Source: Gemmatimonadota bacterium (GTDB lineage Bacteria; Gemmatimonadota; Gemmatimonadetes; Longimicrobiales; Gaopeijiaceae). From it: a stretch of 64,000 nucleotides of DNA. This document shows, piece after piece, positions 1 through 64,000 of the stretch; position 1 is the stretch's first letter; the number at the start of each line of letters is the position of its first letter. The stretch covers positions 62,001-126,000 of the forward strand of contig DQPL01000131.1 in assembly GCA_015664885.1 (NCBI GenBank). The letters run 5' to 3'. The translations under genes and the position numbers were made by a program. The notes below the pieces were generated by a model that saw only the letters and a list, made by a program, of their open reading frames with translations, did no database searches and was not told the origin of the DNA.

Positions 1-1
1 A

Positions 2-157
2 ATCATGACGCAGGTCGCCGGATGGGATACCGCCATCCGGTTCGATGCGGTGATTACCGCACTCGTCTTCTCGGCGGCTGTCGGCTTGTTCTTCGGGATC
101 TGGCCAGCCCGACGGGCTTCCATCCTGGACCCGATCGACGCGCTGGGATACGAATAG
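2..157 (+). CDS. C-terminal end of an FtsX/MacB-type ABC transporter permease (partial)
   Basis: The window opens inside a reading frame that gives 51 residues before a TAG stop. It contains one hydrophobic membrane segment ([19 protein letters not shown]) followed by the basic, proline-containing ending [15 protein letters not shown]. That ending is typical of MacB/FtsX-family permeases, where the last transmembrane helix runs into a PA-R-A-s-l-DPI-AL-yE tail. The family sits in the inner membrane and works with an ABC ATPase, commonly in efflux or lipoprotein handling. The N-terminus and any partner ATPase lie upstream of the window, so the substrate cannot be inferred. An unrelated remnant of the same superfamily occurs at 8069-8430. 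Confidence 0.75.
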
Positions 158-206
158 GCCGCAACGGTCGACGCCCGCCGCTTTCGCGACGGGCGCGGTA
201 ACAGCT

Positions 207-235
207 CCCCGTCCGCCGCTTCGCGGCAGACGGGG
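207..235 (-). terminator. Hairpin just past the RNase P RNA 3' end (possible terminator)
   Basis: CCCCGTC at 207-213 pairs with GACGGGG at 229-235. After one C/A mismatch, five more G-C pairs close a TTC loop. The hairpin starts two bases beyond the inferred rnpB 3' end, where a terminator would be expected, but there is no T tract on the minus strand. It may be a weak or processing-type terminator. Confidence 0.4.
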
Positions 236-236
236 T

Positions 237-597
<361 letters not shown>

Positions 598-623
598 GAG
601 GAATGCTAATGCGCGGGCACGGG

Positions 624-1031
624 TCAGGTAAGAGCGCGCAACGCGTCGATGGGCTTCTTGGCGGGGATGGGTGACCGCCGGAAGTCCTTCGCATTCCGAG
701 TGACGATGAACTCCGCCCCACACGCACGAGCGGCGGCGACCTGCATCGCGTCCTCGAAGTCCCGCATGGAGAGTGATGTGGCGTACCGCAGCGATTCGGT
801 CTCCGTCGGGGCGACGGTCACGAAATCGGTCAGGCCTTCGATGAAGTCCTTGGCGGCTGCACCGCCTCGCACAGGTCTGACGAAGTAGTAGAAGTTCGAG
901 AGCGTGTGCCAGGCCACAAAGGCGCGCCGAGGCGCATGCTCCAAGTAGTCGAGTAGCTCCGCCGCAGCATCGACGTGCGGAGCACGGTCCAGCGCTACAT
1001 CGATCAGCACATCGGTATCGAGCAGAATCAC
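624..1031 (-). CDS. PIN-domain ribonuclease toxin (VapC-like)
   Basis: This 135-residue protein fits the single-domain PIN family, Mg2+-dependent endoribonucleases usually acting as toxins. The expected acidic residues are visible: MILLDTDVLIDV at the N-terminus, MRDFEDAMQ in the middle, and the final TRNAKDF strand, where the last metal-binding Asp normally lies. The length is right for VapC. Its ATG overlaps the antitoxin stop by four bases (ATGA at 1028-1031), so translation is probably coupled, with the antitoxin made first. Regulation is presumably through the palindromic operator at 1250-1289. The RNA target cannot be read from the sequence. The gene looks intact, unlike the vapC fragment at 12281-12388. 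Confidence 0.85.
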   Translation of the reverse strand: MILLDTDVLIDVALDRAPHVDAAAELLDYLEHAPRRAFVAWHTLSNFYYFVRPVRGGAAAKDFIEGLTDFVTVAPTETESLRYATSLSMRDFEDAMQVAAARACGAEFIVTRNAKDFRRSPIPAKKPIDALRALT

Positions 1032-1249
1032 AAGTACTTCTGCGCGAGTGCCCGGTAGAGTCGGTCGTCCGTGTCGGCGGCCTCGAACCGGCCTCTCCAG
1101 CGCGCCGAAAAGGACGGCGACTCGTCACTCGACATCTCTCGAAGCGAGTCTTCGATGAGCGAGGACAACGACACGCCGCGGCCCCGCGCATACCGCTTCG
1201 CACGGGGAAGCAACTCGGAGTCGACTGTGATGGTGAGTTTCGTTTTCAT
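1028..1249 (-). CDS. Ribbon-helix-helix type antitoxin partner of the PIN toxin
   Basis: This 73-residue protein opens with MKTKLTITVDSELLPRAKRYA followed by RGVSLSSLIEDSLRE. That is one beta strand and two helices of a ribbon-helix-helix fold, as in DUF6364-like and VapB-like antitoxins. The C-terminal half (SARWRGRFEAADTDDRLYRALAQKYL) is the part expected to wrap the toxin active site. Such proteins repress their own operon and neutralise the PIN toxin. The start codon directly abuts a perfect inverted repeat and has no Shine-Dalgarno sequence in front of it, so the message may be leaderless or very short-leadered. Assignment rests on fold pattern and gene order; the exact antitoxin subfamily is not certain. 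Confidence 0.8.
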   Translation of the reverse strand: MKTKLTITVDSELLPRAKRYARGRGVSLSSLIEDSLREMSSDESPSFSARWRGRFEAADTDDRLYRALAQKYL

Positions 1250-1289
1250 GTTATACGTATACGTGTCTTTTCAATAGTATACGTATAAC
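1250..1289 (-). promoter_or_regulatory. Double palindromic operator of the toxin-antitoxin operon
   Basis: GTTATACGTATAC at 1250-1262 is an exact inverted copy of GTATACGTATAAC at 1277-1289. Each arm contains the self-complementary 10-mer TATACGTATA, so the site can be read as two identical dyads with centres 26 bp apart, about 2.5 helical turns. One arm touches the antitoxin ATG. Paired short dyads of this kind are typical binding sites for ribbon-helix-helix antitoxins, so autoregulation is the likely role. The AT-rich arms probably also include promoter -10 sequence. Confidence 0.8.
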
Positions 1290-1345
1290 CTCCCCACCCC
1301 GCCAACCCTCGCTTCCCCCCTACCCCGCCCCTATCCTCCCCCGCC

Positions 1346-2494
1346 ATGAAATCGCCCGAGTACGACCTCGACGCGGTGCGGAGCCAGATCCCGATCCTGC
1401 GCACGCACATCCCGATGAACAACTGCTCGCAGGCGCCGCAGTGCTCGGCCACGCGCGCGGCGGCGGACGCGTACCTGACTTCCTGGAATGAAGCGGGCAT
1501 GGACTGGGATGCGTGGATCGGCGAGGTCGACGCGGCGCGTGCGGAGTTCGCGGCCTTCGTGGGCGCACAGGCTGGCGATGTGGCCATCGCCACGTCGGTT
1601 TCCCAGGCTACCGCGAGCATCGCGAGTGGCCTCGACTTCACCGGCACTCGCCGCGGCGTGGTGGCGAGCGGCGGAGAATTCCCGACCGTGGGGCACGTAT
1701 GGCTCGCCCAGGAACGCTTCGGTGCCGAAGTGAGCTGGGTCCCCGTGCGCGACGGCATGATCCACCTCGAAGACTATGCGTCGGCGATCCGAGAAGAGAC
1801 GCTCGTGGTGTCCGCCTGCCGGGGCTATTACCAGACCGGCTTCAAGCAGGACATCGGGGCCATCGCGGAGCTAGCCCACGAGCATGGTGCACTGCTCTAC
1901 GTGGACGCGTATCAGACGCTGGGCTCCGAAACCTTCGACGCGCCATCGAGCGGTGCCGACTTCGTGGCCTCGGGCTGTCTCAAGTTCCTCATGGGCATCC
2001 CGGGCATCGCCTTCCTTTGGGTCAGACCGGGAATCGCCGAGCGGCTCGAGCCCTCCATCACCGGGTGGTTCGGGCGAGAGAATCCTTACGCGTTCAATGC
2101 CCAGCAGCTCGACTGGGGCGATGGTGCCAGGCGCCTCGACACCGGCACGCCTCCCGTCATGGAGGCGTACATCGCGCGTGCCGGCATGGCGTGGATGCGC
2201 GAACTCGGCCTGGCAGCAATCGCCGACTGGGACGCGCACCTCGGGCTGCACACCGTGCGGGGTGCGCTCGCTCGCGGCCTCGAAGTCCTGGGGCCGATCG
2301 ATGAGCCGCGGGCGCCCATGACCGCGATCGCCTGCACTGACAGCCACGCGGTGGAAGCGGCACTTCGCGAGCGCGGCATCATCGCTTCGGCGCGGGGGCC
2401 CGCCATTCGTCTCGCGCCTCACTTCTACAACACGACCGACGACGTAAATCAGGCACTCGACGCACTCGCGGACGTGATGGAGTCGGCTCCGTGA
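1346..2494 (+). CDS. Class V aminotransferase / cysteine-desulfurase-fold PLP enzyme
   Basis: This 382-residue fold-type I PLP enzyme has the cofactor Asp in LLYVDAYQTLG (D187) and the Schiff-base lysine in the SGCLKF motif (K213). The family includes cysteine desulfurases, kynureninases and several deaminating lyases. The usual active-site cysteine loop of SufS or IscS is not evident, so sulfur transfer is not assured. The stop overlaps the start of a Na+-dependent transporter gene (GTGA), which suggests that the enzyme acts on the imported amino acid. No Shine-Dalgarno motif precedes the ATG; the upstream sequence is pyrimidine-rich. The reaction and substrate cannot be assigned. The 8644-9834 gene has a similar layout. 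Confidence 0.8.
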   Translation: MKSPEYDLDAVRSQIPILRTHIPMNNCSQAPQCSATRAAADAYLTSWNEAGMDWDAWIGEVDAARAEFAAFVGAQAGDVAIATSVSQATASIASGLDFTGTRRGVVASGGEFPTVGHVWLAQERFGAEVSWVPVRDGMIHLEDYASAIREETLVVSACRGYYQTGFKQDIGAIAELAHEHGALLYVDAYQTLGSETFDAPSSGADFVASGCLKFLMGIPGIAFLWVRPGIAERLEPSITGWFGRENPYAFNAQQLDWGDGARRLDTGTPPVMEAYIARAGMAWMRELGLAAIADWDAHLGLHTVRGALARGLEVLGPIDEPRAPMTAIACTDSHAVEAALRERGIIASARGPAIRLAPHFYNTTDDVNQALDALADVMESAP

Positions 2495-3822
2495 GTCAAC
2501 GCGAGACCTTCAGCTCGCGTCTGGGGCTGCTCGCCACCATGGTCGGCCTGGCGGTCGGCCTCGGCAATGTTTGGCGCTTCCCCTACATGGTGGGGCAGTT
2601 CGGCGGCGCGGCATTCATCCTTCTCTACGTGGGCATCGCCGGGCTGATCGGGGTACCGGCGCTGATGGGCGAGTGGTCGCTCGGGCGCCACACACGACGC
2701 GGCACGCTTGGGGCATACGAGCGCGTGGGCGTGCCAGGCGGCCGCGGAGTCGCCTGGCTACTCATCGGCATCGTATGGTTCGCGGTCGCCTACTATACGA
2801 ATGCGATCGGGTGGGTGGTCTATCACGCCCTGGCGGAGCTGCTGGCGCCGTTGGGCCGGCCGATCGACCCGTCGCGGATCCTGCCGCCTGAGACCGGATT
2901 CTCCGGCCAAGCGTTCGGGCTACAGCTCAGCTTCACGGCGCTGGTTCTGCTGGCCGAGGCCGCCATCATCCTGCGAGGGGTGCGCGCCGGCATCGAAACC
3001 GCCTCCAAGATCATCACGCCGGTGCTCTTCGCGGTGCTGCTCATCGTGATCGTGCGCTCGGTCACGTTGCCCGGAGCCAGCGAGGGCATCCGCTGGCTGC
3101 TGGCGTTCGACGCCGCGAGCATCACGCCCACCGTGGCGATCGCCGCCTTGGGCCAGGTCGTCTTTTCGATCGGCCTCGGCGGCACGCTGATGCTCGTCTA
3201 CGGATCGTATCTCGGCGGTGACGCCAACATTCGGTCCGACGCGATTTGGACCGTCTTGGGCGATACCGGCGCCGGACTACTGGCGGGTCTGGCGATCTTC
3301 CCCGCGGTGTTCGCGTTCGGCATGGAGCCGGGTTCGGGCCCGGGGCTGCTGTTCGCGACCCTGCCGCAGATCTTCGCGCAGCTACCGGCGGGGTGGGTCT
3401 TCGGCGCGCTCTTCTTCGGCGGCTTGTCCGGGGCCGCGCTGCTATCGGGCATCGCCGCGTATGAAGTGATCGTCGCCGGCTTCACCGACACGTTCGGCTG
3501 GTCACGCCGCCGGGCCACCTGGACGGTGTACGGCGTCTCGATGCTGCTTGCCATGCCGCCCATGATCAACCTCGAAATCTTCGTGCCCTGGGACCTCACG
3601 TTCGGCTCCGGCGGGCAGACCTTTGGGGCACTCGTCGCAGTGGTGACGGTCGGCTGGGTGATGAGGCGCGCCACGCTTCTGGAGCAGATCGCCGGGGAGG
3701 CACCTTCGCGGACCGACCGTGCGCTCATCCACTGGTTGCGCTGGGTGGTTCCGACCGCCGTGATGGCGGCCGCGTTGTGGTGGCTCCTCACTGACGTGCT
3801 TGGTGCCGCACAGGGCGTATAG
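2491..3822 (+). CDS. Sodium-dependent amino-acid transporter, NSS (neurotransmitter:sodium symporter) family
   Basis: This 443-residue polytopic inner-membrane protein has the hallmark first helix of the NSS family: RLGLLATMVGLAVGLGNVWR followed by FPYMVGQFGGAAF. The unwound GLGNVWRFPY region binds Na+ and substrate in LeuT-type transporters. About 11 to 12 hydrophobic segments can be counted, as in bacterial NSS members. It would import an amino acid or a related amine with Na+. The GTG start overlaps the TGA of the upstream PLP enzyme, so the two are translationally coupled and probably form a two-gene uptake and catabolism unit. The substrate is unknown. The family call is strong. Confidence 0.9.
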   Translation: MSQRETFSSRLGLLATMVGLAVGLGNVWRFPYMVGQFGGAAFILLYVGIAGLIGVPALMGEWSLGRHTRRGTLGAYERVGVPGGRGVAWLLIGIVWFAVAYYTNAIGWVVYHALAELLAPLGRPIDPSRILPPETGFSGQAFGLQLSFTALVLLAEAAIILRGVRAGIETASKIITPVLFAVLLIVIVRSVTLPGASEGIRWLLAFDAASITPTVAIAALGQVVFSIGLGGTLMLVYGSYLGGDANIRSDAIWTVLGDTGAGLLAGLAIFPAVFAFGMEPGSGPGLLFATLPQIFAQLPAGWVFGALFFGGLSGAALLSGIAAYEVIVAGFTDTFGWSRRRATWTVYGVSMLLAMPPMINLEIFVPWDLTFGSGGQTFGALVAVVTVGWVMRRATLLEQIAGEAPSRTDRALIHWLRWVVPTAVMAAALWWLLTDVLGAAQGV

Positions 3823-3918
3823 CCCCGATGCGGACGGATGCCCCGCCGCTCACATACCGAGACACCCGCCGGGCGGCACACTAAGTTCCCTGACTCGAGC
3901 ACTCCCTGGAGACACTCC

Positions 3919-4455
3919 ATGCACCGTAGTTCCTTCCTCGTCGTCACTTCGCTGCTTCTGCTTGCGCCCATCGCGGCAGAGGCTCAGGCAGAGCCGATCG
4001 TCATCTATGTCGTTCGACACGCCGAGCGCGCCGACGACGGTCCTAATTCCGGATTCACTGGCGATACCAGCGATCCTCCGCTTTCGGAGTCCGGCTGGGC
4101 GCGCGCGCGGCTCATCGCGGAGATGCTCGACGATGCCGGCGTGACCCACGTGCATTCCACGGACTACGTGCGCACCCGGACAACCGGCGAGCCGACGGCT
4201 GAGGCCGAGGGGGTCGAGATCGAGTCGTATGATCCGCGCGACCTGCGCGGCTTCGCAGCCCGGCTCAAGACGATGCCCGGCAGACATCTCGTGCTAGGCC
4301 ACAGCAATACCACCCCGCAACTCGTCGAGGCGCTGGGTGGGGACCCCGTCGCCGCAATCGAACCGATGGAATACGATCGCTTCTACATCGTTACGGTCGC
4401 CGGCGGCATGGTGAGCACGGTCATGCTGCGTTACGGGGAGCCGTTCGAAGGCTAG
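3919..4455 (+). CDS. Secreted histidine-phosphatase-family protein
   Basis: The 178-residue product starts with a clear signal peptide (MHRSSFLVVTSLLLLAPIAA, then EAQA). The phosphatase signature follows immediately: VVRHAERAD corresponds to the RHG/RHA catalytic motif whose His is phosphorylated, and LVLGHSNTT carries the second catalytic His. It therefore belongs to branch 1 of the histidine phosphatase superfamily (SixA/phosphoglycerate-mutase fold), acting in the periplasm. The physiological substrate is unknown. The start at 3919 was preferred over an upstream ATG because CTGGAG lies 7 nt before it and the signal peptide begins there. Intact. Confidence 0.85.
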   Translation: MHRSSFLVVTSLLLLAPIAAEAQAEPIVIYVVRHAERADDGPNSGFTGDTSDPPLSESGWARARLIAEMLDDAGVTHVHSTDYVRTRTTGEPTAEAEGVEIESYDPRDLRGFAARLKTMPGRHLVLGHSNTTPQLVEALGGDPVAAIEPMEYDRFYIVTVAGGMVSTVMLRYGEPFEG

Positions 4456-4485
4456 GCGGCGGAACGCTAGCCGGCCCCAAGAGCT

Positions 4486-5325
4486 CTAGAAACGTGTCCC
4501 GAAGAGCACGCTGAGCCCAAAGTCCGGGCTGAAGGACGTCCAGCCTCGCGCACCGGTGATCTTGATCCATCGATCGCCACCGATCAACGCGCCCACCCTC
4601 ACTTCCCCGATGTTTTCGTTACCGCGTCGATCACGGCTCGATCTAGGATCATGCTGTCCAGTCAGCTCGACTAGGGGCCTCACGAGCCCGCCTTCATACA
4701 TGAAGGATGCGGCGAACAGGATGGGGTCGACCTGCTCGTGACGTACCTCGCGCGTGCCGTTGACCCCGGCGCCACCTTCGATCGAGACGGCCATCGGACC
4801 TTCATGGAAGTGCACACCTAGTGTGGCGAAGAAGTCCGCCTGGTCACGGCCCAAGCCTTCACGATTGTCGGTCGTGGGCAGCCGCGTGCCAAAGCGAAAC
4901 GCCACGCCGACTCTGGCCTCCTCGGCGGTCAGACGGATAATTGTCGAGACCCTGATGTCCCCAGCGTCGCGTCGCGTCGTGCCGTCAGGAGGTCGGGCAT
5001 CACCGTATGGCTCCGCAAAGACATGCTGGTCGTCGAAGAGGCGAAAGAGTGTACCCCCCAGGCGTACCGCTACGCGCTCGTACGCCCACGTGACCTGGAA
5101 CGCGCCGAGCTCAGCCAGACGTCCCTCGACGCCGGCGAGCGAGACTCGCTGACCCGTGTAGAAGCCCGCACCGACGACGAATGTGCCGCCCGGTTGCTCG
5201 AAGGTCGGCCAGCCCATGGGGTCGAGTGGGCGCAGCTGCGCTGCACCCGGTCTTGGCAAGCAGCCGAAAACCAAGAGCGCGAGCACGCCTGAAAACAGTG
5301 CGGAAAGAGGAAGATTCCGGGGCAT
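4486..5325 (-). CDS. Secreted outer-membrane beta-barrel-like protein, function unknown
   Basis: The 279-residue protein has a signal peptide (SALFSGVLALLVFGCLPRPGAAQ). The FGC-containing segment could be a lipobox, but AAQ reads better as a signal peptidase I site. The mature part alternates polar and hydrophobic residues in short strands such as AFQVTWAYERVAVRLGGTLF and DIRVSTIIRLTAEEARVGVA. It ends in the phenylalanine expected of the outer-membrane beta signal (LSVLFGTRF). This fits a small barrel, perhaps 8-12 strands, of the transporter-like MetA-pathway/DUF3187 type, though no named family is certain. It converges with the phosphatase gene, 30 bp apart. The ATG at 5325 was chosen because the signal peptide begins there; no good Shine-Dalgarno sequence is visible. 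Confidence 0.6.
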   Translation of the reverse strand: MPRNLPLSALFSGVLALLVFGCLPRPGAAQLRPLDPMGWPTFEQPGGTFVVGAGFYTGQRVSLAGVEGRLAELGAFQVTWAYERVAVRLGGTLFRLFDDQHVFAEPYGDARPPDGTTRRDAGDIRVSTIIRLTAEEARVGVAFRFGTRLPTTDNREGLGRDQADFFATLGVHFHEGPMAVSIEGGAGVNGTREVRHEQVDPILFAASFMYEGGLVRPLVELTGQHDPRSSRDRRGNENIGEVRVGALIGGDRWIKITGARGWTSFSPDFGLSVLFGTRF

Positions 5326-5491
5326 GGCGGAGCAATATGGACGCAGCGCAGGGGCTCCGTAAGGTGCGAGGGCTCTACTCGTCGTTGGGGAAGGGGCTGA
5401 TCGCGGGCTCCGGCGAATGCAGTCCACTAGCGGGGTCCGTGCGACACAACGAGGTTGTCTCGACTCAGTTCCCGCAGACCGGACCCGACGT

Positions 5492-7408
5492 ATGGCCTAC
5501 CGTTCAGCCGCAGCACTGCACACCTTACTCCTGCTCCCGCTCGCCCTAGCCGCCCAAAACGCCGGCGAGTGGCGCACATACGGCAACGACGGAGCCTACA
5601 CGCACTACACGCCCCTCGATCAGATCGACGCGTCCAACGTCGCGGACCTCGAGATCGTGTGGCGCTGGAACGGGCGCAACTACGGGCCGAACCCGTTCAC
5701 CCAGACGGAAACGACCCCGTTGATGATCGACGGGATCCTGTACGCGACCGCCGGCATGACGCGCACGGTCATCGCGATCGACCCGGGCACCGGCGAGACG
5801 CTCTGGACCTGGCGCATGGACGAAGAAGACCGCATGGGGAACGCGCCCCGGGCGAACTCCGGCCGCGGCGTATCGTATTGGGAGGACGCAGCGGGCAACG
5901 GGCGTATCGTGGTGGTTACCCCGGGTTACCACATGGCAGCGCTCGACGCCAAGACCGGCTACCCCATCGAGACCTTCGGCGAGCACGGTATCGTCGATCT
6001 CATGGCAGGGCACCGCTCGCGGGACGGGATCGACATGGTCGGTTCCATCGGGGCCAGTTCTCCGGCATCCGTGGTAGGCGACGTCATCGTCGTCGGATCG
6101 GCGCACCACGTCGGCATGCGGCCACCTTCCAAGACGAACACACCTGGCGACATCCGAGGGTTCGACGCGGCGACCGGCGAGTTGATCTGGACCTTCAAGA
6201 CGATCCCTGAACCCGGAGAGCTCGGGGTCGATACTTGGGAGAACGACTCGTGGTCGTACACCGGCAACGCCGCCGCATGGGCGGGGATCTCGTATGACAC
6301 CGAGACCGGCATCGTCTACGTGCCCACCGAAGCCGCCACTGGTGACTGGTACGGCGGTCACCGACACGGCATCAACCTCTTCTCCACGAGCCTCGTCGCC
6401 TTGGACTCCAAGACGGGCGAGCGCGTGTGGCACTTCCAAACGATCCATCACGACATCTGGGACTGGGACAACCCGGCCCCGCCGGTGCTCGCCGACCTCA
6501 CTATCGACGGTGCCGAGCGCAAGATCGTGGCCATGATCACCAAGCAGGGCTTCGTCTTCGTCTTCGACCGGCTCACCGGAGAACCCATCTGGCCGATCGA
6601 GGAGCGCGCCGTCCCGGCGTCCGACGTAGAGGGCGAGTGGACGTCACCGACGCAGCCTTTCCCGACCAAGCCGGCGCCGTTCGATCGACAGGGCTTCAGC
6701 GAGGACGACCTCATCGACTTCACGCCCGAGATCAAGGCGCGGGCCATGGAGGTCGCCAGCGCCTACCGCATGGGCCCGATCTACACGCCCCCGTCCCTCA
6801 ACAACGACCCGGACGGCACTCGGGGAACCCTGTCGTTGCCGAGCTCGACGGGCGGAGCGAACTGGGAGGGAGGCGTCCTGGACCCCGAGACGGGATTCCT
6901 CTACATAGGCTCTGCGACGAATCCGTCGGTGCTCGCGCTCGTCCCGGGCGGAGACCGCTCCGACATGGATTACATCGCCGGCGGCGGAAGAGCTTCGCTA
7001 GCTCCGGGCGTGTCGATCGTGAAGCCCCCGTGGGGACGCATCACCGCGATCGATCTGACCACCGGCGAACACGCCTGGATGATGGCCAACGGAGACACGC
7101 GGCCGAGCGTGGCGGAGCGCCTCGAGCTGGATCTCGCGGACCTGCCCAGGACCGGGAAGTCGTCGCGCGCGGGCCTCATGGTGACCAAGACGCTGCTCTT
7201 TGCCGGGGAGGGCCGGTCCGGCGACCCGATCTTCCGCGCCCACGACAAGGCGACCGGTGAGATCATCGCCAGGCTCGAGCTGCCCAACACGCAGGGGGGT
7301 CTGCCCATGTCTTACATGCACGAGGGCAGACAGTACGTGTTGATCGCCGTCGGCGGCGGCGGGCAGCCTGCAGAGATCGTGGCGTTCGCGCTGCCCGCTG
7401 GTGAATGA
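5492..7408 (+). CDS. PQQ-dependent (quinoprotein) dehydrogenase
   Basis: This 638-residue periplasmic enzyme has an N-terminal signal peptide (AALHTLLLLPLALAAQ) followed by an eight-bladed quinoprotein propeller. Tryptophan-docking repeats such as AIDPGTGETLWTWRM and GFDAATGELIWTFKT recur along the protein. Such enzymes oxidise alcohols or sugars with PQQ and a Ca2+ or lanthanide ion. No CxxCH motif is present, so it lacks a built-in haem and needs an external electron acceptor. The overlapping downstream blue-copper lipoprotein (ATGA at 7405-7408) is the obvious candidate. A paralogue at 47773-49875 shares the [14 protein letters not shown] and [14 protein letters not shown] blocks. The start was set at the signal peptide; substrate unknown. 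Confidence 0.9.
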   Translation: MAYRSAAALHTLLLLPLALAAQNAGEWRTYGNDGAYTHYTPLDQIDASNVADLEIVWRWNGRNYGPNPFTQTETTPLMIDGILYATAGMTRTVIAIDPGTGETLWTWRMDEEDRMGNAPRANSGRGVSYWEDAAGNGRIVVVTPGYHMAALDAKTGYPIETFGEHGIVDLMAGHRSRDGIDMVGSIGASSPASVVGDVIVVGSAHHVGMRPPSKTNTPGDIRGFDAATGELIWTFKTIPEPGELGVDTWENDSWSYTGNAAAWAGISYDTETGIVYVPTEAATGDWYGGHRHGINLFSTSLVALDSKTGERVWHFQTIHHDIWDWDNPAPPVLADLTIDGAERKIVAMITKQGFVFVFDRLTGEPIWPIEERAVPASDVEGEWTSPTQPFPTKPAPFDRQGFSEDDLIDFTPEIKARAMEVASAYRMGPIYTPPSLNNDPDGTRGTLSLPSSTGGANWEGGVLDPETGFLYIGSATNPSVLALVPGGDRSDMDYIAGGGRASLAPGVSIVKPPWGRITAIDLTTGEHAWMMANGDTRPSVAERLELDLADLPRTGKSSRAGLMVTKTLLFAGEGRSGDPIFRAHDKATGEIIARLELPNTQGGLPMSYMHEGRQYVLIAVGGGGQPAEIVAFALPAGE

Positions 7409-8037
7409 AGCGTACTACCCGCTTCGCGCTCGGGCTCAGCGCTGCCGTCCTCTTCAGTAGCTGCGCCGACGCGGAGCCCGAGGCACAGGCGCCCGAGCCG
7501 GTCGCGACGCCTGAGGGCGTGTTTGGCCAAGCACCTGCAGCGATGGGGGGGATCCCGTCCGTGATCACGCTCGAGCCCCTCGGTCCCGTGCCATCGAGCG
7601 AGCAAGACGTGCCCACCGAGGCGCTCATGGATCAACTCGCGTTAGCGTTTTCGCCGGCGCACCTGCTCGTGCGCCAGGGTACGACGGTCCGGTTTCAGAA
7701 CAGCGAAGTCGTCGCGCACAACGTGCATGTGAGCGCCATGGCCGGCGACTCCACGGTGTTCAATGAGGACACGCTGCTCGGTCAGTTTATGAGCTTCCGA
7801 TTCGACGTAGAAGGCGGCTACGACGTGAAGTGCGACGTGCACCCGGGCATGACCGCGTTCATCTTCGTTACCTCGGCGCCGCATGCGGTCTTGGCCGGGA
7901 TAGAAGGTGGCTTCGAGCTCCCGGATGTCCCCGCGGGCGAGTATTCGCTCGAGCTATGGACCGTCGAAGAGGCCGCGCGCAGCGAGCAGGTGATCGTGGT
8001 GACGGACGGGGAGGGCACCGAGGTCACGCTGCGCTAG
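7405..8037 (+). CDS. Cupredoxin-like lipoprotein, probable electron acceptor of the PQQ dehydrogenase
   Basis: This 210-residue lipoprotein has a signal peptide ending in a lipobox-like LFSSC (C20). The central domain has the type 1 copper ligand set of plastocyanin-like proteins: H105 in EVVAHNVHV, then C143, H146 and M149 in KCDVHPGM. A C-terminal segment (about 165-210) resembles a carboxypeptidase-regulatory-like beta sandwich (FELPDVPAGEYSLELW). The start overlaps the dehydrogenase stop by four bases, so the proteins are made together. By inference it carries electrons from reduced PQQ towards the respiratory chain while anchored to a membrane. The copper site is read directly; the electron-transfer role is inferred from context. 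Confidence 0.8.
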   Translation: MKRTTRFALGLSAAVLFSSCADAEPEAQAPEPVATPEGVFGQAPAAMGGIPSVITLEPLGPVPSSEQDVPTEALMDQLALAFSPAHLLVRQGTTVRFQNSEVVAHNVHVSAMAGDSTVFNEDTLLGQFMSFRFDVEGGYDVKCDVHPGMTAFIFVTSAPHAVLAGIEGGFELPDVPAGEYSLELWTVEEAARSEQVIVVTDGEGTEVTLR

Positions 8038-8068
8038 TCTGGTGGCGTGCCGCTTCTCTCGGTCGGCA

Positions 8069-8430
8069 TCACTCTTCTCGAAGCAGCTCCGCGGGTCCAA
8101 GCTGCAACGCCTTGCGGGCCGGGGCCCAGGTCGCGGCCACCGCGCTGGACACCAGAATAGCGGCCACCGACAGGAGCGTGACTGGATCGTACGCAGGCAG
8201 TCCGTGCAGCAGGCCCCTCACGATCGATCCAACACCCACTGCCGCGATCAACCCCAGCGAGGCCCCCACCGCCGACGTGCGTAAACCCCACCAAGCCACC
8301 TCACGCCGTACGTTAGCATCGCTCGCCCCGATGGCGCGCCTGATCGCCATCTCCTTCAACATGTGGGTCGCGTCGTAGGAGACGGTGCCGAAGAGTCCGG
8401 TGAGCGCGAGCAGCAGACCGGCCCGACGGG
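8069..8430 (-). pseudogene. Remnant of an FtsX/ADOP-type permease, C-terminal part only
   Basis: The minus strand reads LLLALTGLFGTVSYDATHML, then KEMAIRRAIGASDANVRREV, then two further hydrophobic segments and ATWAPARKALQLGPAELLREE. This is the final FtsX domain of an Acidobacteria-type duplicated orphan permease or MacB relative. A full protein would have about 800 residues; only about 120 remain. Homology stops abruptly near 8425-8435, exactly where a sigma-factor fragment begins on the opposite strand. There is no partner ATPase. It is best read as decayed DNA left by recombination. Confidence 0.7.
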
Positions 8431-8633
8431 ATCTGGCCGACACCACAACCGATCGGCTGGCGGTGGCCAAGCTCTTGAGTAGGCTTGGGGCGCTCGACCG
8501 CAGCATCCTCGAATTGCGCTACGTGGACGTCCGTACATCCATGGACATCGGCCACGAGCTGGACATGGCGCCCTCGTCGGTGCGAAGCCGGATGACGCGA
8601 GTGCGTGGCGACTTTGCGGCCCTGGAGGCCTGA
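8430..8633 (+). pseudogene. Remnant of an RNA polymerase sigma-70 factor, region 4 only
   Basis: The plus strand reads DRLAVAKLLSRLGALDRSIL, ELRYVDVRTSMDIGHELDMA and PSSVRSRMTRVRGDFAALEA before a TGA. This is the helix-turn-helix region 4 of an ECF-like or sigma-70-like factor, which contacts the -35 element. Regions 2 and 3 are absent, and no start codon with a ribosome-binding site precedes the homologous part. The open frame continues upstream only into sequence antisense to the permease remnant. Both fragments therefore end at one junction near 8430. A short functional DNA-binding protein cannot be excluded, but a truncated pseudogene is more likely. Confidence 0.6.
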
Positions 8634-8643
8634 GTCTCGCCAG

Positions 8644-9834
8644 CTACCCCAGCCGGCTCGGAACCTCGCTGACCTGCCGAGACAGCTCGATCACGCGCTC
8701 AACGTCGGCGTCATTGTTGTACACGCCGATCGAAAAACGCAGCACGCCACTTCGAATCGCGAGGCGGACCCGGTTTGCCGTGAGGTGTTCGTACAGCTCG
8801 TTCATCGCCGGATCGTCCGCAGTGTAGTAGCGACCACCGCCGATCTGGCCGACTGAGACGATGTGCGCGAGGTCCGCGCCGGGCTCCCCACCTACCACCG
8901 GGAGTCCGAGCTCCCGTAGGCCGGTTGCCAGCCTCGCGCCGAGCCCACATACGTGGTTCTCGATGGCTTCCACGCCGATCTCAGCGATGAACTCGAGCGC
9001 CACCTGCGCGGCGGTCGCACCCAAGTAGTTGTAGTTCCCTATGTCGAACCGGCGGGCCCCGGGCTGGTAGGTGAGATCCCCTTCTTCGAACGCGGTCTCG
9101 TGCGCGTCTCCGAGGTCGATCCCGTAGCGGGCGACATGAACAGGGATGAGTTGCTCAGCCACTTCTCGACGCACGTAGAGGAAGCCGAACCCGTACAGCG
9201 CCAGCATGCACTTCTGAGTCGCGACCGCGAGCGCGTCTACCCCGAGCGCGCGTACGTCCGTCTGGAGCGCGCCGATGGACTGGGCCGCGTCGAGCAGCGT
9301 GAGCGCGCCTACCCTGCGCGCCCCTGCAACGAGGGCCGGCACGTCGGTGACGAAGCCCGGCGCGAAGGACACGCTCGGGAAAGTGACGACGCGCGTGCGC
9401 TCGTCCATCGCCTCCACCATCGCGTCGACGGGCATGCGGCCATCTTCGGGCGGAATGGCTCGTACCTCGATGCCGCGCAGGCGCTCGAGGTTGTACCAGA
9501 GATAGATGTTGTTCGGGTGCTCCAGCTCCGGACACAGAACCACATTGTCGCCCTCGCGCCACGGGAGGCTCGCAGAGAACAGGTTCAGTCCCTCGGAGAC
9601 GTTCTTGGTGATGGCGACCTCGTCGGCGTCGGCGCCAATCAGCGCCGCTAGGGCCGCGCGGGTCTCGTCGACCCTCACGCGCAGGGCATCCTTGTCGCTC
9701 GTGCCGCGAACGCAGTCGTCCAGGTACTCGCTCGCCGCCTCTCTCACCGTCTCCGGCACCAGTCCCCGGGCAGCTACGTTCAGGTACACCTGCTCGCAGC
9801 TCCCCGGAAAGAGCGCCCTCACCTCATCGTTCAT
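8644..9834 (-). CDS. Class V aminotransferase / cysteine-desulfurase-fold PLP enzyme
   Basis: A 396-residue fold-type I PLP enzyme. The cofactor Asp is in TLLDAAQSIGAL (D182), the cofactor-stacking His in ELEHPNN (H106), and the internal aldimine lysine in VATQKCML (K208). Intact SufS/NifS-like spacing makes a desulfurase, lyase or aminotransferase activity plausible, but the substrate is unknown. Its start overlaps the stop of the dicarboxylate/amino-acid symporter gene by four bases, and the cupin gene precedes both, giving a coupled three-gene operon. It is a separate lineage from the PLP enzyme at 1346-2494, which has a different lysine context and N-terminus, yet the association with a Na+ transporter repeats. 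Confidence 0.8.
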   Translation of the reverse strand: MNDEVRALFPGSCEQVYLNVAARGLVPETVREAASEYLDDCVRGTSDKDALRVRVDETRAALAALIGADADEVAITKNVSEGLNLFSASLPWREGDNVVLCPELEHPNNIYLWYNLERLRGIEVRAIPPEDGRMPVDAMVEAMDERTRVVTFPSVSFAPGFVTDVPALVAGARRVGALTLLDAAQSIGALQTDVRALGVDALAVATQKCMLALYGFGFLYVRREVAEQLIPVHVARYGIDLGDAHETAFEEGDLTYQPGARRFDIGNYNYLGATAAQVALEFIAEIGVEAIENHVCGLGARLATGLRELGLPVVGGEPGADLAHIVSVGQIGGGRYYTADDPAMNELYEHLTANRVRLAIRSGVLRFSIGVYNNDADVERVIELSRQVSEVPSRLG

Positions 9835-11072
9835 CGGCCCCCCGCCCTCGCAGCCTCAGAATGTGCCAGCAGCGACGTGCCCACCATGTCACCCATCACG
9901 TTGATCGTGGTATTCCCCATGTCGACGAGGCGATAGATCCCGCCCACGATGGCGGCGACCTCGATCGGGAGGTTGAAGGCTTGTACGTAGATCAGAGCGA
10001 TCACGAATCCACCGCCCGGGATCCCACCGGACCCCTCCGAGAGCAGAAGTCCGACGAAGAGAATAGTCAGGAACGATGCCGCAGTGAAGTCGACTGATGC
10101 GGCCTGCGCCGTAAAGAGCAGCACCGCCCCGAGCATGACAGAGGTGCCGTCCTTGTTCAGCTGGGCGCCGAGCGGAAGCGTGAAGGAATAGAGCGACCGG
10201 GGCAGCCGGATCTTTTCGGCAATCTCAAGCCCGACGGAGAGCGAGGCCAAACTCGACGTGGTGGCGGCGGTGGTCGCCCAAAGGGGGCCGGTGTCGCGAA
10301 GGAACTGAAGCGGCCTCCGGTCCGTGAACGCACGCAACAGGACCATGTAGCCCACGAAAATGACGAGCTGACCGGCGTACACGCCCAGCAGAAACTTCGT
10401 CATGGGGCCGAGCAGCGACGCGCCGTAGCGGCCAACGGTCACCGCCATCAGAGCCCCGATGCCGAGCGGCGCGACGAGAAGGATCAGGTCGACGAGCCGG
10501 CGAAAGAGCGCGGCCAGATCCGAAAAAGCAACGCTCAGGCGATCGCGCGTGCTGCCTGTGAGCATGAGCGTGGCGATGCCTAGCAGCACCGCCACGACCA
10601 CGAGCTGCACGACGTTTCCGTCCGCAAAAGCCCGAAAGACGTTGCTCGGCACCATGCCCAGAAGCACGTCGCCAATGGAGGGCACCGCGCCGACCGTTCC
10701 CTCCACCTGCTCGGTGAGCTGCATGCCCACACCGGGCCGGAGCAGAGCAACCGCCGCGAGCCCGAGCGAGAGCCCCACCAGATCGGTCACCACGTAGTAG
10801 CTCATGATCTTGGTGGCGAGCCGCCCGAACGTGCGCACGTCCGACAGCGCGGTCAGCCCTGCGAGCAAGTTGAAGAATACCAGTGGGATCGCCGCAAGCA
10901 CGAGCAGGCGGATGAAGAGGTCGCCGACGGGCTGAATGACGGTGACACGCTCGCCTAGCACCGCGCCCAGGAACGACCCGAGCACCATGCCGATGAGGAT
11001 CTGGGTGCCCAAGCCCATGCCGGGGCGGCGGGCCGAGGACGTGCCGGGCGTCGCGTCCTCCATGCCTGCCAT
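9831..11072 (-). CDS. Dicarboxylate/amino acid:cation symporter (DAACS, GltP/DctA family)
   Basis: The 413-residue inner-membrane protein shows the DAACS landmarks in order: an N-terminal scaffold (LVLAAIPLVFFNLLAGLTAL), the hairpin 1 tip with serines (TTAATTSSLASL), the TM7 Na+ motif in modified form (LNKDGTS), the glycine-rich hairpin 2 (SEGSGGIPGGGF), and TM8 VDMGNTTINVMGD. TM8 holds the Asp and Asn that bind substrate and Na+ in GltPh. It would import acidic or neutral amino acids or C4-dicarboxylates. The ATG at 11072 shares one base with the cupin stop (TGATG), which fixes the start better than an upstream ATG. The last bases overlap the PLP enzyme start. Confidence 0.9.
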   Translation of the reverse strand: MAGMEDATPGTSSARRPGMGLGTQILIGMVLGSFLGAVLGERVTVIQPVGDLFIRLLVLAAIPLVFFNLLAGLTALSDVRTFGRLATKIMSYYVVTDLVGLSLGLAAVALLRPGVGMQLTEQVEGTVGAVPSIGDVLLGMVPSNVFRAFADGNVVQLVVVAVLLGIATLMLTGSTRDRLSVAFSDLAALFRRLVDLILLVAPLGIGALMAVTVGRYGASLLGPMTKFLLGVYAGQLVIFVGYMVLLRAFTDRRPLQFLRDTGPLWATTAATTSSLASLSVGLEIAEKIRLPRSLYSFTLPLGAQLNKDGTSVMLGAVLLFTAQAASVDFTAASFLTILFVGLLLSEGSGGIPGGGFVIALIYVQAFNLPIEVAAIVGGIYRLVDMGNTTINVMGDMVGTSLLAHSEAARAGGR

Positions 11073-11590
11073 CAGCGAATCGGCAGCCTGTTGTCGGGAT
11101 CGGCCCTGAAGATCAGATAGGAGATGTCGCCCTCTAGCTCGCTCCACCAATGCGGCGTGTGTCCTGGGATGACGATGACGTCACCGGGCACGATGCGGCG
11201 GCTCACGCCGCCCTCGATGGCCGTCCCGCGCAGGCTGGTGCTGTTGGCCGACGGCCGGGTCGCATTCACCATCGTACCCCCCGTGACCAGCGTCGCCGAA
11301 CCCTCGAGCATGTAATAGATCTCGGTCGTGCTTACCTGATGCAGGTTGGGACCGCCCACGACGTCCTCGGGGCGGAACACACCATAGACGCCTACTCGGT
11401 AGTCGCCGGTCACGTCTACGACACGAATGGGTCGGTCGCTCACGGCGTCGCGCGGCAGCGCGTTGATAAACGTTACGATGTCGACGGCGGTGACGTCAGT
11501 CGCAACAGGAGGAGTCGCCGGCGCCGGCGTCTGTGCGCCGACCGGGGTCGCGAGTGACAGAGAAACGATCAGCAGTGCGGCGTTCCGCAT
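11072..11590 (-). CDS. Secreted cupin-domain protein
   Basis: This 172-residue protein has a signal peptide (AALLIVSLSLATPVGAQ). The single cupin barrel shows motif 1 as NLHQVSTTEIYYMLEGSATL (a degenerate G-X5-HXH-X3-4-E-X6-G) and motif 2 as PGDVIVIPGHTPHWW with its conserved His. The motif 1 metal ligands look reduced to one His and one Glu, so metal binding is possible but not assured. It is the first gene of the cupin-symporter-PLP operon and has a good GGAGG 7 nt before its ATG. A periplasmic binding or small-molecule-modifying role linked to the transporter substrate is plausible but inferred. Confidence 0.75.
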   Translation of the reverse strand: MRNAALLIVSLSLATPVGAQTPAPATPPVATDVTAVDIVTFINALPRDAVSDRPIRVVDVTGDYRVGVYGVFRPEDVVGGPNLHQVSTTEIYYMLEGSATLVTGGTMVNATRPSANSTSLRGTAIEGGVSRRIVPGDVIVIPGHTPHWWSELEGDISYLIFRADPDNRLPIR

Positions 11591-11641
11591 GAGGGCCTCC
11601 GCTCGGGGTGTGCAAGCAAGCCAAGATGTTACGAACCCTTA

Positions 11642-11665
11642 AGCTATGGCCATAGCTATGGCCAT
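11642..11665. repeat. Tandem 12-bp palindromic repeat upstream of the cupin operon
   Basis: AGCTATGGCCAT occurs twice in tandem (11642-11653 and 11654-11665). The junction makes the perfect 16-bp dyad AGCTATGGCCATAGCT. It lies about 50 bp upstream of the cupin start on one side and just before the MinD-like pseudogene on the other. The position fits an operator for the minus-strand operon; no regulator is identified. Confidence 0.5.
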
Positions 11666-11690
11666 CACCTGTGAAAGTCGTAACCTGTAA

Positions 11691-12303
11691 TTGCCTCAGA
11701 TTCAGGGTGGAATTGGCATACTTGCTGACAGCACAACAGTAGTTCCCGTCGCCGCAGGTAAGGGCGGAGTGGGTAAAACCCAGATCGCCGCGAACCTGGC
11801 AATAGCTCTCGCCCAGGCAGGAAAGAGCACCGTCGTGGTCGATCTGGACCTCGGTGGCTCGAACCTGCACAGCCATCTTGGTCTGCCCAATCGGCACGCC
11901 GGACTTGGCGACTATCTAAGGGCGCGAACCGCCGACCTCAAGGACCTGCTGGTCGAGACGAGCGTCGATGGTCTTCGCTTTATCCCCGGGGGATAGCCGC
12001 ATCATGGCCAACATCGCGTACCAGCAGAAGCGTCGGCTGCTGAGGCACCTGCTGGCCATCGAGGCGGACTACCTGGTCCTGGATCTCAGCGGCGGCTCGT
12101 CCTAAAACAATCTGGATTTCTTCGCGCTGGCACCAAGCGCCATGCTGGTCACCCAGCCTGAACTTCCCAGCTTGATGAACATGCTGTCGTTTCTGAAACA
12201 GCACATGTTGCGGCGGATCAGGCAGGAATTTGCCACCGAGCACCGGATGCGCCAGGAATTCGATGCGTTGACAAAACGCTCGATGGATGGCTCTGGCGTT
12301 TGA
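11691..12303 (+). pseudogene. Degraded MinD/ParA-family P-loop ATPase (frameshift plus nonsense codon)
   Basis: The first frame carries a complete deviant Walker A (AAGKGGVGKTQIAANLAIAL) and the Walker A' strand (TVVVDLDLGGSNLHSHLGLP), but stops at TAG 11994-11996 after FIPGG. Removing one G from the CCCCGGGGG run just before the stop restores PGDSRIMANIAYQQKRRLL. The restored frame continues with EADYLVLDLSGGSS, then TAA at 12103-12105 where the family has a tyrosine, then NNLDFFALAPSAMLVTQPE. The whole matches MinD/FlhG-like ATPases that position flagella or division sites. Two independent lesions make it a pseudogene unless the frameshift is an assembly error. No flagellar or division genes surround it. 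Confidence 0.8.
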
Positions 12304-12388
12304 GATGCCGGTGGTCACACGAAACGAACGGCACTTCGCGTGCGTGCCGCAGCTGGACGTGATCGGCTACTCCGACGCCACCGCCTGA
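12281..12388 (+). pseudogene. C-terminal fragment of a second PIN-domain (VapC-like) toxin
   Basis: A frame overlapping the end of the ATPase remnant reads WMALAFEMPVVTRNERHF followed by ACVPQLDVIGY and a stop at 12386-12388. PVVTRNxRHF...PxLxVxxY is the closing strand of VapC-type PIN ribonucleases. The preceding 90 or so residues are missing. The last 22 bases run antisense over the 3' end of hemL. Together with the ATPase debris it marks a decayed patch between the cupin operon and the haem operon. Confidence 0.65.
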
Positions 12389-13659
12389 AACGCAGCATCG
12401 GCTGCTGCTCCCAATATCTCCCGCTCGGCATCCCCGTGCACCGTCGACACAAACCCGGACTCGAAGGGCGAAGGCGCCAGGTAAACCCCGCTCTCGAGCA
12501 TCACTTGGTAAAAGCGCGCGAACAGCGACCGGTCGAGCCCGGCCGCGGAGTCCCAATCCGTGATGGCATCGTCTGTGAGGAAGTAGCCGAACATTGCGCC
12601 CACGCTGGACACGGAAATGGGGACACCAGCCTCGCGCGCCGAGTTGTTGAGGACCTCGACGGTCGCCTCAGAAGACGCCGCCAGTTGTGACCAAACCCCG
12701 GGCTCGTCGAGCTCTCGCAGGGTTGTGAGACCTGCTTGCATCGCCAGCGGATTCCCGCTCAGCGTGCCGGCTTGATAGACTGGCCCTTCGGGCGCCACCA
12801 GATCCATGATCTCGGCGCGGCCGCCGAAGGCGCCGACAGGGAGGCCGCCCCCGATCACTTTGCCGAGCGTCGTCATGTCCGGGGTGATGCCGAAGCGGCC
12901 CTGCGCCCCGCCCGGACCTACTCGGAACCCGGTCATGACCTCGTCGAACACCAGCAGCGCATTGTGCTCCGAAGTCAGCGCGCGCAGCGCCTCCAAAAAG
13001 CCTTCTTCGGGAAGAACGAGCCCCATGTTGCCGGCTACCGGCTCGACGATTACGGCAGCGACCTCACCTGGAAAGGCCTCCAGGATGGAGCGCACCGAGT
13101 CCGCGTCGTTGTAGCGTGCCACCAAGGTGTCCGCGACTGTCGCCTCCGGCACACCGGGGGAGTCGGGCAAGCCGAGTGTCGCCACGCCGGAACCGGCCTC
13201 GACCAGGAGCATGTCGGCGTGACCGTGATAGCAGCCGGCGAACTTCACGATCTTCTTCCGCTGCGTGAAGGCGCGAGCCACCCGCAGCGCGCTCATCACC
13301 GCCTCGGTGCCCGAGTTCACCATGCGGACCTTCTGCACGGCAGGCATCGCTTTGCAGATGCGCTCAGCGAGCTCGACTTCGGCGGGGCAAGGAGCGCCGA
13401 AGCTGGTGCCTGCGCGCAGCGTCTCGGTCAGGTCTGCCACGACGCTCGCGTGCGCGTGCCCCAGAATCAGTGCACCCCACGACATGACGTGATCGACGTA
13501 GCGGTGGCCGTCCACGTCCACCATGTAGGCACCCTCGCCGCGATCGATGAAGCGCGGATGGCCGCCCACGGCCTTGAACGCGCGCACCGGCGAGTTTACG
13601 CCCCCGGGTATCCGGCGTTGGGCGCGATGGAAGAGGTTTCGAGAGCGTTCCGTGTCCAT
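12367..13659 (-). CDS. hemL: Glutamate-1-semialdehyde 2,1-aminomutase
   Basis: HemL converts glutamate-1-semialdehyde to 5-aminolevulinate with PLP, the second step of the C5 route. The 430-residue protein has the family N-terminus (FHRAQRRIPGGVNSPVRAF), the NSGTEAVMSALRVAR phosphate-binding loop, the DEVMTGFRV motif and the PLP lysine in TTLGKVIGGGLPVG (about residue 267). The length is normal. ATG at 13659 was preferred to GTG at 13668 because GAGGTGG lies just upstream of the ATG. It is the last gene of the haem operon, 10 bp after hemY, and catalyses the step directly after HemA, encoded near the operon start. Complete and typical. Confidence 0.95.
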   Translation of the reverse strand: MDTERSRNLFHRAQRRIPGGVNSPVRAFKAVGGHPRFIDRGEGAYMVDVDGHRYVDHVMSWGALILGHAHASVVADLTETLRAGTSFGAPCPAEVELAERICKAMPAVQKVRMVNSGTEAVMSALRVARAFTQRKKIVKFAGCYHGHADMLLVEAGSGVATLGLPDSPGVPEATVADTLVARYNDADSVRSILEAFPGEVAAVIVEPVAGNMGLVLPEEGFLEALRALTSEHNALLVFDEVMTGFRVGPGGAQGRFGITPDMTTLGKVIGGGLPVGAFGGRAEIMDLVAPEGPVYQAGTLSGNPLAMQAGLTTLRELDEPGVWSQLAASSEATVEVLNNSAREAGVPISVSSVGAMFGYFLTDDAITDWDSAAGLDRSLFARFYQVMLESGVYLAPSPFESGFVSTVHGDAEREILGAAADAAFQAVASE

Positions 13660-13669
13660 CGAGGCCACC

Positions 13670-15148
13670 TCAGGCGCGGCGAGTAGCGATGTGGTCCATG
13701 AGTCTGGTTGCGGCCTGCTCGCCGCTGCGAACGGTGTCGGGAATCCCGACGCCTCCGTACGAACATCCCGCCAGGAACAAGCCCGGAAGTGCCTCGACGC
13801 GATCCTCGATCATGCGCACGCGTTCGAGATGCCCGAGGGTGTAGCCCGGCATACTGTTCTGCCAACGAAAGACGCGCCACCACTGGGGCGCGGCCTCGAG
13901 CCCGACGGCGTCGCGCAGCTCCTCAGCGAGGGTCTCGAGCAGTCGCGCATCGCCCTCCGGTCCGGCCGGGGGCAGGTGCGGTTCGCGGATGAAGCCACGC
14001 AACAGAACTCGACCCGCCGGGGCACGCCCAGCGAACTTCCGCGAAGACCAAGTGATGCCCGCCACCTTCCGCCTCTCGGACAGCGGGTTGAGGTAGCCGT
14101 GCCCCTCCAGCGGGCGAGGAAAGTTCGCCGAGTCGTAAGCCGCCGTCACGACGCTGGTCGAAGTGAAGGGAATCCTGCGCAGCGCCGCTACCAGGTCTTC
14201 ATGTTCGACCAGGAGGCGCGCCGCGAGCGGCGCAGGAGTCGTGATGACGACCGCGGAGACGAAGAGCGGCGATCGGCCCTCGATGTCGATCGTCCAGCCC
14301 TCGGGGGTGCGTCGCACGGACTCTACCGTTGTGCCACGCAGTATTTGCAGCCGCTCGGCGCTCTCGATCGAGGCCTCGAGCGCCTCGGTGAGTCGGCCCA
14401 TCCCGCCGCGCAGCGAGAGGAACGGAGCGCCGGGGCGCGGGCCACCCGTGGACTCGGGGCGCGCCTGGACCCGCAAGCCTCGCGTGACGCTCCCGGACTC
14501 TCGCTCGGCTTGCACGAGCACGGGGAACGTCGCTGCGATGCTCAACTGCTCGGGGCTGCTGCCATAGAGTCCTCCGAGCAGAGGCTGCATCAACCTCTCG
14601 TATAGCTCAGAGCCAAAGCGGCGGCGCACGAAGGACGCGACGGTCTCGTCGCGGTCCGAAGTTCGCCGCGGTATCCACCGCTCCATGGCCACACGGGCGC
14701 AACCCAGCGGACTGAGAATTCCCGACGTCCACAAGGGTCCCATCTTGGTAGGCACTAGGCCCGTGAGTCCGTCGGGAAACGGCACCAGCGCCCCTGCCCT
14801 GCGCACAAACGCGCGCGGCCAGCCCGGCTCGCTTCCCACCAGCTCATCACCCAGGCCCAACTCCTCGGCCAGCGCGCGCGCCCACGGCTTGCGTGCCAGG
14901 AAGCTGTCGGCGGCGGCTTCGACGACGAAGCCGTCGAAGGACTCCGTGAGGATCTTGCCGCCCAGCCGATCGTCCCGCTCGAGCAAGACGACGCGTGCGT
15001 TCAGCGGAGCCGCGTCGCCGTCTGCATCGACCCCTTGCGCAGCAAGGCGCGCCCCAGGATTCAGCAGTCGGTGCACCACGGTGAGGCCTGCGAGGCCTCC
15101 GCCAACCACCGCTACGGTCGGTGCATGCTGGGCCGCGGGAGGTGACAC
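13670..15148 (-). CDS. hemY: HemY-type protoporphyrinogen/coproporphyrinogen oxidase
   Basis: This 492-residue FAD enzyme carries the N-terminal Rossmann motif VAVVGGGLAGLTVVHRL, the LLERDDRLGGKI flavin loop and the C-terminal FAD segment LPGLFLAGCSYGGVGIPD. All are diagnostic of the HemY/PPOX family. HemY oxidises coproporphyrinogen III (then called CgoX) or protoporphyrinogen IX. With hemQ in the same operon and no hemN or hemF, oxidation of coproporphyrinogen is the likelier role. FAD-dependent HemY enzymes use O2, so the operon would work under oxic conditions. It lies 13 bp after hemE. The family is certain; the preferred porphyrinogen is inferred from context. Confidence 0.92.
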   Translation of the reverse strand: MSPPAAQHAPTVAVVGGGLAGLTVVHRLLNPGARLAAQGVDADGDAAPLNARVVLLERDDRLGGKILTESFDGFVVEAAADSFLARKPWARALAEELGLGDELVGSEPGWPRAFVRRAGALVPFPDGLTGLVPTKMGPLWTSGILSPLGCARVAMERWIPRRTSDRDETVASFVRRRFGSELYERLMQPLLGGLYGSSPEQLSIAATFPVLVQAERESGSVTRGLRVQARPESTGGPRPGAPFLSLRGGMGRLTEALEASIESAERLQILRGTTVESVRRTPEGWTIDIEGRSPLFVSAVVITTPAPLAARLLVEHEDLVAALRRIPFTSTSVVTAAYDSANFPRPLEGHGYLNPLSERRKVAGITWSSRKFAGRAPAGRVLLRGFIREPHLPPAGPEGDARLLETLAEELRDAVGLEAAPQWWRVFRWQNSMPGYTLGHLERVRMIEDRVEALPGLFLAGCSYGGVGIPDTVRSGEQAATRLMDHIATRRA

Positions 15149-15161
15149 GCCGGCAGGCCGA

Positions 15162-16202
15162 TCAGCCGACGGCCGCGCCGGTCGAAGAACGAAGAGTGTC
15201 CAGAACCACGTGGATGCTGTCCATCGGAGTTGCAGGAGTCACGCCATGGCCGAGGTTGAAAATATGTCCGGGGCGCCCGTTCGCGCGCGTCAGGATCTGC
15301 TGCACGCGCTCGCGGATGAAGTCGTGCGGCGCGTAGAGCACCGCGGGATCGAGATTCCCCTGCACGGCTTTGCCTTCGCCGACCCTGGCCCACCCTTCAT
15401 CCAGCGGAACTCGCCAGTCGAGCCCGATGACGTCGCCCCCAGCCTCGCTGATGTCCTCCAGAAGCTCGCCCGTGCCGACCCCAAAGTGGATCGTCGGGCA
15501 GTCTAGATGCCTCAACGCCTCGAATATGGCCGCGCTGTGCGGCTTGATGTAGCGGCGGTAGTCCTCCTGACCGAGATAGCCGACCCAGCTGTCGAAGAGC
15601 TGCAACACCTGCGCGCCCGCCTCGGCCTGTGCGGTCAAGTACGCGATCGTCAGCGTAACGAGCTTCTCCATGAGCGTGCGGAACGTCTCCGGCTCGTGGT
15701 ACATGAAGCTCTTGGTCTTGATGAAGTTCCGAGTCGGGCCGCCTTCTATCAGATAGCTGGCGAGCGTGAACGGCGCTCCTGCGAAGCCGATCAATGCGGT
15801 GTCAGCCGGGAGCTCCGCGCGCACGAGGCTGAGCGCCATGAACGTGGACGAAAGCGCCTCGTCGACATCGACGGGGCGCAGCGCCGCGACGTTCTCTGCG
15901 GTTCGGATAGGGTTAGCGATCGACGGGCCCACATCGGGAATGAAGCTCAGGTCGATTCCCATGGGGACTAGCGGCAGGAGGATATCCGCAAAAATAATGG
16001 CGCCGTCCATCTCGAAGCGACGGATGGGCTGGAGCGTGACTTCGGCGGTCAACTCGGGTTCTGCGCAGATCTCGAGCAGCGTGTGCTTCTCGCGTACCGC
16101 TCGGTACTCGGGCAGAAACCGTCCCGCCTGTCTCATGAACCACGCCGGCGTGTAGTCGACAGGCTGCCGCCTGCATGCGGCGACCAAGCGAGGCTCGCTC
16201 AC
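15162..16202 (-). CDS. hemE: Uroporphyrinogen III decarboxylase
   Basis: HemE removes four carboxyl groups from uroporphyrinogen III to give coproporphyrinogen III, without a cofactor. The 346-residue protein contains the signature PAWFMRQAGRFLPEYR near the N-terminus, with the substrate-binding arginines, the catalytic Asp in IIFADILLPLVPMG, and the second family block GLDWRVPLDEGWARVG near the C-terminus. The length is normal. Its start overlaps the hemQ stop by four bases (ATGA), so the two are coupled. Nothing unusual. Confidence 0.95.
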   Translation of the reverse strand: MSEPRLVAACRRQPVDYTPAWFMRQAGRFLPEYRAVREKHTLLEICAEPELTAEVTLQPIRRFEMDGAIIFADILLPLVPMGIDLSFIPDVGPSIANPIRTAENVAALRPVDVDEALSSTFMALSLVRAELPADTALIGFAGAPFTLASYLIEGGPTRNFIKTKSFMYHEPETFRTLMEKLVTLTIAYLTAQAEAGAQVLQLFDSWVGYLGQEDYRRYIKPHSAAIFEALRHLDCPTIHFGVGTGELLEDISEAGGDVIGLDWRVPLDEGWARVGEGKAVQGNLDPAVLYAPHDFIRERVQQILTRANGRPGHIFNLGHGVTPATPMDSIHVVLDTLRSSTGAAVG

Positions 16203-16909
16203 GGCCAGAGCTCAGAAGGCTGATCCGTGGGGGCGTGCGTAGCCACGTGCACCGGCGCGTCCAGAAGCGTGTACGGCCGCGCCGCCGTGGCGCGCAGCTC
16301 GCGCACGAGCCCCGAGAACCTGGGAAGGTCATCGGACTCGTATACCACAACGAACTCGTGGTCCTGCAGACCGGTGGAGTAGAGCAACAACTGGGAGATG
16401 CCGCCGTAGCTCCTGCCGATCTTGATGTGCTCGTTCATCATCGCTTGGCGACCGGGTTGATGGATCAGGTACCACTCGGCCGTCTTGGAGAACGGATACG
16501 CGATCAGGTAAGGCAAGATCTCGGAGCTGAACGGGTCGATGCGTCCGGCGTCCCGAGCGCCGCGGTATTGGGTCTTACGCGTGAATCCCCACAGCACGTC
16601 AACCATGCTCACGTAGCGCCGGAACGGACGCAACGCGCTTGCATAAGCATCGAAGAAGTTCTGGGGGTCGGAGTTCTCTTGCATGCGCACGGCGCACCAG
16701 AGAATGAAGTCCGTGCCAACGCGTGTGGGCGAAGTCCGGTAGTGCCTTACGCCTTCCGCCACACCGGACGTCTTCTCGATCCACGCGACCCGCAGGTCCG
16801 CGCGCTCCTCTTCGCTCAAACGCCAATAGTCGTCGGTGAGCGAGTAGACACCGAAGTGGTTGAGCGAGCTTTGGGGCTCGTCGCTTACGGCGTCGTCTTC
16901 TGTAGCCAC
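16199..16909 (-). CDS. hemQ: Coproheme decarboxylase (HemQ/ChdC, chlorite-dismutase-like fold)
   Basis: HemQ performs the last step of the coproporphyrin-dependent pathway, turning coproheme into haem b with peroxide. The 236-residue protein has the family's dimeric alpha-beta barrel pattern. [16 protein letters not shown] includes Y138, at the position of the catalytic tyrosine, and [12 protein letters not shown] includes H161, in the region of the axial haem ligand. The chlorite-dismutase distal Arg motif is not seen, which favours HemQ over true chlorite dismutase. The GTG start lies 25 bp inside the 3' end of hemB, the longest overlap in the operon. Its presence is the main evidence that this organism uses the coproporphyrin route. 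Confidence 0.88.
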
Positions 16910-17886
16910 TGGGCTACCTCCTCCGCATGGTACGTGATCACGAGGTCGGCCCCTGCCCGTTTCATGCCCAACAGGGACTCCATCACTGCGGCCTGCTCAT
17001 CGAGCCAACCAGCCTGGGCCGCCGCCTTGAGCATGGCATACTCCCCGCTGACGCTGTATGCGACCAGCGGCATGGACGGGAACGAGTCCCGGAGCGAGCG
17101 CACGATGTCGAGGTAGGCGAGCGCGGGTTTGACCATGAGGAAGTCCGCGCCCTGCTCGATGTCCAGCCTCGCTTCGAGCAGAGCCTCTCGCGCGTTGGCG
17201 GGATCCATCTGATGCGAGCGACGATCCCCGAAAGCAGGCGCACCGTCCGCGGCGTCCCGGAACGGCCCGTAGAACGCCGATGCGTACTTCACCGCGTACG
17301 ACATGATGGGAATCTCACCGAAACCCGAGCCGTCGAGCGCCTCCCGGATCGCCGCGACCATGCCGTCCATCATGCCGGATGGGGCCACGATGTCGGCACC
17401 GCTTTCAGCCTGGGACACGGCCACGCGAGCCAACACGTCGAGCGTCGAGCCAACGTCGATGCTGTGGTCGTCCCGCAGAATGCCGCAGTGCCCGTGGTCG
17501 GTGTACTCGCACAGGCACGTGTCGGCGATGACGACCAGGTCGGGGCACTTAGAGCGGATCGAGCGGGTAGCTTGCTGCACGATGCCATCCTCGGCCCAAC
17601 TCCCGCTGCCCGATGCGTCCTTGTCGTTCGGGATCCCGAACAGGATCACAGCACGGATTCCGAGCTCCGCGGCCTGTTCAGCGTAGGCGGCCGACTCCGC
17701 CACCGAGCGCCGAAACACGCCGGGCATGGAGGAGATCTCGGTTACCCCGCCACCCTCCTCGACGAACAGCGGCAGGATCAGGTCCTCGACGTGGAGGCGC
17801 GTCTCACGCACGAGCGCACGCAGCGCGGCTGTACGCCGCAAGCGCTGCGGGTGCTCACTCGTGTGCCGAGGGGAGTCTGGGCTCAT
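16885..17886 (-). CDS. hemB: Porphobilinogen synthase (5-aminolevulinate dehydratase)
   Basis: HemB condenses two 5-aminolevulinate molecules to porphobilinogen. The 333-residue protein has both Schiff-base lysine regions ([15 protein letters not shown] and [13 protein letters not shown]). It also has the cysteine-rich metal site [14 protein letters not shown], which marks a zinc-type rather than a magnesium-only active site. ATG at 17886 overlaps the hemD TGA by four bases, which selects it over a start ten codons upstream. The 3' end overlaps hemQ by 25 bp. A complete, normal-length member. Confidence 0.95.
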
Positions 17887-18671
17887 GGTGCGGTCGATGA
17901 TGTGCGAGGGGCCCAACCTTCGTAGGTATTCAGTGCCTCCACCAGCCCCTGCGCACTCGATTCCCTCGCCTCGATGTCTACGCGTACAGAGAGCGATCGG
18001 GCGGCTTCGCTCGTGACGGGGCCGACCGTCGCGACAACAGCCTGTTCCATGACCCGTGCGCCCGCCACGCCGAGCCCCTCTACCAGCCCTCGAACCGTCG
18101 AAGGGCTAGTGAAAGTGATCGCGTCGACGCCATCGTCCAGAGCTTCGAGACTAGCCGCATCAAGCGCCTGTGTCGTGGTTCGATAGGCAACGACCGCGTC
18201 GACTCCAGCGCCCCTGTCCCGCAGCAAGCCACGCAGCTTGTCGTCGGCCAGCCCGGAGCGCGGCAGCAAGATCCGGAGTCCGTCCACATCGCCCAAAGAC
18301 TCCGGGATCTCCTCACCTCGATGCTCGCTGGGCATCGCAGTCACAGTCAGCCCGGCGTCGGTCAATACCGCTCGTGTCGCCGGCCCCACCGCAGCCAGTC
18401 GCAGGGTGGCTACCCCCCCCAGGTCCAGCCCCAGCGTCGCGGTTCGCTGCAACACCGAGCGAGCGCCGTTTGCGCTGGTGAACACCAGCCAGTCGTACTC
18501 GGCGACGGAACGCAAAGCGCCGTCGAGGGCCTCGAAGCTGGACGGTGGCCCAATCGCGATCATGGGTACGAGGACGGGCAGCGCACCCGCCGCCTCCAGC
18601 AGACCGCACAGCTCGGCGGACTGTGCTCTGCTTCTCGTCACCACGACCCGACGCGCTTCGAGCGCATTCAT
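17883..18671 (-). CDS. hemD: Uroporphyrinogen III synthase
   Basis: HemD cyclises hydroxymethylbilane with inversion of ring D. The family is weakly conserved. The 262-residue protein shows the two-domain pattern: the N-terminal strand [19 protein letters not shown], the TSANGARSV motif of domain 2, and a central [15 protein letters not shown] repeat near the hinge. The call is strengthened by position: overlaps of four bases with hemC upstream and hemB downstream. Length is typical. Confidence 0.9.
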
Positions 18672-19585
18672 GCGAGCAGCTCCCGAGCGCCCAGGCTAAT
18701 CGCCTGTTCCGCCAATGCCCGTCCCAACTCGAGCGGGTCCTCACCGCTCGCCGAGATGCGAATGCTCTCGCCCCCGTTCAGGGCCCCCACAAAGCCGTGC
18801 AGCTCGAGCGGCGCTCCGTCGATGTGCCGAGCCAGAGCGCCAACCGGCAGCGAGCAGCCGCCTCCCAGCGCGGACAAGAAGGCCCGCTCGGCGTCCACCT
18901 CGGAGCGCACAGCCGGCTCATCGATCAGAGCGAGCAGTGCTCGTGCCTCGTGGTCGTGCTCCCGACACTGGACCGCGAGTGCACCCTGGCCGGGGGCGGG
19001 CACGAACGTCTCGATGGACAGAAGCTCCTTGATGTGCTCCACTCGGCCCAACCGGTTCAGTCCGGCGGCGGCGAGCACGACCGCGTCGAGTGGGCCTTTG
19101 ACCGCCTTCGCGATGCGCGTCTCCACGTTGCCGCGCACGGGCTCGACCAGGAGGTCGTTTCTGAACGCCAGGACCTGCGCGCGCCGTCGAGGGCTCGAGG
19201 TTCCGATCTTCGCCCCGCTCGGCAAGGAAGCTAGCCCGCCCTCCAGCGTAGATACCAAGGCGTCGCGCGGATCGTCCCGGCTCAGGACGGCGGCGGTCAC
19301 GATGCCGGTGTTGTCCTTGATGGGGAGATCCTTCAGCGAGTGCACGGCGACCCCGACTCGGCCGTCGAGCAGCGCCCGGTCGATCTCGGACGAGAACGCC
19401 GCGCCGCCCAGATCCGACAGCACAGCATCCACCTCGCGATCTCCGAGCGTGGAGAGCGGCACGGCGCGAACTGCGAGGCTCGGGGAAACCTCCATCAGGC
19501 GTCTGCAGACGTGATCGGTCTGCCAAAGAGCCAGCGCAGACGAACGCGTTCCGAGTAGGAGTGCCCCTCGGAAGGCCGTTGGCAT
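18668..19585 (-). CDS. hemC: Hydroxymethylbilane synthase (porphobilinogen deaminase)
   Basis: HemC polymerises four porphobilinogen units to hydroxymethylbilane on a covalent dipyrromethane cofactor. The 305-residue protein contains LLGTRSSALALWQT at the start, the HSLKDLP loop with its catalytic Asp region, the arginine cluster TSSPRRRAQ, VRGNVETRI, and the cofactor-attachment cysteine in GGGCSLPVGA (C244). Nine bases separate it from hemA upstream, and it overlaps hemD downstream. A full, typical enzyme. Confidence 0.95.
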   Translation of the reverse strand: MPTAFRGALLLGTRSSALALWQTDHVCRRLMEVSPSLAVRAVPLSTLGDREVDAVLSDLGGAAFSSEIDRALLDGRVGVAVHSLKDLPIKDNTGIVTAAVLSRDDPRDALVSTLEGGLASLPSGAKIGTSSPRRRAQVLAFRNDLLVEPVRGNVETRIAKAVKGPLDAVVLAAAGLNRLGRVEHIKELLSIETFVPAPGQGALAVQCREHDHEARALLALIDEPAVRSEVDAERAFLSALGGGCSLPVGALARHIDGAPLELHGFVGALNGGESIRISASGEDPLELGRALAEQAISLGARELLA

Positions 19586-19594
19586 GTCGGCCTT

Positions 19595-21004
19595 CTACTT
19601 CTCTTCGTCGAGAGCGAAGAGCTGTCGCACAACCTTGGAATACTCGTGGAAGTGACCGTCGGCAGATGCCGATCGCAGGCGCAGCGACGGTTCGTGCAGG
19701 AGCTTGCGCACCAGCGCGCCGCTGAAGTGCTCGATGCGGCTCCGGGTTTCGGGGTCGATGCCCTCGAATTCGCCGAACAGTCGCTCGATCTCAATCTCGC
19801 GTAACCCCTCGGCCCGCTGCCAGAACGCAGCGAGCACGGGCTGCACGCGCCTGATGGCCCGAGCCTGATCGTACTGAGCCACCTCCTGCTCCACGATGAC
19901 CTCAGCCAGTCCGACGTCTCGGCGCCGTCCCTCAAGGTTGGCGTCACTCACCACGCGAAGGTCGCTGAGCCCGAAAAGTCGCACGCCTTCGAGCTCGCCT
20001 ACCGCTGGCTCGACATCGCGTGGAACGGCCAGGTCGACGATGATGAGCGGCCGGTCCGGCGCACGTCCTCGTGTGGCCTGCGCCACGAGGTCGAGCGTCA
20101 AGATCGGCTCCAGCGAGCCCGTGGTGGCGAAAACCACGTCGCTGTCCTGCAGCAGCGAGGAGAGCTCTCCCAACTGGGCCGCGTAGCCGCCGAAGTCCTC
20201 GGCCAAGGCACCCCCGCGCTCGGTGCCACGGTTCGCGACCGTCAGCACGGCACCGCCGGCCTTCTCGATCGAAGCGCACGCTAGGCGTCCGACTTTGCCG
20301 GCGCCGACGACCAGCACGTTCTTGCCGTCCAGCGACTCCAGTTCGCGCTCGGCGAGCTCGATGGCCACGGAGCTGAGGCTGATGCGTCCCCGACCGATTC
20401 CGGTCTCTTTTCGTGCGCGTCTACTCGCGCGTCGAGCGGCCTCGGCCATGGCGATCAGCGCGACGTTCCAGCCTTCGGTATTGACCGTGCGCGCGAACCC
20501 ACGCGACACTTGACCCGCGATCTCGTGCTCCCCGATCGCGAGCGAGTCGAGTCCGGCGGCGACCCTGCACAGATGCCGCACCGCGTCTGAACCGCGAAGC
20601 ACGTAGACCAGCTGTTCCGAGTCCAGGTCCACCGAGCTCCCGGCCTTCTGGAATATCTCAGAGCGGACCGCGTGAATCATCTCGTCGATCGTGTCGGTCT
20701 CGACCGCCAGGTAGAACTCCACGCGATTGCAGGTGCTCACCACCGCCATGTGGGACGGCCTGAGGCAGACCGCGCCATCCTCCGCATGGGCGTCGGAGCC
20801 TCCCATCGCCTGCTGCACGATGGTCACGGCGGCCTCCAGGAACTCCATTGACGCGACCCGTAGGCTCGTGCCCACGCACAACTCGGTGAGCGCCGGCTCG
20901 ACGTCGTCACGGTGCGGGGTGAGGCCGTGGGGCGCTTCCGCTACACCCGATCGCGGATCGGTGCCCACCGACTCATCCCCAGCCGACCGTGTGCGTTCGC
21001 TCAT
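19595..21004 (-). CDS. hemA: Glutamyl-tRNA reductase
   Basis: HemA reduces glutamyl-tRNA to glutamate-1-semialdehyde with NADPH, the committed step of the C5 pathway. The 469-residue protein has the nucleophilic cysteine in VVSTCNRVEFYL (C92), the AAGLDSLAIGEHEIAGQV block, the NADPH-binding LVVGAGKVGRLA and a C-terminal dimerisation helix. Two things are odd. A polar extension of about 40 residues precedes the catalytic domain, and the usual GLxHxTAPxxxRE motif is degenerate here (VGTSLRVASMEFLE, lacking the His). The ATG overlaps the hemH TGA by four bases, which supports the long start. HemA is commonly feedback-controlled through its N-terminus, so the extension could be regulatory; that is inference. 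Confidence 0.93.
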   Translation of the reverse strand: MSERTRSAGDESVGTDPRSGVAEAPHGLTPHRDDVEPALTELCVGTSLRVASMEFLEAAVTIVQQAMGGSDAHAEDGAVCLRPSHMAVVSTCNRVEFYLAVETDTIDEMIHAVRSEIFQKAGSSVDLDSEQLVYVLRGSDAVRHLCRVAAGLDSLAIGEHEIAGQVSRGFARTVNTEGWNVALIAMAEAARRASRRARKETGIGRGRISLSSVAIELAERELESLDGKNVLVVGAGKVGRLACASIEKAGGAVLTVANRGTERGGALAEDFGGYAAQLGELSSLLQDSDVVFATTGSLEPILTLDLVAQATRGRAPDRPLIIVDLAVPRDVEPAVGELEGVRLFGLSDLRVVSDANLEGRRRDVGLAEVIVEQEVAQYDQARAIRRVQPVLAAFWQRAEGLREIEIERLFGEFEGIDPETRSRIEHFSGALVRKLLHEPSLRLRSASADGHFHEYSKVVRQLFALDEEK

Positions 21005-21999
21005 GACGAGGCGCCCACGTGCGCCAACGGGGCACCAGCGCTCGCGTTCAGCGCGTCGATTACGAGATCGGCCAGCACGGCGCCCATGTCCGGATGATCG
21101 TGAGGGGTCGCCACGCGGTGGAATCCCATGCCCAGCTGCTCAACCAATTCGCGCAGCTCGAGGTCGAGCTCATCCAGAGTCTCCGACTGCTCGTGGACGA
21201 AGCTCACCGGGACGACCACCACGTCATCGGCTTCAAGCGTCGGCATCAAGTCTTGGTTCGAGGGCTCGGTCCATTCCACTTTGGTCCGGTTCGTATGGTT
21301 CTGGTATCCGAGCTCGTACCGATCCACTGCAACGGCATCCGCGATCAATCGGCACGACTCCTCCACATGCTCCTGGTACTGGCTCCCCTCCTCCAAATAG
21401 GAGATCGGAGTGCCATGCGCCGAGAAGTATAAGCACACATCAGGGTCCTGCGCGTCGAGCCCACGCTCGGTCATTACCCTCCGGATGCCGTCGGCTCGCA
21501 GCTCCACGTATTTCGCATTGCGGTGCCAACCCCCTATGAACGCCGTCTCCACGGTCCACGACAGCTCGCGGAGCTGCTCGCACACGGTGTCCAGCGCGGC
21601 CACCGTGGTGGTCGGCCCGCTGACGGGGTACAAAGGAAGCGCTACCAGTTGATCGACTCCGCTCTCGCGACAGCGTTGCAAAGCGTCCGAGATGGTCGGG
21701 GTCGTGAACTGGGTTCCGACGAAGACGCGCGCCCGGTGCCCTCGTGCCTCCAGCGCTACCTCGAGGGCCTCCCCGTGCGCATGCGCATGTGCGTTCATCG
21801 GGGAGCCGCCGATCTTCTGGTACGCCTCCATGAGTCCGGGTGCGCGGGCCTCGGCGAGTTGCCGCGCCCGTTCTGCGCCGGAACCGGGCTCCAGCCTGCG
21901 GTTCGCGAGGAAAATGCGCTCCAAGAAGTCAATCACCAACGCGGGGTCCGACCCCTCAGGCTCGCCAAACGCGAGCAGGACGACGCCGAGACGGCTCAC
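21001..21999 (-). CDS. hemH: Ferrochelatase (coproporphyrin ferrochelatase type by context)
   Basis: This 332-residue chelatase inserts Fe2+ into the porphyrin. Visible features are LGVVLLAFGEP at the start, the catalytic His in YFSAHGTPISYLE (H195), and the acidic metal-side segment FVHEQSETLDELDLE (E273). GGSPMNAHAHAH is the porphyrin-side loop. No membrane anchor or 2Fe-2S cysteine cluster is present. Because hemQ is in the same operon, the substrate is probably coproporphyrin III (CpfC) rather than protoporphyrin. The GTG start is the first haem-gene start of the operon, so the promoter should lie between 22000 and 22300. A possible 44-codon ORF precedes it by 15 bp. Confidence 0.93.
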   Translation of the reverse strand: MSRLGVVLLAFGEPEGSDPALVIDFLERIFLANRRLEPGSGAERARQLAEARAPGLMEAYQKIGGSPMNAHAHAHGEALEVALEARGHRARVFVGTQFTTPTISDALQRCRESGVDQLVALPLYPVSGPTTTVAALDTVCEQLRELSWTVETAFIGGWHRNAKYVELRADGIRRVMTERGLDAQDPDVCLYFSAHGTPISYLEEGSQYQEHVEESCRLIADAVAVDRYELGYQNHTNRTKVEWTEPSNQDLMPTLEADDVVVVPVSFVHEQSETLDELDLELRELVEQLGMGFHRVATPHDHPDMGAVLADLVIDALNASAGAPLAHVGASS

Positions 22000-22014
22000 C
22001 TGGCGGCCCGCCTG

Positions 22015-22149
22015 TCAGGGCATGGCCTCTTCACAGTGTGGAGCGAAGCGCAAATCGGGAGCGACATTTTCCTTGTATCGGTCGAACGCGGGGGACGTGG
22101 GCTGATCATGGGCGAGAAACAGGGTAGGCCCACCGCCGGACGGGGACAA
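22015..22149 (-). CDS. Possible 44-residue small protein at the head of the haem operon
   Basis: Reading from a TTG at 22149, the frame gives LSPSGGGPTLFLAHDQPTSP, then AFDRYKENVAPDLRFAPHCEEAMP before a TGA. The composition looks protein-like, rich in charged residues and without the arginine bias of shadow frames here. It ends 15 bp before the hemH GTG, with an AGGTAG sequence about 8 nt before the TTG. A TAG two codons upstream of the TTG closes the frame, so no longer version exists. The single His and Cys could suggest haem or metal sensing, but that is speculation. No family recognised; it may be spurious. Confidence 0.35.
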   Translation of the reverse strand: MSPSGGGPTLFLAHDQPTSPAFDRYKENVAPDLRFAPHCEEAMP

Positions 22150-22309
22150 TTCGTAGTTCTACCTATGCCCTGATCCGCAGAGGACCGCAGAGCATTCTTA
22201 AGGTCCTTTCAAGCCGCGCGCAGAAGTGCCGAAACTAACAGGTAGTGGCCAAGCACCGGCCAAAGTACAACGCGGAGTTGCATCCGTGAGACGGGGGTCA
22301 ATAGCATCC

Positions 22310-22762
22310 ATGCCTAGCGAAGAAACAGCCTCACGTCCGGTCCTGTTGGCCGTAGACGACAATCCCTCCGTGCTCTCGTTCGTCGAGGGAGTCCTTTCGA
22401 CGCTTTCCCAAAAGCCGGAGATCATAACGGCCGCCAACGGTGAGGAGGCACTGCGTCGTGCCGAGGAAGCAAGCCCTGATGTCATCGTCATGGACGGGGA
22501 CATGCCCGTCATAGACGGGCTGACAGCGATCCGTCAGCTCAAGGCGAATGCAAACGCGATGGACATCCCGATCGTAATGCTGACCGCCGGAACAGGAGAG
22601 GTCGACGAGCTGCGGCAGCCGCTCAAGGCCGGCGCCATGGATTTCGTCAAAAAGCCTGTCGGCCCGATCCAGCTCCTGGCGCGAGTCGACAGCGCGCTGC
22701 GCATCAGTCTGGCGACGCGCGCGAGGCGCACGTCGAAGGACGTTGGCGTAATCACCGCGTAG
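22310..22762 (+). CDS. Stand-alone response-regulator receiver protein (CheY-like)
   Basis: The 150-residue protein is a single receiver domain: acidic pair in LLAVDDNPSVLSF, phosphoacceptor Asp within VIVMDGDMPVIDG, Thr in IVMLTAGTG and the invariant Lys in DFVKKPVG. After the domain come only about 25 residues, basic and without an output fold. It therefore signals by protein-protein contact or as a phosphate shuttle. It is transcribed away from the haem operon across about 160-310 bp, with no kinase nearby. ATG 22310 was chosen because the receiver begins a few residues later; a GTG at 22286 is an alternative, and neither has a strong ribosome-binding site. Confidence 0.85.
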   Translation: MPSEETASRPVLLAVDDNPSVLSFVEGVLSTLSQKPEIITAANGEEALRRAEEASPDVIVMDGDMPVIDGLTAIRQLKANANAMDIPIVMLTAGTGEVDELRQPLKAGAMDFVKKPVGPIQLLARVDSALRISLATRARRTSKDVGVITA

Positions 22763-22859
22763 GCGCGGTACACGCGAGTCTGATGCCCGCGTGGCGTGCG
22801 ACGCGCATCGACACCCCATCAAGGGGGTGCTGAAAGCCGAGTAGCGCCGAGAACAGAGG

Positions 22860-23390
22860 CTAGTTGCCGCCCTCTTCGGTATTGGCCGCCACGTAGGCAG
22901 CCGCGAACTCCGCGATCTTGCCGTCGATTGCGGCCGCGAGCGCGTCGGCCGCGTCTTCGGCGCTCGCGACGCCGATCTCGGTGGCGTACCAGGTGACCGC
23001 TTCAGGCAGCGTGACCTGAGTATCCCGGATCATCTGCGCGGACTGTTGAACGCGCACCGACACGCCATAAGCGAGTGTGCCCGCGGTCCCGTTGCCGGCG
23101 CCTACCGCGCACTCGACGGTGATGCGCACCTCCGGCAGTCCTGCATTCTCGAGCATCTGCTGCTCGGTGAGCACATCGACGTCGGCCTCGATGAGCTTCA
23201 CAGCGGACTCGGCCAACAGCGACGAGCCCGTGACGCCGGCGCTCTCACACGCCGCGTCCGCCTCGGCGCGTACGAACACGCCGCCGAGGCCCTGCAAGGT
23301 GTAGCGGTTCCAATCCGTGTCCTGAGCTTCGAGGCCCACGGGGACGAGAAGAACCGTCAGCGCGGCAAGCGCGGACAGGTGCCGTTTCAT
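22860..23390 (-). CDS. Secreted protein of unknown function
   Basis: A 176-residue product with a strong signal peptide (HLSALAALTVLLVPVGLEAQ) and GGAG 8 nt before its ATG. The mature part is acidic and alanine-rich, with strand-helix alternation: LQGLGGVFVRAEADAACE, ESAVKLIEADVDVLTEQQML, EVRITVECAVG, LAYGVSVRVQQSAQMI. The final third is one long Ala/Glu-rich helix. Two cysteines could form a disulfide. The pattern of a periplasmic strand pair between helices recalls small DUF-type periplasmic proteins, but I do not recognise a named family. It is 28 bp downstream of the ankyrin gene and probably co-transcribed with it. Confidence 0.7.
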   Translation of the reverse strand: MKRHLSALAALTVLLVPVGLEAQDTDWNRYTLQGLGGVFVRAEADAACESAGVTGSSLLAESAVKLIEADVDVLTEQQMLENAGLPEVRITVECAVGAGNGTAGTLAYGVSVRVQQSAQMIRDTQVTLPEAVTWYATEIGVASAEDAADALAAAIDGKIAEFAAAYVAANTEEGGN

Positions 23391-23418
23391 GTTCGCTCCA
23401 GTCGCGTCGAGAAAGGGC

Positions 23419-25434
23419 TCAGTTGCCCCTGCCTTCTCCGCACGACCTGCATTGGTGGTTGTTCTTCGAGCCGAGCTTTTCCAGCAGCGCCACAGTCGCA
23501 GGGTGCGGCTGGGCGCGCTGCTCCGGGCTGTTCGCCATGTCGGCGGTGGTCTGACCGCGCCTGCTGATCAAAGTGACGTCGGCTCCCTGGCCGACCAGGT
23601 ACCGAACCGTCTCGCTGTCGCCACGCGCGGCGGAGTGGTGCAGCACGGTGAAACCGTCCTGGTCGCGCAGGTTGGGATTGACACCCAGCTCCTCGATGAA
23701 GTACTTCATCGACGGCAACCACCCGTCGGGCACGCTGCGGTGCTGCTGCGCCACGCGTGACGTGCCGAAGCCGACACCCGCCGCCGCGTGCATGGGGTGG
23801 ATGCCGTGCCCACCCACCGGTACCGGCGGCAGGCCCGACGGATCGAGCGGCTCCGGCTCGTCGTTCACCGGGTTGTTCGGAATGTCGGGATCACGGTTGA
23901 AGCGCCGGCGCGCGGGAAGCTTGATCGTCCAGATGTCGGGGTCGGCGCCGTGGGCCACGAGCAGCTTCATTGCGGTCACGTCGGCGGCGTAAGCGGCGCG
24001 CCAAAACGGCGTCGCGCCGGTGAAGTCCACGCCCATGCGCCCCGCGTTGTACGCGGCGTACCAGATATGCGTCGACGTGCGTTGGTTCGGATCGGCACCC
24101 GCCTCGAGCAAAGACCGAGTGAGGTCCATGTACGAAGTGGACTGCCGCCGAAACGCACCCGGCTGCGGATACCAGGTGCGCAGCGACCACTCGATGTTGA
24201 GCGTCGCGAAGAGCGGACCCGCGCCATCGTCGCTGACCAGGTTCGGATCAGCGCCCTGTTCCACGAACTCGGTGGCCAAGTCGTAGTGGCCGTTGATCAC
24301 GGCTACCAGAAGCGGGCTCGACTCGTCACCCCCGGTGACCTGATCGATGTCCGCGCCCGACGCGACCAAAAGTCGGGCGGCATCGCGGTGGCCCTCACGC
24401 GCCGCGTAGTGCAGCGCGGTGAAGCCGCCTTGTTTGCCGATCTGCTGAGTGGAGGACAGCGCTTTGATCGGCGGCTCACCTGGCTCTTCCGGCTTCGCGG
24501 TGTCCGAGTCGGCTGACCCGTCCGCGTGCGGCTTCGGGGCTGACCCGTCCGCTGGCTCGTCCGCGTGGGGCTTCTCGGATGGCGTGTCCGCGTGAGGCTT
24601 CTCGTCCGGATCGGCCGCGGCGTCGGGCTCGGGCTTCTCGTCCGGATCGGCTGTCTCGGCCGGGTCGGGCTTCGCATCCGGGTCAGGCGTGGTCGCGGCC
24701 GGTTTGGCGGCTCTACCGGCGGCGGCCTGTGGCGGCGCTCCACCCCCACGTCGGGCTTCGGGGCGCTGATCGGGCGGCAGCCCGGCGTTGATCACGGCGG
24801 TGCGGCGCGCGCGGTCCTTGCTATTAGCCTCCGAGATCTGCTCGTAGTCCTTGATGTCCGTCGCCGCGGACATGTCCGCGCCGGCGTCGATGAGCGCCTG
24901 CATGGCGGCGGTCGAGTTGCTGACGGCGGCGAACATCAGAGGCGTGCGGCTGGAGTGGGTATCGCGTGAGTCGACGTCCGCGCCGTGCTCAACGAGCGCG
25001 CCGATAGTCCCGGCCGAGTTGGCCTGAGCTGCGAAGTGAAGCGCGCTGACTCCCGTATTGGTGAAGCCGTTCGCATTGGCTCCGCCTTCGAGCAGCGCGC
25101 GCACTACGTCACCGTGACCGCTCCGGCTGGCCAAGTGCAGCGGCGTATAACCACCGAGTCGCGTGGTCGGCTTCACGGTCGCACCGGCGTACAGCAGCAC
25201 CTCGACGATCTGTACATCGTCGTTCATCGCGGCCCAGTGCAGCGCTGTGGTACCGTCCGCTTGCGCTCCGTTGGCGTCTGCGCCGTCGCGCAGAAGCGTG
25301 CGCACGGCCTCGAGATCGCCGCGCTGCGCGGCGTCCGCAACAGGCGAATCGGCCGGAGTGGCAGCCACGAGCAGCAAGCTCAAGGCTACGATCGACCCCA
25401 TGTGGAAACTGGCCTTCATTCGTGCAGCCGACAT
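23419..25434 (-). CDS. Secreted ankyrin-repeat protein with a long charged linker
   Basis: The 671-residue protein has a signal peptide (MGSIVALSLLLVAATPADS) and two blocks of ankyrin repeats. Block 1 (about residues 30-205) has at least five repeats of the form DGTTALHWAAMNDDVQIVEV and GYTPLHLASRSGHGDVVRAL. Block 2 (about 335-660) has further, looser repeats, including QDGFTVLHHSAARGDSETVR. Between them (about 225-330) is a low-complexity linker of DPDEKP and KPHAD units rich in Pro, Asp, Lys and Glu. The gene follows the DUF1592/DUF1552 pair with a 25-bp gap. A periplasmic or surface scaffold for the upstream proteins is inferred. GGGAG before the ATG at 25434 supports the start. Confidence 0.85.
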   Translation of the reverse strand: MSAARMKASFHMGSIVALSLLLVAATPADSPVADAAQRGDLEAVRTLLRDGADANGAQADGTTALHWAAMNDDVQIVEVLLYAGATVKPTTRLGGYTPLHLASRSGHGDVVRALLEGGANANGFTNTGVSALHFAAQANSAGTIGALVEHGADVDSRDTHSSRTPLMFAAVSNSTAAMQALIDAGADMSAATDIKDYEQISEANSKDRARRTAVINAGLPPDQRPEARRGGGAPPQAAAGRAAKPAATTPDPDAKPDPAETADPDEKPEPDAAADPDEKPHADTPSEKPHADEPADGSAPKPHADGSADSDTAKPEEPGEPPIKALSSTQQIGKQGGFTALHYAAREGHRDAARLLVASGADIDQVTGGDESSPLLVAVINGHYDLATEFVEQGADPNLVSDDGAGPLFATLNIEWSLRTWYPQPGAFRRQSTSYMDLTRSLLEAGADPNQRTSTHIWYAAYNAGRMGVDFTGATPFWRAAYAADVTAMKLLVAHGADPDIWTIKLPARRRFNRDPDIPNNPVNDEPEPLDPSGLPPVPVGGHGIHPMHAAAGVGFGTSRVAQQHRSVPDGWLPSMKYFIEELGVNPNLRDQDGFTVLHHSAARGDSETVRYLVGQGADVTLISRRGQTTADMANSPEQRAQPHPATVALLEKLGSKNNHQCRSCGEGRGN

Positions 25435-25459
25435 TTCGTGCTCCCGCGCGAGGCCCTAC

Positions 25460-26848
25460 TCAGACAGAGAATGTGCCCGTGCTGTTGCCGAAGGATTTCA
25501 AGTCGTCGAGCCCCATCCTGTGAAGAAGGTCGAGATAGACATTGGCCATCGGAGTGCCGATGGGCGCGCGCGCATGCTCGCTGCCCTTGAGCATGCCGTT
25601 GGCGCCGCCGGCCAAGAAGAGCGGGCAGCGGATGTGGTTGTGGAGATTGCTGTCCGCCATCGCGGAGCCGTACATCACCATCGTCTTGTCGAGCAGATTC
25701 GAGTCACCCTCCTGGTAATCCTGAAGCTGCTGCAGGAAGTACGGAACCATCGACACGTGGTACGCGTTGAGCTTGGCGAAATTCTCCACGCGATCCGCGC
25801 GGCCGCCGTGGTGCGATGCCGAGTGGAACGGCGTGTTGGTGCCCGCCTCGGGATAGACGCGGGGCGACGCGTCACGGCCCAGCTTCAGCGAGAAGACGCG
25901 CGTGGTGTCCGAGATGAACGCGAGCACCTTGAGGTCGAACATCAGCTTCACGTGCTCTTCGAACGAGTCCGGGACGCCGACGGGCGCCTCGGGAATCTCG
26001 CGCTCGTCCCCACTGGCGTTCTGCGCCTCGATCCTCTGGATGCGCTGCTCCAGCTCACGGATGTTGTTCGAGTACTGATCGAGTCGCTGTTGGTCTTCCG
26101 GACCCAGCTTGCGCCGCATCATGTTCATCTCGGCCAGCACCCAGTCGAGGATGCTGCCGTCGGTCTGTAGCCGCTGCGCGCGTTGCTCGGGCGTGCCCCC
26201 GGCGCCGAACAGTTGCTCGAAGACGGCCCGCGGGTCACGAATCATGGGAAGCGGCTCGGTCGGCGACGCCCAACTGATGGTATCAGTGTAGACGCACGCA
26301 TATCCGTACGCGCAGCCGCCGGCCTGGTCCACGTTCTCGATCGAGAGCTGCATGGAGGGGATCGGCGTGTCGCCACCGAAACGCTGAGCAAACAACTGGT
26401 CGAACGAAATCCCGCTGTAGACGTCCGAGCCCTCGGTCTGCTTGGGGTGTGCCTGTGTCAGGAAGACCGCCGTGGTGCGGAAGTGGTCTCCTCCGATCTC
26501 TTTGGCAGCCTTGGCGTCGGCCTCGCGACAATCGGTGTCCGACACGATGGTCAGATAATCACGGAACGGCTCGAGCGACCTCATGCTCGTGGGCGAGAGG
26601 TCGAAGTCGCGGCCGGTCTTGGCCGGCGACCACAAGTTCAGCGAAGCGCCGAGATCGTTACATCCGGCCGCCCCGTGGACCTGCTCGATGCATACCAAGC
26701 GTGTCTTGTCGGCAGCCATGCCCGCTTCCGTAGACGCCCACGTACGGTTCGCCGGAACCATGGCATCGAGCAGAGGAAGGCCCACGGCCGCGCCCATGCC
26801 TTGCAGCATCGTGCGGCGTGAAATGTGCTTTCCGGTAATGTAGTTCAT
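25460..26848 (-). CDS. DUF1552 family protein, Tat-exported
   Basis: The 462-residue protein begins with a twin-arginine signal (HISRRTMLQGMGAAVGLPLL). It then shows the DUF1552 pattern: RLVCIEQVHGAAG near the start, DHFRTTAVFLTQAHPKQTEG, SIENVDQAGGCAYGYACVYT, and the C-terminal HSASHHGGRADRVENFAKLN and MADSNLHNHIRCPLFLAG. The family is widespread in Planctomycetota, Verrucomicrobiota, Acidobacteriota and Gemmatimonadota and is nearly always next to a DUF1592 protein, as here (54 bp upstream). It resembles the sulfatase-like DUF1501 group, and its biochemical role is unknown. Tat export suggests that a folded, perhaps metal-containing protein is moved. Confidence 0.9.
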   Translation of the reverse strand: MNYITGKHISRRTMLQGMGAAVGLPLLDAMVPANRTWASTEAGMAADKTRLVCIEQVHGAAGCNDLGASLNLWSPAKTGRDFDLSPTSMRSLEPFRDYLTIVSDTDCREADAKAAKEIGGDHFRTTAVFLTQAHPKQTEGSDVYSGISFDQLFAQRFGGDTPIPSMQLSIENVDQAGGCAYGYACVYTDTISWASPTEPLPMIRDPRAVFEQLFGAGGTPEQRAQRLQTDGSILDWVLAEMNMMRRKLGPEDQQRLDQYSNNIRELEQRIQRIEAQNASGDEREIPEAPVGVPDSFEEHVKLMFDLKVLAFISDTTRVFSLKLGRDASPRVYPEAGTNTPFHSASHHGGRADRVENFAKLNAYHVSMVPYFLQQLQDYQEGDSNLLDKTMVMYGSAMADSNLHNHIRCPLFLAGGANGMLKGSEHARAPIGTPMANVYLDLLHRMGLDDLKSFGNSTGTFSV

Positions 26849-26902
26849 CGCTTCGGACCTCGTTCGAGGTTACGCAGTTGGTTCAACAGGTAGTTTTTCA
26901 AG

Positions 26903-29341
26903 TCAGTTCTGGTCTGCCTGATCGGCGCTCGCCCGTGCAGACAGAAACGCCGGGCTCTGCACTACGCCGAGCACGAAGGAAGAGATTTTGTAGTCGTTCT
27001 TGGCCGCTTCACGTGTGATCGAGCGGATGGTCGGCATATCGTAGTATTCGACACGGCGGCCCAGCGCGTAAGCCATCAAGTTCTCGGTAAGCACCCTGAA
27101 AAATACTTCAGGCCGGTTGAGCAACGCGTTGCGCAAGTCCGCCGGACCGGCCAACGGTGTGCCGTCGTAGAGCTCGGACGCCGGATCGACGAGGTTGCCG
27201 TTGTCGCGCTCCCGCCAGGCGCCGGTCACGTCGAAGTTCTCGAGCGCCACTCCGATGGGATCGATCACCTTGTGACACGACGTGCAAGCGGGGTTCGCCC
27301 GGTGCTCTTCCATGCGCTCACGAACCGTGAGGAAACGCCCGTCGCTGGCGCCGTCGGTTTCTTCGAACGCGGGTATATCCGGCGGTGGCGGTGGTGGTGG
27401 TGAGCCGAGCAGCACTTCTAGCACCCACTTGCCGCGCAATACGGGTGACGTACGGTCGGGGTGCGAGGTCAGCGTGAGAATGCTTCCGTGTCCGAGCAGA
27501 CCACGACGCGTGTCGTCGACGTAGGAGACGCGCCGGAAGTCAGTGCCCGTCACGCCGGGAATCCCGTAGTGGCGGGCAAGACGCTCGTTCACAAAAGTGT
27601 AGTCGGCGGTCAGTAGCTCGAGCACCGACCGGTCTTCCGCGACCAGGTTCGCAAACAAGAACTCGGTCTCGCGGTGCATCGCATCCGCGAGCGTCTGGTC
27701 GAAGTACGGATACGTGAGTGCGTCGGGTTGTACCTTCTCGAGATCCTGGAGCCGGAGCCACTGCGCCGCGAAGCGCGTCGCCAGCGCCTCAGCGCGCGGG
27801 TCGGCCATCATGCGCCGGACCTGCCGCTCTATCTCGGAGGAATTCGACAGATCGCCGTCCTGCGCGAGCCGCAGCAGCTGCTCGTCGGGCGGCGAGCCCC
27901 AGAGGAAGAACGAGAGTCTAGACGCCAGATCGATGTCGCTGATGCGATAGATATCGCCCGGCCGCACGTTGGCGGGGCGCTCTTCCATGCGGAAGAGGAA
28001 GTGCGGGCTGGTCAACATCGCCTGCAGAGCGGTGCGAATGCCGCCCTCGAAACCTCCGTCCGATGCACCGCGATCGTAGAACGTCATGAGACCGTCGACG
28101 TCGTTTTGCCTCACTGGACGCCGGTACGCCTTTGCGGCCATGCGTGCGACGATCTCCCGAGCACACGGCCGAGCTTCATCCGACGACGTCGGGCGGCAGC
28201 TGAAAACCATCCTCCGCGTCGGAGTCTCGGACACGCCCGTGACCTCGAACGGGCCCAGGATCGTCATGCGCTGCAGATGGTGCTGGGTGGTCACGCCGAG
28301 CCCGATACCGATCTGCCCATCGGCCAGGGTATGATCGATCGGGCGAATCAGGTCGTCCACGACGCCCTCGTACTGGCGCACGAAAGCGGCGGTCACGCGC
28401 TTCGGCCCCGCGGTGACCTGGAGCGAATCGGTGCGGATGTTCAGGCCCGAGGGCTCGGACTCCGACATCCAGCGGTCGATGGGCAGCAGCGCCACGCGCT
28501 TCCCGTCGATGGAGACTTCGATCTGCTCATAGCCGTAAGGCCTCGCGAAGACCTCACCCTCGACCGCGGCATAGGGCATGATGTGGAACACGTATTTCCC
28601 GTCCGCGGGGAAGTTGTGCACGATCGAGAGGCCGCCCCGCGTCCCGAACGGTGCGTTCTCGACGCGCTCCTTCTGTGACTGAACACGGGGAACCCGGTAG
28701 ATCGTGTTGCTGACCTCGGCGTCCGGATCGCCCAGAGCGATCCGAACGATCTGGCCGGCGGCCCGCAGATAGCCCTCCATGACCGTCGTCGACGGCGTCT
28801 GCACGTCGGCGATGTTGTCGAAGTTGCCGCTCTTGGTATCGAGCGGCAGGAAGCTGCTCACGTCCACCTCGAGTCCCAGCACGTCGCGAATCGCAGCCCG
28901 GTATTCAGCCCGGTTGAGACGCTGGAACGTACGCGCACCCGGGTTCGGGTTCCGCGCAGCGGCGCGATCGATCGTGGTTTCCAATTCGGTCGCAACCGCC
29001 TGAAGAATCGCGTCTTCCGGCCGGCTGGCGCCCGAGGGCGGCATCATGCCCGCGCGCAGCTTGCGGATCATCTTCTCGACCGCCTCTGCGTTCTGCGGAG
29101 CGTTCGCCAGGTCAAAGCCCTCGAGCACGAGCTCTCCACGGCGCATACGATCGCTGTGACAGCGAGTGCAGTAGGCGCCCACCACGGCGTTCGCGCCCTC
29201 GTAGCTGCTGGGCACCGGGTGAGCCGTGGCCGCGAGCATCGTCGACTGACCTGTCTGTCCAGGGCCGGTACAGGTGGCGAATGCCACGCCCACGCATGCG
29301 ACCATCGGGATCGCAAATGAGGACTTCCTCTTTTGAGCCAC
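26903..29341 (-). CDS. DUF1592-type multidomain protein with two c-type haem motifs
   Basis: This 812-residue exported protein has, in order, an N-terminal hydrophobic export segment and the first haem site CTRCH (about residue 58). Next come the DUF1587 block starting NRAEYRAAIRDVLGLEVDVS, a DUF1595/DUF1592 central region (DGLMTFYDRGASDGGFEGGI, then SPHFLFRMEERP), DUF1588 (ILTLTSHPDRTSPVLRGKWV), a second haem motif CTSCH and a C-terminal DUF1585. It probably shuttles electrons in the periplasm together with the DUF1552 partner; the substrate is unknown. GTG at 29341 was chosen over GTG 29362 because GGAGGGG lies just before it. An 11-bp sequence (CGTGGGATCTA) is directly repeated just upstream. 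Confidence 0.9.
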   Translation of the reverse strand: MAQKRKSSFAIPMVACVGVAFATCTGPGQTGQSTMLAATAHPVPSSYEGANAVVGAYCTRCHSDRMRRGELVLEGFDLANAPQNAEAVEKMIRKLRAGMMPPSGASRPEDAILQAVATELETTIDRAAARNPNPGARTFQRLNRAEYRAAIRDVLGLEVDVSSFLPLDTKSGNFDNIADVQTPSTTVMEGYLRAAGQIVRIALGDPDAEVSNTIYRVPRVQSQKERVENAPFGTRGGLSIVHNFPADGKYVFHIMPYAAVEGEVFARPYGYEQIEVSIDGKRVALLPIDRWMSESEPSGLNIRTDSLQVTAGPKRVTAAFVRQYEGVVDDLIRPIDHTLADGQIGIGLGVTTQHHLQRMTILGPFEVTGVSETPTRRMVFSCRPTSSDEARPCAREIVARMAAKAYRRPVRQNDVDGLMTFYDRGASDGGFEGGIRTALQAMLTSPHFLFRMEERPANVRPGDIYRISDIDLASRLSFFLWGSPPDEQLLRLAQDGDLSNSSEIERQVRRMMADPRAEALATRFAAQWLRLQDLEKVQPDALTYPYFDQTLADAMHRETEFLFANLVAEDRSVLELLTADYTFVNERLARHYGIPGVTGTDFRRVSYVDDTRRGLLGHGSILTLTSHPDRTSPVLRGKWVLEVLLGSPPPPPPPDIPAFEETDGASDGRFLTVRERMEEHRANPACTSCHKVIDPIGVALENFDVTGAWRERDNGNLVDPASELYDGTPLAGPADLRNALLNRPEVFFRVLTENLMAYALGRRVEYYDMPTIRSITREAAKNDYKISSFVLGVVQSPAFLSARASADQADQN

Positions 29342-29411
29342 GGCCCCTCCGCTAGATCCCACGAGTAGATCCCACGCGCGCTATGGTTATGTACACTCTT
29401 GGCAGCTTAGG

Positions 29412-29417
29412 AGTATA
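29412..29417 (-). promoter_or_regulatory. Candidate -10 element (TATACT) upstream of the DUF1592 gene
   Basis: On the minus strand TATACT lies about 70 bp upstream of the DUF1592 start, in the only AT-richer stretch of the 29342-29499 gap. No good -35 box is at standard spacing, so this is a weak suggestion. Confidence 0.25.
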
Positions 29418-29499
29418 CGGTGCCTCGCTACAAACCGACACGGTGGAGGTCGTAAACGCTGACCGTACACCGTTTTTTCCGGAGCCCGGCCGAGCGTCC

Positions 29500-30957
29500 T
29501 CAGGAAGGCGCCTCACCATCCGAGATCGGGCGCACAGCCTTGAGCACCTCGCGCGTCAGGTCCCACCGGTTGAACCCCTGTCGGCCGTAGTCCAGTCCGC
29601 GCCGCACGATCACCAGGTCGTGCGAGGGGACCACGATCACGTATTGACCGCGATTGCCTGAAGTGGAATAGGCACTCTTGGGCACGTCGTTGCGATCGTC
29701 CGGCACGAGCCACCACTGCCCTCCGTAGAAGTTGCCGCCCTCCGCGGTCGCCGGAGCCGGTGTGCGCACGAAGTCGATCCAGTCGTGCGAAAGCAGCCGC
29801 TCGCCGTTCCATACGCCGTCCTGCAGGTAGAACATGCCAAAGCGCGCGAGGTCACGCGCGTTAGTGTAGACCTGGCTGCTCATGATGAAGTCGCCGAATC
29901 GGTCCACGCTCATGAGCGTGTTGCGCATGCCGATGCGGTCGAGCAGCGCCTTGCGGGGATACTCGAGGTAGGCCTGGTCGTCGCCAATGGCGAGCTTCAT
30001 CGCCAGGATGCCGAGCAACGTGTCGTAGTTCTCGTAATCCCAGCTCGTGCCCGGCTCTCGAATCAACGCGCGGCTCACTGCCCCGCGCACCGAGCTCGAG
30101 CCCGCCCAATACGCCATTCCGGACCCGGTGGCGTACTCCATGCCCCGACTATCCACGGTGTTGAGCCCGCTCGACATGTTGAGCACGTGGCGCAGCGTGA
30201 TCGCGTGCCGGGGGTCCGTCTCGGGCGACGCCTGCCTAGGCAGCCACTCCAAGCCCAGGGACTCGTCGAGGCCGAGGCGTCCTTCGTCGGCCATCATGCC
30301 CATGAGGGTCACCGCGAGGCTCTTGGCGGTCGACCACGTGCGCGTGCGCGTCGACATGTCGAAGCCCGATGCGTAGCGCTCATGAACGATATCGCCGCCT
30401 TGGACGACGATGAGACTGAGCGTGACCTGTTCGCTTGACTCGCGATCGAACGCCCAGTCCGATGCGGCCTGCAACGCTACGGGGTCGAGGTTAGAGGGCA
30501 ACGACTTGTCCGCCACCCAGTCGCCGTCGGGCCAGGGCATCATGGAAGCGTCTCCCGGCGGCGCGGGCGTGTCGATGACGGGCAGGTCCGGGATGTCTTC
30601 GAACGTCTGGTCCGGTGCAAGAATCACACAGCCGATGCCCTGCCGGAACGCAGCACGCATGACGGGCGTGCCACCCGCGGCTCCGATCGCCACGGCCTTT
30701 CGCTCCCAGTCGACCACGTAATCACCGCCACGTGACGTCCCCACCGGCTGACGAAGGTACCTGAGCTCCTTGTCGAAGACCTGCTCGAGCGTGCGATTCG
30801 ACGTGAACAAGCCATTGCACATGAAGATCGCTTGTTGCCCGTGCTGGACCATTTCACGTTGCGGGCGGAAGTAGTCGTACGACTCCTCCTGCTGGGCGTG
30901 GCTCGGCGCAGGAAGCAAGAGCGCAGCGACGAAGAGGGCCGTGAATAAGCGTTTCAT
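29500..30957 (-). CDS. Secreted serine hydrolase of the class C beta-lactamase/esterase fold
   Basis: The 485-residue protein has a signal peptide (RLFTALFVAALLLPAPSHAQ). An N-terminal domain of about 150 residues of unknown role follows, then the beta-lactamase fold. Catalytic motifs are SxxK in TWSTAKSLAVT and YxN as YENYD; the third motif near the end is NRGQYVIVVPSHD. Members hydrolyse D-amino peptides, esters or beta-lactams, or modify peptidoglycan. The long N-terminal part makes a simple AmpC role unlikely. The gene is on the same strand as the cytochrome gene upstream but separated by the receiver-domain remnant at 31013-31096. Substrate unknown. Confidence 0.85.
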   Translation of the reverse strand: MKRLFTALFVAALLLPAPSHAQQEESYDYFRPQREMVQHGQQAIFMCNGLFTSNRTLEQVFDKELRYLRQPVGTSRGGDYVVDWERKAVAIGAAGGTPVMRAAFRQGIGCVILAPDQTFEDIPDLPVIDTPAPPGDASMMPWPDGDWVADKSLPSNLDPVALQAASDWAFDRESSEQVTLSLIVVQGGDIVHERYASGFDMSTRTRTWSTAKSLAVTLMGMMADEGRLGLDESLGLEWLPRQASPETDPRHAITLRHVLNMSSGLNTVDSRGMEYATGSGMAYWAGSSSVRGAVSRALIREPGTSWDYENYDTLLGILAMKLAIGDDQAYLEYPRKALLDRIGMRNTLMSVDRFGDFIMSSQVYTNARDLARFGMFYLQDGVWNGERLLSHDWIDFVRTPAPATAEGGNFYGGQWWLVPDDRNDVPKSAYSTSGNRGQYVIVVPSHDLVIVRRGLDYGRQGFNRWDLTREVLKAVRPISDGEAPS

Positions 30958-31012
30958 GCTGGACGTCCCGGTTGGCGGAAAATAAGCCACGCCCATCATT
31001 AACAGCCGGGGC

Positions 31013-31096
31013 TCAAACGCGCGAGCCATGCTGCATGACCTCGTCGATGCGCCGTGACAGGTCATCGAGCGTGAACGGCTTCTGGAGGAGAGATGC
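31013..31096 (-). pseudogene. C-terminal tail of a response-regulator receiver domain (remnant)
   Basis: Between the serine hydrolase and the cytochrome gene the minus strand reads RSASLLQKPFTLDDLSRRID followed by EVMQHGSRV and a stop. The LQKPFTxxxLxRRI block is the last beta5-alpha5 segment of a receiver domain, with its invariant Lys. Everything upstream is missing, because the frame runs straight into the end of the cytochrome gene. It is a small relic, perhaps from the same kind of hybrid kinase as the remnant at 32529-33146. Confidence 0.6.
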
Positions 31097-31103
31097 GCTC
31101 CGT

Positions 31104-32414
31104 TTAGTTCCCGCCTCCAACTACGCTCCGCCCGGCCAGTTCCGCGGGGATCTCCTCACCTGCCACGAATCGCTGCGGCTCGACCTGGGTGTAGGACAGG
31201 AAGCCGAATCCCATCTCGTCGGTGGTGGGCCGCCCGAAGCGTACCGAACGGTTCGGATCGGGGTTGTGCGGGTTGGCGGCCGAGTTATCCCACCAAAGCG
31301 TGAGATCGATCTTGGTGCCCGCGGGAGCGAAGACCGGCTCGGTCAAGGCGTACGTATGCTGCCAGTTGAAGTCGTAGGTCGGCACGTCCAGGAGGGTCTC
31401 TTTCTCACCGCCAGGTAACGTGATCTCGTACAGCGCTGCCTTCCCGCGCAGATGCATGTGAGGGAGCATCCACAGGATGTTCACGTCCTTGTCGAGCGTG
31501 ACCTCCGTGTGGAAGGAATAGTTGGCGTCGTTGGCTGGGATCTCGAAGCGGAACATGCCCAGGTCGTCGCCTTCGACTACGTGCTCGATGATCTCACCGG
31601 GCTTGTAGAAAACGATCGCCACGCTCGTCTGGTCCCACACGGCCGTCCCTTCGCCGGGCTCTTTGTGATAATGCATGTTGAAGGAGACGCTCGTGCCCTT
31701 TCGCAGCACCGTCCCGTACCCGTCCGGGAAGACGCGAGGTTCGACGCCCGGCGCGATGCCGCCGATGGGGTTTGCGATGACGTGGTGGACAGCGGAGCTA
31801 CCGGCCCGGAATTCCACTGCCTTGATCCAGCGATCCTCCGGAAGCTGTTCCGCGGTGATCTCAACGTCGAAGTTGATGTACTGGTCCTCGACGTCGTCGG
31901 CCACCAGGTACGGCTCGTTGAGCTGCACGATCAGATCCGGCTCACCGATCGACCAGCCGCTCGTCGCCATGTCGAACTCCAACGGCGGCGGTGCGTCGGC
32001 CGGATCGCCCGCTGGGGTGCCCGACTGGGCCCACGCGAGGAGCGTCGCGATCTCCGAGTCCTCGAGAACGCGCTCGTTCGAGAAATCGCCCTTGTGTGCC
32101 AGGGCGGCATCCCAAGGAGGCATCTGTCGAGTGCGCACGGCGCGCGCGATGCGAGGAGCCCATTCCTTGGTCGTGTCGTAGCTGGTGAAGGCCACGGGCG
32201 CGACCATGCCCCCGAGATTCTGTCCGTTCTCCATGTGGCAGACCTGACAGTTCTGTTGCAGGATCGGCACGACATCGGCGTAGAACGTCGGGCTGGAGTC
32301 CAGGCTGGCGAACTGGGAGTCTGCAGAGGCTCCGGGAGCTGACGTCGCGCAAGCGGCGACGAGAGCGGTCAGGGCCAACATCGACACGAGGGGGAGGGCT
32401 TCACGGACGCGCAT
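31104..32414 (-). CDS. Lipoprotein with one c-type haem and a copper-monooxygenase (PHM-like) domain
   Basis: The 436-residue protein has a lipobox signal (ALTALVAAC, C22) and a single haem site CQVCH (residues 56-60) in a short cytochrome domain of about 100 residues. A domain resembling the copper type II ascorbate-dependent monooxygenases then follows, with histidine motifs AVHHVIANP, FNMHYHKE and LPHMHLRGKA placed as copper ligands are in peptidylglycine hydroxylase. The fused haem could pass electrons to copper in place of ascorbate. Such proteins are frequent and uncharacterised in Acidobacteriota and Gemmatimonadota. AGGAAG precedes the ATG at good spacing. The reaction is unknown; whether both copper sites are complete is uncertain. 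Confidence 0.8.
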   Translation of the reverse strand: MRVREALPLVSMLALTALVAACATSAPGASADSQFASLDSSPTFYADVVPILQQNCQVCHMENGQNLGGMVAPVAFTSYDTTKEWAPRIARAVRTRQMPPWDAALAHKGDFSNERVLEDSEIATLLAWAQSGTPAGDPADAPPPLEFDMATSGWSIGEPDLIVQLNEPYLVADDVEDQYINFDVEITAEQLPEDRWIKAVEFRAGSSAVHHVIANPIGGIAPGVEPRVFPDGYGTVLRKGTSVSFNMHYHKEPGEGTAVWDQTSVAIVFYKPGEIIEHVVEGDDLGMFRFEIPANDANYSFHTEVTLDKDVNILWMLPHMHLRGKAALYEITLPGGEKETLLDVPTYDFNWQHTYALTEPVFAPAGTKIDLTLWWDNSAANPHNPDPNRSVRFGRPTTDEMGFGFLSYTQVEPQRFVAGEEIPAELAGRSVVGGGN

Positions 32415-32528
32415 GGGTGCTTCCTATCTGGGGGACGGCGTTGAGGCGCCCTGGACCTAAAGAGCCCGATGGAACCTAGCACAGAGCGGGCAGGGGTTGC
32501 CAGCCTTGGCAGCGGCAAGACGCTGCGC

Positions 32529-33146
32529 CTAGCCCTTCAGGGCCCCGTCGCCGGCACGCGCCCGGGCCCATTCGACCGCCAGCGCAATGTCCGCCTTACC
32601 GAAGGGCTTTCCGAGCTACTCGAAGTCCGGACTCGCCATGGGGGCGTCGGCGAAGCGATACCCGCTCGTGATCACGATCGCCATGTCCGGATTGAGCGCA
32701 TGCCCGGCTTGGGCGAGCTCCGGGCCGGTGATCTTCGGCATGGTGTGATCGGTGAACAAGAGGTCGAAAGCGAGCGGGTCGGCCTTCAGCGTCGCTAACG
32801 CCTACTCGCTGTCCACCAGGGTTGTCACCTCGAAGCCGAGGCGTTCCAAGATGGCTTCGGCCACCGCCGCGACCGCGTGGTCGTCATCGACGAGCAGCGC
32901 TCTGCCCGCGATCAACACTCCGTGCTGCACGTCAGCCAGCGTGGGCTCCACTTCCGCCTCCAACGCCGGCAAGTAGACGACGAAGGTCGTGCCCTTCCCC
33001 AGCTCGCTCTCGACCGTCAACGCTCCTCCATGCTCGGCCACAATGCCATGCGCCACGGAAAGACCGAGTCCAGTTCCTTCGCCTACGCCTTTGGTGGTGA
33101 AGAAGGGCTCGAAGACTCGATGCCGAGCGGAGGATACTCGCAGCGC
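32529..33146 (-). pseudogene. Remnant of a hybrid sensor histidine kinase (ATPase end plus receiver domain)
   Basis: The minus-strand frame begins just after the symporter stop and reads [20 protein letters not shown], then [20 protein letters not shown]. This is the F and G2 boxes of a histidine-kinase ATPase domain. A receiver domain follows ([20 protein letters not shown]), then a TAG codon after TTLVDSE, the phosphorylation block LLFTDHTMPKITG, a second TAG after SPDFE, and finally LGKPFGKADIAL. Sensor, dimerisation and N-box parts are absent. Two in-frame stops and a missing front half show that the gene is dead. It fills most of the 735-bp gap between neighbours. Confidence 0.8.
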
Positions 33147-33149
33147 TCA

Positions 33150-34628
33150 TCACATCTCCATGACTGCTTCGACGTCGGCGTCGAGCTCATCCGGAGTGCT
33201 CAACAGCGAGATGCCCAGGAAGAGCGTCAAGGACACCACCAGCGATGCTGCGCCCACGTCGACCCCGTAGGGCATCGACACTCCTGTAATGCGCACGCCG
33301 AAGTTGACCACGAGGCTGCTGGCGATCGCATAAGTCGCCGCGGTGGCGGTCGCCCCCTTCCAGTTCAACCCGATGGCAATCACCGGCACGATCGCCGCAG
33401 CGAACGTGCCCCACCCGAAAGCACCGAGCAGCGCGACCAGGTCCCCGCTGTAGAGCGCGAAGAGCGCTGCGACGATAGCGATCCCGACGGTGGTCACCCT
33501 CGCCCAGAGCAGCTCATTCTGGACTGGGCGACCGCCAAAGGCGACGGGGAAATCATGGATCACGGCGGCGGTCCCGATGTTGAGGAAACCATCCGCGGTC
33601 GACATGATGGCCGCCAGCAGCGCAGCAAACACGACCCCAGCCAGCAAGGGGTGCGCGAACGACTGCAGGAACGCGGACGCGGCCGCGTCGGGGGTCATGA
33701 GCGGATCGTGCCCGCCGCTCAAGACCAGCGCGCGCATCGAGATGCCCAGTCCGATCCAGAGCAGCGCGGCCACGCCGTAGGCCAACGCGCCGAGTGGAAC
33801 CACCCGCTTAATGTCCTTGACGTTCTTGAGCATCATGTACTTGGTGATGACGTGCGGCTGTCCGGCGGTCCCGAGCGCAAATACCAGCATCCAGGACAGT
33901 CCACCGAACATGCCCAGGGTCCCCCACGGCCCCATCGCCTCGCGGTCGTCGGCAGCGATGACTTGGCTCATCTCCGCCATGCCGCCGTCGAACGTGCCTA
34001 AGACGGTGACGAAGACCAGCACCGCGGCAACCACCATGATCGCGCCCTGGATCAGGTCGGTGTAGACCGACGCGATGATGCCGCCGGTCACGGTGTAGAA
34101 GACCAGGACCGCGGTGGACACAGCCACGGTCGCTTCGATGCTGATGCCGGGGAAGACGTTCGCGTCGCGGAGCACGTCCTGGAGGACTATCGCCATCGCG
34201 AGGATCTGGGTCGCGAGGTAACCCATGACGCCAAGCAGAACGACCACGGCCATCAACGCGCGCACGGTCTCGCTGTTGTAGCGAGCCGCCACCACGTCGG
34301 GCAGCGACACGCAGTCCCGAAGCTCGCCCAGCAAACGGACCCTTTTGGCGACCAGCGCGAACATGATGGCGGGCCCCGCCATGGTCGCGGCGACGATCCA
34401 GAGCGAGCTCATGCCCATCTGGTACACGAGGCCCGGTCCACCCACGAACCCGAACCCGCTCATGGTGCTCGAAAAGACGGCAAACGCCGTGAGGAAAACG
34501 CCGAGATTGCGGCCGGCCATGAAGAAGTCGTGGCTCGACTTGGTGCGGCGCATCGCCCACCACCCTACGCCGATGCAAATCGCGAGATAGACGCCTACCG
34601 AAATGAGCGTCACGGTCGCGCGGTCCAT
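33150..34628 (-). CDS. Sodium:solute symporter, SSS (SLC5) family
   Basis: The 492-residue protein is a 13-helix type membrane transporter. SSS features are the N-terminal SHDFFMAGRNLGVFLTAFAV, the VFSSTMSGFGFVGGPGLVY Na+-site region on TM1, RVRLLGELRDCVSLPDVVAA, and ASVYTDLIQGAIMVVAAVLV on TM5. It would couple Na+ entry to uptake of a carboxylate, sugar or amino acid; the substrate is not predictable. The ATG shares one base with the stop of the small membrane protein gene upstream (TGATG), so the two are made together. Downstream lies only the kinase remnant. Confidence 0.9.
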   Translation of the reverse strand: MDRATVTLISVGVYLAICIGVGWWAMRRTKSSHDFFMAGRNLGVFLTAFAVFSSTMSGFGFVGGPGLVYQMGMSSLWIVAATMAGPAIMFALVAKRVRLLGELRDCVSLPDVVAARYNSETVRALMAVVVLLGVMGYLATQILAMAIVLQDVLRDANVFPGISIEATVAVSTAVLVFYTVTGGIIASVYTDLIQGAIMVVAAVLVFVTVLGTFDGGMAEMSQVIAADDREAMGPWGTLGMFGGLSWMLVFALGTAGQPHVITKYMMLKNVKDIKRVVPLGALAYGVAALLWIGLGISMRALVLSGGHDPLMTPDAAASAFLQSFAHPLLAGVVFAALLAAIMSTADGFLNIGTAAVIHDFPVAFGGRPVQNELLWARVTTVGIAIVAALFALYSGDLVALLGAFGWGTFAAAIVPVIAIGLNWKGATATAATYAIASSLVVNFGVRITGVSMPYGVDVGAASLVVSLTLFLGISLLSTPDELDADVEAVMEM

Positions 34629-35158
34629 CAGCGCTGCTCCTTCGCGTTCAGCAGTTCACGGAACCGGGCTTCGGACTCGGGGGGGAAATACACGTCGTCG
34701 AAGGTGACGACGAAAGCGATGATGAAGACCCAGGGAAAGAGCCAGACCCCGTAAAGCATCCAGGCGCTGGGCGCGGGCAGTCCGCCGAAGATCACGAGCG
34801 GGCCACCCTGCAGGAACTCGAGGTAGCTGAGCATGAGCGCGCCAAAGACCATCATGTAGACGACGGTTCCCGCGACGACCCATCTACGCAGCGATTTCGC
34901 CGTCTCCCGCACCCCGATCAGCAGGCAAATCCCGATCATCAGGATGACCAGGATACCCGTGACGAACCCGGCCAGAATCACCAATGGTCCACCAGGGGCG
35001 CCGCTGCCGCTGCTCAACATCGGGTCGAAATCGGGATGCGGCGTCGGAACCAGCTCGGGTGGTGCCGGTGAGAAGACTCCTATCAGAAGCAGGATGAGCA
35101 GCGGTACACATGCGCAGAGCAGCGCATAGATCAACCGTCTGTCCACGTCTCGTATCAC
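34628..35158 (-). CDS. Small membrane protein partnered with the SSS symporter
   Basis: A 176-residue protein with four hydrophobic segments: RLIYALLCACVPLLILLLIG, a central VILAGFVTGILVILMIGICL, WVVAGTVVYMMVFGALMLSY and MLYGVWLFPWVFIIAFVVTF. The loop between the first two is rich in Pro and acidic residues. I do not recognise a named family. Small accessory membrane proteins are known next to SSS permeases (for example the YjcH-ActP and YhdT-PanF pairs), and the one-base overlap with the symporter gene supports a similar role. A GTG start is used. The next upstream gene is divergent, 127 bp away. Confidence 0.7.
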   Translation of the reverse strand: MIRDVDRRLIYALLCACVPLLILLLIGVFSPAPPELVPTPHPDFDPMLSSGSGAPGGPLVILAGFVTGILVILMIGICLLIGVRETAKSLRRWVVAGTVVYMMVFGALMLSYLEFLQGGPLVIFGGLPAPSAWMLYGVWLFPWVFIIAFVVTFDDVYFPPESEARFRELLNAKEQR

Positions 35159-35285
35159 CTTGAGCCCTCGCGTTAGGGAACGAATCGAGCCAACCTGACA
35201 GGACCGCGCGGCTCGCGCGACCCACTGCGATGCATTTGCGGACCGCTAACAACCTGACCAACAGCCATAGAGACGGAGGCGATTG

Positions 35286-36569
35286 ATGCCCACGGAACGC
35301 GATACCGCCTTTCAGATGGCGGCGTCCAACATCCGGTTCGGACGCGGGATCACTCGCGAGATCGGGATGGATCTCGTGGACCTGAAGGCCCGCCGGACCA
35401 TGCTGGTCATCGATCCGGCGCTGCGCGATCACCCCGTGGGGCACACCGTGCTCGAGTCCCTCAAGCAGAACGACATCGGCTTCGAGGTCTTCGACGATCT
35501 CTCCATCGAGCCCACCGACGCCAGCTTCAAGGCGGCGGCGGACTGCGCGACGCAGGGCGGTTTCGATTCCTTCGTCGCCGTGGGTGGCGGCAGCACGATC
35601 GACACCGCGAAAGCGGCCAACCTCTATTCCACCCATCCCTCGGACTTCTTCGACTACGTCAACGCTCCCATCGGCCTCGGCCACCCCATCCCAGGGCCGC
35701 TCAAGCCGCTGATCGCGGTCCCGACAACCGCGGGCACTGGCAGCGAAACGACGGGCGTGGCCATCTTCGACTACGTAGAGAAAAAGGCCAAGACGGGCAT
35801 CGCGCACCGGTACCTGAAGCCGACCCTGGGCATCGTGGATTCGGACAATACGCGCACGCTTCCACCCGCGGTGGCCGCGGCGACCGGGTTGGACGTGCTC
35901 AGCCACGCGCTGGAATCCTACACCGCGATGCCGTTCGATGAGCGCCCCATGCCGGCTCGGCCGTTGGAGCGCCCCGCGTACCAGGGCTCGAATCCGGTCA
36001 GCGACATCTGGGCGATACGCGCGCTCGAGCTCATGGCCGAGTTTCTGCCCCGCGCGTACGCGGATCCCAGTGACGAAGAGGCGCGGGCGCAAATGCTGCT
36101 GGCGGCGGCAATCGCCGGCATCGGCTTCGGAAACGCGGGCGTCCACCTACCGCACGGGATGTCCTACCCCGTCGCGGGCATGGTTCGTGGCCACCGACCC
36201 GATGGCTACGTGGTCGACCACGCGATGGTGCCGCACGGCATCTCCGTGATCCTCAACACGCCCGCAGTCGTGCGCTTCACCGCCTCAGCGAATCCGGAGC
36301 GGCACTTGCGCGGCGCCGAGGCGCTGGGCGCAGATGTGTCGGACGCCAGCCCAAGCGAGGCGGGCGAAGTCTTGGCCGAGCGCGTCATCCACTTCATGCG
36401 CACGCTGGGCGTCCCCAACGGTCTCGCAGCCGTGGGTTATACAACGGACGACATCCCGGCGCTCGTGCAAGGCACGTTGCCTCAGCACCGCGTGACCAAG
36501 CTGTCGCCACGGCCGGCGGGTGAGGCGGAGCTAACCTCCCTGTTCGAAGAATCGATGACGATCTGGTAG
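35286..36569 (+). CDS. Iron-containing alcohol dehydrogenase, hydroxyacid-oxoacid transhydrogenase type
   Basis: The 427-residue protein is a group III (iron-dependent) alcohol dehydrogenase. GGGSTIDTAKAANLY is the dinucleotide motif and PTTAGTGSETTGVAIF the second conserved block. Metal ligands are offered by LDVLSHALESYTA and HLPHGMSYPVAGM. The insert RPAYQGSNPVSDIWAIRAL is characteristic of hydroxyacid-oxoacid transhydrogenase (ADHFE1-like), which couples 4-hydroxybutyrate oxidation to reduction of 2-oxoglutarate without free NAD. It may therefore take part in 4-hydroxybutyrate metabolism. GGAG lies about 7 nt before the ATG. It starts 34 bp ahead of an RnfD-like gene. The family call is firm; the exact substrate is inferred. 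Confidence 0.85.
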   Translation: MPTERDTAFQMAASNIRFGRGITREIGMDLVDLKARRTMLVIDPALRDHPVGHTVLESLKQNDIGFEVFDDLSIEPTDASFKAAADCATQGGFDSFVAVGGGSTIDTAKAANLYSTHPSDFFDYVNAPIGLGHPIPGPLKPLIAVPTTAGTGSETTGVAIFDYVEKKAKTGIAHRYLKPTLGIVDSDNTRTLPPAVAAATGLDVLSHALESYTAMPFDERPMPARPLERPAYQGSNPVSDIWAIRALELMAEFLPRAYADPSDEEARAQMLLAAAIAGIGFGNAGVHLPHGMSYPVAGMVRGHRPDGYVVDHAMVPHGISVILNTPAVVRFTASANPERHLRGAEALGADVSDASPSEAGEVLAERVIHFMRTLGVPNGLAAVGYTTDDIPALVQGTLPQHRVTKLSPRPAGEAELTSLFEESMTIW

Positions 36570-36603
36570 ACTGCCGGCACGCATCCCCACCACCTGAGAC
36601 TCC

Positions 36604-38187
36604 ATGGCAGCTGCCCGCCGCCGACGGCGCTCCGCGAAAGCTCCGGTTACGCCGACGCCGACGCCGACCACGCGGCGTGCGCTCTATCTGCCGCTAGCGC
36701 TGACGCTCGGTCTGCTCACGCTTTCTCTGTTGCCGCGCGTGCAAGTCAACCTGCGTCTCGCCTGGTCGTTCTGGGGTGCATCGGGCGCGCTACTGATCTG
36801 GCAGACCGTGCTCTTCCTGCGACTCCGCGGCGCATCAGTAGGCCGGTCGCTCGAGAGCGTTCTTCGGCCGCAGCACTACGTGCAGGCGATGGTCCAGGTC
36901 GCGGTGTTTGCCTACTGGGGATGGTACTGGCGACCCGTCTACGACTTCGCTGTGCTGCTGGCCGCGCAGCTCGTGTTCGCCTACGTCTTCGACATGCTGC
37001 TCACGTGGTCGCGGCGTGAGAAGTACGTGCTCGGCTTCGGGCCCTTCCCCATCATCTTCAGCATCAACCTCTTCCTCTGGTTCAGGGACGATTGGTTCTA
37101 CCTGCAGTTCCTGATGATCGCGGTCGGGTTTCTCGGTAAGGAGTTCGTGCGCTGGCACCGCGAGGGGCGGAACGTGCACATCTTCAACCCTTCCGCCTTC
37201 GCGCTCGGGCTCTTCTCGCTCGTGCTCATCACTACGGGCACCACGCACCTCACCTGGGGGCAGGACATCGCGTCGACGCTCACGCTCGCGCCGCTGATCT
37301 ACCTGTACCTGTTCCTGCTGGGCCTGGTCGTGATGTACTTCTTCTCGATCACGCTGATCGCGGGCTCCGCCGCTGTCGTGCTGTTCGTATTGAGCGCGCT
37401 TTATGCGTCCCTGACCGGGGTCCCCTATTTCCTGGACTCCGACATCCCCGCTGCGGTCTTCCTCGGCCTCCATCTACTGATCACCGACCCGTCGACTTCG
37501 CCACGCACACCGCCTGGAAAGCTCCTCTTCGGGGCGCTGTACGGTGCGGGCGTGTTCGGGCTCTACATGATCCTGGGGGCTGCCGGGGCGCCGACGTTCT
37601 ACGACAAGCTGTTGGCCGTGCCTCTCTTGAACCTCAGTGTTCGCGGGATCGACAGCTTGGTCCAGATCGCGCGGGAGAGCCCCGCGCTGGCGCGGTTGCG
37701 CATTGAATGGGCTCCCCTGACCTCCAACTTGGCCCACATGGCGGCCTGGATCGTCTTCTTCGGCGCGATGACGGCGATGGGCAAGACCGACGGGAAGCAT
37801 ACCGGCGACAGCCTGCCGTTCTGGGAACAGGCGTGCGCCCACGACCGCGCCAACGCGTGCAGCCGCCTGATCCAGTTGGAGACGACGTATTGTGGCGACA
37901 ACTCTGCGTGGGCCTGCAACGAGCTAGGCGTGCACTTCAGGCGGGGGGTGGCCGTGGCGCCCGACTCCGAGCTAGCGCGGGGCTATCTGGCGCGTGCATG
38001 CGAAATCCGATTCCAGGCCGCGTGCGTCAATCTGCTGGACCCCGACGGCCTCAATCGCAGCGACCCCCGTCCTCTCGATCTCAGACTGCTGCTGCGCGAG
38101 GCGGGCCAGAACTTGATGGAGATGTCCGAGCCGGGCTTATACGCGCGCGCGTGTCATCACGACTGGGCCTTCGCGTGCAGCAGATGA
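36604..38187 (+). CDS. RnfD/NqrB-like membrane protein fused to a Cys-rich repeat tail
   Basis: The 527-residue protein has about ten transmembrane helices. GRNVHIFNPSAFALG and LHLLITDPSTSPRTPPGKLL are hallmark loops of the NqrB/RnfD flavoprotein family. The threonine-containing SGAT flavinylation motif found in true NqrB/RnfD subunits is not apparent. From about residue 400 a soluble tail follows with repeated cysteines spaced as in Sel1/TPR-like units (FWEQACAHDRANACSRLIQL, YLARACEIRFQAACVNLLD). No other Rnf or Nqr genes are nearby. Its stop overlaps the SUMF1-fold gene (ATGA), so the two likely act together. Electron transport or UnbV-like membrane anchoring are possible; neither is shown. 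Confidence 0.75.
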   Translation: MAAARRRRRSAKAPVTPTPTPTTRRALYLPLALTLGLLTLSLLPRVQVNLRLAWSFWGASGALLIWQTVLFLRLRGASVGRSLESVLRPQHYVQAMVQVAVFAYWGWYWRPVYDFAVLLAAQLVFAYVFDMLLTWSRREKYVLGFGPFPIIFSINLFLWFRDDWFYLQFLMIAVGFLGKEFVRWHREGRNVHIFNPSAFALGLFSLVLITTGTTHLTWGQDIASTLTLAPLIYLYLFLLGLVVMYFFSITLIAGSAAVVLFVLSALYASLTGVPYFLDSDIPAAVFLGLHLLITDPSTSPRTPPGKLLFGALYGAGVFGLYMILGAAGAPTFYDKLLAVPLLNLSVRGIDSLVQIARESPALARLRIEWAPLTSNLAHMAAWIVFFGAMTAMGKTDGKHTGDSLPFWEQACAHDRANACSRLIQLETTYCGDNSAWACNELGVHFRRGVAVAPDSELARGYLARACEIRFQAACVNLLDPDGLNRSDPRPLDLRLLLREAGQNLMEMSEPGLYARACHHDWAFACSR

Positions 38188-39095
38188 AAGGCGGGGTTCC
38201 GCTCGCCTTCTTGGCGATCGTGGCTGCTGTCTGGATCGCGCTGCGACTCTCGCAAGGTCCGCCGACAGAGCTTGCGATGGACGCGCGACCTCCCACCGCA
38301 ACAGGCAACGTGGAAGGCTTTCGAGTGGACGCCTGGTTTCTCCCCGACGAAGAGCTGCTCGGCTTCGTGGAAATTCCGGCCGGACCGTTCGTGATGGGCA
38401 GCGACGCGAGCGTGGATCCGGACGCCTTCGACATTGAGCGCTGGTCCAGCACGAGCGCGCAGGGAATCGTCGACCTGCCAGCCTTTTACTTGGCGCGGTA
38501 CGAAGTCACCGTCGCTCAAATGAGCGCCTTCCTGGTGGCCACAGCGGGCGCGATCCAAGCCCAGGCGCTTCAGACGCCTCCCGATCATCCCGCCGCCTTT
38601 GTCTCCTGGCCGGATGCGCTCGCCTACGCCGGCTGGATCGACGCGACGCTCAGGGAGTCCTCAGCCACGCCGCCACAACTAAGGGCCTTACTCAGCGACG
38701 GGTGGAGGATCACGTTGCCGACGGAGGCCGAGTGGGAGAAGGCGGCCCGGGGCGTCGACGGTCGCTTGTACCCGTGGGGGAGCGAGCCGAGGCAAGACCG
38801 TGCGAACTACAGCTCCAGGAGCGCGGTGCCGGTGGGCAGCTACGAATGCCCCGAATGTCCTTTTGGCCTCGCCGACATGGCCGGCAATGTCTGGGAGTGG
38901 ACCCGGAGCCCGGATCAGCCCTACCCCTACGACGCGACCGACGACGGAGAAGGCCTCGAAGCGGAAGCGCTGTGGATCATGCGCGGCGGCTCGTTTGGGG
39001 ACGGCCAGAGCGGCGTGCGCGCTGCCATGCGCGGGCGCGCGGACCCAGGAGCTCGGCGTGCGTTCATCGGCTTTCGTCTGGCGCTTGTTCGCTAG
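38184..39095 (+). CDS. Formylglycine-generating-enzyme (SUMF1)-fold protein with N-terminal anchor
   Basis: The 303-residue protein starts with an uncleaved-looking signal anchor (PLAFLAIVAAVWIALRL), placing the domain in the periplasm. The SUMF1 fold follows from about residue 60: FVEIPAGPFVMGSDA, FYLARYEVTVAQMSAFL, LPTEAEWEKAARGVDGRLYP, GLADMAGNVWEWTRSPD and RGGSF. The two catalytic cysteines of true formylglycine-generating enzymes, which lie near the C-terminus, are not seen; only CPEC before the GLADMAGN block is present. It is more likely a binding or lectin-like domain than a sulfatase activator. The start is fixed by overlap with the RnfD-like gene and was preferred over longer readings. 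Confidence 0.85.
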   Translation: MKGGVPLAFLAIVAAVWIALRLSQGPPTELAMDARPPTATGNVEGFRVDAWFLPDEELLGFVEIPAGPFVMGSDASVDPDAFDIERWSSTSAQGIVDLPAFYLARYEVTVAQMSAFLVATAGAIQAQALQTPPDHPAAFVSWPDALAYAGWIDATLRESSATPPQLRALLSDGWRITLPTEAEWEKAARGVDGRLYPWGSEPRQDRANYSSRSAVPVGSYECPECPFGLADMAGNVWEWTRSPDQPYPYDATDDGEGLEAEALWIMRGGSFGDGQSGVRAAMRGRADPGARRAFIGFRLALVR

Positions 39096-39284
39096 AGCGA
39101 CTCTTGCGCCTCGGTGGCGCTAGCCTTCGCCGCCCAAGCCGCGGAGGCGCCCTCGCTCGACTTGGCCGCGACGATGATGCTGCCGGCCGCGAGGTGTTGG
39201 TCGAGCGGGCCCGACTCGCCGCCTAGCATCCCGCCCAGGCGCGGAAGTCGGCACTCGAAGAACACCGTCGCCACGGTGCACGGT

Positions 39285-39815
39285 CTAGGAGTCCCCGCGA
39301 CCAGTGAGCCGCGCCACGACCTGCTCGATCACATCGTCCGCCCGAGCCTCGATCTCCTTCAGAGTCTGATCCTGTATGGGATGCGGGACGAAGACGGCTT
39401 CCAGGTCGGGTCGTCCCAGGCGGCTCGCCTGCACCCTGGCAGCGGTGCGGAACTCTTCCGTGGCTAAAGGCACGGCGGGGATTCCGGCTTCTTCGAGTCG
39501 AACGCTGTCGTGCAAACTGCACGTTGTGCAGGAGCCTCAGTCAGCCAGGGCTTCGATCACCCCGTCTACGAAGGCGAGCTTCTCGAGCAGCGCTCCGGGA
39601 GCGGGCTTGGTATAGGTCGGCTTGATCTCCCTAACGATCTCCGCGACTCCGTACCGTTGCTCGAGCAGGTGTTGTAACCGGTCCAGGAATTCCTTCCCTT
39701 GAGGCTTGCTGATGTCGAGCAGAGCGAGCCTCTTTCCCTCCAGCGTGTCGAGCCGGGGCGCAGCGGGCTGCGCTTCTCGGGAGCGCTCGTCGAGCGGGCT
39801 TACCAATGTAGGCAT
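39285..39815 (-). CDS. UGSC-motif selenoprotein; TGA at 39537-39539 read as selenocysteine
   Basis: The frame opens with ATG after AGGAG and runs 92 codons (thioredoxin-like strand KRLALLDISKPQGKEFLDRL) to VDGVIEALAD, then meets TGA. The same frame continues without another stop as GSCTTCSLHDSVRLEEAGIP to a TAG at 39285, giving 176 residues with Sec93 followed by C96 and C99. U-G-S-C-T-x-C-S-x-H-D is the signature of the UGSC family of (seleno)proteins, so the TGA is a recoded Sec codon and not a stop. A hairpin at 39509-39523 fits a bacterial SECIS. Function unknown; a redox role is likely. It lies 30 bp after its redoxin partner gene. Confidence 0.88.
39509..39523 (-). promoter_or_regulatory. 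Candidate bacterial SECIS hairpin for the UGSC selenoprotein
   Basis: On the mRNA, CGUGCA pairs with UGCACG around a GUU loop. The loop starts 20 nt after the UGA, within the usual 16-37 nt window, and has a G at its first position followed by U, as SelB recognition requires. The hairpin is inside the coding region, as bacterial SECIS elements are. A competing helix (CUGCAC/GUGCAG) overlaps its 5' arm. Confidence 0.6.
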
Positions 39816-39845
39816 GCGATCTCCTGTTGCTTGTCCGTGCCCATA

Positions 39846-41495
39846 TTACCGCTTGACCGGGTAGGTCACGCTCTGAGAGCCGCCCTCGCCCGCCAACCAG
39901 CCCGGCAAAACTCCGGAGAATTTTCCGGCCGTGCCGCCTGCCACGATGATGTGAATCTGCGACGGGTCCTTGAACTTGCGATAGTGGGGCTCACCGTCGA
40001 TCAGGACCTCTTGGTAGTGCCCAAGCGCCTGGCTCCCCTCCGTACCCTCGTACTCGAAGGCGCGCACGGGCACGCCGGTGTTTTCGAAGAGGAAGTCGCG
40101 TACGTCGCTCTTGGAGAACCCGTCGGCGCTCACGGTCGCCGCGTGCTCCGGGCACAATACCAGCACCGCCTCGACGCGTAGGCACCTCCTCCAGCTCCAG
40201 ACCATGGCCAGCGTGGCCGCGATCGTGCGCAGCACGCCCGCCGCGGTTCGCGCCGTGTGTTCGCTCACCTCCATGAGCCCACCCGCCGCGAAGAGCGTGA
40301 CCGTACTGTCGTCGGAGTCAAAACCGAGATCTTCGTGCAGCGGCTGCCACGGGCTGTGCTCGTGATTCTCGGCCACGCAGTATGAAAAGCGTCCGGGGTT
40401 GCCCAGCGCCGCCATGTCGATCTCTCCGGGCAGCGCACCGCCCAGGTTCGCCATCATGAGCTGCAGCGCCCGGCCGACGGAGCTGTTGGCGCGAGCCACG
40501 TTACCGAAGACCCCCGCACCGCTCGCGAAACCCAAGCGTTCGGCGGCCGGCCCACTGAGCATGATCAACGGAGTGGCGGAATTAGTGGTCGCTTGCACGC
40601 CATGCAAATTGAAGCGCTCGTCGCAAGCCGCCCGGACCACAGGGAGGAGAACCTCCAGGTATTCGGGTTTACACCCCGCCATCACCGCGTTTGCGGCGAT
40701 CTTCTCGATGGTGGCGGCCCCATAGCAGGGCGGCACCAGCCCCACGACACGTTCCGGTGGGTGTGGGATCGCTGCGAGCATGGCGTCGACGCGTTGTTCG
40801 GTAGGCGGCACCACTGGAAGGAACGGCGAAAAGCCCGCCTTCATGCAATACTCGTATGGATCTTCGTCCTCGGCCAACACGAAGCGTGTGGCGCGCGGTG
40901 CGCTCTCGGGAAGCAGATCGATCGGCTCGGGCGAAGGCTCTCGAGGTTGCTCGGCTCCGTCGGCTTCAGCGAGTGTGGCTGCCAGCGCGGCCTCGAGGTG
41001 GCGCGACGAGCACCCAGGCTTCGTCAGCGGGGCGCCGTCGTCGAGCTCCGCCACAGTGGTTGCACGAAGGTCCAGGCTCGAGAGCATGCTCGCTGCCACC
41101 GAGTTGAGATCTCCCTTGCTGAAGCCCACCTCGCAGAACTCGATCTGGCCCGCCTCGCCCAGTAGGAACAGCGCCGGGACCGCGGGCGGATCGTAGCTGC
41201 GGGACACGTCCAGATCAGCGTCCAGCAGCACCGGGAAGGTCACGCCGTAAGCCTCCACCAACTCGCGGGTCTCTTCTGCGCCGTCCTGCGAGACCACCAC
41301 GACTCGATGGCTGTCAGCACCGAGCGCCCCGGCCAGGCGCTTCAAGTACGGCAGAGTGAGCCGGCAGGTGGGACAGTCGGTTTCCATGAACGCGAGCAGG
41401 AGCGGCCCATCGGCCATCGCCTGCTGGAGCCGCCACTCGCTCCCGTCCAGCCAGCGGAGTGAGAAATCCGGCGCGCGGTCTCCCGTGGCGAGCAT
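39846..41495 (-). CDS. Redoxin domain fused to the UGSC-partner domain
   Basis: The 549-residue cytoplasmic protein starts with an AhpC/TSA-type redoxin domain (residues 1-145) with a CPTC active site (C41, C44). After KPGCSSR (about 160-165) and an acidic linker comes a second domain (about 213-549): EYCMKAGFSPFLPVVPPTEQ, EKIAANAVMAGCKPEYLEVL, FNLHGVQATTNSATPLIML and a final HIIVAGGTAGKFSGVLPGW. From memory this domain is repeatedly encoded beside UGSC proteins, and its function is not described. The gene ends 30 bp before the selenoprotein start and begins 17 bp after the DUF5916 gene. The CPTC site may recycle the partner's Sec; this is inference. Confidence 0.8.
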   Translation of the reverse strand: MLATGDRAPDFSLRWLDGSEWRLQQAMADGPLLLAFMETDCPTCRLTLPYLKRLAGALGADSHRVVVVSQDGAEETRELVEAYGVTFPVLLDADLDVSRSYDPPAVPALFLLGEAGQIEFCEVGFSKGDLNSVAASMLSSLDLRATTVAELDDGAPLTKPGCSSRHLEAALAATLAEADGAEQPREPSPEPIDLLPESAPRATRFVLAEDEDPYEYCMKAGFSPFLPVVPPTEQRVDAMLAAIPHPPERVVGLVPPCYGAATIEKIAANAVMAGCKPEYLEVLLPVVRAACDERFNLHGVQATTNSATPLIMLSGPAAERLGFASGAGVFGNVARANSSVGRALQLMMANLGGALPGEIDMAALGNPGRFSYCVAENHEHSPWQPLHEDLGFDSDDSTVTLFAAGGLMEVSEHTARTAAGVLRTIAATLAMVWSWRRCLRVEAVLVLCPEHAATVSADGFSKSDVRDFLFENTGVPVRAFEYEGTEGSQALGHYQEVLIDGEPHYRKFKDPSQIHIIVAGGTAGKFSGVLPGWLAGEGGSQSVTYPVKR

Positions 41496-41512
41496 GCGTC
41501 AGTCCCCCGAGC

Positions 41513-44020
41513 TCAGTACCGAAGCAGGTATTGGAGCTTGATGAAGATCGCCCGGTTGGTCCGGCGCAGCCCGCTCGTGTAAAAGAGCTGCTCCCTGAGA
41601 CCGTCGCCGTCGCGATCGCCCTCGATCAGATCCGCTTGCTGGTAGTGATCATCGTAGCCGATGAAGAACACGGTCCCGGCGTTGATGCGGTAGTTGAAGA
41701 GCACATTCATGTCGAACGTCTCGTCCTGCGTATTCCACTCCGTGATGTTGCGCATGCCCAGACGCTCGGTGAACTGCATGTTGGTCGTTGCGCGAAGGAT
41801 GGTCACGTCGAACAGCTCCGCGTCGCCATTCGCAGGGTCCGTGAGACGGCGGGAGCCCCACCTCAACCGGGTTTGAAACCGGTCGAGCGGGCGCAGCGTA
41901 GCGTTCACGCTCCAGTTGACCTGGTGACCGATGGAGGGCGCGAGGTAATAGATCTCGTCCCCGATCGAGAAGTTGGCACCGAACGAGTAGCTGCGGCTCG
42001 TATTGACGTTGCCCCCGGCAGAAAAGCTCGACTTGTTGAAGTCGATGCCACCGAAGCGCTCCATCTCGCGACTGAAGCTCCCGTTCAGGCTGATGCTGCG
42101 CGCGAACGAGAAGTTGATGCTCCCTGAGAAGTCCTCGTCCTGCAGAACGCCGTCGAAGTCGTAGTTGCGCGAGTAGGTGATCTGCGGTCCCCAGTCCATG
42201 ATCCAGCTCTCGGGCCGGAGACGGTATTCCAGGCTGCTCGTGACGTTGCGGATGTCGCGTCGGCGCACGAAACCGACCTCTGTGTCGAAGTCGCGCGAGA
42301 TCTGGTAGGCGTAGAGAGACCAGCGCAGGTTGCGAGCGGTCTGACCCCACCGGGTCGCCAGCATGTGGCCGTCCACCGGAGTTCCGCCACCTACGTCCCT
42401 GTAGCTCGAGCCGACCACGCGAAAGTCCCCGGCGATCGTCGGGCTCAAGCGGAAATTCCCGTCCAGGCCCACAAGCCGGCTGTAGCTGTCGAGGAATTCC
42501 CGGTCCGTGACGATAGCCCCGATATTGGACTCGGCATACAGATCGTAGCGCGCCCGCGCGATGAAGGTCTGTGCTGTCTGCTCGAAGGCGGCATCCGTCG
42601 GGTCGTCGACCTTACCCGGCGCACGGTCGTTCGCGGTCAGCACGCCGATCGAGAACCGGCCCACCTGCCCGGACAGCTTCACGCCATAGTCGGGGTCGAC
42701 GATCGTGCGCGTATGCACGAAGGTCACGGGCGCCAGGACATTGAAGATCTCCGCGCCTTCTACGAAGAACGGCCTCAGCTCCGAGAAGAAAAGCGGAAAG
42801 CGCTGGTTGACCTCGATCTGAGGCCGATCGGACTCGATTTGCGAGAAGTCGGGGTTGACCGTGAAGTCGGCGGTCAGGTTGGTGGTGATGCCGTACTTGA
42901 CGTTCACGCCCGCGTCGGGATCGGCGTCCTGATTGACGAACGCCGGTCGGGTAGGGTCGATGTCGCCGTACTGGATGGCGGTGAACGTAGGGAGAATCTC
43001 GAGGTTCCTGGCGGTGGAGAGGTCGGTCATGCCCTCGAGCAGTCCCATCTGGGCGAAGAAACTCGTCTCGTCTCGAGACATAGGAGCCCAGACCTGATTT
43101 TCCCGGTCCTTGCCCCACAGTTCCCGCACGATCTGGAATCCCCACCGGTGCGGCTCGCCCACCGCAGGCGTCGGGTAGCGAAGGCTCTTGAATGGGATCG
43201 CCATCTCGGCGGTGTATCCGTCGTCCACGATCTGGCCGCCGGTATCGAACAACGCGTCCCAGGACCGATCCGCCACAGGAATCGCGTCCGCGACGCCGCC
43301 ACGGCCACGACCGATTCGGCGAGCGGCCGACATGATTCCGTCGCCCTGCACGCCGTAGCCGTTGACGTCGAAGTCGTAGCCCCGCTGCTGGTCGAGGAAC
43401 GTATCGAAGTAAACCGTCATGAGGTCGTCGGAGTACATCCGGTCCCGCTCGCCGAGATTGGCCCTCATGACCGACGGGTCTTCGTAGTGCGCGTGAAAAC
43501 CGAAGTAGATGTACTCCGAGTCGTAGGCGATGTAGACGTCGGTCGCTTCGGTGGCCGGAGCACCATCCAGCGGTGACTGCTGTGTGAACTCGGTGATGTG
43601 GGCCGCCGTGCGCCACACCTCGTCGTCGAGGATGCCGTCGATCACGGGCGGGGCTTCCGTCCTCGTCGGCGTGATTCGAGGTCGCCCCGGCAGGAGACCC
43701 AGCTCGGCGAGGCTCGGGTCCGGGACGCCGGGGCTCGCTGCAGACGCCTCGCTTTCGGCCTGACCGCTGAGTTGGGCAGGGGTGAAAGCGAAGCTCAGGC
43801 CAATCGCTAGGGTCAAAGCGATCGCGATATGCGGCCCGATCGCGAGGACCGGACCAATCGCGATATGCCGCCCGATCGCGGATAACGGCTCGGTCCCGAG
43901 GGCCGGGCCGCTGAGTACGGGGCTGAGTCGGGGCTTGCGGCGTTCGATCACCTCGTCGCGGCCACTGGGTCGGACGCCAGGAAGCCGATCAACGCTCGGT
44001 TGAGGATGGTGCTCATGCAC
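41513..44020 (-). CDS. DUF5916 outer-membrane protein with CBM9-like N-terminal domain
   Basis: The reading frame allows 835 residues. After a repetitive hydrophobic leader comes a carbohydrate-binding family 9-like domain (APPVIDGILDDEVWRTAA, then YIAYDSEYIYFGFHAHYEDP). The remainder is the DUF5916 region: alternating beta strands of a large barrel such as FSIGVLTANDRAPGK, ending in the aromatic outer-membrane signal LQYLLRY. It probably binds or admits a carbohydrate-like ligand at the surface. The start is uncertain: GTG 44020 overlaps the ilvC stop by 8 bp, but GTG 43951 or a codon nearer the hydrophobic core would give a more normal signal peptide. The leader holds a 36-bp tandem repeat. 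Confidence 0.8.
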   Translation of the reverse strand: MHEHHPQPSVDRLPGVRPSGRDEVIERRKPRLSPVLSGPALGTEPLSAIGRHIAIGPVLAIGPHIAIALTLAIGLSFAFTPAQLSGQAESEASAASPGVPDPSLAELGLLPGRPRITPTRTEAPPVIDGILDDEVWRTAAHITEFTQQSPLDGAPATEATDVYIAYDSEYIYFGFHAHYEDPSVMRANLGERDRMYSDDLMTVYFDTFLDQQRGYDFDVNGYGVQGDGIMSAARRIGRGRGGVADAIPVADRSWDALFDTGGQIVDDGYTAEMAIPFKSLRYPTPAVGEPHRWGFQIVRELWGKDRENQVWAPMSRDETSFFAQMGLLEGMTDLSTARNLEILPTFTAIQYGDIDPTRPAFVNQDADPDAGVNVKYGITTNLTADFTVNPDFSQIESDRPQIEVNQRFPLFFSELRPFFVEGAEIFNVLAPVTFVHTRTIVDPDYGVKLSGQVGRFSIGVLTANDRAPGKVDDPTDAAFEQTAQTFIARARYDLYAESNIGAIVTDREFLDSYSRLVGLDGNFRLSPTIAGDFRVVGSSYRDVGGGTPVDGHMLATRWGQTARNLRWSLYAYQISRDFDTEVGFVRRRDIRNVTSSLEYRLRPESWIMDWGPQITYSRNYDFDGVLQDEDFSGSINFSFARSISLNGSFSREMERFGGIDFNKSSFSAGGNVNTSRSYSFGANFSIGDEIYYLAPSIGHQVNWSVNATLRPLDRFQTRLRWGSRRLTDPANGDAELFDVTILRATTNMQFTERLGMRNITEWNTQDETFDMNVLFNYRINAGTVFFIGYDDHYQQADLIEGDRDGDGLREQLFYTSGLRRTNRAIFIKLQYLLRY
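43821..43892. repeat. 36-bp imperfect tandem repeat in the DUF5916 leader
   Basis: ATCGCGATATGCGGCCCGAT at 43821 recurs at 43857 with one mismatch; the shared 24 bp are separated by a 36-bp period. In the gene's frame the repeat encodes 12-residue units of the type AIGPHIAIALTL. The units extend the hydrophobic stretch of the signal peptide. Confidence 0.7.
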
Positions 44021-45056
44021 GCGGCCTCAAAGAGCGCACCTGCTTGCCCGCGCGCCAGATCTCCTCGCCGGCGAGGACGGCCAGCTCCTTGTCCAACGAC
44101 TCCCGGTAGTCGTCCTTGCTGCAGGTCTCGATCACGATGCGTGCCTCGTCCCCGGAGCTGACACTCTGGTACAGCTCGTCGAAGAGCGGAGCCACCGCGT
44201 CCCTGAAGCGGTGGCGCCAATCGAGCGCGCCGCGCTGGGCGGTGGTCGAACAGTTGGCATACATCCAGTCCATTCCGTTCTCGGCGACGAGCGGCATGAG
44301 GCTTTCGGTCAGCTCCTCCACGGTTTCGTTGAAGGCCTCGGACGGCGAATGGCCGTTCTTTCGCAAGCAGTTGAACTGGGCCTCGAAGACACCAGCGATG
44401 GCACCCATGAGCACGCCGCGTTCGCCCGTCAGGTCGGACAACACCTCCTTGCGGAAGTCGGTCTCGAACAAGTAGCCGGAGCCAACTCCGATGCCGAGCG
44501 AGACGACACGTTCCTGAGCCCGACCCGTCGCGTCTTGGAAGACGGCGTAGCTCGAGTTCAGTCCTTTCCCCGCGAGGAAGAGGCGGCGAAGTGACGTGCC
44601 CGAACCCTTGGGCGCGACCAACACCACATCGACGTCCTCGGGGGGGATGACCCCCGTGTCCTCCTTGAAGGTGATCGCGAAGCCGTGTGAGAAGTACAGG
44701 CACTTTCCGGAGGTCAGGTGAGGCCGGACAGTGCTCCACTGCGCGATCTGACCAGCATCGGACAGCAAGTATTGAATGATGTCGCCCCTTCTGGCCGCCT
44801 CCTCGATCTCGAAGAGGTTCTCCCCGTCGACCCACCCGTCGGCGACGGCCTTGTCCCAGCTCCTCGTGCCCCTTCGCTGCCCGACGATCACGTTGAAGCC
44901 GTTGTCCTTGAGGTTCAGGGCCTGTCCCGGTCCCTGAACGCCATATCCGAGAATCGCGATGGTCTCATTCGCGAGGCACTCGCGGGCTTTGTCCAGGGGC
45001 CACTCGTCTCGAGTGATCACGTTTTCCAACTCGTCGCCAAACTGAATCTCTGCCAT
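44013..45056 (-). CDS. ilvC: Ketol-acid reductoisomerase
   Basis: IlvC isomerises and reduces acetolactate or acetohydroxybutyrate with NADPH and Mg2+ in valine and isoleucine synthesis. The 347-residue protein shows the nucleotide loop AILGYGVQGPGQALNL, VVLVAPKGSGTSLRRLF, the metal/substrate acidic region TDFRKEVLSDLTGERGVL, and NETVEELTESLMPLVAENGM. The length fits a class I enzyme. It follows ilvN by 78 bp on the same strand. Its 3' end overlaps the DUF5916 start by 8 bp, an unusual join of an amino-acid gene with an outer-membrane gene. Confidence 0.95.
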   Translation of the reverse strand: MAEIQFGDELENVITRDEWPLDKARECLANETIAILGYGVQGPGQALNLKDNGFNVIVGQRRGTRSWDKAVADGWVDGENLFEIEEAARRGDIIQYLLSDAGQIAQWSTVRPHLTSGKCLYFSHGFAITFKEDTGVIPPEDVDVVLVAPKGSGTSLRRLFLAGKGLNSSYAVFQDATGRAQERVVSLGIGVGSGYLFETDFRKEVLSDLTGERGVLMGAIAGVFEAQFNCLRKNGHSPSEAFNETVEELTESLMPLVAENGMDWMYANCSTTAQRGALDWRHRFRDAVAPLFDELYQSVSSGDEARIVIETCSKDDYRESLDKELAVLAGEEIWRAGKQVRSLRPRA

Positions 45057-45134
45057 GTCTCGTGTGCCTTTGTGTGCTCGCGTCGCCGGAGTCGGGCATT
45101 CTGCCGGACGTAGGCATTCTAATGAGTGAGGAAA

Positions 45135-45641
45135 CTAGTCCCGCGCAGGGGCGTCGAAAATCGGTGAGCCCCTGGCCACTGCGATCACGCCGCTGCGTGC
45201 CACGGACTCGATCTCGGCCAAGTCCGCCAGGTCCGCCATGAAGCGGTCGATCTCTGGGCCGCTTCCGATCAGCTCCAGAGTGCCATGCCCCTCGTCGTAA
45301 CCAAGGACCTGCCCACCAAATTCCTCCAGAATCGACTGCAGCTGCGCTCGCGAATTCTCCGGCGCACGTACCTTGAAAAGGGCGAGCTCGCGCTCGATAT
45401 GATCCAGACCCGTCATGTCTGCAATGCTCACGACGTCCACCAGCTTCCCGAGCTGGTTAGCGATCTGAAGGATGGCGTCGTCCGAGCCCACCGTGACCAG
45501 AGTCAGTCGCGAAACCGCCGCGTCGTCCGTGGGCGCGACGTTCAGGCTCTCGATGTTGAAGCCCCGGGACGAAAAGAGGTTCGCGACGCGGGACAGGGCC
45601 CCGGCCTGATTCTCGAGCAAAATGGAGATGATGTGGCGCAT
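45135..45641 (-). CDS. ilvN: Acetolactate synthase small (regulatory) subunit
   Basis: The 168-residue protein begins with the ACT domain MRHIISILLENQAGALSRVA, then NLFSSRGFNIESLNVAPTDD, the valine-binding region of IlvN/IlvH. The C-terminal half (LFKVRAPENSRAQLQSILEE onwards) is the second domain typical of the longer IlvH form. It binds IlvB and gives feedback inhibition by branched-chain amino acids. ATG 45641 was chosen because the ACT domain starts there. Unusually, it is divergent from ilvB rather than downstream of it, and reads towards ilvC. Confidence 0.93.
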   Translation of the reverse strand: MRHIISILLENQAGALSRVANLFSSRGFNIESLNVAPTDDAAVSRLTLVTVGSDDAILQIANQLGKLVDVVSIADMTGLDHIERELALFKVRAPENSRAQLQSILEEFGGQVLGYDEGHGTLELIGSGPEIDRFMADLADLAEIESVARSGVIAVARGSPIFDAPARD

Positions 45642-45708
45642 TCGGGAAGGTGCGCCCGGAAGCGTAGCTATTGCAATGGGCCTCGCGCTCATTGAGCTTG
45701 CAACCCTC
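45642..45708. promoter_or_regulatory. Divergent ilvB / ilvN-ilvC promoter region with inverted repeat
   Basis: The 67-bp gap must hold promoters for both directions. TTGCAA occurs at 45671-45676 and again at 45698-45703, and CAATG (45674-45678) faces CATTG (45690-45694). The whole makes an interrupted dyad that could be a shared operator. No regulator or attenuator peptide is visible. Confidence 0.4.
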
Positions 45709-47559
45709 ATGAATATTCAGGACGAAACGCAGCCAGACCCGACGCATCCGCTTTCCGGCCAGATCATGAGCGGCGCGGAGATTCTCGTGCAAGTGCTTGC
45801 CGACGAAGGTGTTACGACCGTATTCGGGTACAGTGGCGGGGCGATTCTGCCTACCTACGACGCCGTCTTCAGGTACAACGAAGAGCACGCCGCAGGCGGA
45901 GTCGAGCCCATGCCGCTCGTCGTGCCGGCCAATGAGCAGGGCGCGGGGTTCATGGCGGCCGGTTATGCGCGCGCCAGCGGGCGTGTGGGCGTAGTGATCG
46001 TGACCTCGGGTCCAGGGGCCACCAACTGCGTGACGCCAGTCCGCGACTGCATGGCGGACTCCATCCCCATAGTGATCATTTGCGGGCAGGTGCCGACAGG
46101 TGCCATCGGGACCGACGCCTTCCAGGAGGCACCGGTAACCGCCATCATGGGCGCCGTTGCGAAACACGTGCTGCTGGTGACGGACCCGGAGCAACTGGAA
46201 GCAAACGTGCGCACCGCCTTCGAGATCGCCCGCACTGGACGGCCGGGCCCGGTGGTGGTGGACGTTCCCAAAGACGTGCAGAACTGGGAGGGTCCCTTTC
46301 GCGGTGAAGGCCGCTTGGCGATCCCCGGCTACCGGCAGCGGCTGGAAGCCGTGCAGGGCAACACCCTGAGTGAAGAGCGTTGTGCCGAGTTCTTCGCAAT
46401 GCTCGGCGAGAGTAAGCGACCGCTGATCTACGCGGGTGGAGGAGTCATCAAGGCGAACGGGAGTCCGGGACTTCGCGCCCTGGCCGAGACCTTCGAGATC
46501 CCGGTCGTCACAACCCTCATGGGGTTGGGCTGCATGGATACCACGCGGCCGCTATCGCTCCACATGCTGGGCATGCACGGGACCGCATACGCCAACTACG
46601 CCGTGGACGACTGCGATCTCCTGATCGCGATGGGTGCCCGCTTCGACGACCGTGTGGCGGGCGTGCCCGCGGCCTTCGCGGCCAAGGCCCGCCGCGTTCT
46701 CCACTTCGACATCGACCCCTCGGAGATCAGCAAGGTCAAAAGGGCCGACTGGCACTATGTGGGGCCCATGCAACCTGCGCTCGATGCGCTCGTAGCCCAC
46801 GGCTCCAGCATGGGATTTTCTGGAGACTTCTCCGACTGGCACGACGAGACCGCCAACCTCAAGTCCACGTACGCGCTGAACTACGACCGGGAGAGTGAGC
46901 TCGTGCAGCCGCATTACGTGCTCGAGACCATGAACCGTATCACCGGGGGCGAAGCAATCGTCTCGACCGGCGTGGGCCAACATCAGATGTGGGCTGCGCA
47001 GTACTGCGACTTCCGCGAGCCCCGCCTGTGGCTGACTTCGGGCAGCATGGGCACGATGGGGTTCGGTTTGCCAGCCGCCATCGGCGCGCAATTCGCCTGC
47101 CCGGACAAACTCGTCATCGACGTGGACGGCGACGGCAGCATGCGCATGAACCTCGGCGAGCTCGAGACCGTCACCACGTATGATCTGCCCATCAAGGTCA
47201 TGGTGCTGAACAACTACGGTGACGGCATGGTGATGCAGTGGCAGCGGCTCTTCTTCAAGGGGCGCCTGTCGGGCAGCGACAAGTCCTTGCACAAGAAGGA
47301 CTTCGTGAAAGGCGCTGAAGCCGACGGATTCCCCTGGGCCAAGAGACTGGATCGCAAGGAGGACGTGCCCCGAATCCTCGAAGAATTCCTGGGCTTCGAG
47401 GGGCCCGCCTTCCTGGAAGTCATCATCGACAAGGAGGCCGGCGTGTACCCCATGGTGGGGCCGGGTCTCTCCTATCGGGACATGATCACCGGCGACTTCA
47501 TTCCCAACCGCTACGGCGCGGAAGAGCCGGAGGAGCCGGACGCCTCAGAGATGTTCTGA
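45709..47559 (+). CDS. ilvB: Acetolactate synthase large (catalytic) subunit
   Basis: The 616-residue ThDP enzyme makes acetolactate and acetohydroxybutyrate. The N-terminal part has the catalytic Glu in VPANEQGAGFMAAGYARAS and the flexible loop GYSGGAILPTYDAVFR. The central FAD-like domain holds MGARFDDRVAGVPAAF. The C-terminal ThDP/Mg2+ motif is VDGDGSMRMNLGELET, followed by VLNNYGDGMVMQWQ. Extra residues at both ends are modest. The ATG at 45709 lies next to the shared promoter region; an ATG at 45676 is possible but less likely. A 24-bp palindrome follows its stop. Confidence 0.95.
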   Translation: MNIQDETQPDPTHPLSGQIMSGAEILVQVLADEGVTTVFGYSGGAILPTYDAVFRYNEEHAAGGVEPMPLVVPANEQGAGFMAAGYARASGRVGVVIVTSGPGATNCVTPVRDCMADSIPIVIICGQVPTGAIGTDAFQEAPVTAIMGAVAKHVLLVTDPEQLEANVRTAFEIARTGRPGPVVVDVPKDVQNWEGPFRGEGRLAIPGYRQRLEAVQGNTLSEERCAEFFAMLGESKRPLIYAGGGVIKANGSPGLRALAETFEIPVVTTLMGLGCMDTTRPLSLHMLGMHGTAYANYAVDDCDLLIAMGARFDDRVAGVPAAFAAKARRVLHFDIDPSEISKVKRADWHYVGPMQPALDALVAHGSSMGFSGDFSDWHDETANLKSTYALNYDRESELVQPHYVLETMNRITGGEAIVSTGVGQHQMWAAQYCDFREPRLWLTSGSMGTMGFGLPAAIGAQFACPDKLVIDVDGDGSMRMNLGELETVTTYDLPIKVMVLNNYGDGMVMQWQRLFFKGRLSGSDKSLHKKDFVKGAEADGFPWAKRLDRKEDVPRILEEFLGFEGPAFLEVIIDKEAGVYPMVGPGLSYRDMITGDFIPNRYGAEEPEEPDASEMF

Positions 47560-47573
47560 GAGACCGGTCTGGC

Positions 47574-47597
47574 GCGCAGTTACCGCGGTAACTGCGC
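47574..47597. terminator. Perfect 24-nt palindrome after ilvB
   Basis: The half-site GCGCAGTTACCG is followed directly by its exact reverse complement CGGTAACTGCGC, 14 nt past the ilvB stop. As RNA it folds with almost no loop and has no T tract, so it may stall polymerase weakly or instead be a protein-binding dyad. Confidence 0.45.
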
Positions 47598-47772
47598 CGG
47601 AGTCGTTCAGTCTCCGCGGTAGTCGATCCCTTGAAACAAGTATCCCCCGAGCGCAGACCGCGGACCCGCCACCGGTCGTTCTCTTCGTTAGCCTTGCGCA
47701 CTTTCGGCCGAAGAGTCACGATCGTGGATTGCGGGTCGAATCAGGCGGGCCAATCCCTCAGGGAAGACGATC

Positions 47773-49875
47773 ATGACGAACGACAAGTGCGGGGGGTCCT
47801 TCGGACCATCGCTCTGGCTGACGCTGGCGCTGGGAGTGCTGGTCACCGCGCCGATGGCGGCGGGAGCACAGATGCCGGGGGTCGAGAACGGGCAGTGGAC
47901 GTTCCTCGGCGGCGACGAGGGTCACACGCGCTACACGCCGGCAACCGAGATCGACGCCTCCAACTTCAATAGCCTCGAAGTGGCGTGGCAGTTTCAGTCG
48001 AGCAGCTTCACACCGAGCACCACAAAAGCGACCGGAACCTACGTCGACGGAAAGTTCATCACCGTCACTGGCGAGCGTCGTCACGTCATCGCGCTCGACC
48101 CGGCGACTGGTGAGCTCCTGTGGAGCTTCACCGAAGCCGATACCGAGCGCTACCAATACTCGATGCGCAAAGGCTACGGGAAGGGTATCGCGTACGGCGA
48201 GATCGACGGTCGGGGCGTCGTCTATATCACGACCCCCGGTTTCTTCCTGCACGCGTTGGACGCGGAGACTGGTCACCCGATCGAGGGTTGGGGCGAGGGT
48301 GTCTCGATCCCCGGCTTCCCGAAGACAGGCACCGTCGACCTGGTCACGGATCTGATCCGGGACTGGGGCCCGTGGGAGAATCTCAATCAGGAGTACGATC
48401 CCTATCAGGGCATCCCGCTCGAGATCGGTTACATCACTGCTTCGTCGCCGCCCATCGTGGCAAACGGTGTGGTGATCGTCGGCAACTCCGCCGAGCAGGG
48501 CTACAACCAGACCCGCAAAGAGATGGTCCCGGGCGACATCCTGGCTTATGACGCGGCCACGGGAGACTTCAAGTGGAAGTTCCATGTCATCCCACGGCCG
48601 GGCGAATTCGGCCACGACACCTGGGAGAACGACGCTTGGGAGTGGACGGGCGACGTCTCCTCTTGGGCGCCGATGTCTGTCGATTCCGAGTTGGGGCTGG
48701 TCTACATCCCCACCAATGGAGCGACGATCGACTACTACGGTGGTTTCCATCCGGGTGACAATCTCTTCAGCACGACGCTCATCGCGCTCGACATCGAGAC
48801 GGGTGAGCGGGCCTGGCACTACCAGATGGTCCACCACGACATCTGGAACTACGACACGCCGACCGCGCCGATCCTGATGGACGTCACCGTCGACGGCGAG
48901 ACGATTCCCGGCGTCTTCCAAGTGACCAAGCAGGCCTTCGTGTACGCGCTCAACCGTGAGACGGGTGAGCCGATCTGGCCTATCGAGGAGCGGGCGGTGC
49001 CGCAGTCGAAGGTGCCGGGCGAGACGCTATCGCCAACCCAGCCGTTCCCGACCAAGCCGGCTCCGTTCGACCTGCAAGGACGCACCGAGGATCACCTGAT
49101 CGACTACACGCCCGAAATCCGGCGCAGGGCGATGGAGGTCGCGCAGAACAACAACCTGTTCGCCCCACTCTTCAACCCACCAACGCACGTGGGTGACCCG
49201 GCGGGTCCGGCCAACATCTGCCCCGGCGGTGGGGGCGGCGCGAACATCACCGGGCCGCCGGTCGCGGATCCCGTCGAAGGCGTGATCTACATCACATCGA
49301 CGAGCGGGTGTTCGCCAGCGTATCTGGCGCCGGGCGTAGAGTCGCCGTTGGACAGCGACCGCCAAACGGGCGTACGGCACTCGGAGTTCTCGAGGGCCGC
49401 GGGTCCCGGTGGACGTGGCGGTGGTGGTGGCGCAGCGTCGATCGACGGGCTGTCGATCTGGAAAGGCCCCATCGGTCGTATCGTCGCGATCGACATGAAC
49501 ACGGGTGAGCACACATGGACGATCCCGCACGGTGACGCACCGGAAGACGAGCAGGCGATGATCCGGAATCACCCACTACTGCAAGGCGTTGAGGGTGTAC
49601 CGACCAATCCGGGTCGAAGAGGCCACGCAACTCTGACGGTGTCACCGACGCTACTGTTCGCCACTGGCCAGACGAGTGACGGTACGCCGCACTTGTTCGC
49701 GATCGACAAGCAGACCGGAGAACGAGTCGGTCAGGTCGAGATCCCCGGCGGCGCGCGTTACGGCATGGCTAGCTGGGTGCACAACGGCCACCAGTACATC
49801 ATCATCCAACTCAATGACGGGTTGGCGGCGATGGCGCTACCGGGCGCCCGAGTGACCGGGGACGCCCACGATTGA
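47773..49875 (+). CDS. PQQ-dependent (quinoprotein) dehydrogenase, second paralogue
   Basis: A 700-residue exported quinoprotein with signal peptide ([20 protein letters not shown]) and eight-bladed propeller. Tryptophan-docking motifs include [29 protein letters not shown] and [31 protein letters not shown] and [14 protein letters not shown] are shared with the enzyme at 5492-7408, so they are paralogues. It lacks CxxCH haem. A glycine-rich insert ([13 protein letters not shown]) near residue 555 is unique to this copy. AGGGAAG lies well placed before the ATG. It stands alone and ends at a strong intrinsic terminator. An alcohol or sugar substrate is expected; no dedicated cytochrome or cupredoxin gene is adjacent. 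Confidence 0.9.
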
Positions 49876-49899
49876 CTTCGTTCTGAAGTCTTGAAGGGG

Positions 49900-49941
49900 C
49901 CACGGGCCGGGGCGTTGCTGCTCCGGCCCGTGGTTTTTTTT
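49900..49941 (+). terminator. Strong intrinsic terminator after the PQQ dehydrogenase
   Basis: CCACGGGCCGG at 49900-49910 pairs exactly with CCGGCCCGTGG at 49923-49933, extended by G-C pairs inside, and is followed by eight T residues (49934-49941). A textbook Rho-independent terminator for plus-strand transcription. Confidence 0.92.
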
Positions 49942-49961
49942 GGGGGCGCCTGCTAGCGCCT

Positions 49962-51506
49962 CTAGCGACGCATCACCGGGGCGATCTGCGAACGCTCCAA
50001 CTCATTCAGCCCGTCGATGATCTTCGCATACGCCCGAGCGATCTGCTCCAGACCCACGGCCGGAATCCATTCGGGCGTGTCCTGCTCGGTGTGCTTGATC
50101 TCCGGTGACGTAATCACCTGCATGGACGGCACGTCACGCGCCATCCTCCCCATCTCGCCGGAGGCACCCGGCTCCAGATCGGCGGTGACACCGACGTTGA
50201 AGCGGTTGAACGAGTCCAGAACGATGTCCAGTGCGGCCGGGCTGCTATACAACCACCAACGCATGGGGGAGACCGCGTTCATCATGCGCAGGCGAGGACC
50301 CCAATACTTGGTTCTGGCCACCGCCACGTGCTCTAGGTTGATCGCGAACACAGTGCTCGAGAGCGCGGTTTCACGGTTGTCATGGAGCCAGCTCGTGCCG
50401 GGCCCGCCGTGGTGACCCACCGAACCCAAGAAGCGAATCGTGCGCTTCCGCTGGGCCTGCGGGACTTTGGAAAAGTGCTCGACGAGCCCCATCATCACCG
50501 CCAGCCCCGAGGCATTGTCGAGCGCCGACTGGAAGTACCCGTCCATGTGCGCGATCACGAGGATCTCTTCGTCGCTCGTGCCCGGCAGCGTGCCCCAAAC
50601 GCTCGACGCCGACAGGCCCGCGAGCATCTCGCTCTCCATCTCGAGACGGACGGTCACGCGCTCGCCACGACCGAGCCTGTCCCGTAACTGCATGCCGTCG
50701 GCGTAGCCGACGTTGAAGCCTGGCCCATCGCCCGTGCGTTGCCAGACGGCGAAGTTGTCGGAGATGCCGTAGACGATACCTACTGCGGCGGCGCCCTTCT
50801 CGTAGGCGCGAGCCACGGCGCCCTCGGTTCGCAATGAGTGTCGAAGCGTGCCCGGTCTCGGGATGTCCTGAATCAATACCGCCTTGCCTCTGACGTCGCG
50901 TCCGAGGTAGTCGGCGTCACTCCCGGTGCCGACCCACACGAGCTCGAACTCCAGACCGCCGCTCGGAGTCGGGGGCACGCCCTGCGGCGGACGTGCAGAC
51001 TCCAGCGTGAACGTCTCGCCGCCGACCTTGAACGACACATCCCAACTGCTGGGAGCCCACTGCGGTCGTAGGTCGAAGGGTTGGCGGCGCACATCCTCCA
51101 GCCCGTTGTCGCGGAAATAGCGCTCGACCCAATCCTGAGTGGCTTCGTGCCCGCCGGTGCCGACGTTGCGGCCCCAGAAGACGTTGCCAGCGTCGCGGTC
51201 GGCCAGCGAGATGGCATCGACTTCCAGCAGGATCGCCTTCAGGCGCTCCCCCTCAATATCGGCGTATTGGGCGTCCTCCTGCCGAAGCGGAATGCGGATG
51301 AAGGCGTCGTCACGAAGCTTGCCGGAGGCATCGAGCAGGGGTTGCCCCAACGGGTTGGGCGGCGCGCTCTGCTGGGCAACCAGCGTAGTCCCGGGCACGA
51401 CGGGCACCGCCACCGTTGCGATCGTGACGAGCACAGCGATGGTGGCCACCCGTGCGATGGTGGCTACCAACCTGCAACGACGACGGATGCGCTCACGGGA
51501 CGACAT
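49962..51506 (-). CDS. M28-like exported peptidase with altered catalytic motif
   Basis: The 514-residue protein has a long signal peptide (VATIAVLVTIATVAVPVVPG). A PA-like insert (VWVGTGSDADYLGRDVRGKA) and then an M28 aminopeptidase domain follow. Zinc ligands His and Asp are present in VIAHMDGYFQSALDNASG, but the place of the usual Glu-Glu is VGHHGGPGTSW, with two His. The next block is INLEHVAVA and the C-terminal one IKHTEQDTPEW. The lost general-base Glu means classical hydrolysis is doubtful, so it could be a degenerate or differently catalysed member. It diverges from a paralogue at 51628, 121 bp away. GAGGA precedes the ATG. Confidence 0.78.
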   Translation of the reverse strand: MSSRERIRRRCRLVATIARVATIAVLVTIATVAVPVVPGTTLVAQQSAPPNPLGQPLLDASGKLRDDAFIRIPLRQEDAQYADIEGERLKAILLEVDAISLADRDAGNVFWGRNVGTGGHEATQDWVERYFRDNGLEDVRRQPFDLRPQWAPSSWDVSFKVGGETFTLESARPPQGVPPTPSGGLEFELVWVGTGSDADYLGRDVRGKAVLIQDIPRPGTLRHSLRTEGAVARAYEKGAAAVGIVYGISDNFAVWQRTGDGPGFNVGYADGMQLRDRLGRGERVTVRLEMESEMLAGLSASSVWGTLPGTSDEEILVIAHMDGYFQSALDNASGLAVMMGLVEHFSKVPQAQRKRTIRFLGSVGHHGGPGTSWLHDNRETALSSTVFAINLEHVAVARTKYWGPRLRMMNAVSPMRWWLYSSPAALDIVLDSFNRFNVGVTADLEPGASGEMGRMARDVPSMQVITSPEIKHTEQDTPEWIPAVGLEQIARAYAKIIDGLNELERSQIAPVMRR

Positions 51507-51627
51507 GGCGGGTCCTCACGGCAAGGGTCGGACGGGCGTCGTCATGCGTAGCTACCTCGCGCCGCGCACGCTAGTGTGCGTAGGCGTGCGCCCAGTACGC
51601 TCGGCCAACACCCGCAAGGAGCAGGTC

Positions 51628-53244
51628 ATGCATTCCACGGCGAGGAAGAGTCGGCCTCGAGCTGCCGTCGTTCGGCTCCTGCTGCTTGTCGTGGCGCTGA
51701 TCGGCTCGCCGCCGTGCGCGGCCTTCGCGACTCAGGTCGCGCCAGGGCAGGACGCCTGGTTCGGCCTCTCCCTACCGCCGGGGCTTCAGCCTCACGCGTC
51801 GCCCGCGATCATCGGCGACCGTGGACCCGTGCCGGCGATGGTACCCGCGGGGGAGGAAGGCCATCGCGAGCTCGAGGGTGCGCGGATCCAACACGACCTG
51901 GAGACGATCGTGGGATTCTCTCGAGCCAGCAGAGAGCTTCACGAGATTGGCGGCGGGCAGCTATGGGGGCGAATCACTGGCTTCCCTTCGGGAGCTGCGA
52001 CCGTGACCTGGGCCGCCGAGCAGTTCCGAGCCGCCGGCATCGCCGAGGTGGCGCTACAGAGCTTCGATCAAGCCGTGGACGAGTCCTTTTGGTTGCCACT
52101 TCGGTGGGAAGTACGGCTCATCGCGAACCCGGTGTTCGGCGCCCGAAGCCAAGACGTCGTCTTCGAGACCGCGATGCCTCTCTCCCCGTCCGAGATCCCC
52201 GGAGGCAGCTTGACCGCACCGCTGGTCTTCGTGGGAACGGCGAGTCCGGCGGAACTCGTGCATATCGACGTCGCGGGAAAGGTGGCGATCCAGCACGTGC
52301 GACCGCAGGCGCACACCGTCTTCGAGAGGAGCCCGACCGTGGCGCGCGCTCAGGACCTCATGAGTCGCGGGGCCGTCGCGGTACTCACGGTGATCGACCA
52401 GCCCGGCAACGGCCGCGCCCGAGACTTCAGCAATTGTGGCGGCCCCTGCTTCAACCTCGGCGGACGGGACGGGCTCTTCCTAGAACGAGTGATGGACGCC
52501 GCCGCCGACGCGGGCACGCTCGACCAGCTGAGCGTCCGCCTCAGTCTGGAAACGGAACGGAGATCGGGGCTCAGCGCCGTGAACGGCGTGGCGGTCATTC
52601 GCGGAAGCGATAGTCAGGAGGCCATCGTGCTCAATGCGCACGCGGACGGCTGGTTCGACGCCGCCGGAGACAACGCGGACGGCCTGTCGGTACTGCTCGC
52701 GTTGGCTCGACACTTCGCCAAACCCGAGAACCGGCCCGAGCGCACGCTCGTATTCGTCGCCAGCGCAGGTCACCATTCGCCCGGCATGAACGGCCCACGA
52801 AGCTTCGTCGCGATGAACCCTGAGCTCGTGGCGAGTAGCGTACTCGTCTTCAACATCGAGCACGTGGCGCAGCGCAACTTGTCCAGGGCCCGCAGCCTAT
52901 TCGACGATGGTTATAGGGAGTACATCGCGGACTCGGGCGAAGCGCCCATCGTCGCGGGCATCACCAATCGCTCGCCCTTCCTCGAGGACCTCATTCGGCG
53001 CGGCGTCGAGCGTTACGGGATCAATTTTGTCTCCGGCGCGTCGACCATGGCGAGCGGAGAAGGGGGCGGGTACCGGTCCCTAGGTGTGCCGATCGTCACC
53101 GCGATGCAGGCACCGCCGCTCTACCACACCAGTGGCGAGGTGCTGGAGACGATCTCCACACCGGGCCTGGAACGCATGGCGCGGTTTCTGGCGTTTTTCG
53201 TCAGAGAGGTGGACGCTGCTCCGCTACGGGAAATCGATCCGTAG
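51628..53244 (+). CDS. M28-like exported peptidase, divergent paralogue
   Basis: The 538-residue protein has a signal peptide (VVRLLLLVVALIGSPPCAAF), a PA-like insert (VGTASPAELVHIDVAGKVAI) and the M28 domain. Ligand motif LNAHADGWFDAAGDNADG keeps the His and Asp. The usual Glu-Glu site is ASAGHHSPGMNGPRSF, again two His as in the 49962-51506 paralogue, and FNIEHVAQRN follows. It also has an unusual CGGPC pair. Shared replacement in both copies implies a conserved alternative active site and not decay. AAGGAG 7 nt before ATG 51628 selects this start over an earlier ATG. The 3' end overlaps gltB, convergent, by 44 bp. Confidence 0.78.
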   Translation: MHSTARKSRPRAAVVRLLLLVVALIGSPPCAAFATQVAPGQDAWFGLSLPPGLQPHASPAIIGDRGPVPAMVPAGEEGHRELEGARIQHDLETIVGFSRASRELHEIGGGQLWGRITGFPSGAATVTWAAEQFRAAGIAEVALQSFDQAVDESFWLPLRWEVRLIANPVFGARSQDVVFETAMPLSPSEIPGGSLTAPLVFVGTASPAELVHIDVAGKVAIQHVRPQAHTVFERSPTVARAQDLMSRGAVAVLTVIDQPGNGRARDFSNCGGPCFNLGGRDGLFLERVMDAAADAGTLDQLSVRLSLETERRSGLSAVNGVAVIRGSDSQEAIVLNAHADGWFDAAGDNADGLSVLLALARHFAKPENRPERTLVFVASAGHHSPGMNGPRSFVAMNPELVASSVLVFNIEHVAQRNLSRARSLFDDGYREYIADSGEAPIVAGITNRSPFLEDLIRRGVERYGINFVSGASTMASGEGGGYRSLGVPIVTAMQAPPLYHTSGEVLETISTPGLERMARFLAFFVREVDAAPLREIDP

Positions 53245-56200
53245 AGAGAAACTCGTTAGGCGCTTCGCCGACACCGTCGACCACGTCCGCCACCGAGACC
53301 CGTTCCTGAAGCGTCTCCAACTGGCGCAGCACGACGTCGGCGCGCCCCTCTTCCATCGCCACCGAGTTAGGAGCCACGGTCCAGAAGCTCGCCGCCGCCG
53401 CCGGCCAATCGTTTAGAATCTCGCGGGCGAGCAGCGACTCCGTCTCCGCCTGATGTCGCTCGATCAAGGCCTTCAGCAGTTCGATCTCTCCGGCCTCGCT
53501 GGTGCGCTCCAAGGTCACGAACTCGCGGTTCACGCGTGTCGGGAATTCGCCACGCGGGTCCATCACGAAGGCCAGACCGCCCGACATGCCGGCACCGAAG
53601 TTACGACCGGCCTCACCGAGCACGACCACCACTCCTTCCGTCATGTACTCGCAGCCATGCTCACCGACACCTTCCACCACCGCGACGCCACCCGAGTTGC
53701 GTACCGCGAAGCGCTCGCCGGCACGACCCGCGATGAAGAGGCTGCCGCCGGTCGCGCCATAGAGCACCGTGTTACCGACCAACACGGCATCGGCACCCTG
53801 GAACTCGGCTCCGACAGGCAGGCCGATGGCGATCTCTCCCCCGCTCATGCCCTTGGCGACGTAGTCGTTGGCTTCGCCCACCAGGCGCAGGTGTACCCCG
53901 TTCGCCAGCCAGGCGCCAAACGACTGCCCGGCCGATCCTGAGAAATTAAGGTCCAGCGTGCCTTCAGGCAGCCCCGCGTCGCCGTGGATGCCGGCGATGC
54001 GCACCGAGATACGCCCACCCACCGTGCGGTCCGTATTCTCGATCCCATACGAGCCCCTGAAGGGCGTGCCGTCCTCGAGCGTGCTGCCGAGTCGGGCGAG
54101 GATGTGGTCGTCCAGTGTAGTGCCCGGGCGGTCGTTGCGATCCTGAACGCAGTGCAGTGGCGCTCCCGCGGCCGGCGTGATGAGCTTCGAGAGGTCCACG
54201 CCCCTCCACCGACTATTCTCGTCTGCGGGAACCTGCCGCAGGAGCGGTGTGTGACCCATGAGGTCCTCGAGCCGCTCGTAGCCCAACTCGGCCAGAATCT
54301 CGCGCACTTCCTCCGCAACATGCGTGAGGAAGCTGATGAGCATTTCGGGCGTCCCGAAGTACTTCTTGCGTAGCTCCTCGGCTTGTGTGGCGATGCCCAC
54401 CGGGCAGGTGTTGCTGTGGCACTGTCGCGCCATCTTGCACCCGATGGCGATCAATGCGGTCGTTCCAAAGCCGTAGCGGTCCGCTCCGAGCATGGCGGCC
54501 ATGACGACGTCGCGGCCGGTGTGGAGTCCGCCGTCGACGGCCAAGGTGACGCGTCCGCGCAATCCGTTCATGACCAGGACCTGCTGCGTTTCCGCCAGGC
54601 CGAGCTCCCAGGGGCTGCCGGCATACTTGACCGACGACAGTGGCGAAGCGCCCGTACCACCGTCCGCGCCACTGATCTGGATTACATCCGCGTATGCTTT
54701 GGCTACGCCTGCCGCGATCGTGCCGACGCCCTCGGACGCCACCAACTTCACAGCGACCTTCGCGGTCGCGTTGGCGGTCTTGAGGTCGTAAATGAGCTGG
54801 GCCAAGTCCTCGATGGAGTAGATGTCGTGGTGCGGAGGCGGCGAGATCAACGGCGTTCCCGGGATCACGTGCCGGAGGCTCGCGATGTACGGCGTGACCT
54901 TGTGGCCCGGCAGTTGGCCGCCCTCTCCCGGCTTGGAGCCCTGCGCCATCTTGATCTCGAGCTGCCGTGCGCCGGCCAAATACGCCGGTGTCACTCCGAA
55001 GCGGCCCGAGGCGACTTGCTTGACCGCTGAGTTCGCGTCCCGCCGGTCGCCGTCGGCGGTGTAGCGACGGGGGTCCTCGCCTCCTTCGCCGGTGTTGGCG
55101 AGGCCTCCGATCCGGTTCATGGCTCGAGCTACGTCCTCGTGGGCCTGGCGACTCAACGCGCCCAACGACATCGCACCCGTTTGGAATCGGCGCAGAACCT
55201 CATCTACCGACTCCACTCGATCAATGTCGATCGGCTCCCGGTCCGTCTTGAAGTCCAGTAGGTCGCGCAGCGCAGAAGGCGGGCGGGAGTGAACGAGCTC
55301 GGAGTAGGCGCGGTATTCCTCCTTGCCGCCCCCCTGAACTACCGCGTGCAACGCCCTCCAGACTTGCGGTTCGTTGGCGTGATAGTCGCTGTTGCGGCGG
55401 AACTTGTACCAGCCTCCGCGTTCCATCGCCTCCCCAGCGAAGGCACGCTCATGACGTTCAAGCACGTCTCCGGCAATTTCGCGAAATCCGATGCCGCCAA
55501 TGCGGGACGTGGTGCCTGGGAAGGAGCGCTGGATCACCTCGTCGCCGAGCCCCAACGCCTCGAAGATCTGAGCGCCGTGGTAGGAAGACACCGCCGAGAT
55601 GCCCATCTTGGACATTACCTTGAGTATGCCGGCCTCGGCAGCCTGGACGTAGGCTCGTACCGCCTCCTCAGCGTCGCTCTCCCCAAGCTTTCCAGCGTCC
55701 GCGAGACCCGCCACCGTCTCCAGAGCGAGATAGGGGTAGATCGCCGAGGCGCCAAAGCCGATCAGCGCGGCCAGATGGTGCACATCGCGCGCGTCGCCCG
55801 CCTCGGCCAGAATGCTGGCGCGCATGCGCCGGCCGGTGCGGATGAGGTGGTGGTGCACGCTGGCGACCGCGAGCAACATGGGGATCGGCGCACGCCGCTC
55901 GTCGACGAGACGGTCGCTGATGACCAGCGCGCTGTGCCCCTCGTCCACCGCCGATGCCGCAGCCTCGCACAGATCGTCGAGCGCACGCTTGAGTCCCTCA
56001 ACGCCTTCCGCCGCCGGGAAGCTGGCTGTCAGGTCGGCGAAGCTGAGCCGCTTGGTAGGCGTGCGCCGCAGAGACGCCCATTCGTCTGATGTGAGCACCG
56101 GGCTCCTGAGATGCACCAGTCGAGCCGCTTCCGGACTCTCGTCGAGGATCGAATGCCGCACACCGAGGTAGGTGTGCAGCGACATCACGATGCGCTCCCG

Positions 56201-57793
56201 GATCGAGTCGATCGGGGGGTTGGTCACTTGCGCGAAACGCTGTCGGAAATAGCTGTAGAGCGACCGCTGCGCTTCGTTCAGCGCCGACGGCGGTGTGTCG
56301 TCGCCCATCGAGCCGATGGACTCCGCGCCGTCTCGCGCCATGGGCGTGAGCACGTCCCTGACCTCCTCACGCGTGTACCCATGCAGCACCTGCATCTTGG
56401 GGACGTCGGAGGTCGTCACTTCGCTAGCGGGACTCTTATTGCCGGACACGGGGTGATCGAGGTGCTGGAGGTTGCCTTGCACCCAACGGCCATACGGCCG
56501 GGCCATCGAGAGCCTCAGCTTGATGTCATCGTTGCGCAGGAACCGACGCTCTACAGTATCAACGGCGATCATCTCTCCTGGGCCCACGCGTCCGGACTCA
56601 ACGATCTCCTTGAGCGGCAGTCCGAGAAGCCCGACCTCCGAACTCATCACTACCAGGCGGTCCGACGTCACCTGGTAGCGTGCAGGACGCAAGCCGTTGC
56701 GATCCATCGCGGCGGCCGCGACCACCCCGTCGGTAAAGGCGGTCGCCGCGGGCCCGTCCCAAGGCTCCATGAGGCAGGCGTGATACTCGTAAAAGGCACG
56801 CAGTTGCGGATCCATGTTGGGCATGTTTTCCCATGCCTCTGGAACCAGCATCGCCATCGCATGGAGCACGTCGCGTCCCGACGTGGTGAGCAACTCCAGA
56901 GCTTCATCCAAGGAAGCGGTATCGGAGCCGATCGGCTCGATGATCGGAATCAAGTCCTGCATCTTCTCGCCCCAGATGGGGGAGGTGAGCTCGGGCTCTC
57001 GCGCGGACATCCAGTTGCGGTTTCCGAGAAGCGTGTTGATCTCGCCGTTGTGCGCGATGAATCGGAAGGGCTGGGCAAGCTTCCAATTGGGCAGCGTGTT
57101 GGTGGCAAACCGCTGGTGGAACAGCGCCAGTGCGGACCGGGTGCGCGGGTCCGCCAGGTCCGGGAAGAAGCTGCGGAGCTGTGGAGCGACCATCAGGCCC
57201 TTATAGACGATGGTGCGCGCCGACATCGATACGATGTAGGTGTCGACGTCATGCTCCCGATAGGCTGCTTCGGCTCGCCTACGTGCTAGGTAGAGCAGCC
57301 GCTCGAACTCGATGCCCGACAGGTCCGGCGCTTTGGCGAGCAGGAGTTGTTCGATTCCAGGCAGCGACTCCAGCGCGACGCCGCCGAGCATCGAGGGGTC
57401 GACAGGAACCGTACGCCACCCCAGCACATCGAGGCCGCTACCCTGCGCGGAGGCTTCGAGTAATTTACGCGCCCTCGGACGCGCGCTGGCCTCGGTGGGC
57501 AGGAAGACCATAGCCACGCCGAGGCGGTCGAGCTCGTTGGGCTTCAGACCCCAATACTCGGCATCGTCCGCTAGCAGCGCGTGGGGAATCTGGATCGTGA
57601 GTCCCGCGCCATCACCGGATGCCGCGTCCGCCGAAACGGCACCGCGATGCGTGAGACCGACGAGCGCGCGTACTGCCAACTCGACGACCCGGTGGCTCGC
57701 CTCGCCATCGATACTGGCCACGAACCCCGTGCCGCAGCCGTCGTGCTCGAAGGCCGGGTTGTAGAGTGGTGGTAATTCGCTTTGGCGCGTCAC
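53201..57793 (-). CDS. gltB: Glutamate synthase large subunit (ferredoxin/NADPH type)
   Basis: The enzyme transfers glutamine amide nitrogen to 2-oxoglutarate. The protein (about 1530 residues) has the N-terminal glutamine amidotransferase nucleophile in FEHDGCGTGF (about C20, after a short propeptide), the central domain, the FMN domain (MAQGSKPGEGGQLPGHKV, then ISPPPHHDIYSIEDLAQ), the 3Fe-4S cluster CKMARQCHSNTCPVG, and the C-terminal GXXGXXXG beta-helix. No gltD lies nearby, so it uses ferredoxin or a distant small subunit. The start is uncertain: GTG 57793 was taken from the family N-terminus, while an upstream TTG at 57880 would add 29 residues across a hairpin. Confidence 0.93.
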   Translation of the reverse strand: MTRQSELPPLYNPAFEHDGCGTGFVASIDGEASHRVVELAVRALVGLTHRGAVSADAASGDGAGLTIQIPHALLADDAEYWGLKPNELDRLGVAMVFLPTEASARPRARKLLEASAQGSGLDVLGWRTVPVDPSMLGGVALESLPGIEQLLLAKAPDLSGIEFERLLYLARRRAEAAYREHDVDTYIVSMSARTIVYKGLMVAPQLRSFFPDLADPRTRSALALFHQRFATNTLPNWKLAQPFRFIAHNGEINTLLGNRNWMSAREPELTSPIWGEKMQDLIPIIEPIGSDTASLDEALELLTTSGRDVLHAMAMLVPEAWENMPNMDPQLRAFYEYHACLMEPWDGPAATAFTDGVVAAAAMDRNGLRPARYQVTSDRLVVMSSEVGLLGLPLKEIVESGRVGPGEMIAVDTVERRFLRNDDIKLRLSMARPYGRWVQGNLQHLDHPVSGNKSPASEVTTSDVPKMQVLHGYTREEVRDVLTPMARDGAESIGSMGDDTPPSALNEAQRSLYSYFRQRFAQVTNPPIDSIRERIVMSLHTYLGVRHSILDESPEAARLVHLRSPVLTSDEWASLRRTPTKRLSFADLTASFPAAEGVEGLKRALDDLCEAAASAVDEGHSALVISDRLVDERRAPIPMLLAVASVHHHLIRTGRRMRASILAEAGDARDVHHLAALIGFGASAIYPYLALETVAGLADAGKLGESDAEEAVRAYVQAAEAGILKVMSKMGISAVSSYHGAQIFEALGLGDEVIQRSFPGTTSRIGGIGFREIAGDVLERHERAFAGEAMERGGWYKFRRNSDYHANEPQVWRALHAVVQGGGKEEYRAYSELVHSRPPSALRDLLDFKTDREPIDIDRVESVDEVLRRFQTGAMSLGALSRQAHEDVARAMNRIGGLANTGEGGEDPRRYTADGDRRDANSAVKQVASGRFGVTPAYLAGARQLEIKMAQGSKPGEGGQLPGHKVTPYIASLRHVIPGTPLISPPPHHDIYSIEDLAQLIYDLKTANATAKVAVKLVASEGVGTIAAGVAKAYADVIQISGADGGTGASPLSSVKYAGSPWELGLAETQQVLVMNGLRGRVTLAVDGGLHTGRDVVMAAMLGADRYGFGTTALIAIGCKMARQCHSNTCPVGIATQAEELRKKYFGTPEMLISFLTHVAEEVREILAELGYERLEDLMGHTPLLRQVPADENSRWRGVDLSKLITPAAGAPLHCVQDRNDRPGTTLDDHILARLGSTLEDGTPFRGSYGIENTDRTVGGRISVRIAGIHGDAGLPEGTLDLNFSGSAGQSFGAWLANGVHLRLVGEANDYVAKGMSGGEIAIGLPVGAEFQGADAVLVGNTVLYGATGGSLFIAGRAGERFAVRNSGGVAVVEGVGEHGCEYMTEGVVVVLGEAGRNFGAGMSGGLAFVMDPRGEFPTRVNREFVTLERTSEAGEIELLKALIERHQAETESLLAREILNDWPAAAASFWTVAPNSVAMEEGRADVVLRQLETLQERVSVADVVDGVGEAPNEFLSTDRFPVAEQRPPL

Positions 57794-58409
57794 CCTTCCC
57801 GCCCTAGCAGGGCGGACGGGCGCAACACCCGGACGTACAGACCGGAATCGCGGATCATAAATTACTCTGTGTTCGGGCAAAGAAGGACCGGCCCCCTGGC
57901 GGGAAAGGGCCGATCGGGGGAGTCGAGCTGAGTTTGCTTCAGCTCAGGCGATGGCGCCTACATCGGCGTACGCCCGCGACGGCTTTCCCCATGGGAAAGC
58001 CGCAGTTGGTAAACCAAGTCGTTGGGCGCAAAACGATCATCGAACTCCCTTACTCGCGCTCTGACGCCCGGCGAATGCCGAGTGTAACGCAGCCAATCCT
58101 CGAAAGCGGCCTGCACCGAATTTCGGCGGCGGCCATGCCTGAGGAGGCGGGTAACTGCTCAGAGCACCGGACGAGAGTAAGCTACAAAGGCCCTTTGCGC
58201 AAACGTTGCGTAGCCTATGCGCTGTAGACGGACCCCGACGCGGCATGTTCCAACGCTCGTGTCACAGTGGAAGAGGAAGGCATCGCCGGGCTCGAGCGGA
58301 CTGTCGGACGTCGGAGCCGTCATTCCCTGGCGGTTTTGATTTCAGGCTGCATTTTGACCATCCGGCACCCCGTACCCGAGCGTTGCCTCCCCGTCGGCTG
58401 GAGACAGGC
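57794..58409. other. Intergenic region with several stable hairpins (gltB leader / upstream of MDR reductase)
   Basis: About 615 bp without a convincing gene. Hairpins: CCGCCC/GGGCGG at 57799-57815, five bases before the proposed gltB GTG, which could occlude its ribosome-binding site; GAGCTGA/TCAGCTC at 57925-57945; and a 10-bp stem CGGCTTTCCC/GGGAAAGCCG at 57980-58002 with a CAT loop. This clustering suggests a structured gltB leader RNA, but it matches no riboswitch class I know. The part from 58020 to 58395 shows nothing recognisable apart from the approach to the next gene. Confidence 0.5.
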
Positions 58410-59429
58410 ATGAGCGAGAACACGAGTCGTGAGGTCCGCCTCAAGACACGCCCCGTGGGACTCCCCAAGGAGTCGGACTTCGAGCTCGCAGAGGTCACGG
58501 TTGGAGCCCCGGGCGAGGACGAGGTGCTCATTCGTAACCTCTATATGTCCGTCGACCCCTACATGCGCGGCCGCATGATCGACCGGAAGAGTTACGCGAC
58601 TCCTTTCGAGGTCGGCGCGGTCATGCATGGAGGCGCGGTCGGCGAGGTGGTGGAGTCGAGGGCCGACGGCTTCCAGGTGGGCGACCATGTGCTGAGCATG
58701 AACGGCTGGAGAGAGCGCTTCCTGTCGTCGGGAGACACGCTTCGCAAAGTGGACGGCAACCTGGCGCCCCTGTCCGCCTACCTGGGCGTGCTCGGTATGC
58801 CGGGCCTAACCGCCTACATAGGGCTGGAGGACATTGGTAAGCCGGAGCCGGGACAGACCGTGTTCGTATCGGGTGCCGCCGGAGCGGTTGGATCCGCTGC
58901 GTGCCAGCTCGCGATGGCAAAGGGGTGCCGGGTCGTGGGCAGCGCCGGCTCAGAGGAAAAAGTCGACTGGCTGCAGAACGAAGCAGGTGTGGACGTCGCG
59001 CTGAACTACAAGACGGTCGGTAACCTGCAGACGGCTCTTCTGGAGGCGTGCCCCGACGGCATCGACATCTACTTCGACAACGTGGGCGGAGATCATCTCG
59101 AGGCGGCGTTGACGGGGATGAACGACTTCGGGCGCATCATTGGCTGCGGCAGCATCTCCACCTACAACGCGACCGCGCCTGAGCCCGGCCCCCGCAACCT
59201 CTTTCACATGATCGGCAAGCGACTGTTGTGGAAGGGCTTCATCGTATCGGACCACGTCGATCGCTTCCCGGCATTCGCGCAGCACATGGGCCGGTTGATC
59301 GCGCAGGGCAAGTTGGTGTGGCGGGAGACCGTGCACGAAGGCATCGAGAACGCGCCTCAGGCATTCATGGGCCTCTTTTCGGGTGGGAATGTGGGCAAGA
59401 TGATCGTGCGGCTGGCGCCGGACGCGTGA
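58410..59429 (+). CDS. NADP-dependent MDR-family reductase (zinc-free, CurA/LTB4-dehydrogenase-like)
   Basis: The 339-residue protein has the family opening LKTRPVGLPKESDFELAE, the MSVDPYMRGRM motif and the nucleotide-binding FVSGAAGAVGSAACQLA. VGSAGSEEKVDWL and DIYFDNVGGDHLEAAL also follow the leukotriene B4 12-hydroxydehydrogenase/CurA subfamily. The zinc-ligand cysteines of alcohol dehydrogenases are missing, as expected. It reduces alpha,beta-unsaturated carbonyl compounds. GGAG 6 nt before the ATG supports the start. Its stop overlaps a possible GTG start of the next gene. Confidence 0.9.
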   Translation: MSENTSREVRLKTRPVGLPKESDFELAEVTVGAPGEDEVLIRNLYMSVDPYMRGRMIDRKSYATPFEVGAVMHGGAVGEVVESRADGFQVGDHVLSMNGWRERFLSSGDTLRKVDGNLAPLSAYLGVLGMPGLTAYIGLEDIGKPEPGQTVFVSGAAGAVGSAACQLAMAKGCRVVGSAGSEEKVDWLQNEAGVDVALNYKTVGNLQTALLEACPDGIDIYFDNVGGDHLEAALTGMNDFGRIIGCGSISTYNATAPEPGPRNLFHMIGKRLLWKGFIVSDHVDRFPAFAQHMGRLIAQGKLVWRETVHEGIENAPQAFMGLFSGGNVGKMIVRLAPDA

Positions 59430-59449
59430 ACTTCGGCGTCTCGCGTCGA

Positions 59450-60073
59450 ATGCGCGTTCGCGGCTCGGCACGCTTGCGCCCAGCTCGCCGGTGCGGACCG
59501 GGATTGGCGGCCCTGCTAATGACGGCCGCAGCCGCGGCGCCCTCGAGTGCTCAGACACCCGCGAGCTTCATCGTGGAGAGCCCGACGATGCTGACCGGCG
59601 TCCTGATGCCCCGCGACTACAGTCCGGACGGGCGAAACGTCTCTCCTCCGCTCACCTGGCGGGGGTTGCCCGAGGGAACCCGCCAGATAGCGGTGCTCTG
59701 CCAGGATCATGGCGCAGGCCGCCCGCCACCCTGGGTACACTGGATCATTTACAACATCCCCGGAAACGCCACCGGGCTGCCCGAAGGAGTCCCCTTCGAT
59801 CCGTCCGAGCGCATGCCTGATGAGATCGCCGGCGCCACGCAGGGCAACAACGGTTGGGGGCTACCCATGTACCGTGGGCCCGCGCCGCCCGGGACATCAC
59901 TCCACCACTATCACTTCGCCGTGTTCGCATTGGATACGGAGCTCGATCTACCACCCGGACTCACCCGAGACGAGCTGCTCGAGGCGATCGAAGGCCATGT
60001 CATCGGGCTGGGCAGCATGGTACCGCTGTACCAAAGGCAGCCCTCCGGCAACGGCCCTCAGTTTCCGTCCTGA
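59450..60073 (+). CDS. Secreted PEBP-family (YbhB/YbcL-like) protein
   Basis: The 207-residue protein has a signal peptide (GLAALLMTAAAAAPSSAQ) and a phosphatidylethanolamine-binding-protein fold. Motifs are YSPDGRNVSPPLTWRGLP, the DPDAP-like region VLCQDHGAGRPP, WVHWIIYNIP, and HHYHFAVFALDTELDL. Bacterial members are small ligand-binding proteins of unclear role. ATG 59450 begins the signal peptide; GTG 59426, which overlaps the upstream TGA, would add eight residues and could couple translation. The downstream pair begins 15 bp later, so the genes probably share a transcript. Confidence 0.87.
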   Translation: MRVRGSARLRPARRCGPGLAALLMTAAAAAPSSAQTPASFIVESPTMLTGVLMPRDYSPDGRNVSPPLTWRGLPEGTRQIAVLCQDHGAGRPPPWVHWIIYNIPGNATGLPEGVPFDPSERMPDEIAGATQGNNGWGLPMYRGPAPPGTSLHHYHFAVFALDTELDLPPGLTRDELLEAIEGHVIGLGSMVPLYQRQPSGNGPQFPS

Positions 60074-60088
60074 TTCCAGAGGACTCCG

Positions 60089-60817
60089 ATGAACGACGAT
60101 GACGCTCGGGAGAGAAACGACTCTTCTGTGATCTCCCGCAGAGATCTACTGCGCACGGCCGGAGCCGCCGGCGCCGCGGCGCTGGTTCCGCATTCCATAG
60201 CGGCGGCCGCTCCCGCCGAAGCCATCGAGGCCGGCGCCGCAGCGCTACCCGGACCGAGCATCGCCACGGCTCCGGCACCTACGGGTCCGTTGATGAACCT
60301 GACCGCCCGGGAGACGGAGATTCTGAGCGCCATGGTGGACCGGTTGATTCCCTCCGACGAGCTCGGCCCGGGGGCCCTCGAAGCAGGCGCTCTGCGTTTT
60401 ATCGACCGCGCGTTGAGCGAAGCGGAGTCGGACTCGGCTGGTGCGTACCGCTCAGGCCTCGCGGCGCTGGACCGCTATAGCCACTACTCGAGAGGTGCCG
60501 CCTTCGTCGAGCTTTCGGCGACAGATCAGGACTCTGTTCTCATCGACCTGCAGACGGGCGGCGCTACCGGAGCCAACGTCGGATTCGTGGGGAGTTCGGG
60601 CTCGTTCTTCAACATGGTCAAGAGCCATACCTGGCAGGGGACCTTCGGTGATCCACACTACGGTGGCAACGTGGACTTCATTGGCTGGGACCTCATCGGT
60701 TATCCCGGCGTGCGCCTGCAGGTCAGCGAGGAAGATCAGCGGGCCTTGGAAGCGGACGAACTGACACCGGTCCGCAGGTCGGCGTATGACTACGCCACGT
60801 TCCGGGTGGACCAGTGA
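60089..60817 (+). CDS. Gluconate 2-dehydrogenase subunit 3-like protein, Tat-exported
   Basis: The 242-residue protein has a twin-arginine signal (SRRDLLRTAGAAGAAALVPH), then a domain of the gluconate 2-dehydrogenase subunit 3 family: TARETEILSAMVDRLIPSDE, PGALEAGALRFIDRAL, and the C-terminal block HTWQGTFGDPHYGGNVDFIG with WDLIGYPG. This small subunit is normally the partner of a GMC-type flavoprotein. The GMC gene follows after 28 bp, so the two proteins would be exported as one complex through the Tat system, since the large subunit has no signal of its own. Confidence 0.9.
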   Translation: MNDDDARERNDSSVISRRDLLRTAGAAGAAALVPHSIAAAAPAEAIEAGAAALPGPSIATAPAPTGPLMNLTARETEILSAMVDRLIPSDELGPGALEAGALRFIDRALSEAESDSAGAYRSGLAALDRYSHYSRGAAFVELSATDQDSVLIDLQTGGATGANVGFVGSSGSFFNMVKSHTWQGTFGDPHYGGNVDFIGWDLIGYPGVRLQVSEEDQRALEADELTPVRRSAYDYATFRVDQ

Positions 60818-60845
60818 AGCCGCGCGCGGGAAGGAGGTAACCGAC

Positions 60846-62552
60846 ATGGCGACTCAACTTCGCGGGACCGATGTAGTCATCGTCGGGCTGGGCGCAGCGG
60901 GCGGCGTGGCGGCGTATCCGCTTGCCGAAGCCGGGCTGGACGTCGTCGGCCTGGAGGCCGGCACCTGGCTGGACCGCAGAGATTTCGCCCCGGACGAAAT
61001 CAGGAACAACTACCGCGATTGGCCGATGCTGATCGACAAATGCGAGCAGGAGCGACCCACGTCACGAGCCACTTCTGAGACCACCGCCCGTCGAGTGGGC
61101 AGCCATCCCATGATGAACGCTGTGGGTGGGACCAGCTTGCACTACTGGGCTCAGAGCTGGCGTCTGAACCCGTGGGACTTCCGGGTCGTGAGCGAGACCA
61201 CTCGTCGCTATGGCAGGTCTAGAGTCCCACTCGGTTCGACGGTCGAGGACTGGCCTTTCGGTTACGAGGAGCTGGAGCCGTTCTATGACCGGGTCGAGCG
61301 CGAGGTGGGCGTGTCAGGCCAAGCCGGCAACGTTCGCGGCGCCATCGACGGGCGCGGCAACCAGTTCGAGGGCGCTCGTGCAAGGGAGTTCCCGATGCCG
61401 CCCCTACGCTGGACTGCCTTCAACGAGCGTATGGCTGAAGCGGCGCGGGCCCATGGATGGCACCCGTTCCCCGGGCCGGCGGCCATCAATACCGAGCGCT
61501 ACCAGGGCCGCCGCGGCTGTGGCTACCACGGATTTTGCAGCAAGGGTGGCTGCCCGATCGACGCCAAGAACGCCACGCATCTCACCACGATTCCCAAGGC
61601 GGTCGATACCGGGAACCTGAGGGTGGTGACTCAGGCTCACGTGACCACGGTGCAAGTGGACGCGGACGGACGCGTCACGGGCGTGAACTACGTGTCGGGC
61701 GGCACGGAGTATTTCCAGCCCGCCAAGGTGGTCCTGCTCGCCAGCTACACTTACGAAAACGTGCGCATGTTGCTGCTGTCCAAGTCCAACGCATACCCGG
61801 ACGGACTCGCGAACAACCGCGGGCAAGTAGGGCGCCACTATTTGAGCCATCACCAAGGGGCGGGCGTGACCGCGCTCTTCCCCTACGACCTGGATGCCTG
61901 GTACGGACTTCCGGCTCAGGGCGTGGCGGTCGACGATTGGGCAGACGACAACTTCGATCACACCGATCTCGACTTCATCGGTGGCGGCAACCTCTGGGCC
62001 ATGTCCGACCGCCGCCCCATCTCCGCGGCGGGCATGAGCACGTTCGGCCGCGGCCGCAACTGGGGCTCCGCCTGGAAGCGATTCATCCGCGAGAACTCCG
62101 ACCGCTCCCACTACTTCTACATCCAGAAGACAACGCTGCCATACGAAGACAACTACCTAGACCTGGATCCGGGCGTCACCGATCCGTTGGGGTTGCCCGT
62201 CATTCGCATAACCGGACACTACAAGAAGAATGAGCTGGCTCTCGCGGCCTTCATGCAGGATCGAGCTGTGGAGTGGTACCAGAAGGCTGGAGCGACGGAG
62301 ATCGTGCGCGGGGGCCTTGGAAATGCCATGGGCGCTTCGACGCACGCGTACGGTGGTACTCGTATGGGAGACGACGCCGAAACCAACGTCGTAGATCGCT
62401 GGGGCTTCTCGCATGAGGCGCCCAACCTGGGTGTGCTCGGCGCCTCGGTGATGGGCACGAGCGGCGCGCGTAACCCAACGCTCACCGCACAAGCGCTCTC
62501 CTGGCGTACGGCACAACACCTCGTCGAGAGCTGGAGCGACATCGCCGAGTAG
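60846..62552 (+). CDS. GMC-family FAD oxidoreductase (gluconate 2-dehydrogenase large-subunit-like)
   Basis: The 568-residue flavoprotein has the FAD motif DVVIVGLGAAGGVAAYPLAE, then GLEAGTWLDRRDF, MMNAVGGTSLHYW and SKGGCPIDAKNATHLTTIPK. The C-terminal active-site blocks are GASTHAYGGTRMGDD and SGARNPTLTAQAL, with the paired His and Asn positions of the family. It oxidises a sugar, sugar acid or alcohol, with electrons probably passed to a quinone or cytochrome. It lacks its own signal peptide and would ride with the subunit 3-like protein. AAGGAGG, an ideal ribosome-binding site, is 8 nt before the ATG. No haem subunit gene is adjacent. Confidence 0.92.
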   Translation: MATQLRGTDVVIVGLGAAGGVAAYPLAEAGLDVVGLEAGTWLDRRDFAPDEIRNNYRDWPMLIDKCEQERPTSRATSETTARRVGSHPMMNAVGGTSLHYWAQSWRLNPWDFRVVSETTRRYGRSRVPLGSTVEDWPFGYEELEPFYDRVEREVGVSGQAGNVRGAIDGRGNQFEGARAREFPMPPLRWTAFNERMAEAARAHGWHPFPGPAAINTERYQGRRGCGYHGFCSKGGCPIDAKNATHLTTIPKAVDTGNLRVVTQAHVTTVQVDADGRVTGVNYVSGGTEYFQPAKVVLLASYTYENVRMLLLSKSNAYPDGLANNRGQVGRHYLSHHQGAGVTALFPYDLDAWYGLPAQGVAVDDWADDNFDHTDLDFIGGGNLWAMSDRRPISAAGMSTFGRGRNWGSAWKRFIRENSDRSHYFYIQKTTLPYEDNYLDLDPGVTDPLGLPVIRITGHYKKNELALAAFMQDRAVEWYQKAGATEIVRGGLGNAMGASTHAYGGTRMGDDAETNVVDRWGFSHEAPNLGVLGASVMGTSGARNPTLTAQALSWRTAQHLVESWSDIAE

Positions 62553-62638
62553 AAATTCGATTTGCCGTGAGCCGTTCCAAGCCGTAGCCTATCGGTCGGT
62601 TCCTGCACGATTTTGCCATGCCCTACGGGAGATGGATG

Positions 62639-63865
62639 ATGCCGAAGCGCCCACTGATGTTCGCCATAGCCTTGGTAGTGTCGGTTACGGCCCTCGCTTG
62701 TGCCGCCGACGCACTCGACGACATAGCGATGGACACGGAAGGAATGGTTCCGACGTTCGAAGTCGATCCGTTCTGGCCAAAGCCGCTACCTAACCACTGG
62801 ATCATGGGCGCGACGATCGGCGCAGACGTCGACTCTCGCGACCACGTCTGGCTCGTACAGCGCAACACGCCCGACCAGTTCGCGGGCCGCACCGAGCTCG
62901 GCTCGGCACAGGACCCGGTACTCAGCGAGTGCTGCTCGCCGGCGCCGCCCGTGCTCGAATTCGATGCGGACGGCAACCTCGTCGGCTCGTGGGGAGGCCC
63001 GACCGATACGGGTGAGTGGGAGTGGCCGACGTCCAACCACGGCATCACCGTGGACCACAACGACAACGTTTGGATCGGCGGCAACGGCGGAGCCGACGCG
63101 CACATCGTGAAGTTCTCGCGTGACGGTCAGTTCCTGGCGCAGTACGGCCAGTCAGGGGCGCGGGCACGCGACGGCGGCGGCTTTGCGGCCAACAGCGACG
63201 ACGAGACGAGCTTCGGCCGAGTGGCCAAGATCTTCGTCGACGGCGTGGAAAACGAGGCCTATATCTCCGACGGCTACCTCAACCGACGGGTGGCAGTCCT
63301 CGACGCCAGCACCGGTGAGATGAAGCGCTTCTGGGGTGCCTATGGCGACGCTCCCATGGCCAGCGAGAATCCGGGCCGGTACGTGCCGGGCGAGACCCCG
63401 CCACAAGAGTTCCGCCCACCGGTGCACTGCGCCGAGCTCTCGGTCGATCGCCTGCTCTACGTATGTGATCGTCCGTCGAACCGGATCTCGGTATTCCAGA
63501 CCGATGGCACCTTCGTGAAAGAGGTGATCATCGCGCCCGCGACCTTGTCGCAGGGCTCGACCTGGGACATCGACTTCTCCCACGATCCTGAGCAGAGGTT
63601 CATCTACCTCGCCGATGGCCAGAACATGAAGGTCTACGTCATCGAGCGTGAGACGCTGGAGGTCCTGTACAGCTTCGGCGACGGTGGCCGGCAGCCTGGA
63701 CTCTTCTTCGCGGTTCACTCCCTCGCCGTGGACTCCCAGGGCAACATCTACACCACGGAGACCTACGAGGGTAAGCGCATTCAGAAGTTCAAGTACATGG
63801 GCATGGGCACCGTCTCCGGTAACGACGGAGCAGCGTGGCCGGCAGACCGACGCCGAGGCATGTAA
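62639..63865 (+). CDS. Secreted NHL-repeat beta-propeller protein
   Basis: The 408-residue protein has a signal peptide (LMFAIALVVSVTALACAA; the Cys may be a lipobox). It then has repeated NHL-type blades such as VLEFDADGNLVGSWGGPTDT, HGITVDHNDNVWIGGNGG and VHSLAVDSQGNIYTTETYEG. This architecture resembles peptidyl-alpha-hydroxyglycine lyase-like and bacterial NHL lipoproteins, which often sit beside oxidoreductases. Function is unassigned, most likely ligand binding. ATG 62639 was chosen from three clustered ATGs because GGGAG lies 7 nt upstream. The gene ends at a strong terminator. Confidence 0.88.
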   Translation: MPKRPLMFAIALVVSVTALACAADALDDIAMDTEGMVPTFEVDPFWPKPLPNHWIMGATIGADVDSRDHVWLVQRNTPDQFAGRTELGSAQDPVLSECCSPAPPVLEFDADGNLVGSWGGPTDTGEWEWPTSNHGITVDHNDNVWIGGNGGADAHIVKFSRDGQFLAQYGQSGARARDGGGFAANSDDETSFGRVAKIFVDGVENEAYISDGYLNRRVAVLDASTGEMKRFWGAYGDAPMASENPGRYVPGETPPQEFRPPVHCAELSVDRLLYVCDRPSNRISVFQTDGTFVKEVIIAPATLSQGSTWDIDFSHDPEQRFIYLADGQNMKVYVIERETLEVLYSFGDGGRQPGLFFAVHSLAVDSQGNIYTTETYEGKRIQKFKYMGMGTVSGNDGAAWPADRRRGM

Positions 63866-63890
63866 CGCCAGCCGAACCCTGGAAGCACGA

Positions 63891-63923
63891 GGGCCCCACC
63901 CGTGAGGGTGGGGCCCTTTTTTT
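63891..63923 (+). terminator. Strong intrinsic terminator after the NHL-repeat gene
   Basis: GGGCCCCACCC (63891-63901) pairs exactly with GGGTGGGGCCC (63906-63916) around a GTGA loop, then seven T residues follow. It ends plus-strand transcription; the complementary strand has no T tract after the stem, so it is one-directional. Confidence 0.92.
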
Positions 63924-63963
63924 GCGAGGCCGGAGTGAGGCCGTCAGAGCTCGTTCGAGGCGC

Positions 63964-64000
63964 CTAGCGCGACTTCAACTTGAACACGTAGAGCGCGTTA
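63964..64000 (-). CDS. C-terminal end of an unidentified minus-strand gene (partial)
   Basis: The last 37 bases encode NALYVFKLKSR then TAG on the minus strand. The short, strand-like ending with a basic tail (LYVFKLK) is gene-like and convergent with the terminator just before it. Quinoprotein and related propeller proteins often end with such a strand, but eleven residues do not allow a family call. The gene continues outside the window. Confidence 0.5.
   Translation of the reverse strand, partial: NALYVFKLKSR

Follow-up and report, generated by a model that had tools for sequence, protein, structure and literature searches.

A UGSC-family selenoprotein gene from a Gemmatimonadota-like genome and its obligate thioredoxin-fused partner

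UGSC-containing proteins have been on record since a GOS study of 2008 (PMC2398784). There, a thioredoxin-like fold is supposed for UGSC, and Figure S1A gives a fusion of UGSC with a domain named ‘Unknown_1’. Two other described systems bear on the locus reported here. The first is GrdB, whose motif is UxxCxxC (PMC13188914); for glycine reductase, a carbon–selenium adduct and a selenenylsulfide are published proposals (PMC10298544). The second is the group of ResA/TlpA thiol-disulfide oxidoreductases, with a CPTC motif in a thioredoxin fold.

Our locus lies in a 64,000-nt stretch of DNA (the window) from a Gemmatimonadota-like MAG. The following features make up the gene:

39285-39815, minus strand: gene of a UGSC-family selenoprotein of 176 residues, Sec at residue 93, closed by TAG (frame reading and profile matches)
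39821-39825, minus strand: AGGAG, 5 nt upstream of the ATG, a likely ribosome-binding site (sequence)
39537-39539, minus strand: in-frame TGA decoded as Sec93, the U of UGSCTTC (TGA in 57/57 and 120/120 homologues of the two sets described below)

The original prediction had joined two adjacent minus-strand frames into one gene with no further stop, and this reading holds. From the ATG at 39815, the TGA at codon 93 is the sole internal stop before TAG closes the frame at 39285, and the sequence across it is ...VIEALAD-U-GSCTTCSLHD, with TGA at the U of the motif U93-G-S-C-T-T-C. The Pfam model PF24696 matches residues 4-171 of the product (E 1.2e-49, 169 bits, cut-off 25), thus a single domain spans the TGA. 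The NCBIfam model NF041046, ‘UGSC family (seleno)protein’, also matches, with 146 bits against a curated cut-off of 125, in agreement with the predicted family. The gene had moreover been called a hidden selenoprotein; ‘selenoprotein’ stands, but ‘hidden’ was overstated, since the family was described in 2008 and has models in both databases. Hence the window gene adds a member to a known family and is not a discovery. It shares with this family (NF041046, PF24696; PMC2398784) the domain match, the UGSC motif, the TGA and a SECIS-like hairpin, and differs in nothing essential. No relative was found among 30 pattern matches in viral contigs, and a sequence search of the PDB returned no credible UGSC relative. 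Convergent with the UGSC gene is a gene with a formylglycine-generating-enzyme (FGE-sulfatase) domain (window 38438-39226, plus strand), and a bacterial RNase P RNA of class A (293 bits) lies at window 232-597, minus strand.

The gene directly upstream of UGSC, of which the original prediction made no mention, stops 30 nt short of the start of UGSC and has the following parts:

39846-41495, minus strand: partner gene, 549 aa, a thioredoxin-like part and an unnamed C-terminal domain (adjoins UGSC in 118/121 loci)
41076-41495, minus strand: thioredoxin-fold domain of ResA/TlpA type, spanning partner residues 1-140 and carrying CPTC (PF00578/PF08534; ResA fold match)
41010-41012, minus strand: codon of the invariant Cys162 (PGC); in 14 actinobacterial genomes the matching codon is TGA
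39849-40928, minus strand: conserved domain of partner residues 190-549, for which neither Pfam nor NCBIfam has a model (confident structure prediction)

In 118 of 121 loci the C-terminal part of this partner stands beside UGSC, upstream in all except one fused locus (L072), and the three loci without a visible partner are contig edges. An all-against-all BLAST of 4208 ORFs found no third neighbour recurring everywhere: only the partner, UGSC and their antisense frames were ubiquitous, and other clusters were limited to small groups of loci. Within the partner, C41 and C44 of the CPTC motif and C162 are invariant, and C275 and C373 nearly so. Its structure model has a mean pLDDT of 91, and the N-terminal domain takes a thioredoxin fold that matches ResA (TM 0.86-0.88 on target). 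The partner thus shares CPTC and fold with the ResA/TlpA oxidoreductases but differs from them by fusion to a further, large domain; its C-terminal 360 residues, which make up this domain, gave no Pfam or NCBIfam match up to E 5, and the PDB sequence search with the partner returned thioredoxins only.

When the partner was searched for across the phylum, a UGSC paralogue adjoined every one of the 26 matches. Nearly all of these paralogues carry TGA, with one Cys form, at locus L220 (2727-3131, plus strand), where TGC takes the place of the Sec codon beside a partner domain lacking the thioredoxin part. Eleven of the 26 matches are distant forms with 37-44% identity, and most of the eleven have no thioredoxin domain; hence fusion of the electron source is not universal. 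At locus L072 (1641-3197, plus strand), a distant UGSC-like domain and the partner C-domain are read in one frame through a TGA, and the Sec motif of this fused form (GH-TGA-STCAP) differs from UGSC. The UGSC/Unknown_1 fusion (PMC2398784) is like L072 in that UGSC is joined to a conserved unknown domain, and the window differs from it in that a gene of its own encodes the domain, together with a thioredoxin part. We infer that the partner C-domain is the Unknown_1 of that study.

The UGSC model (pLDDT 87.8) alternates strands and helices, and the Sec follows strand 3 and precedes helix 3. Compared with the PDB, it gave weak matches only (TM 0.4-0.5), to flavodoxin, lumazine-synthase and TIR folds, and no thioredoxin was among the 50 PDB matches listed, so that a thioredoxin-like fold for the Sec domain was rejected. 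In this model the UGSC fold would be partly flavodoxin-like, of the flavodoxin/Rossmann kind and not the thioredoxin kind. At the sequence level, 36 of 65 UGSC members match TIGR01917 (GrdB) around the Sec, with a best E of 2.5e-6, and Sec93, Cys96 and Cys99 are invariant and form the UxxCxxC of GrdB/PrdB. UGSC therefore shares this motif with GrdB/PrdB and resembles them, weakly but recurrently, in profile matches near the Sec, and the pair probably also shares their two-subunit organisation. On the other hand, the window protein scored 21 bits against the TIGR01917 cut-off of 602, far too low for membership of the GrdB family, and UGSC has no counterpart of the first two thirds of GrdB. The partner C-domain was also tried as a GrdE/PrdA-type subunit, and this candidate was dropped as no Pfam or NCBIfam model matched; in this the partner is unlike those of GrdB/PrdB. 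Moreover, UGSC occurs in genomes of many phyla, not only in amino-acid-fermenting anaerobes.

Based on the non-thioredoxin fold, the GrdB profile matches and the UxxCxxC shared with GrdB, we favour a GrdB-like role. We give even weight for and against the proposal that UGSC and the unnamed domain of its partner form a two-subunit, selenol-dependent reductase resembling the Sec subunit of glycine/proline reductase. In such an enzyme, the Sec selenolate of UGSC would attack a substrate held on the large subunit, i.e. the partner, and a selenenylsulfide would then form between Sec93 and a Cys of the UxxCxxC motif. The fused thioredoxin-like domain with its CPTC would re-reduce this selenenylsulfide, with Cys162 as a possible relay, and in one actinobacterial clade the relay Cys of the partner would itself have become Sec. 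By analogy with glycine reductase, both a carbon–selenium adduct and a selenenylsulfide may occur in the UGSC pair. The obligate partner, the L072 fusion, the likeness to GrdB, the thioredoxin domain and the exchange of Cys162 for Sec all speak for this arrangement; against it stand the GrdB matches that are far below cut-off and confined to the Sec region, the distant paralogues mostly without a thioredoxin domain, and the partner C-domain without a GrdE/PrdA match.

Some of the same features are also typical of a plain thiol-disulfide or peroxide-type oxidoreductase, namely the UxxC motif, the fused thioredoxin domain and the Sec/Cys exchange, and reviews assume a redox role for UGSC (PMC13188914). 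UGSC would then act as a redox carrier, reducing disulfides or peroxides with no Sec–carbon adduct, and the large partner domain would be the target-binding part. We regard this as possible but rather doubtful, because the UGSC model is not thioredoxin-like, its sequence resembles GrdB, and the large conserved domain of the obligate partner, which has invariant polar residues, resembles a substrate site.

Decoding of the TGA was considered from the genome, the homologues and the RNA. The source genome (3.96 Mb, 99% complete), which among named genomes is closest to Gemmatimonadota/Longimicrobiales MAGs, encodes selA, selB, selD and a tRNA-Sec with anticodon UCA, i.e. the whole set that the original prediction had asked to be looked for. 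Its selD (L019, G000:C51:8526-9452) contains an in-frame TGA of its own, which probably makes SelD a further selenoprotein. Since 18 of 30 long ORFs of the window end in TGA, its commonest stop, there is no genome-wide recoding. A search of 295 related genomes with NF041046, a profile search that is blind to the codon at the Sec position, gave 57 matches in 54 genomes, and every match had exactly one internal stop, which was always TGA. The same codon was found at all 120 loci with a readable motif in a set of 121 (80 from named genomes of many phyla; this set and that of the profile matches have some genomes in common). Natural ends at position 92, which had been named as a sign against the joined reading, occur in none of the family members found; all run on with GSC or a close variant.

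A hairpin had been predicted just downstream of the TGA, and it exists:

39509-39523, minus strand: SECIS-like hairpin CGUGCA-GUU-UGCACG, 13 nt after the TGA (conserved and covarying in 93 distinct sequences)

The stem pairs 39518-39523 with 39509-39514 around the loop GUU at 39515-39517. In the window itself neither stability alone (66-nt fold, z = +0.70) nor the synonymous-recoding test (p = 0.12) was significant, thus stability in the window was not used as evidence, and support for the hairpin comes from its conservation and covariation in relatives. Among 66 distinct UGSC sequences, the hairpin is more stable than synonymous recodings, with a mean z of -2.5 and p < 0.05 in 59% of them. 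In the 93 distinct sequences, the last bases of the fifth and ninth codons downstream of the TGA pair as GC in 60, GU in 16, AU in 17 and AC in 0, i.e. this key wobble pair is never broken (Fisher p 7e-10, with kinship among sequences not corrected for), and in one sequence those of the sixth and eighth codons change jointly from CG to UA. As these are silent sites, their covariation is not explained by the protein. By conservation and covariation in relatives, the hairpin qualifies as a putative bacterial SECIS element.

UGA misreading is known in bacteria, and the TGA might be read by near-cognate decoding as another amino acid such as Trp. Nothing specific to the UGSC locus points this way, and we consider it very unlikely in view of the tRNA-Sec, SelB and SelA encoded in the genome, its SelD, itself with an in-frame TGA, the covarying hairpin just downstream, and the Cys at the Sec position of the distant homologue L220, which is the usual Sec/Cys exchange. 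Still less credible, to the point of being negligible, is a real stop, sequencing error or pseudogene with an untranslated second half, since, for all that TGA is the commonest stop in the window, the same TGA recurs in 120 loci of many phyla with an open and conserved frame after it, and the full Sec machinery is present. It is thus highly probable that the locus encodes a UGSC selenoprotein with Sec93 decoded in the usual bacterial way, together with an obligate partner.

A second, candidate selenocysteine site was found in the partner itself. In two loci of Actinomycetota (L138 and L167), a TGA interrupts the partner frame and stands precisely where PGC(G/S)S has its invariant Cys. The partner was found in 174 of 347 genomes of the order containing both loci; the 14 partners closest to the query carry a single TGA each, in 14/14 at the invariant Cys, giving PG-U-GS, and in 14/14 of these genomes UGSC-TGA adjoins the partner. 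The 16 next-closest partners have TGC or TGT at that codon. Loci of the TGA form are L138, L167 and L173-L186. The 14 genomes group as a single clade (support 0.98) that lies within Cys forms, hence the Sec was probably gained. After the partner TGA there is a hairpin, GGUCGACCC-CGGGC-GGGUCGAC, with a compensatory CG/UA change in 3 of 13 distinct sequences, whereas several of its positions are unpaired in Cys-form partners. Recoding tests gave a mean z of -1.4 for Sec forms vs -0.1 for Cys forms; as the former value is modest, support for this hairpin comes mainly from the comparison with Cys forms. A few partner matches contain an internal TAA or TAG, which in the one inspected, L188, lies near the N-terminal edge of the match. 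The TGA match at L227 was rejected as a partner Sec, being a terminal stop only. The Sec-form partner is absent from the 2026 inventory of 119 families (PMC13188914) and from Pfam and NCBIfam, and is not mentioned in the main text of the deep-Sep study (PMC12013277), subscription papers, supplements and preprints being outside the search. From these sequence comparisons, the partner in 14 actinobacterial genomes appears to be a candidate selenoprotein.

Taken alone, the window UGSC gene is an annotation correction and one of hundreds of UGSC selenoproteins, which are among the commonest selenoproteins in natural waters. Of greater interest than the gene itself are the partner and its clade-restricted Sec form. 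With a thioredoxin domain of its own, the obligate partner makes the proposed two-subunit enzyme testable. Our belief and doubt are about evenly balanced on whether the pair represents an uncharacterised two-subunit selenoenzyme class of many phyla, with GrdB-like chemistry and fed by a fused thioredoxin, in which an Acidimicrobiia clade gained a large-subunit Sec (PG-U-GS). The change of the partner Cys to Sec in one lineage would be a clear case of selenocysteine gain, and it points to a cysteine that likely exchanges electrons with the active site.
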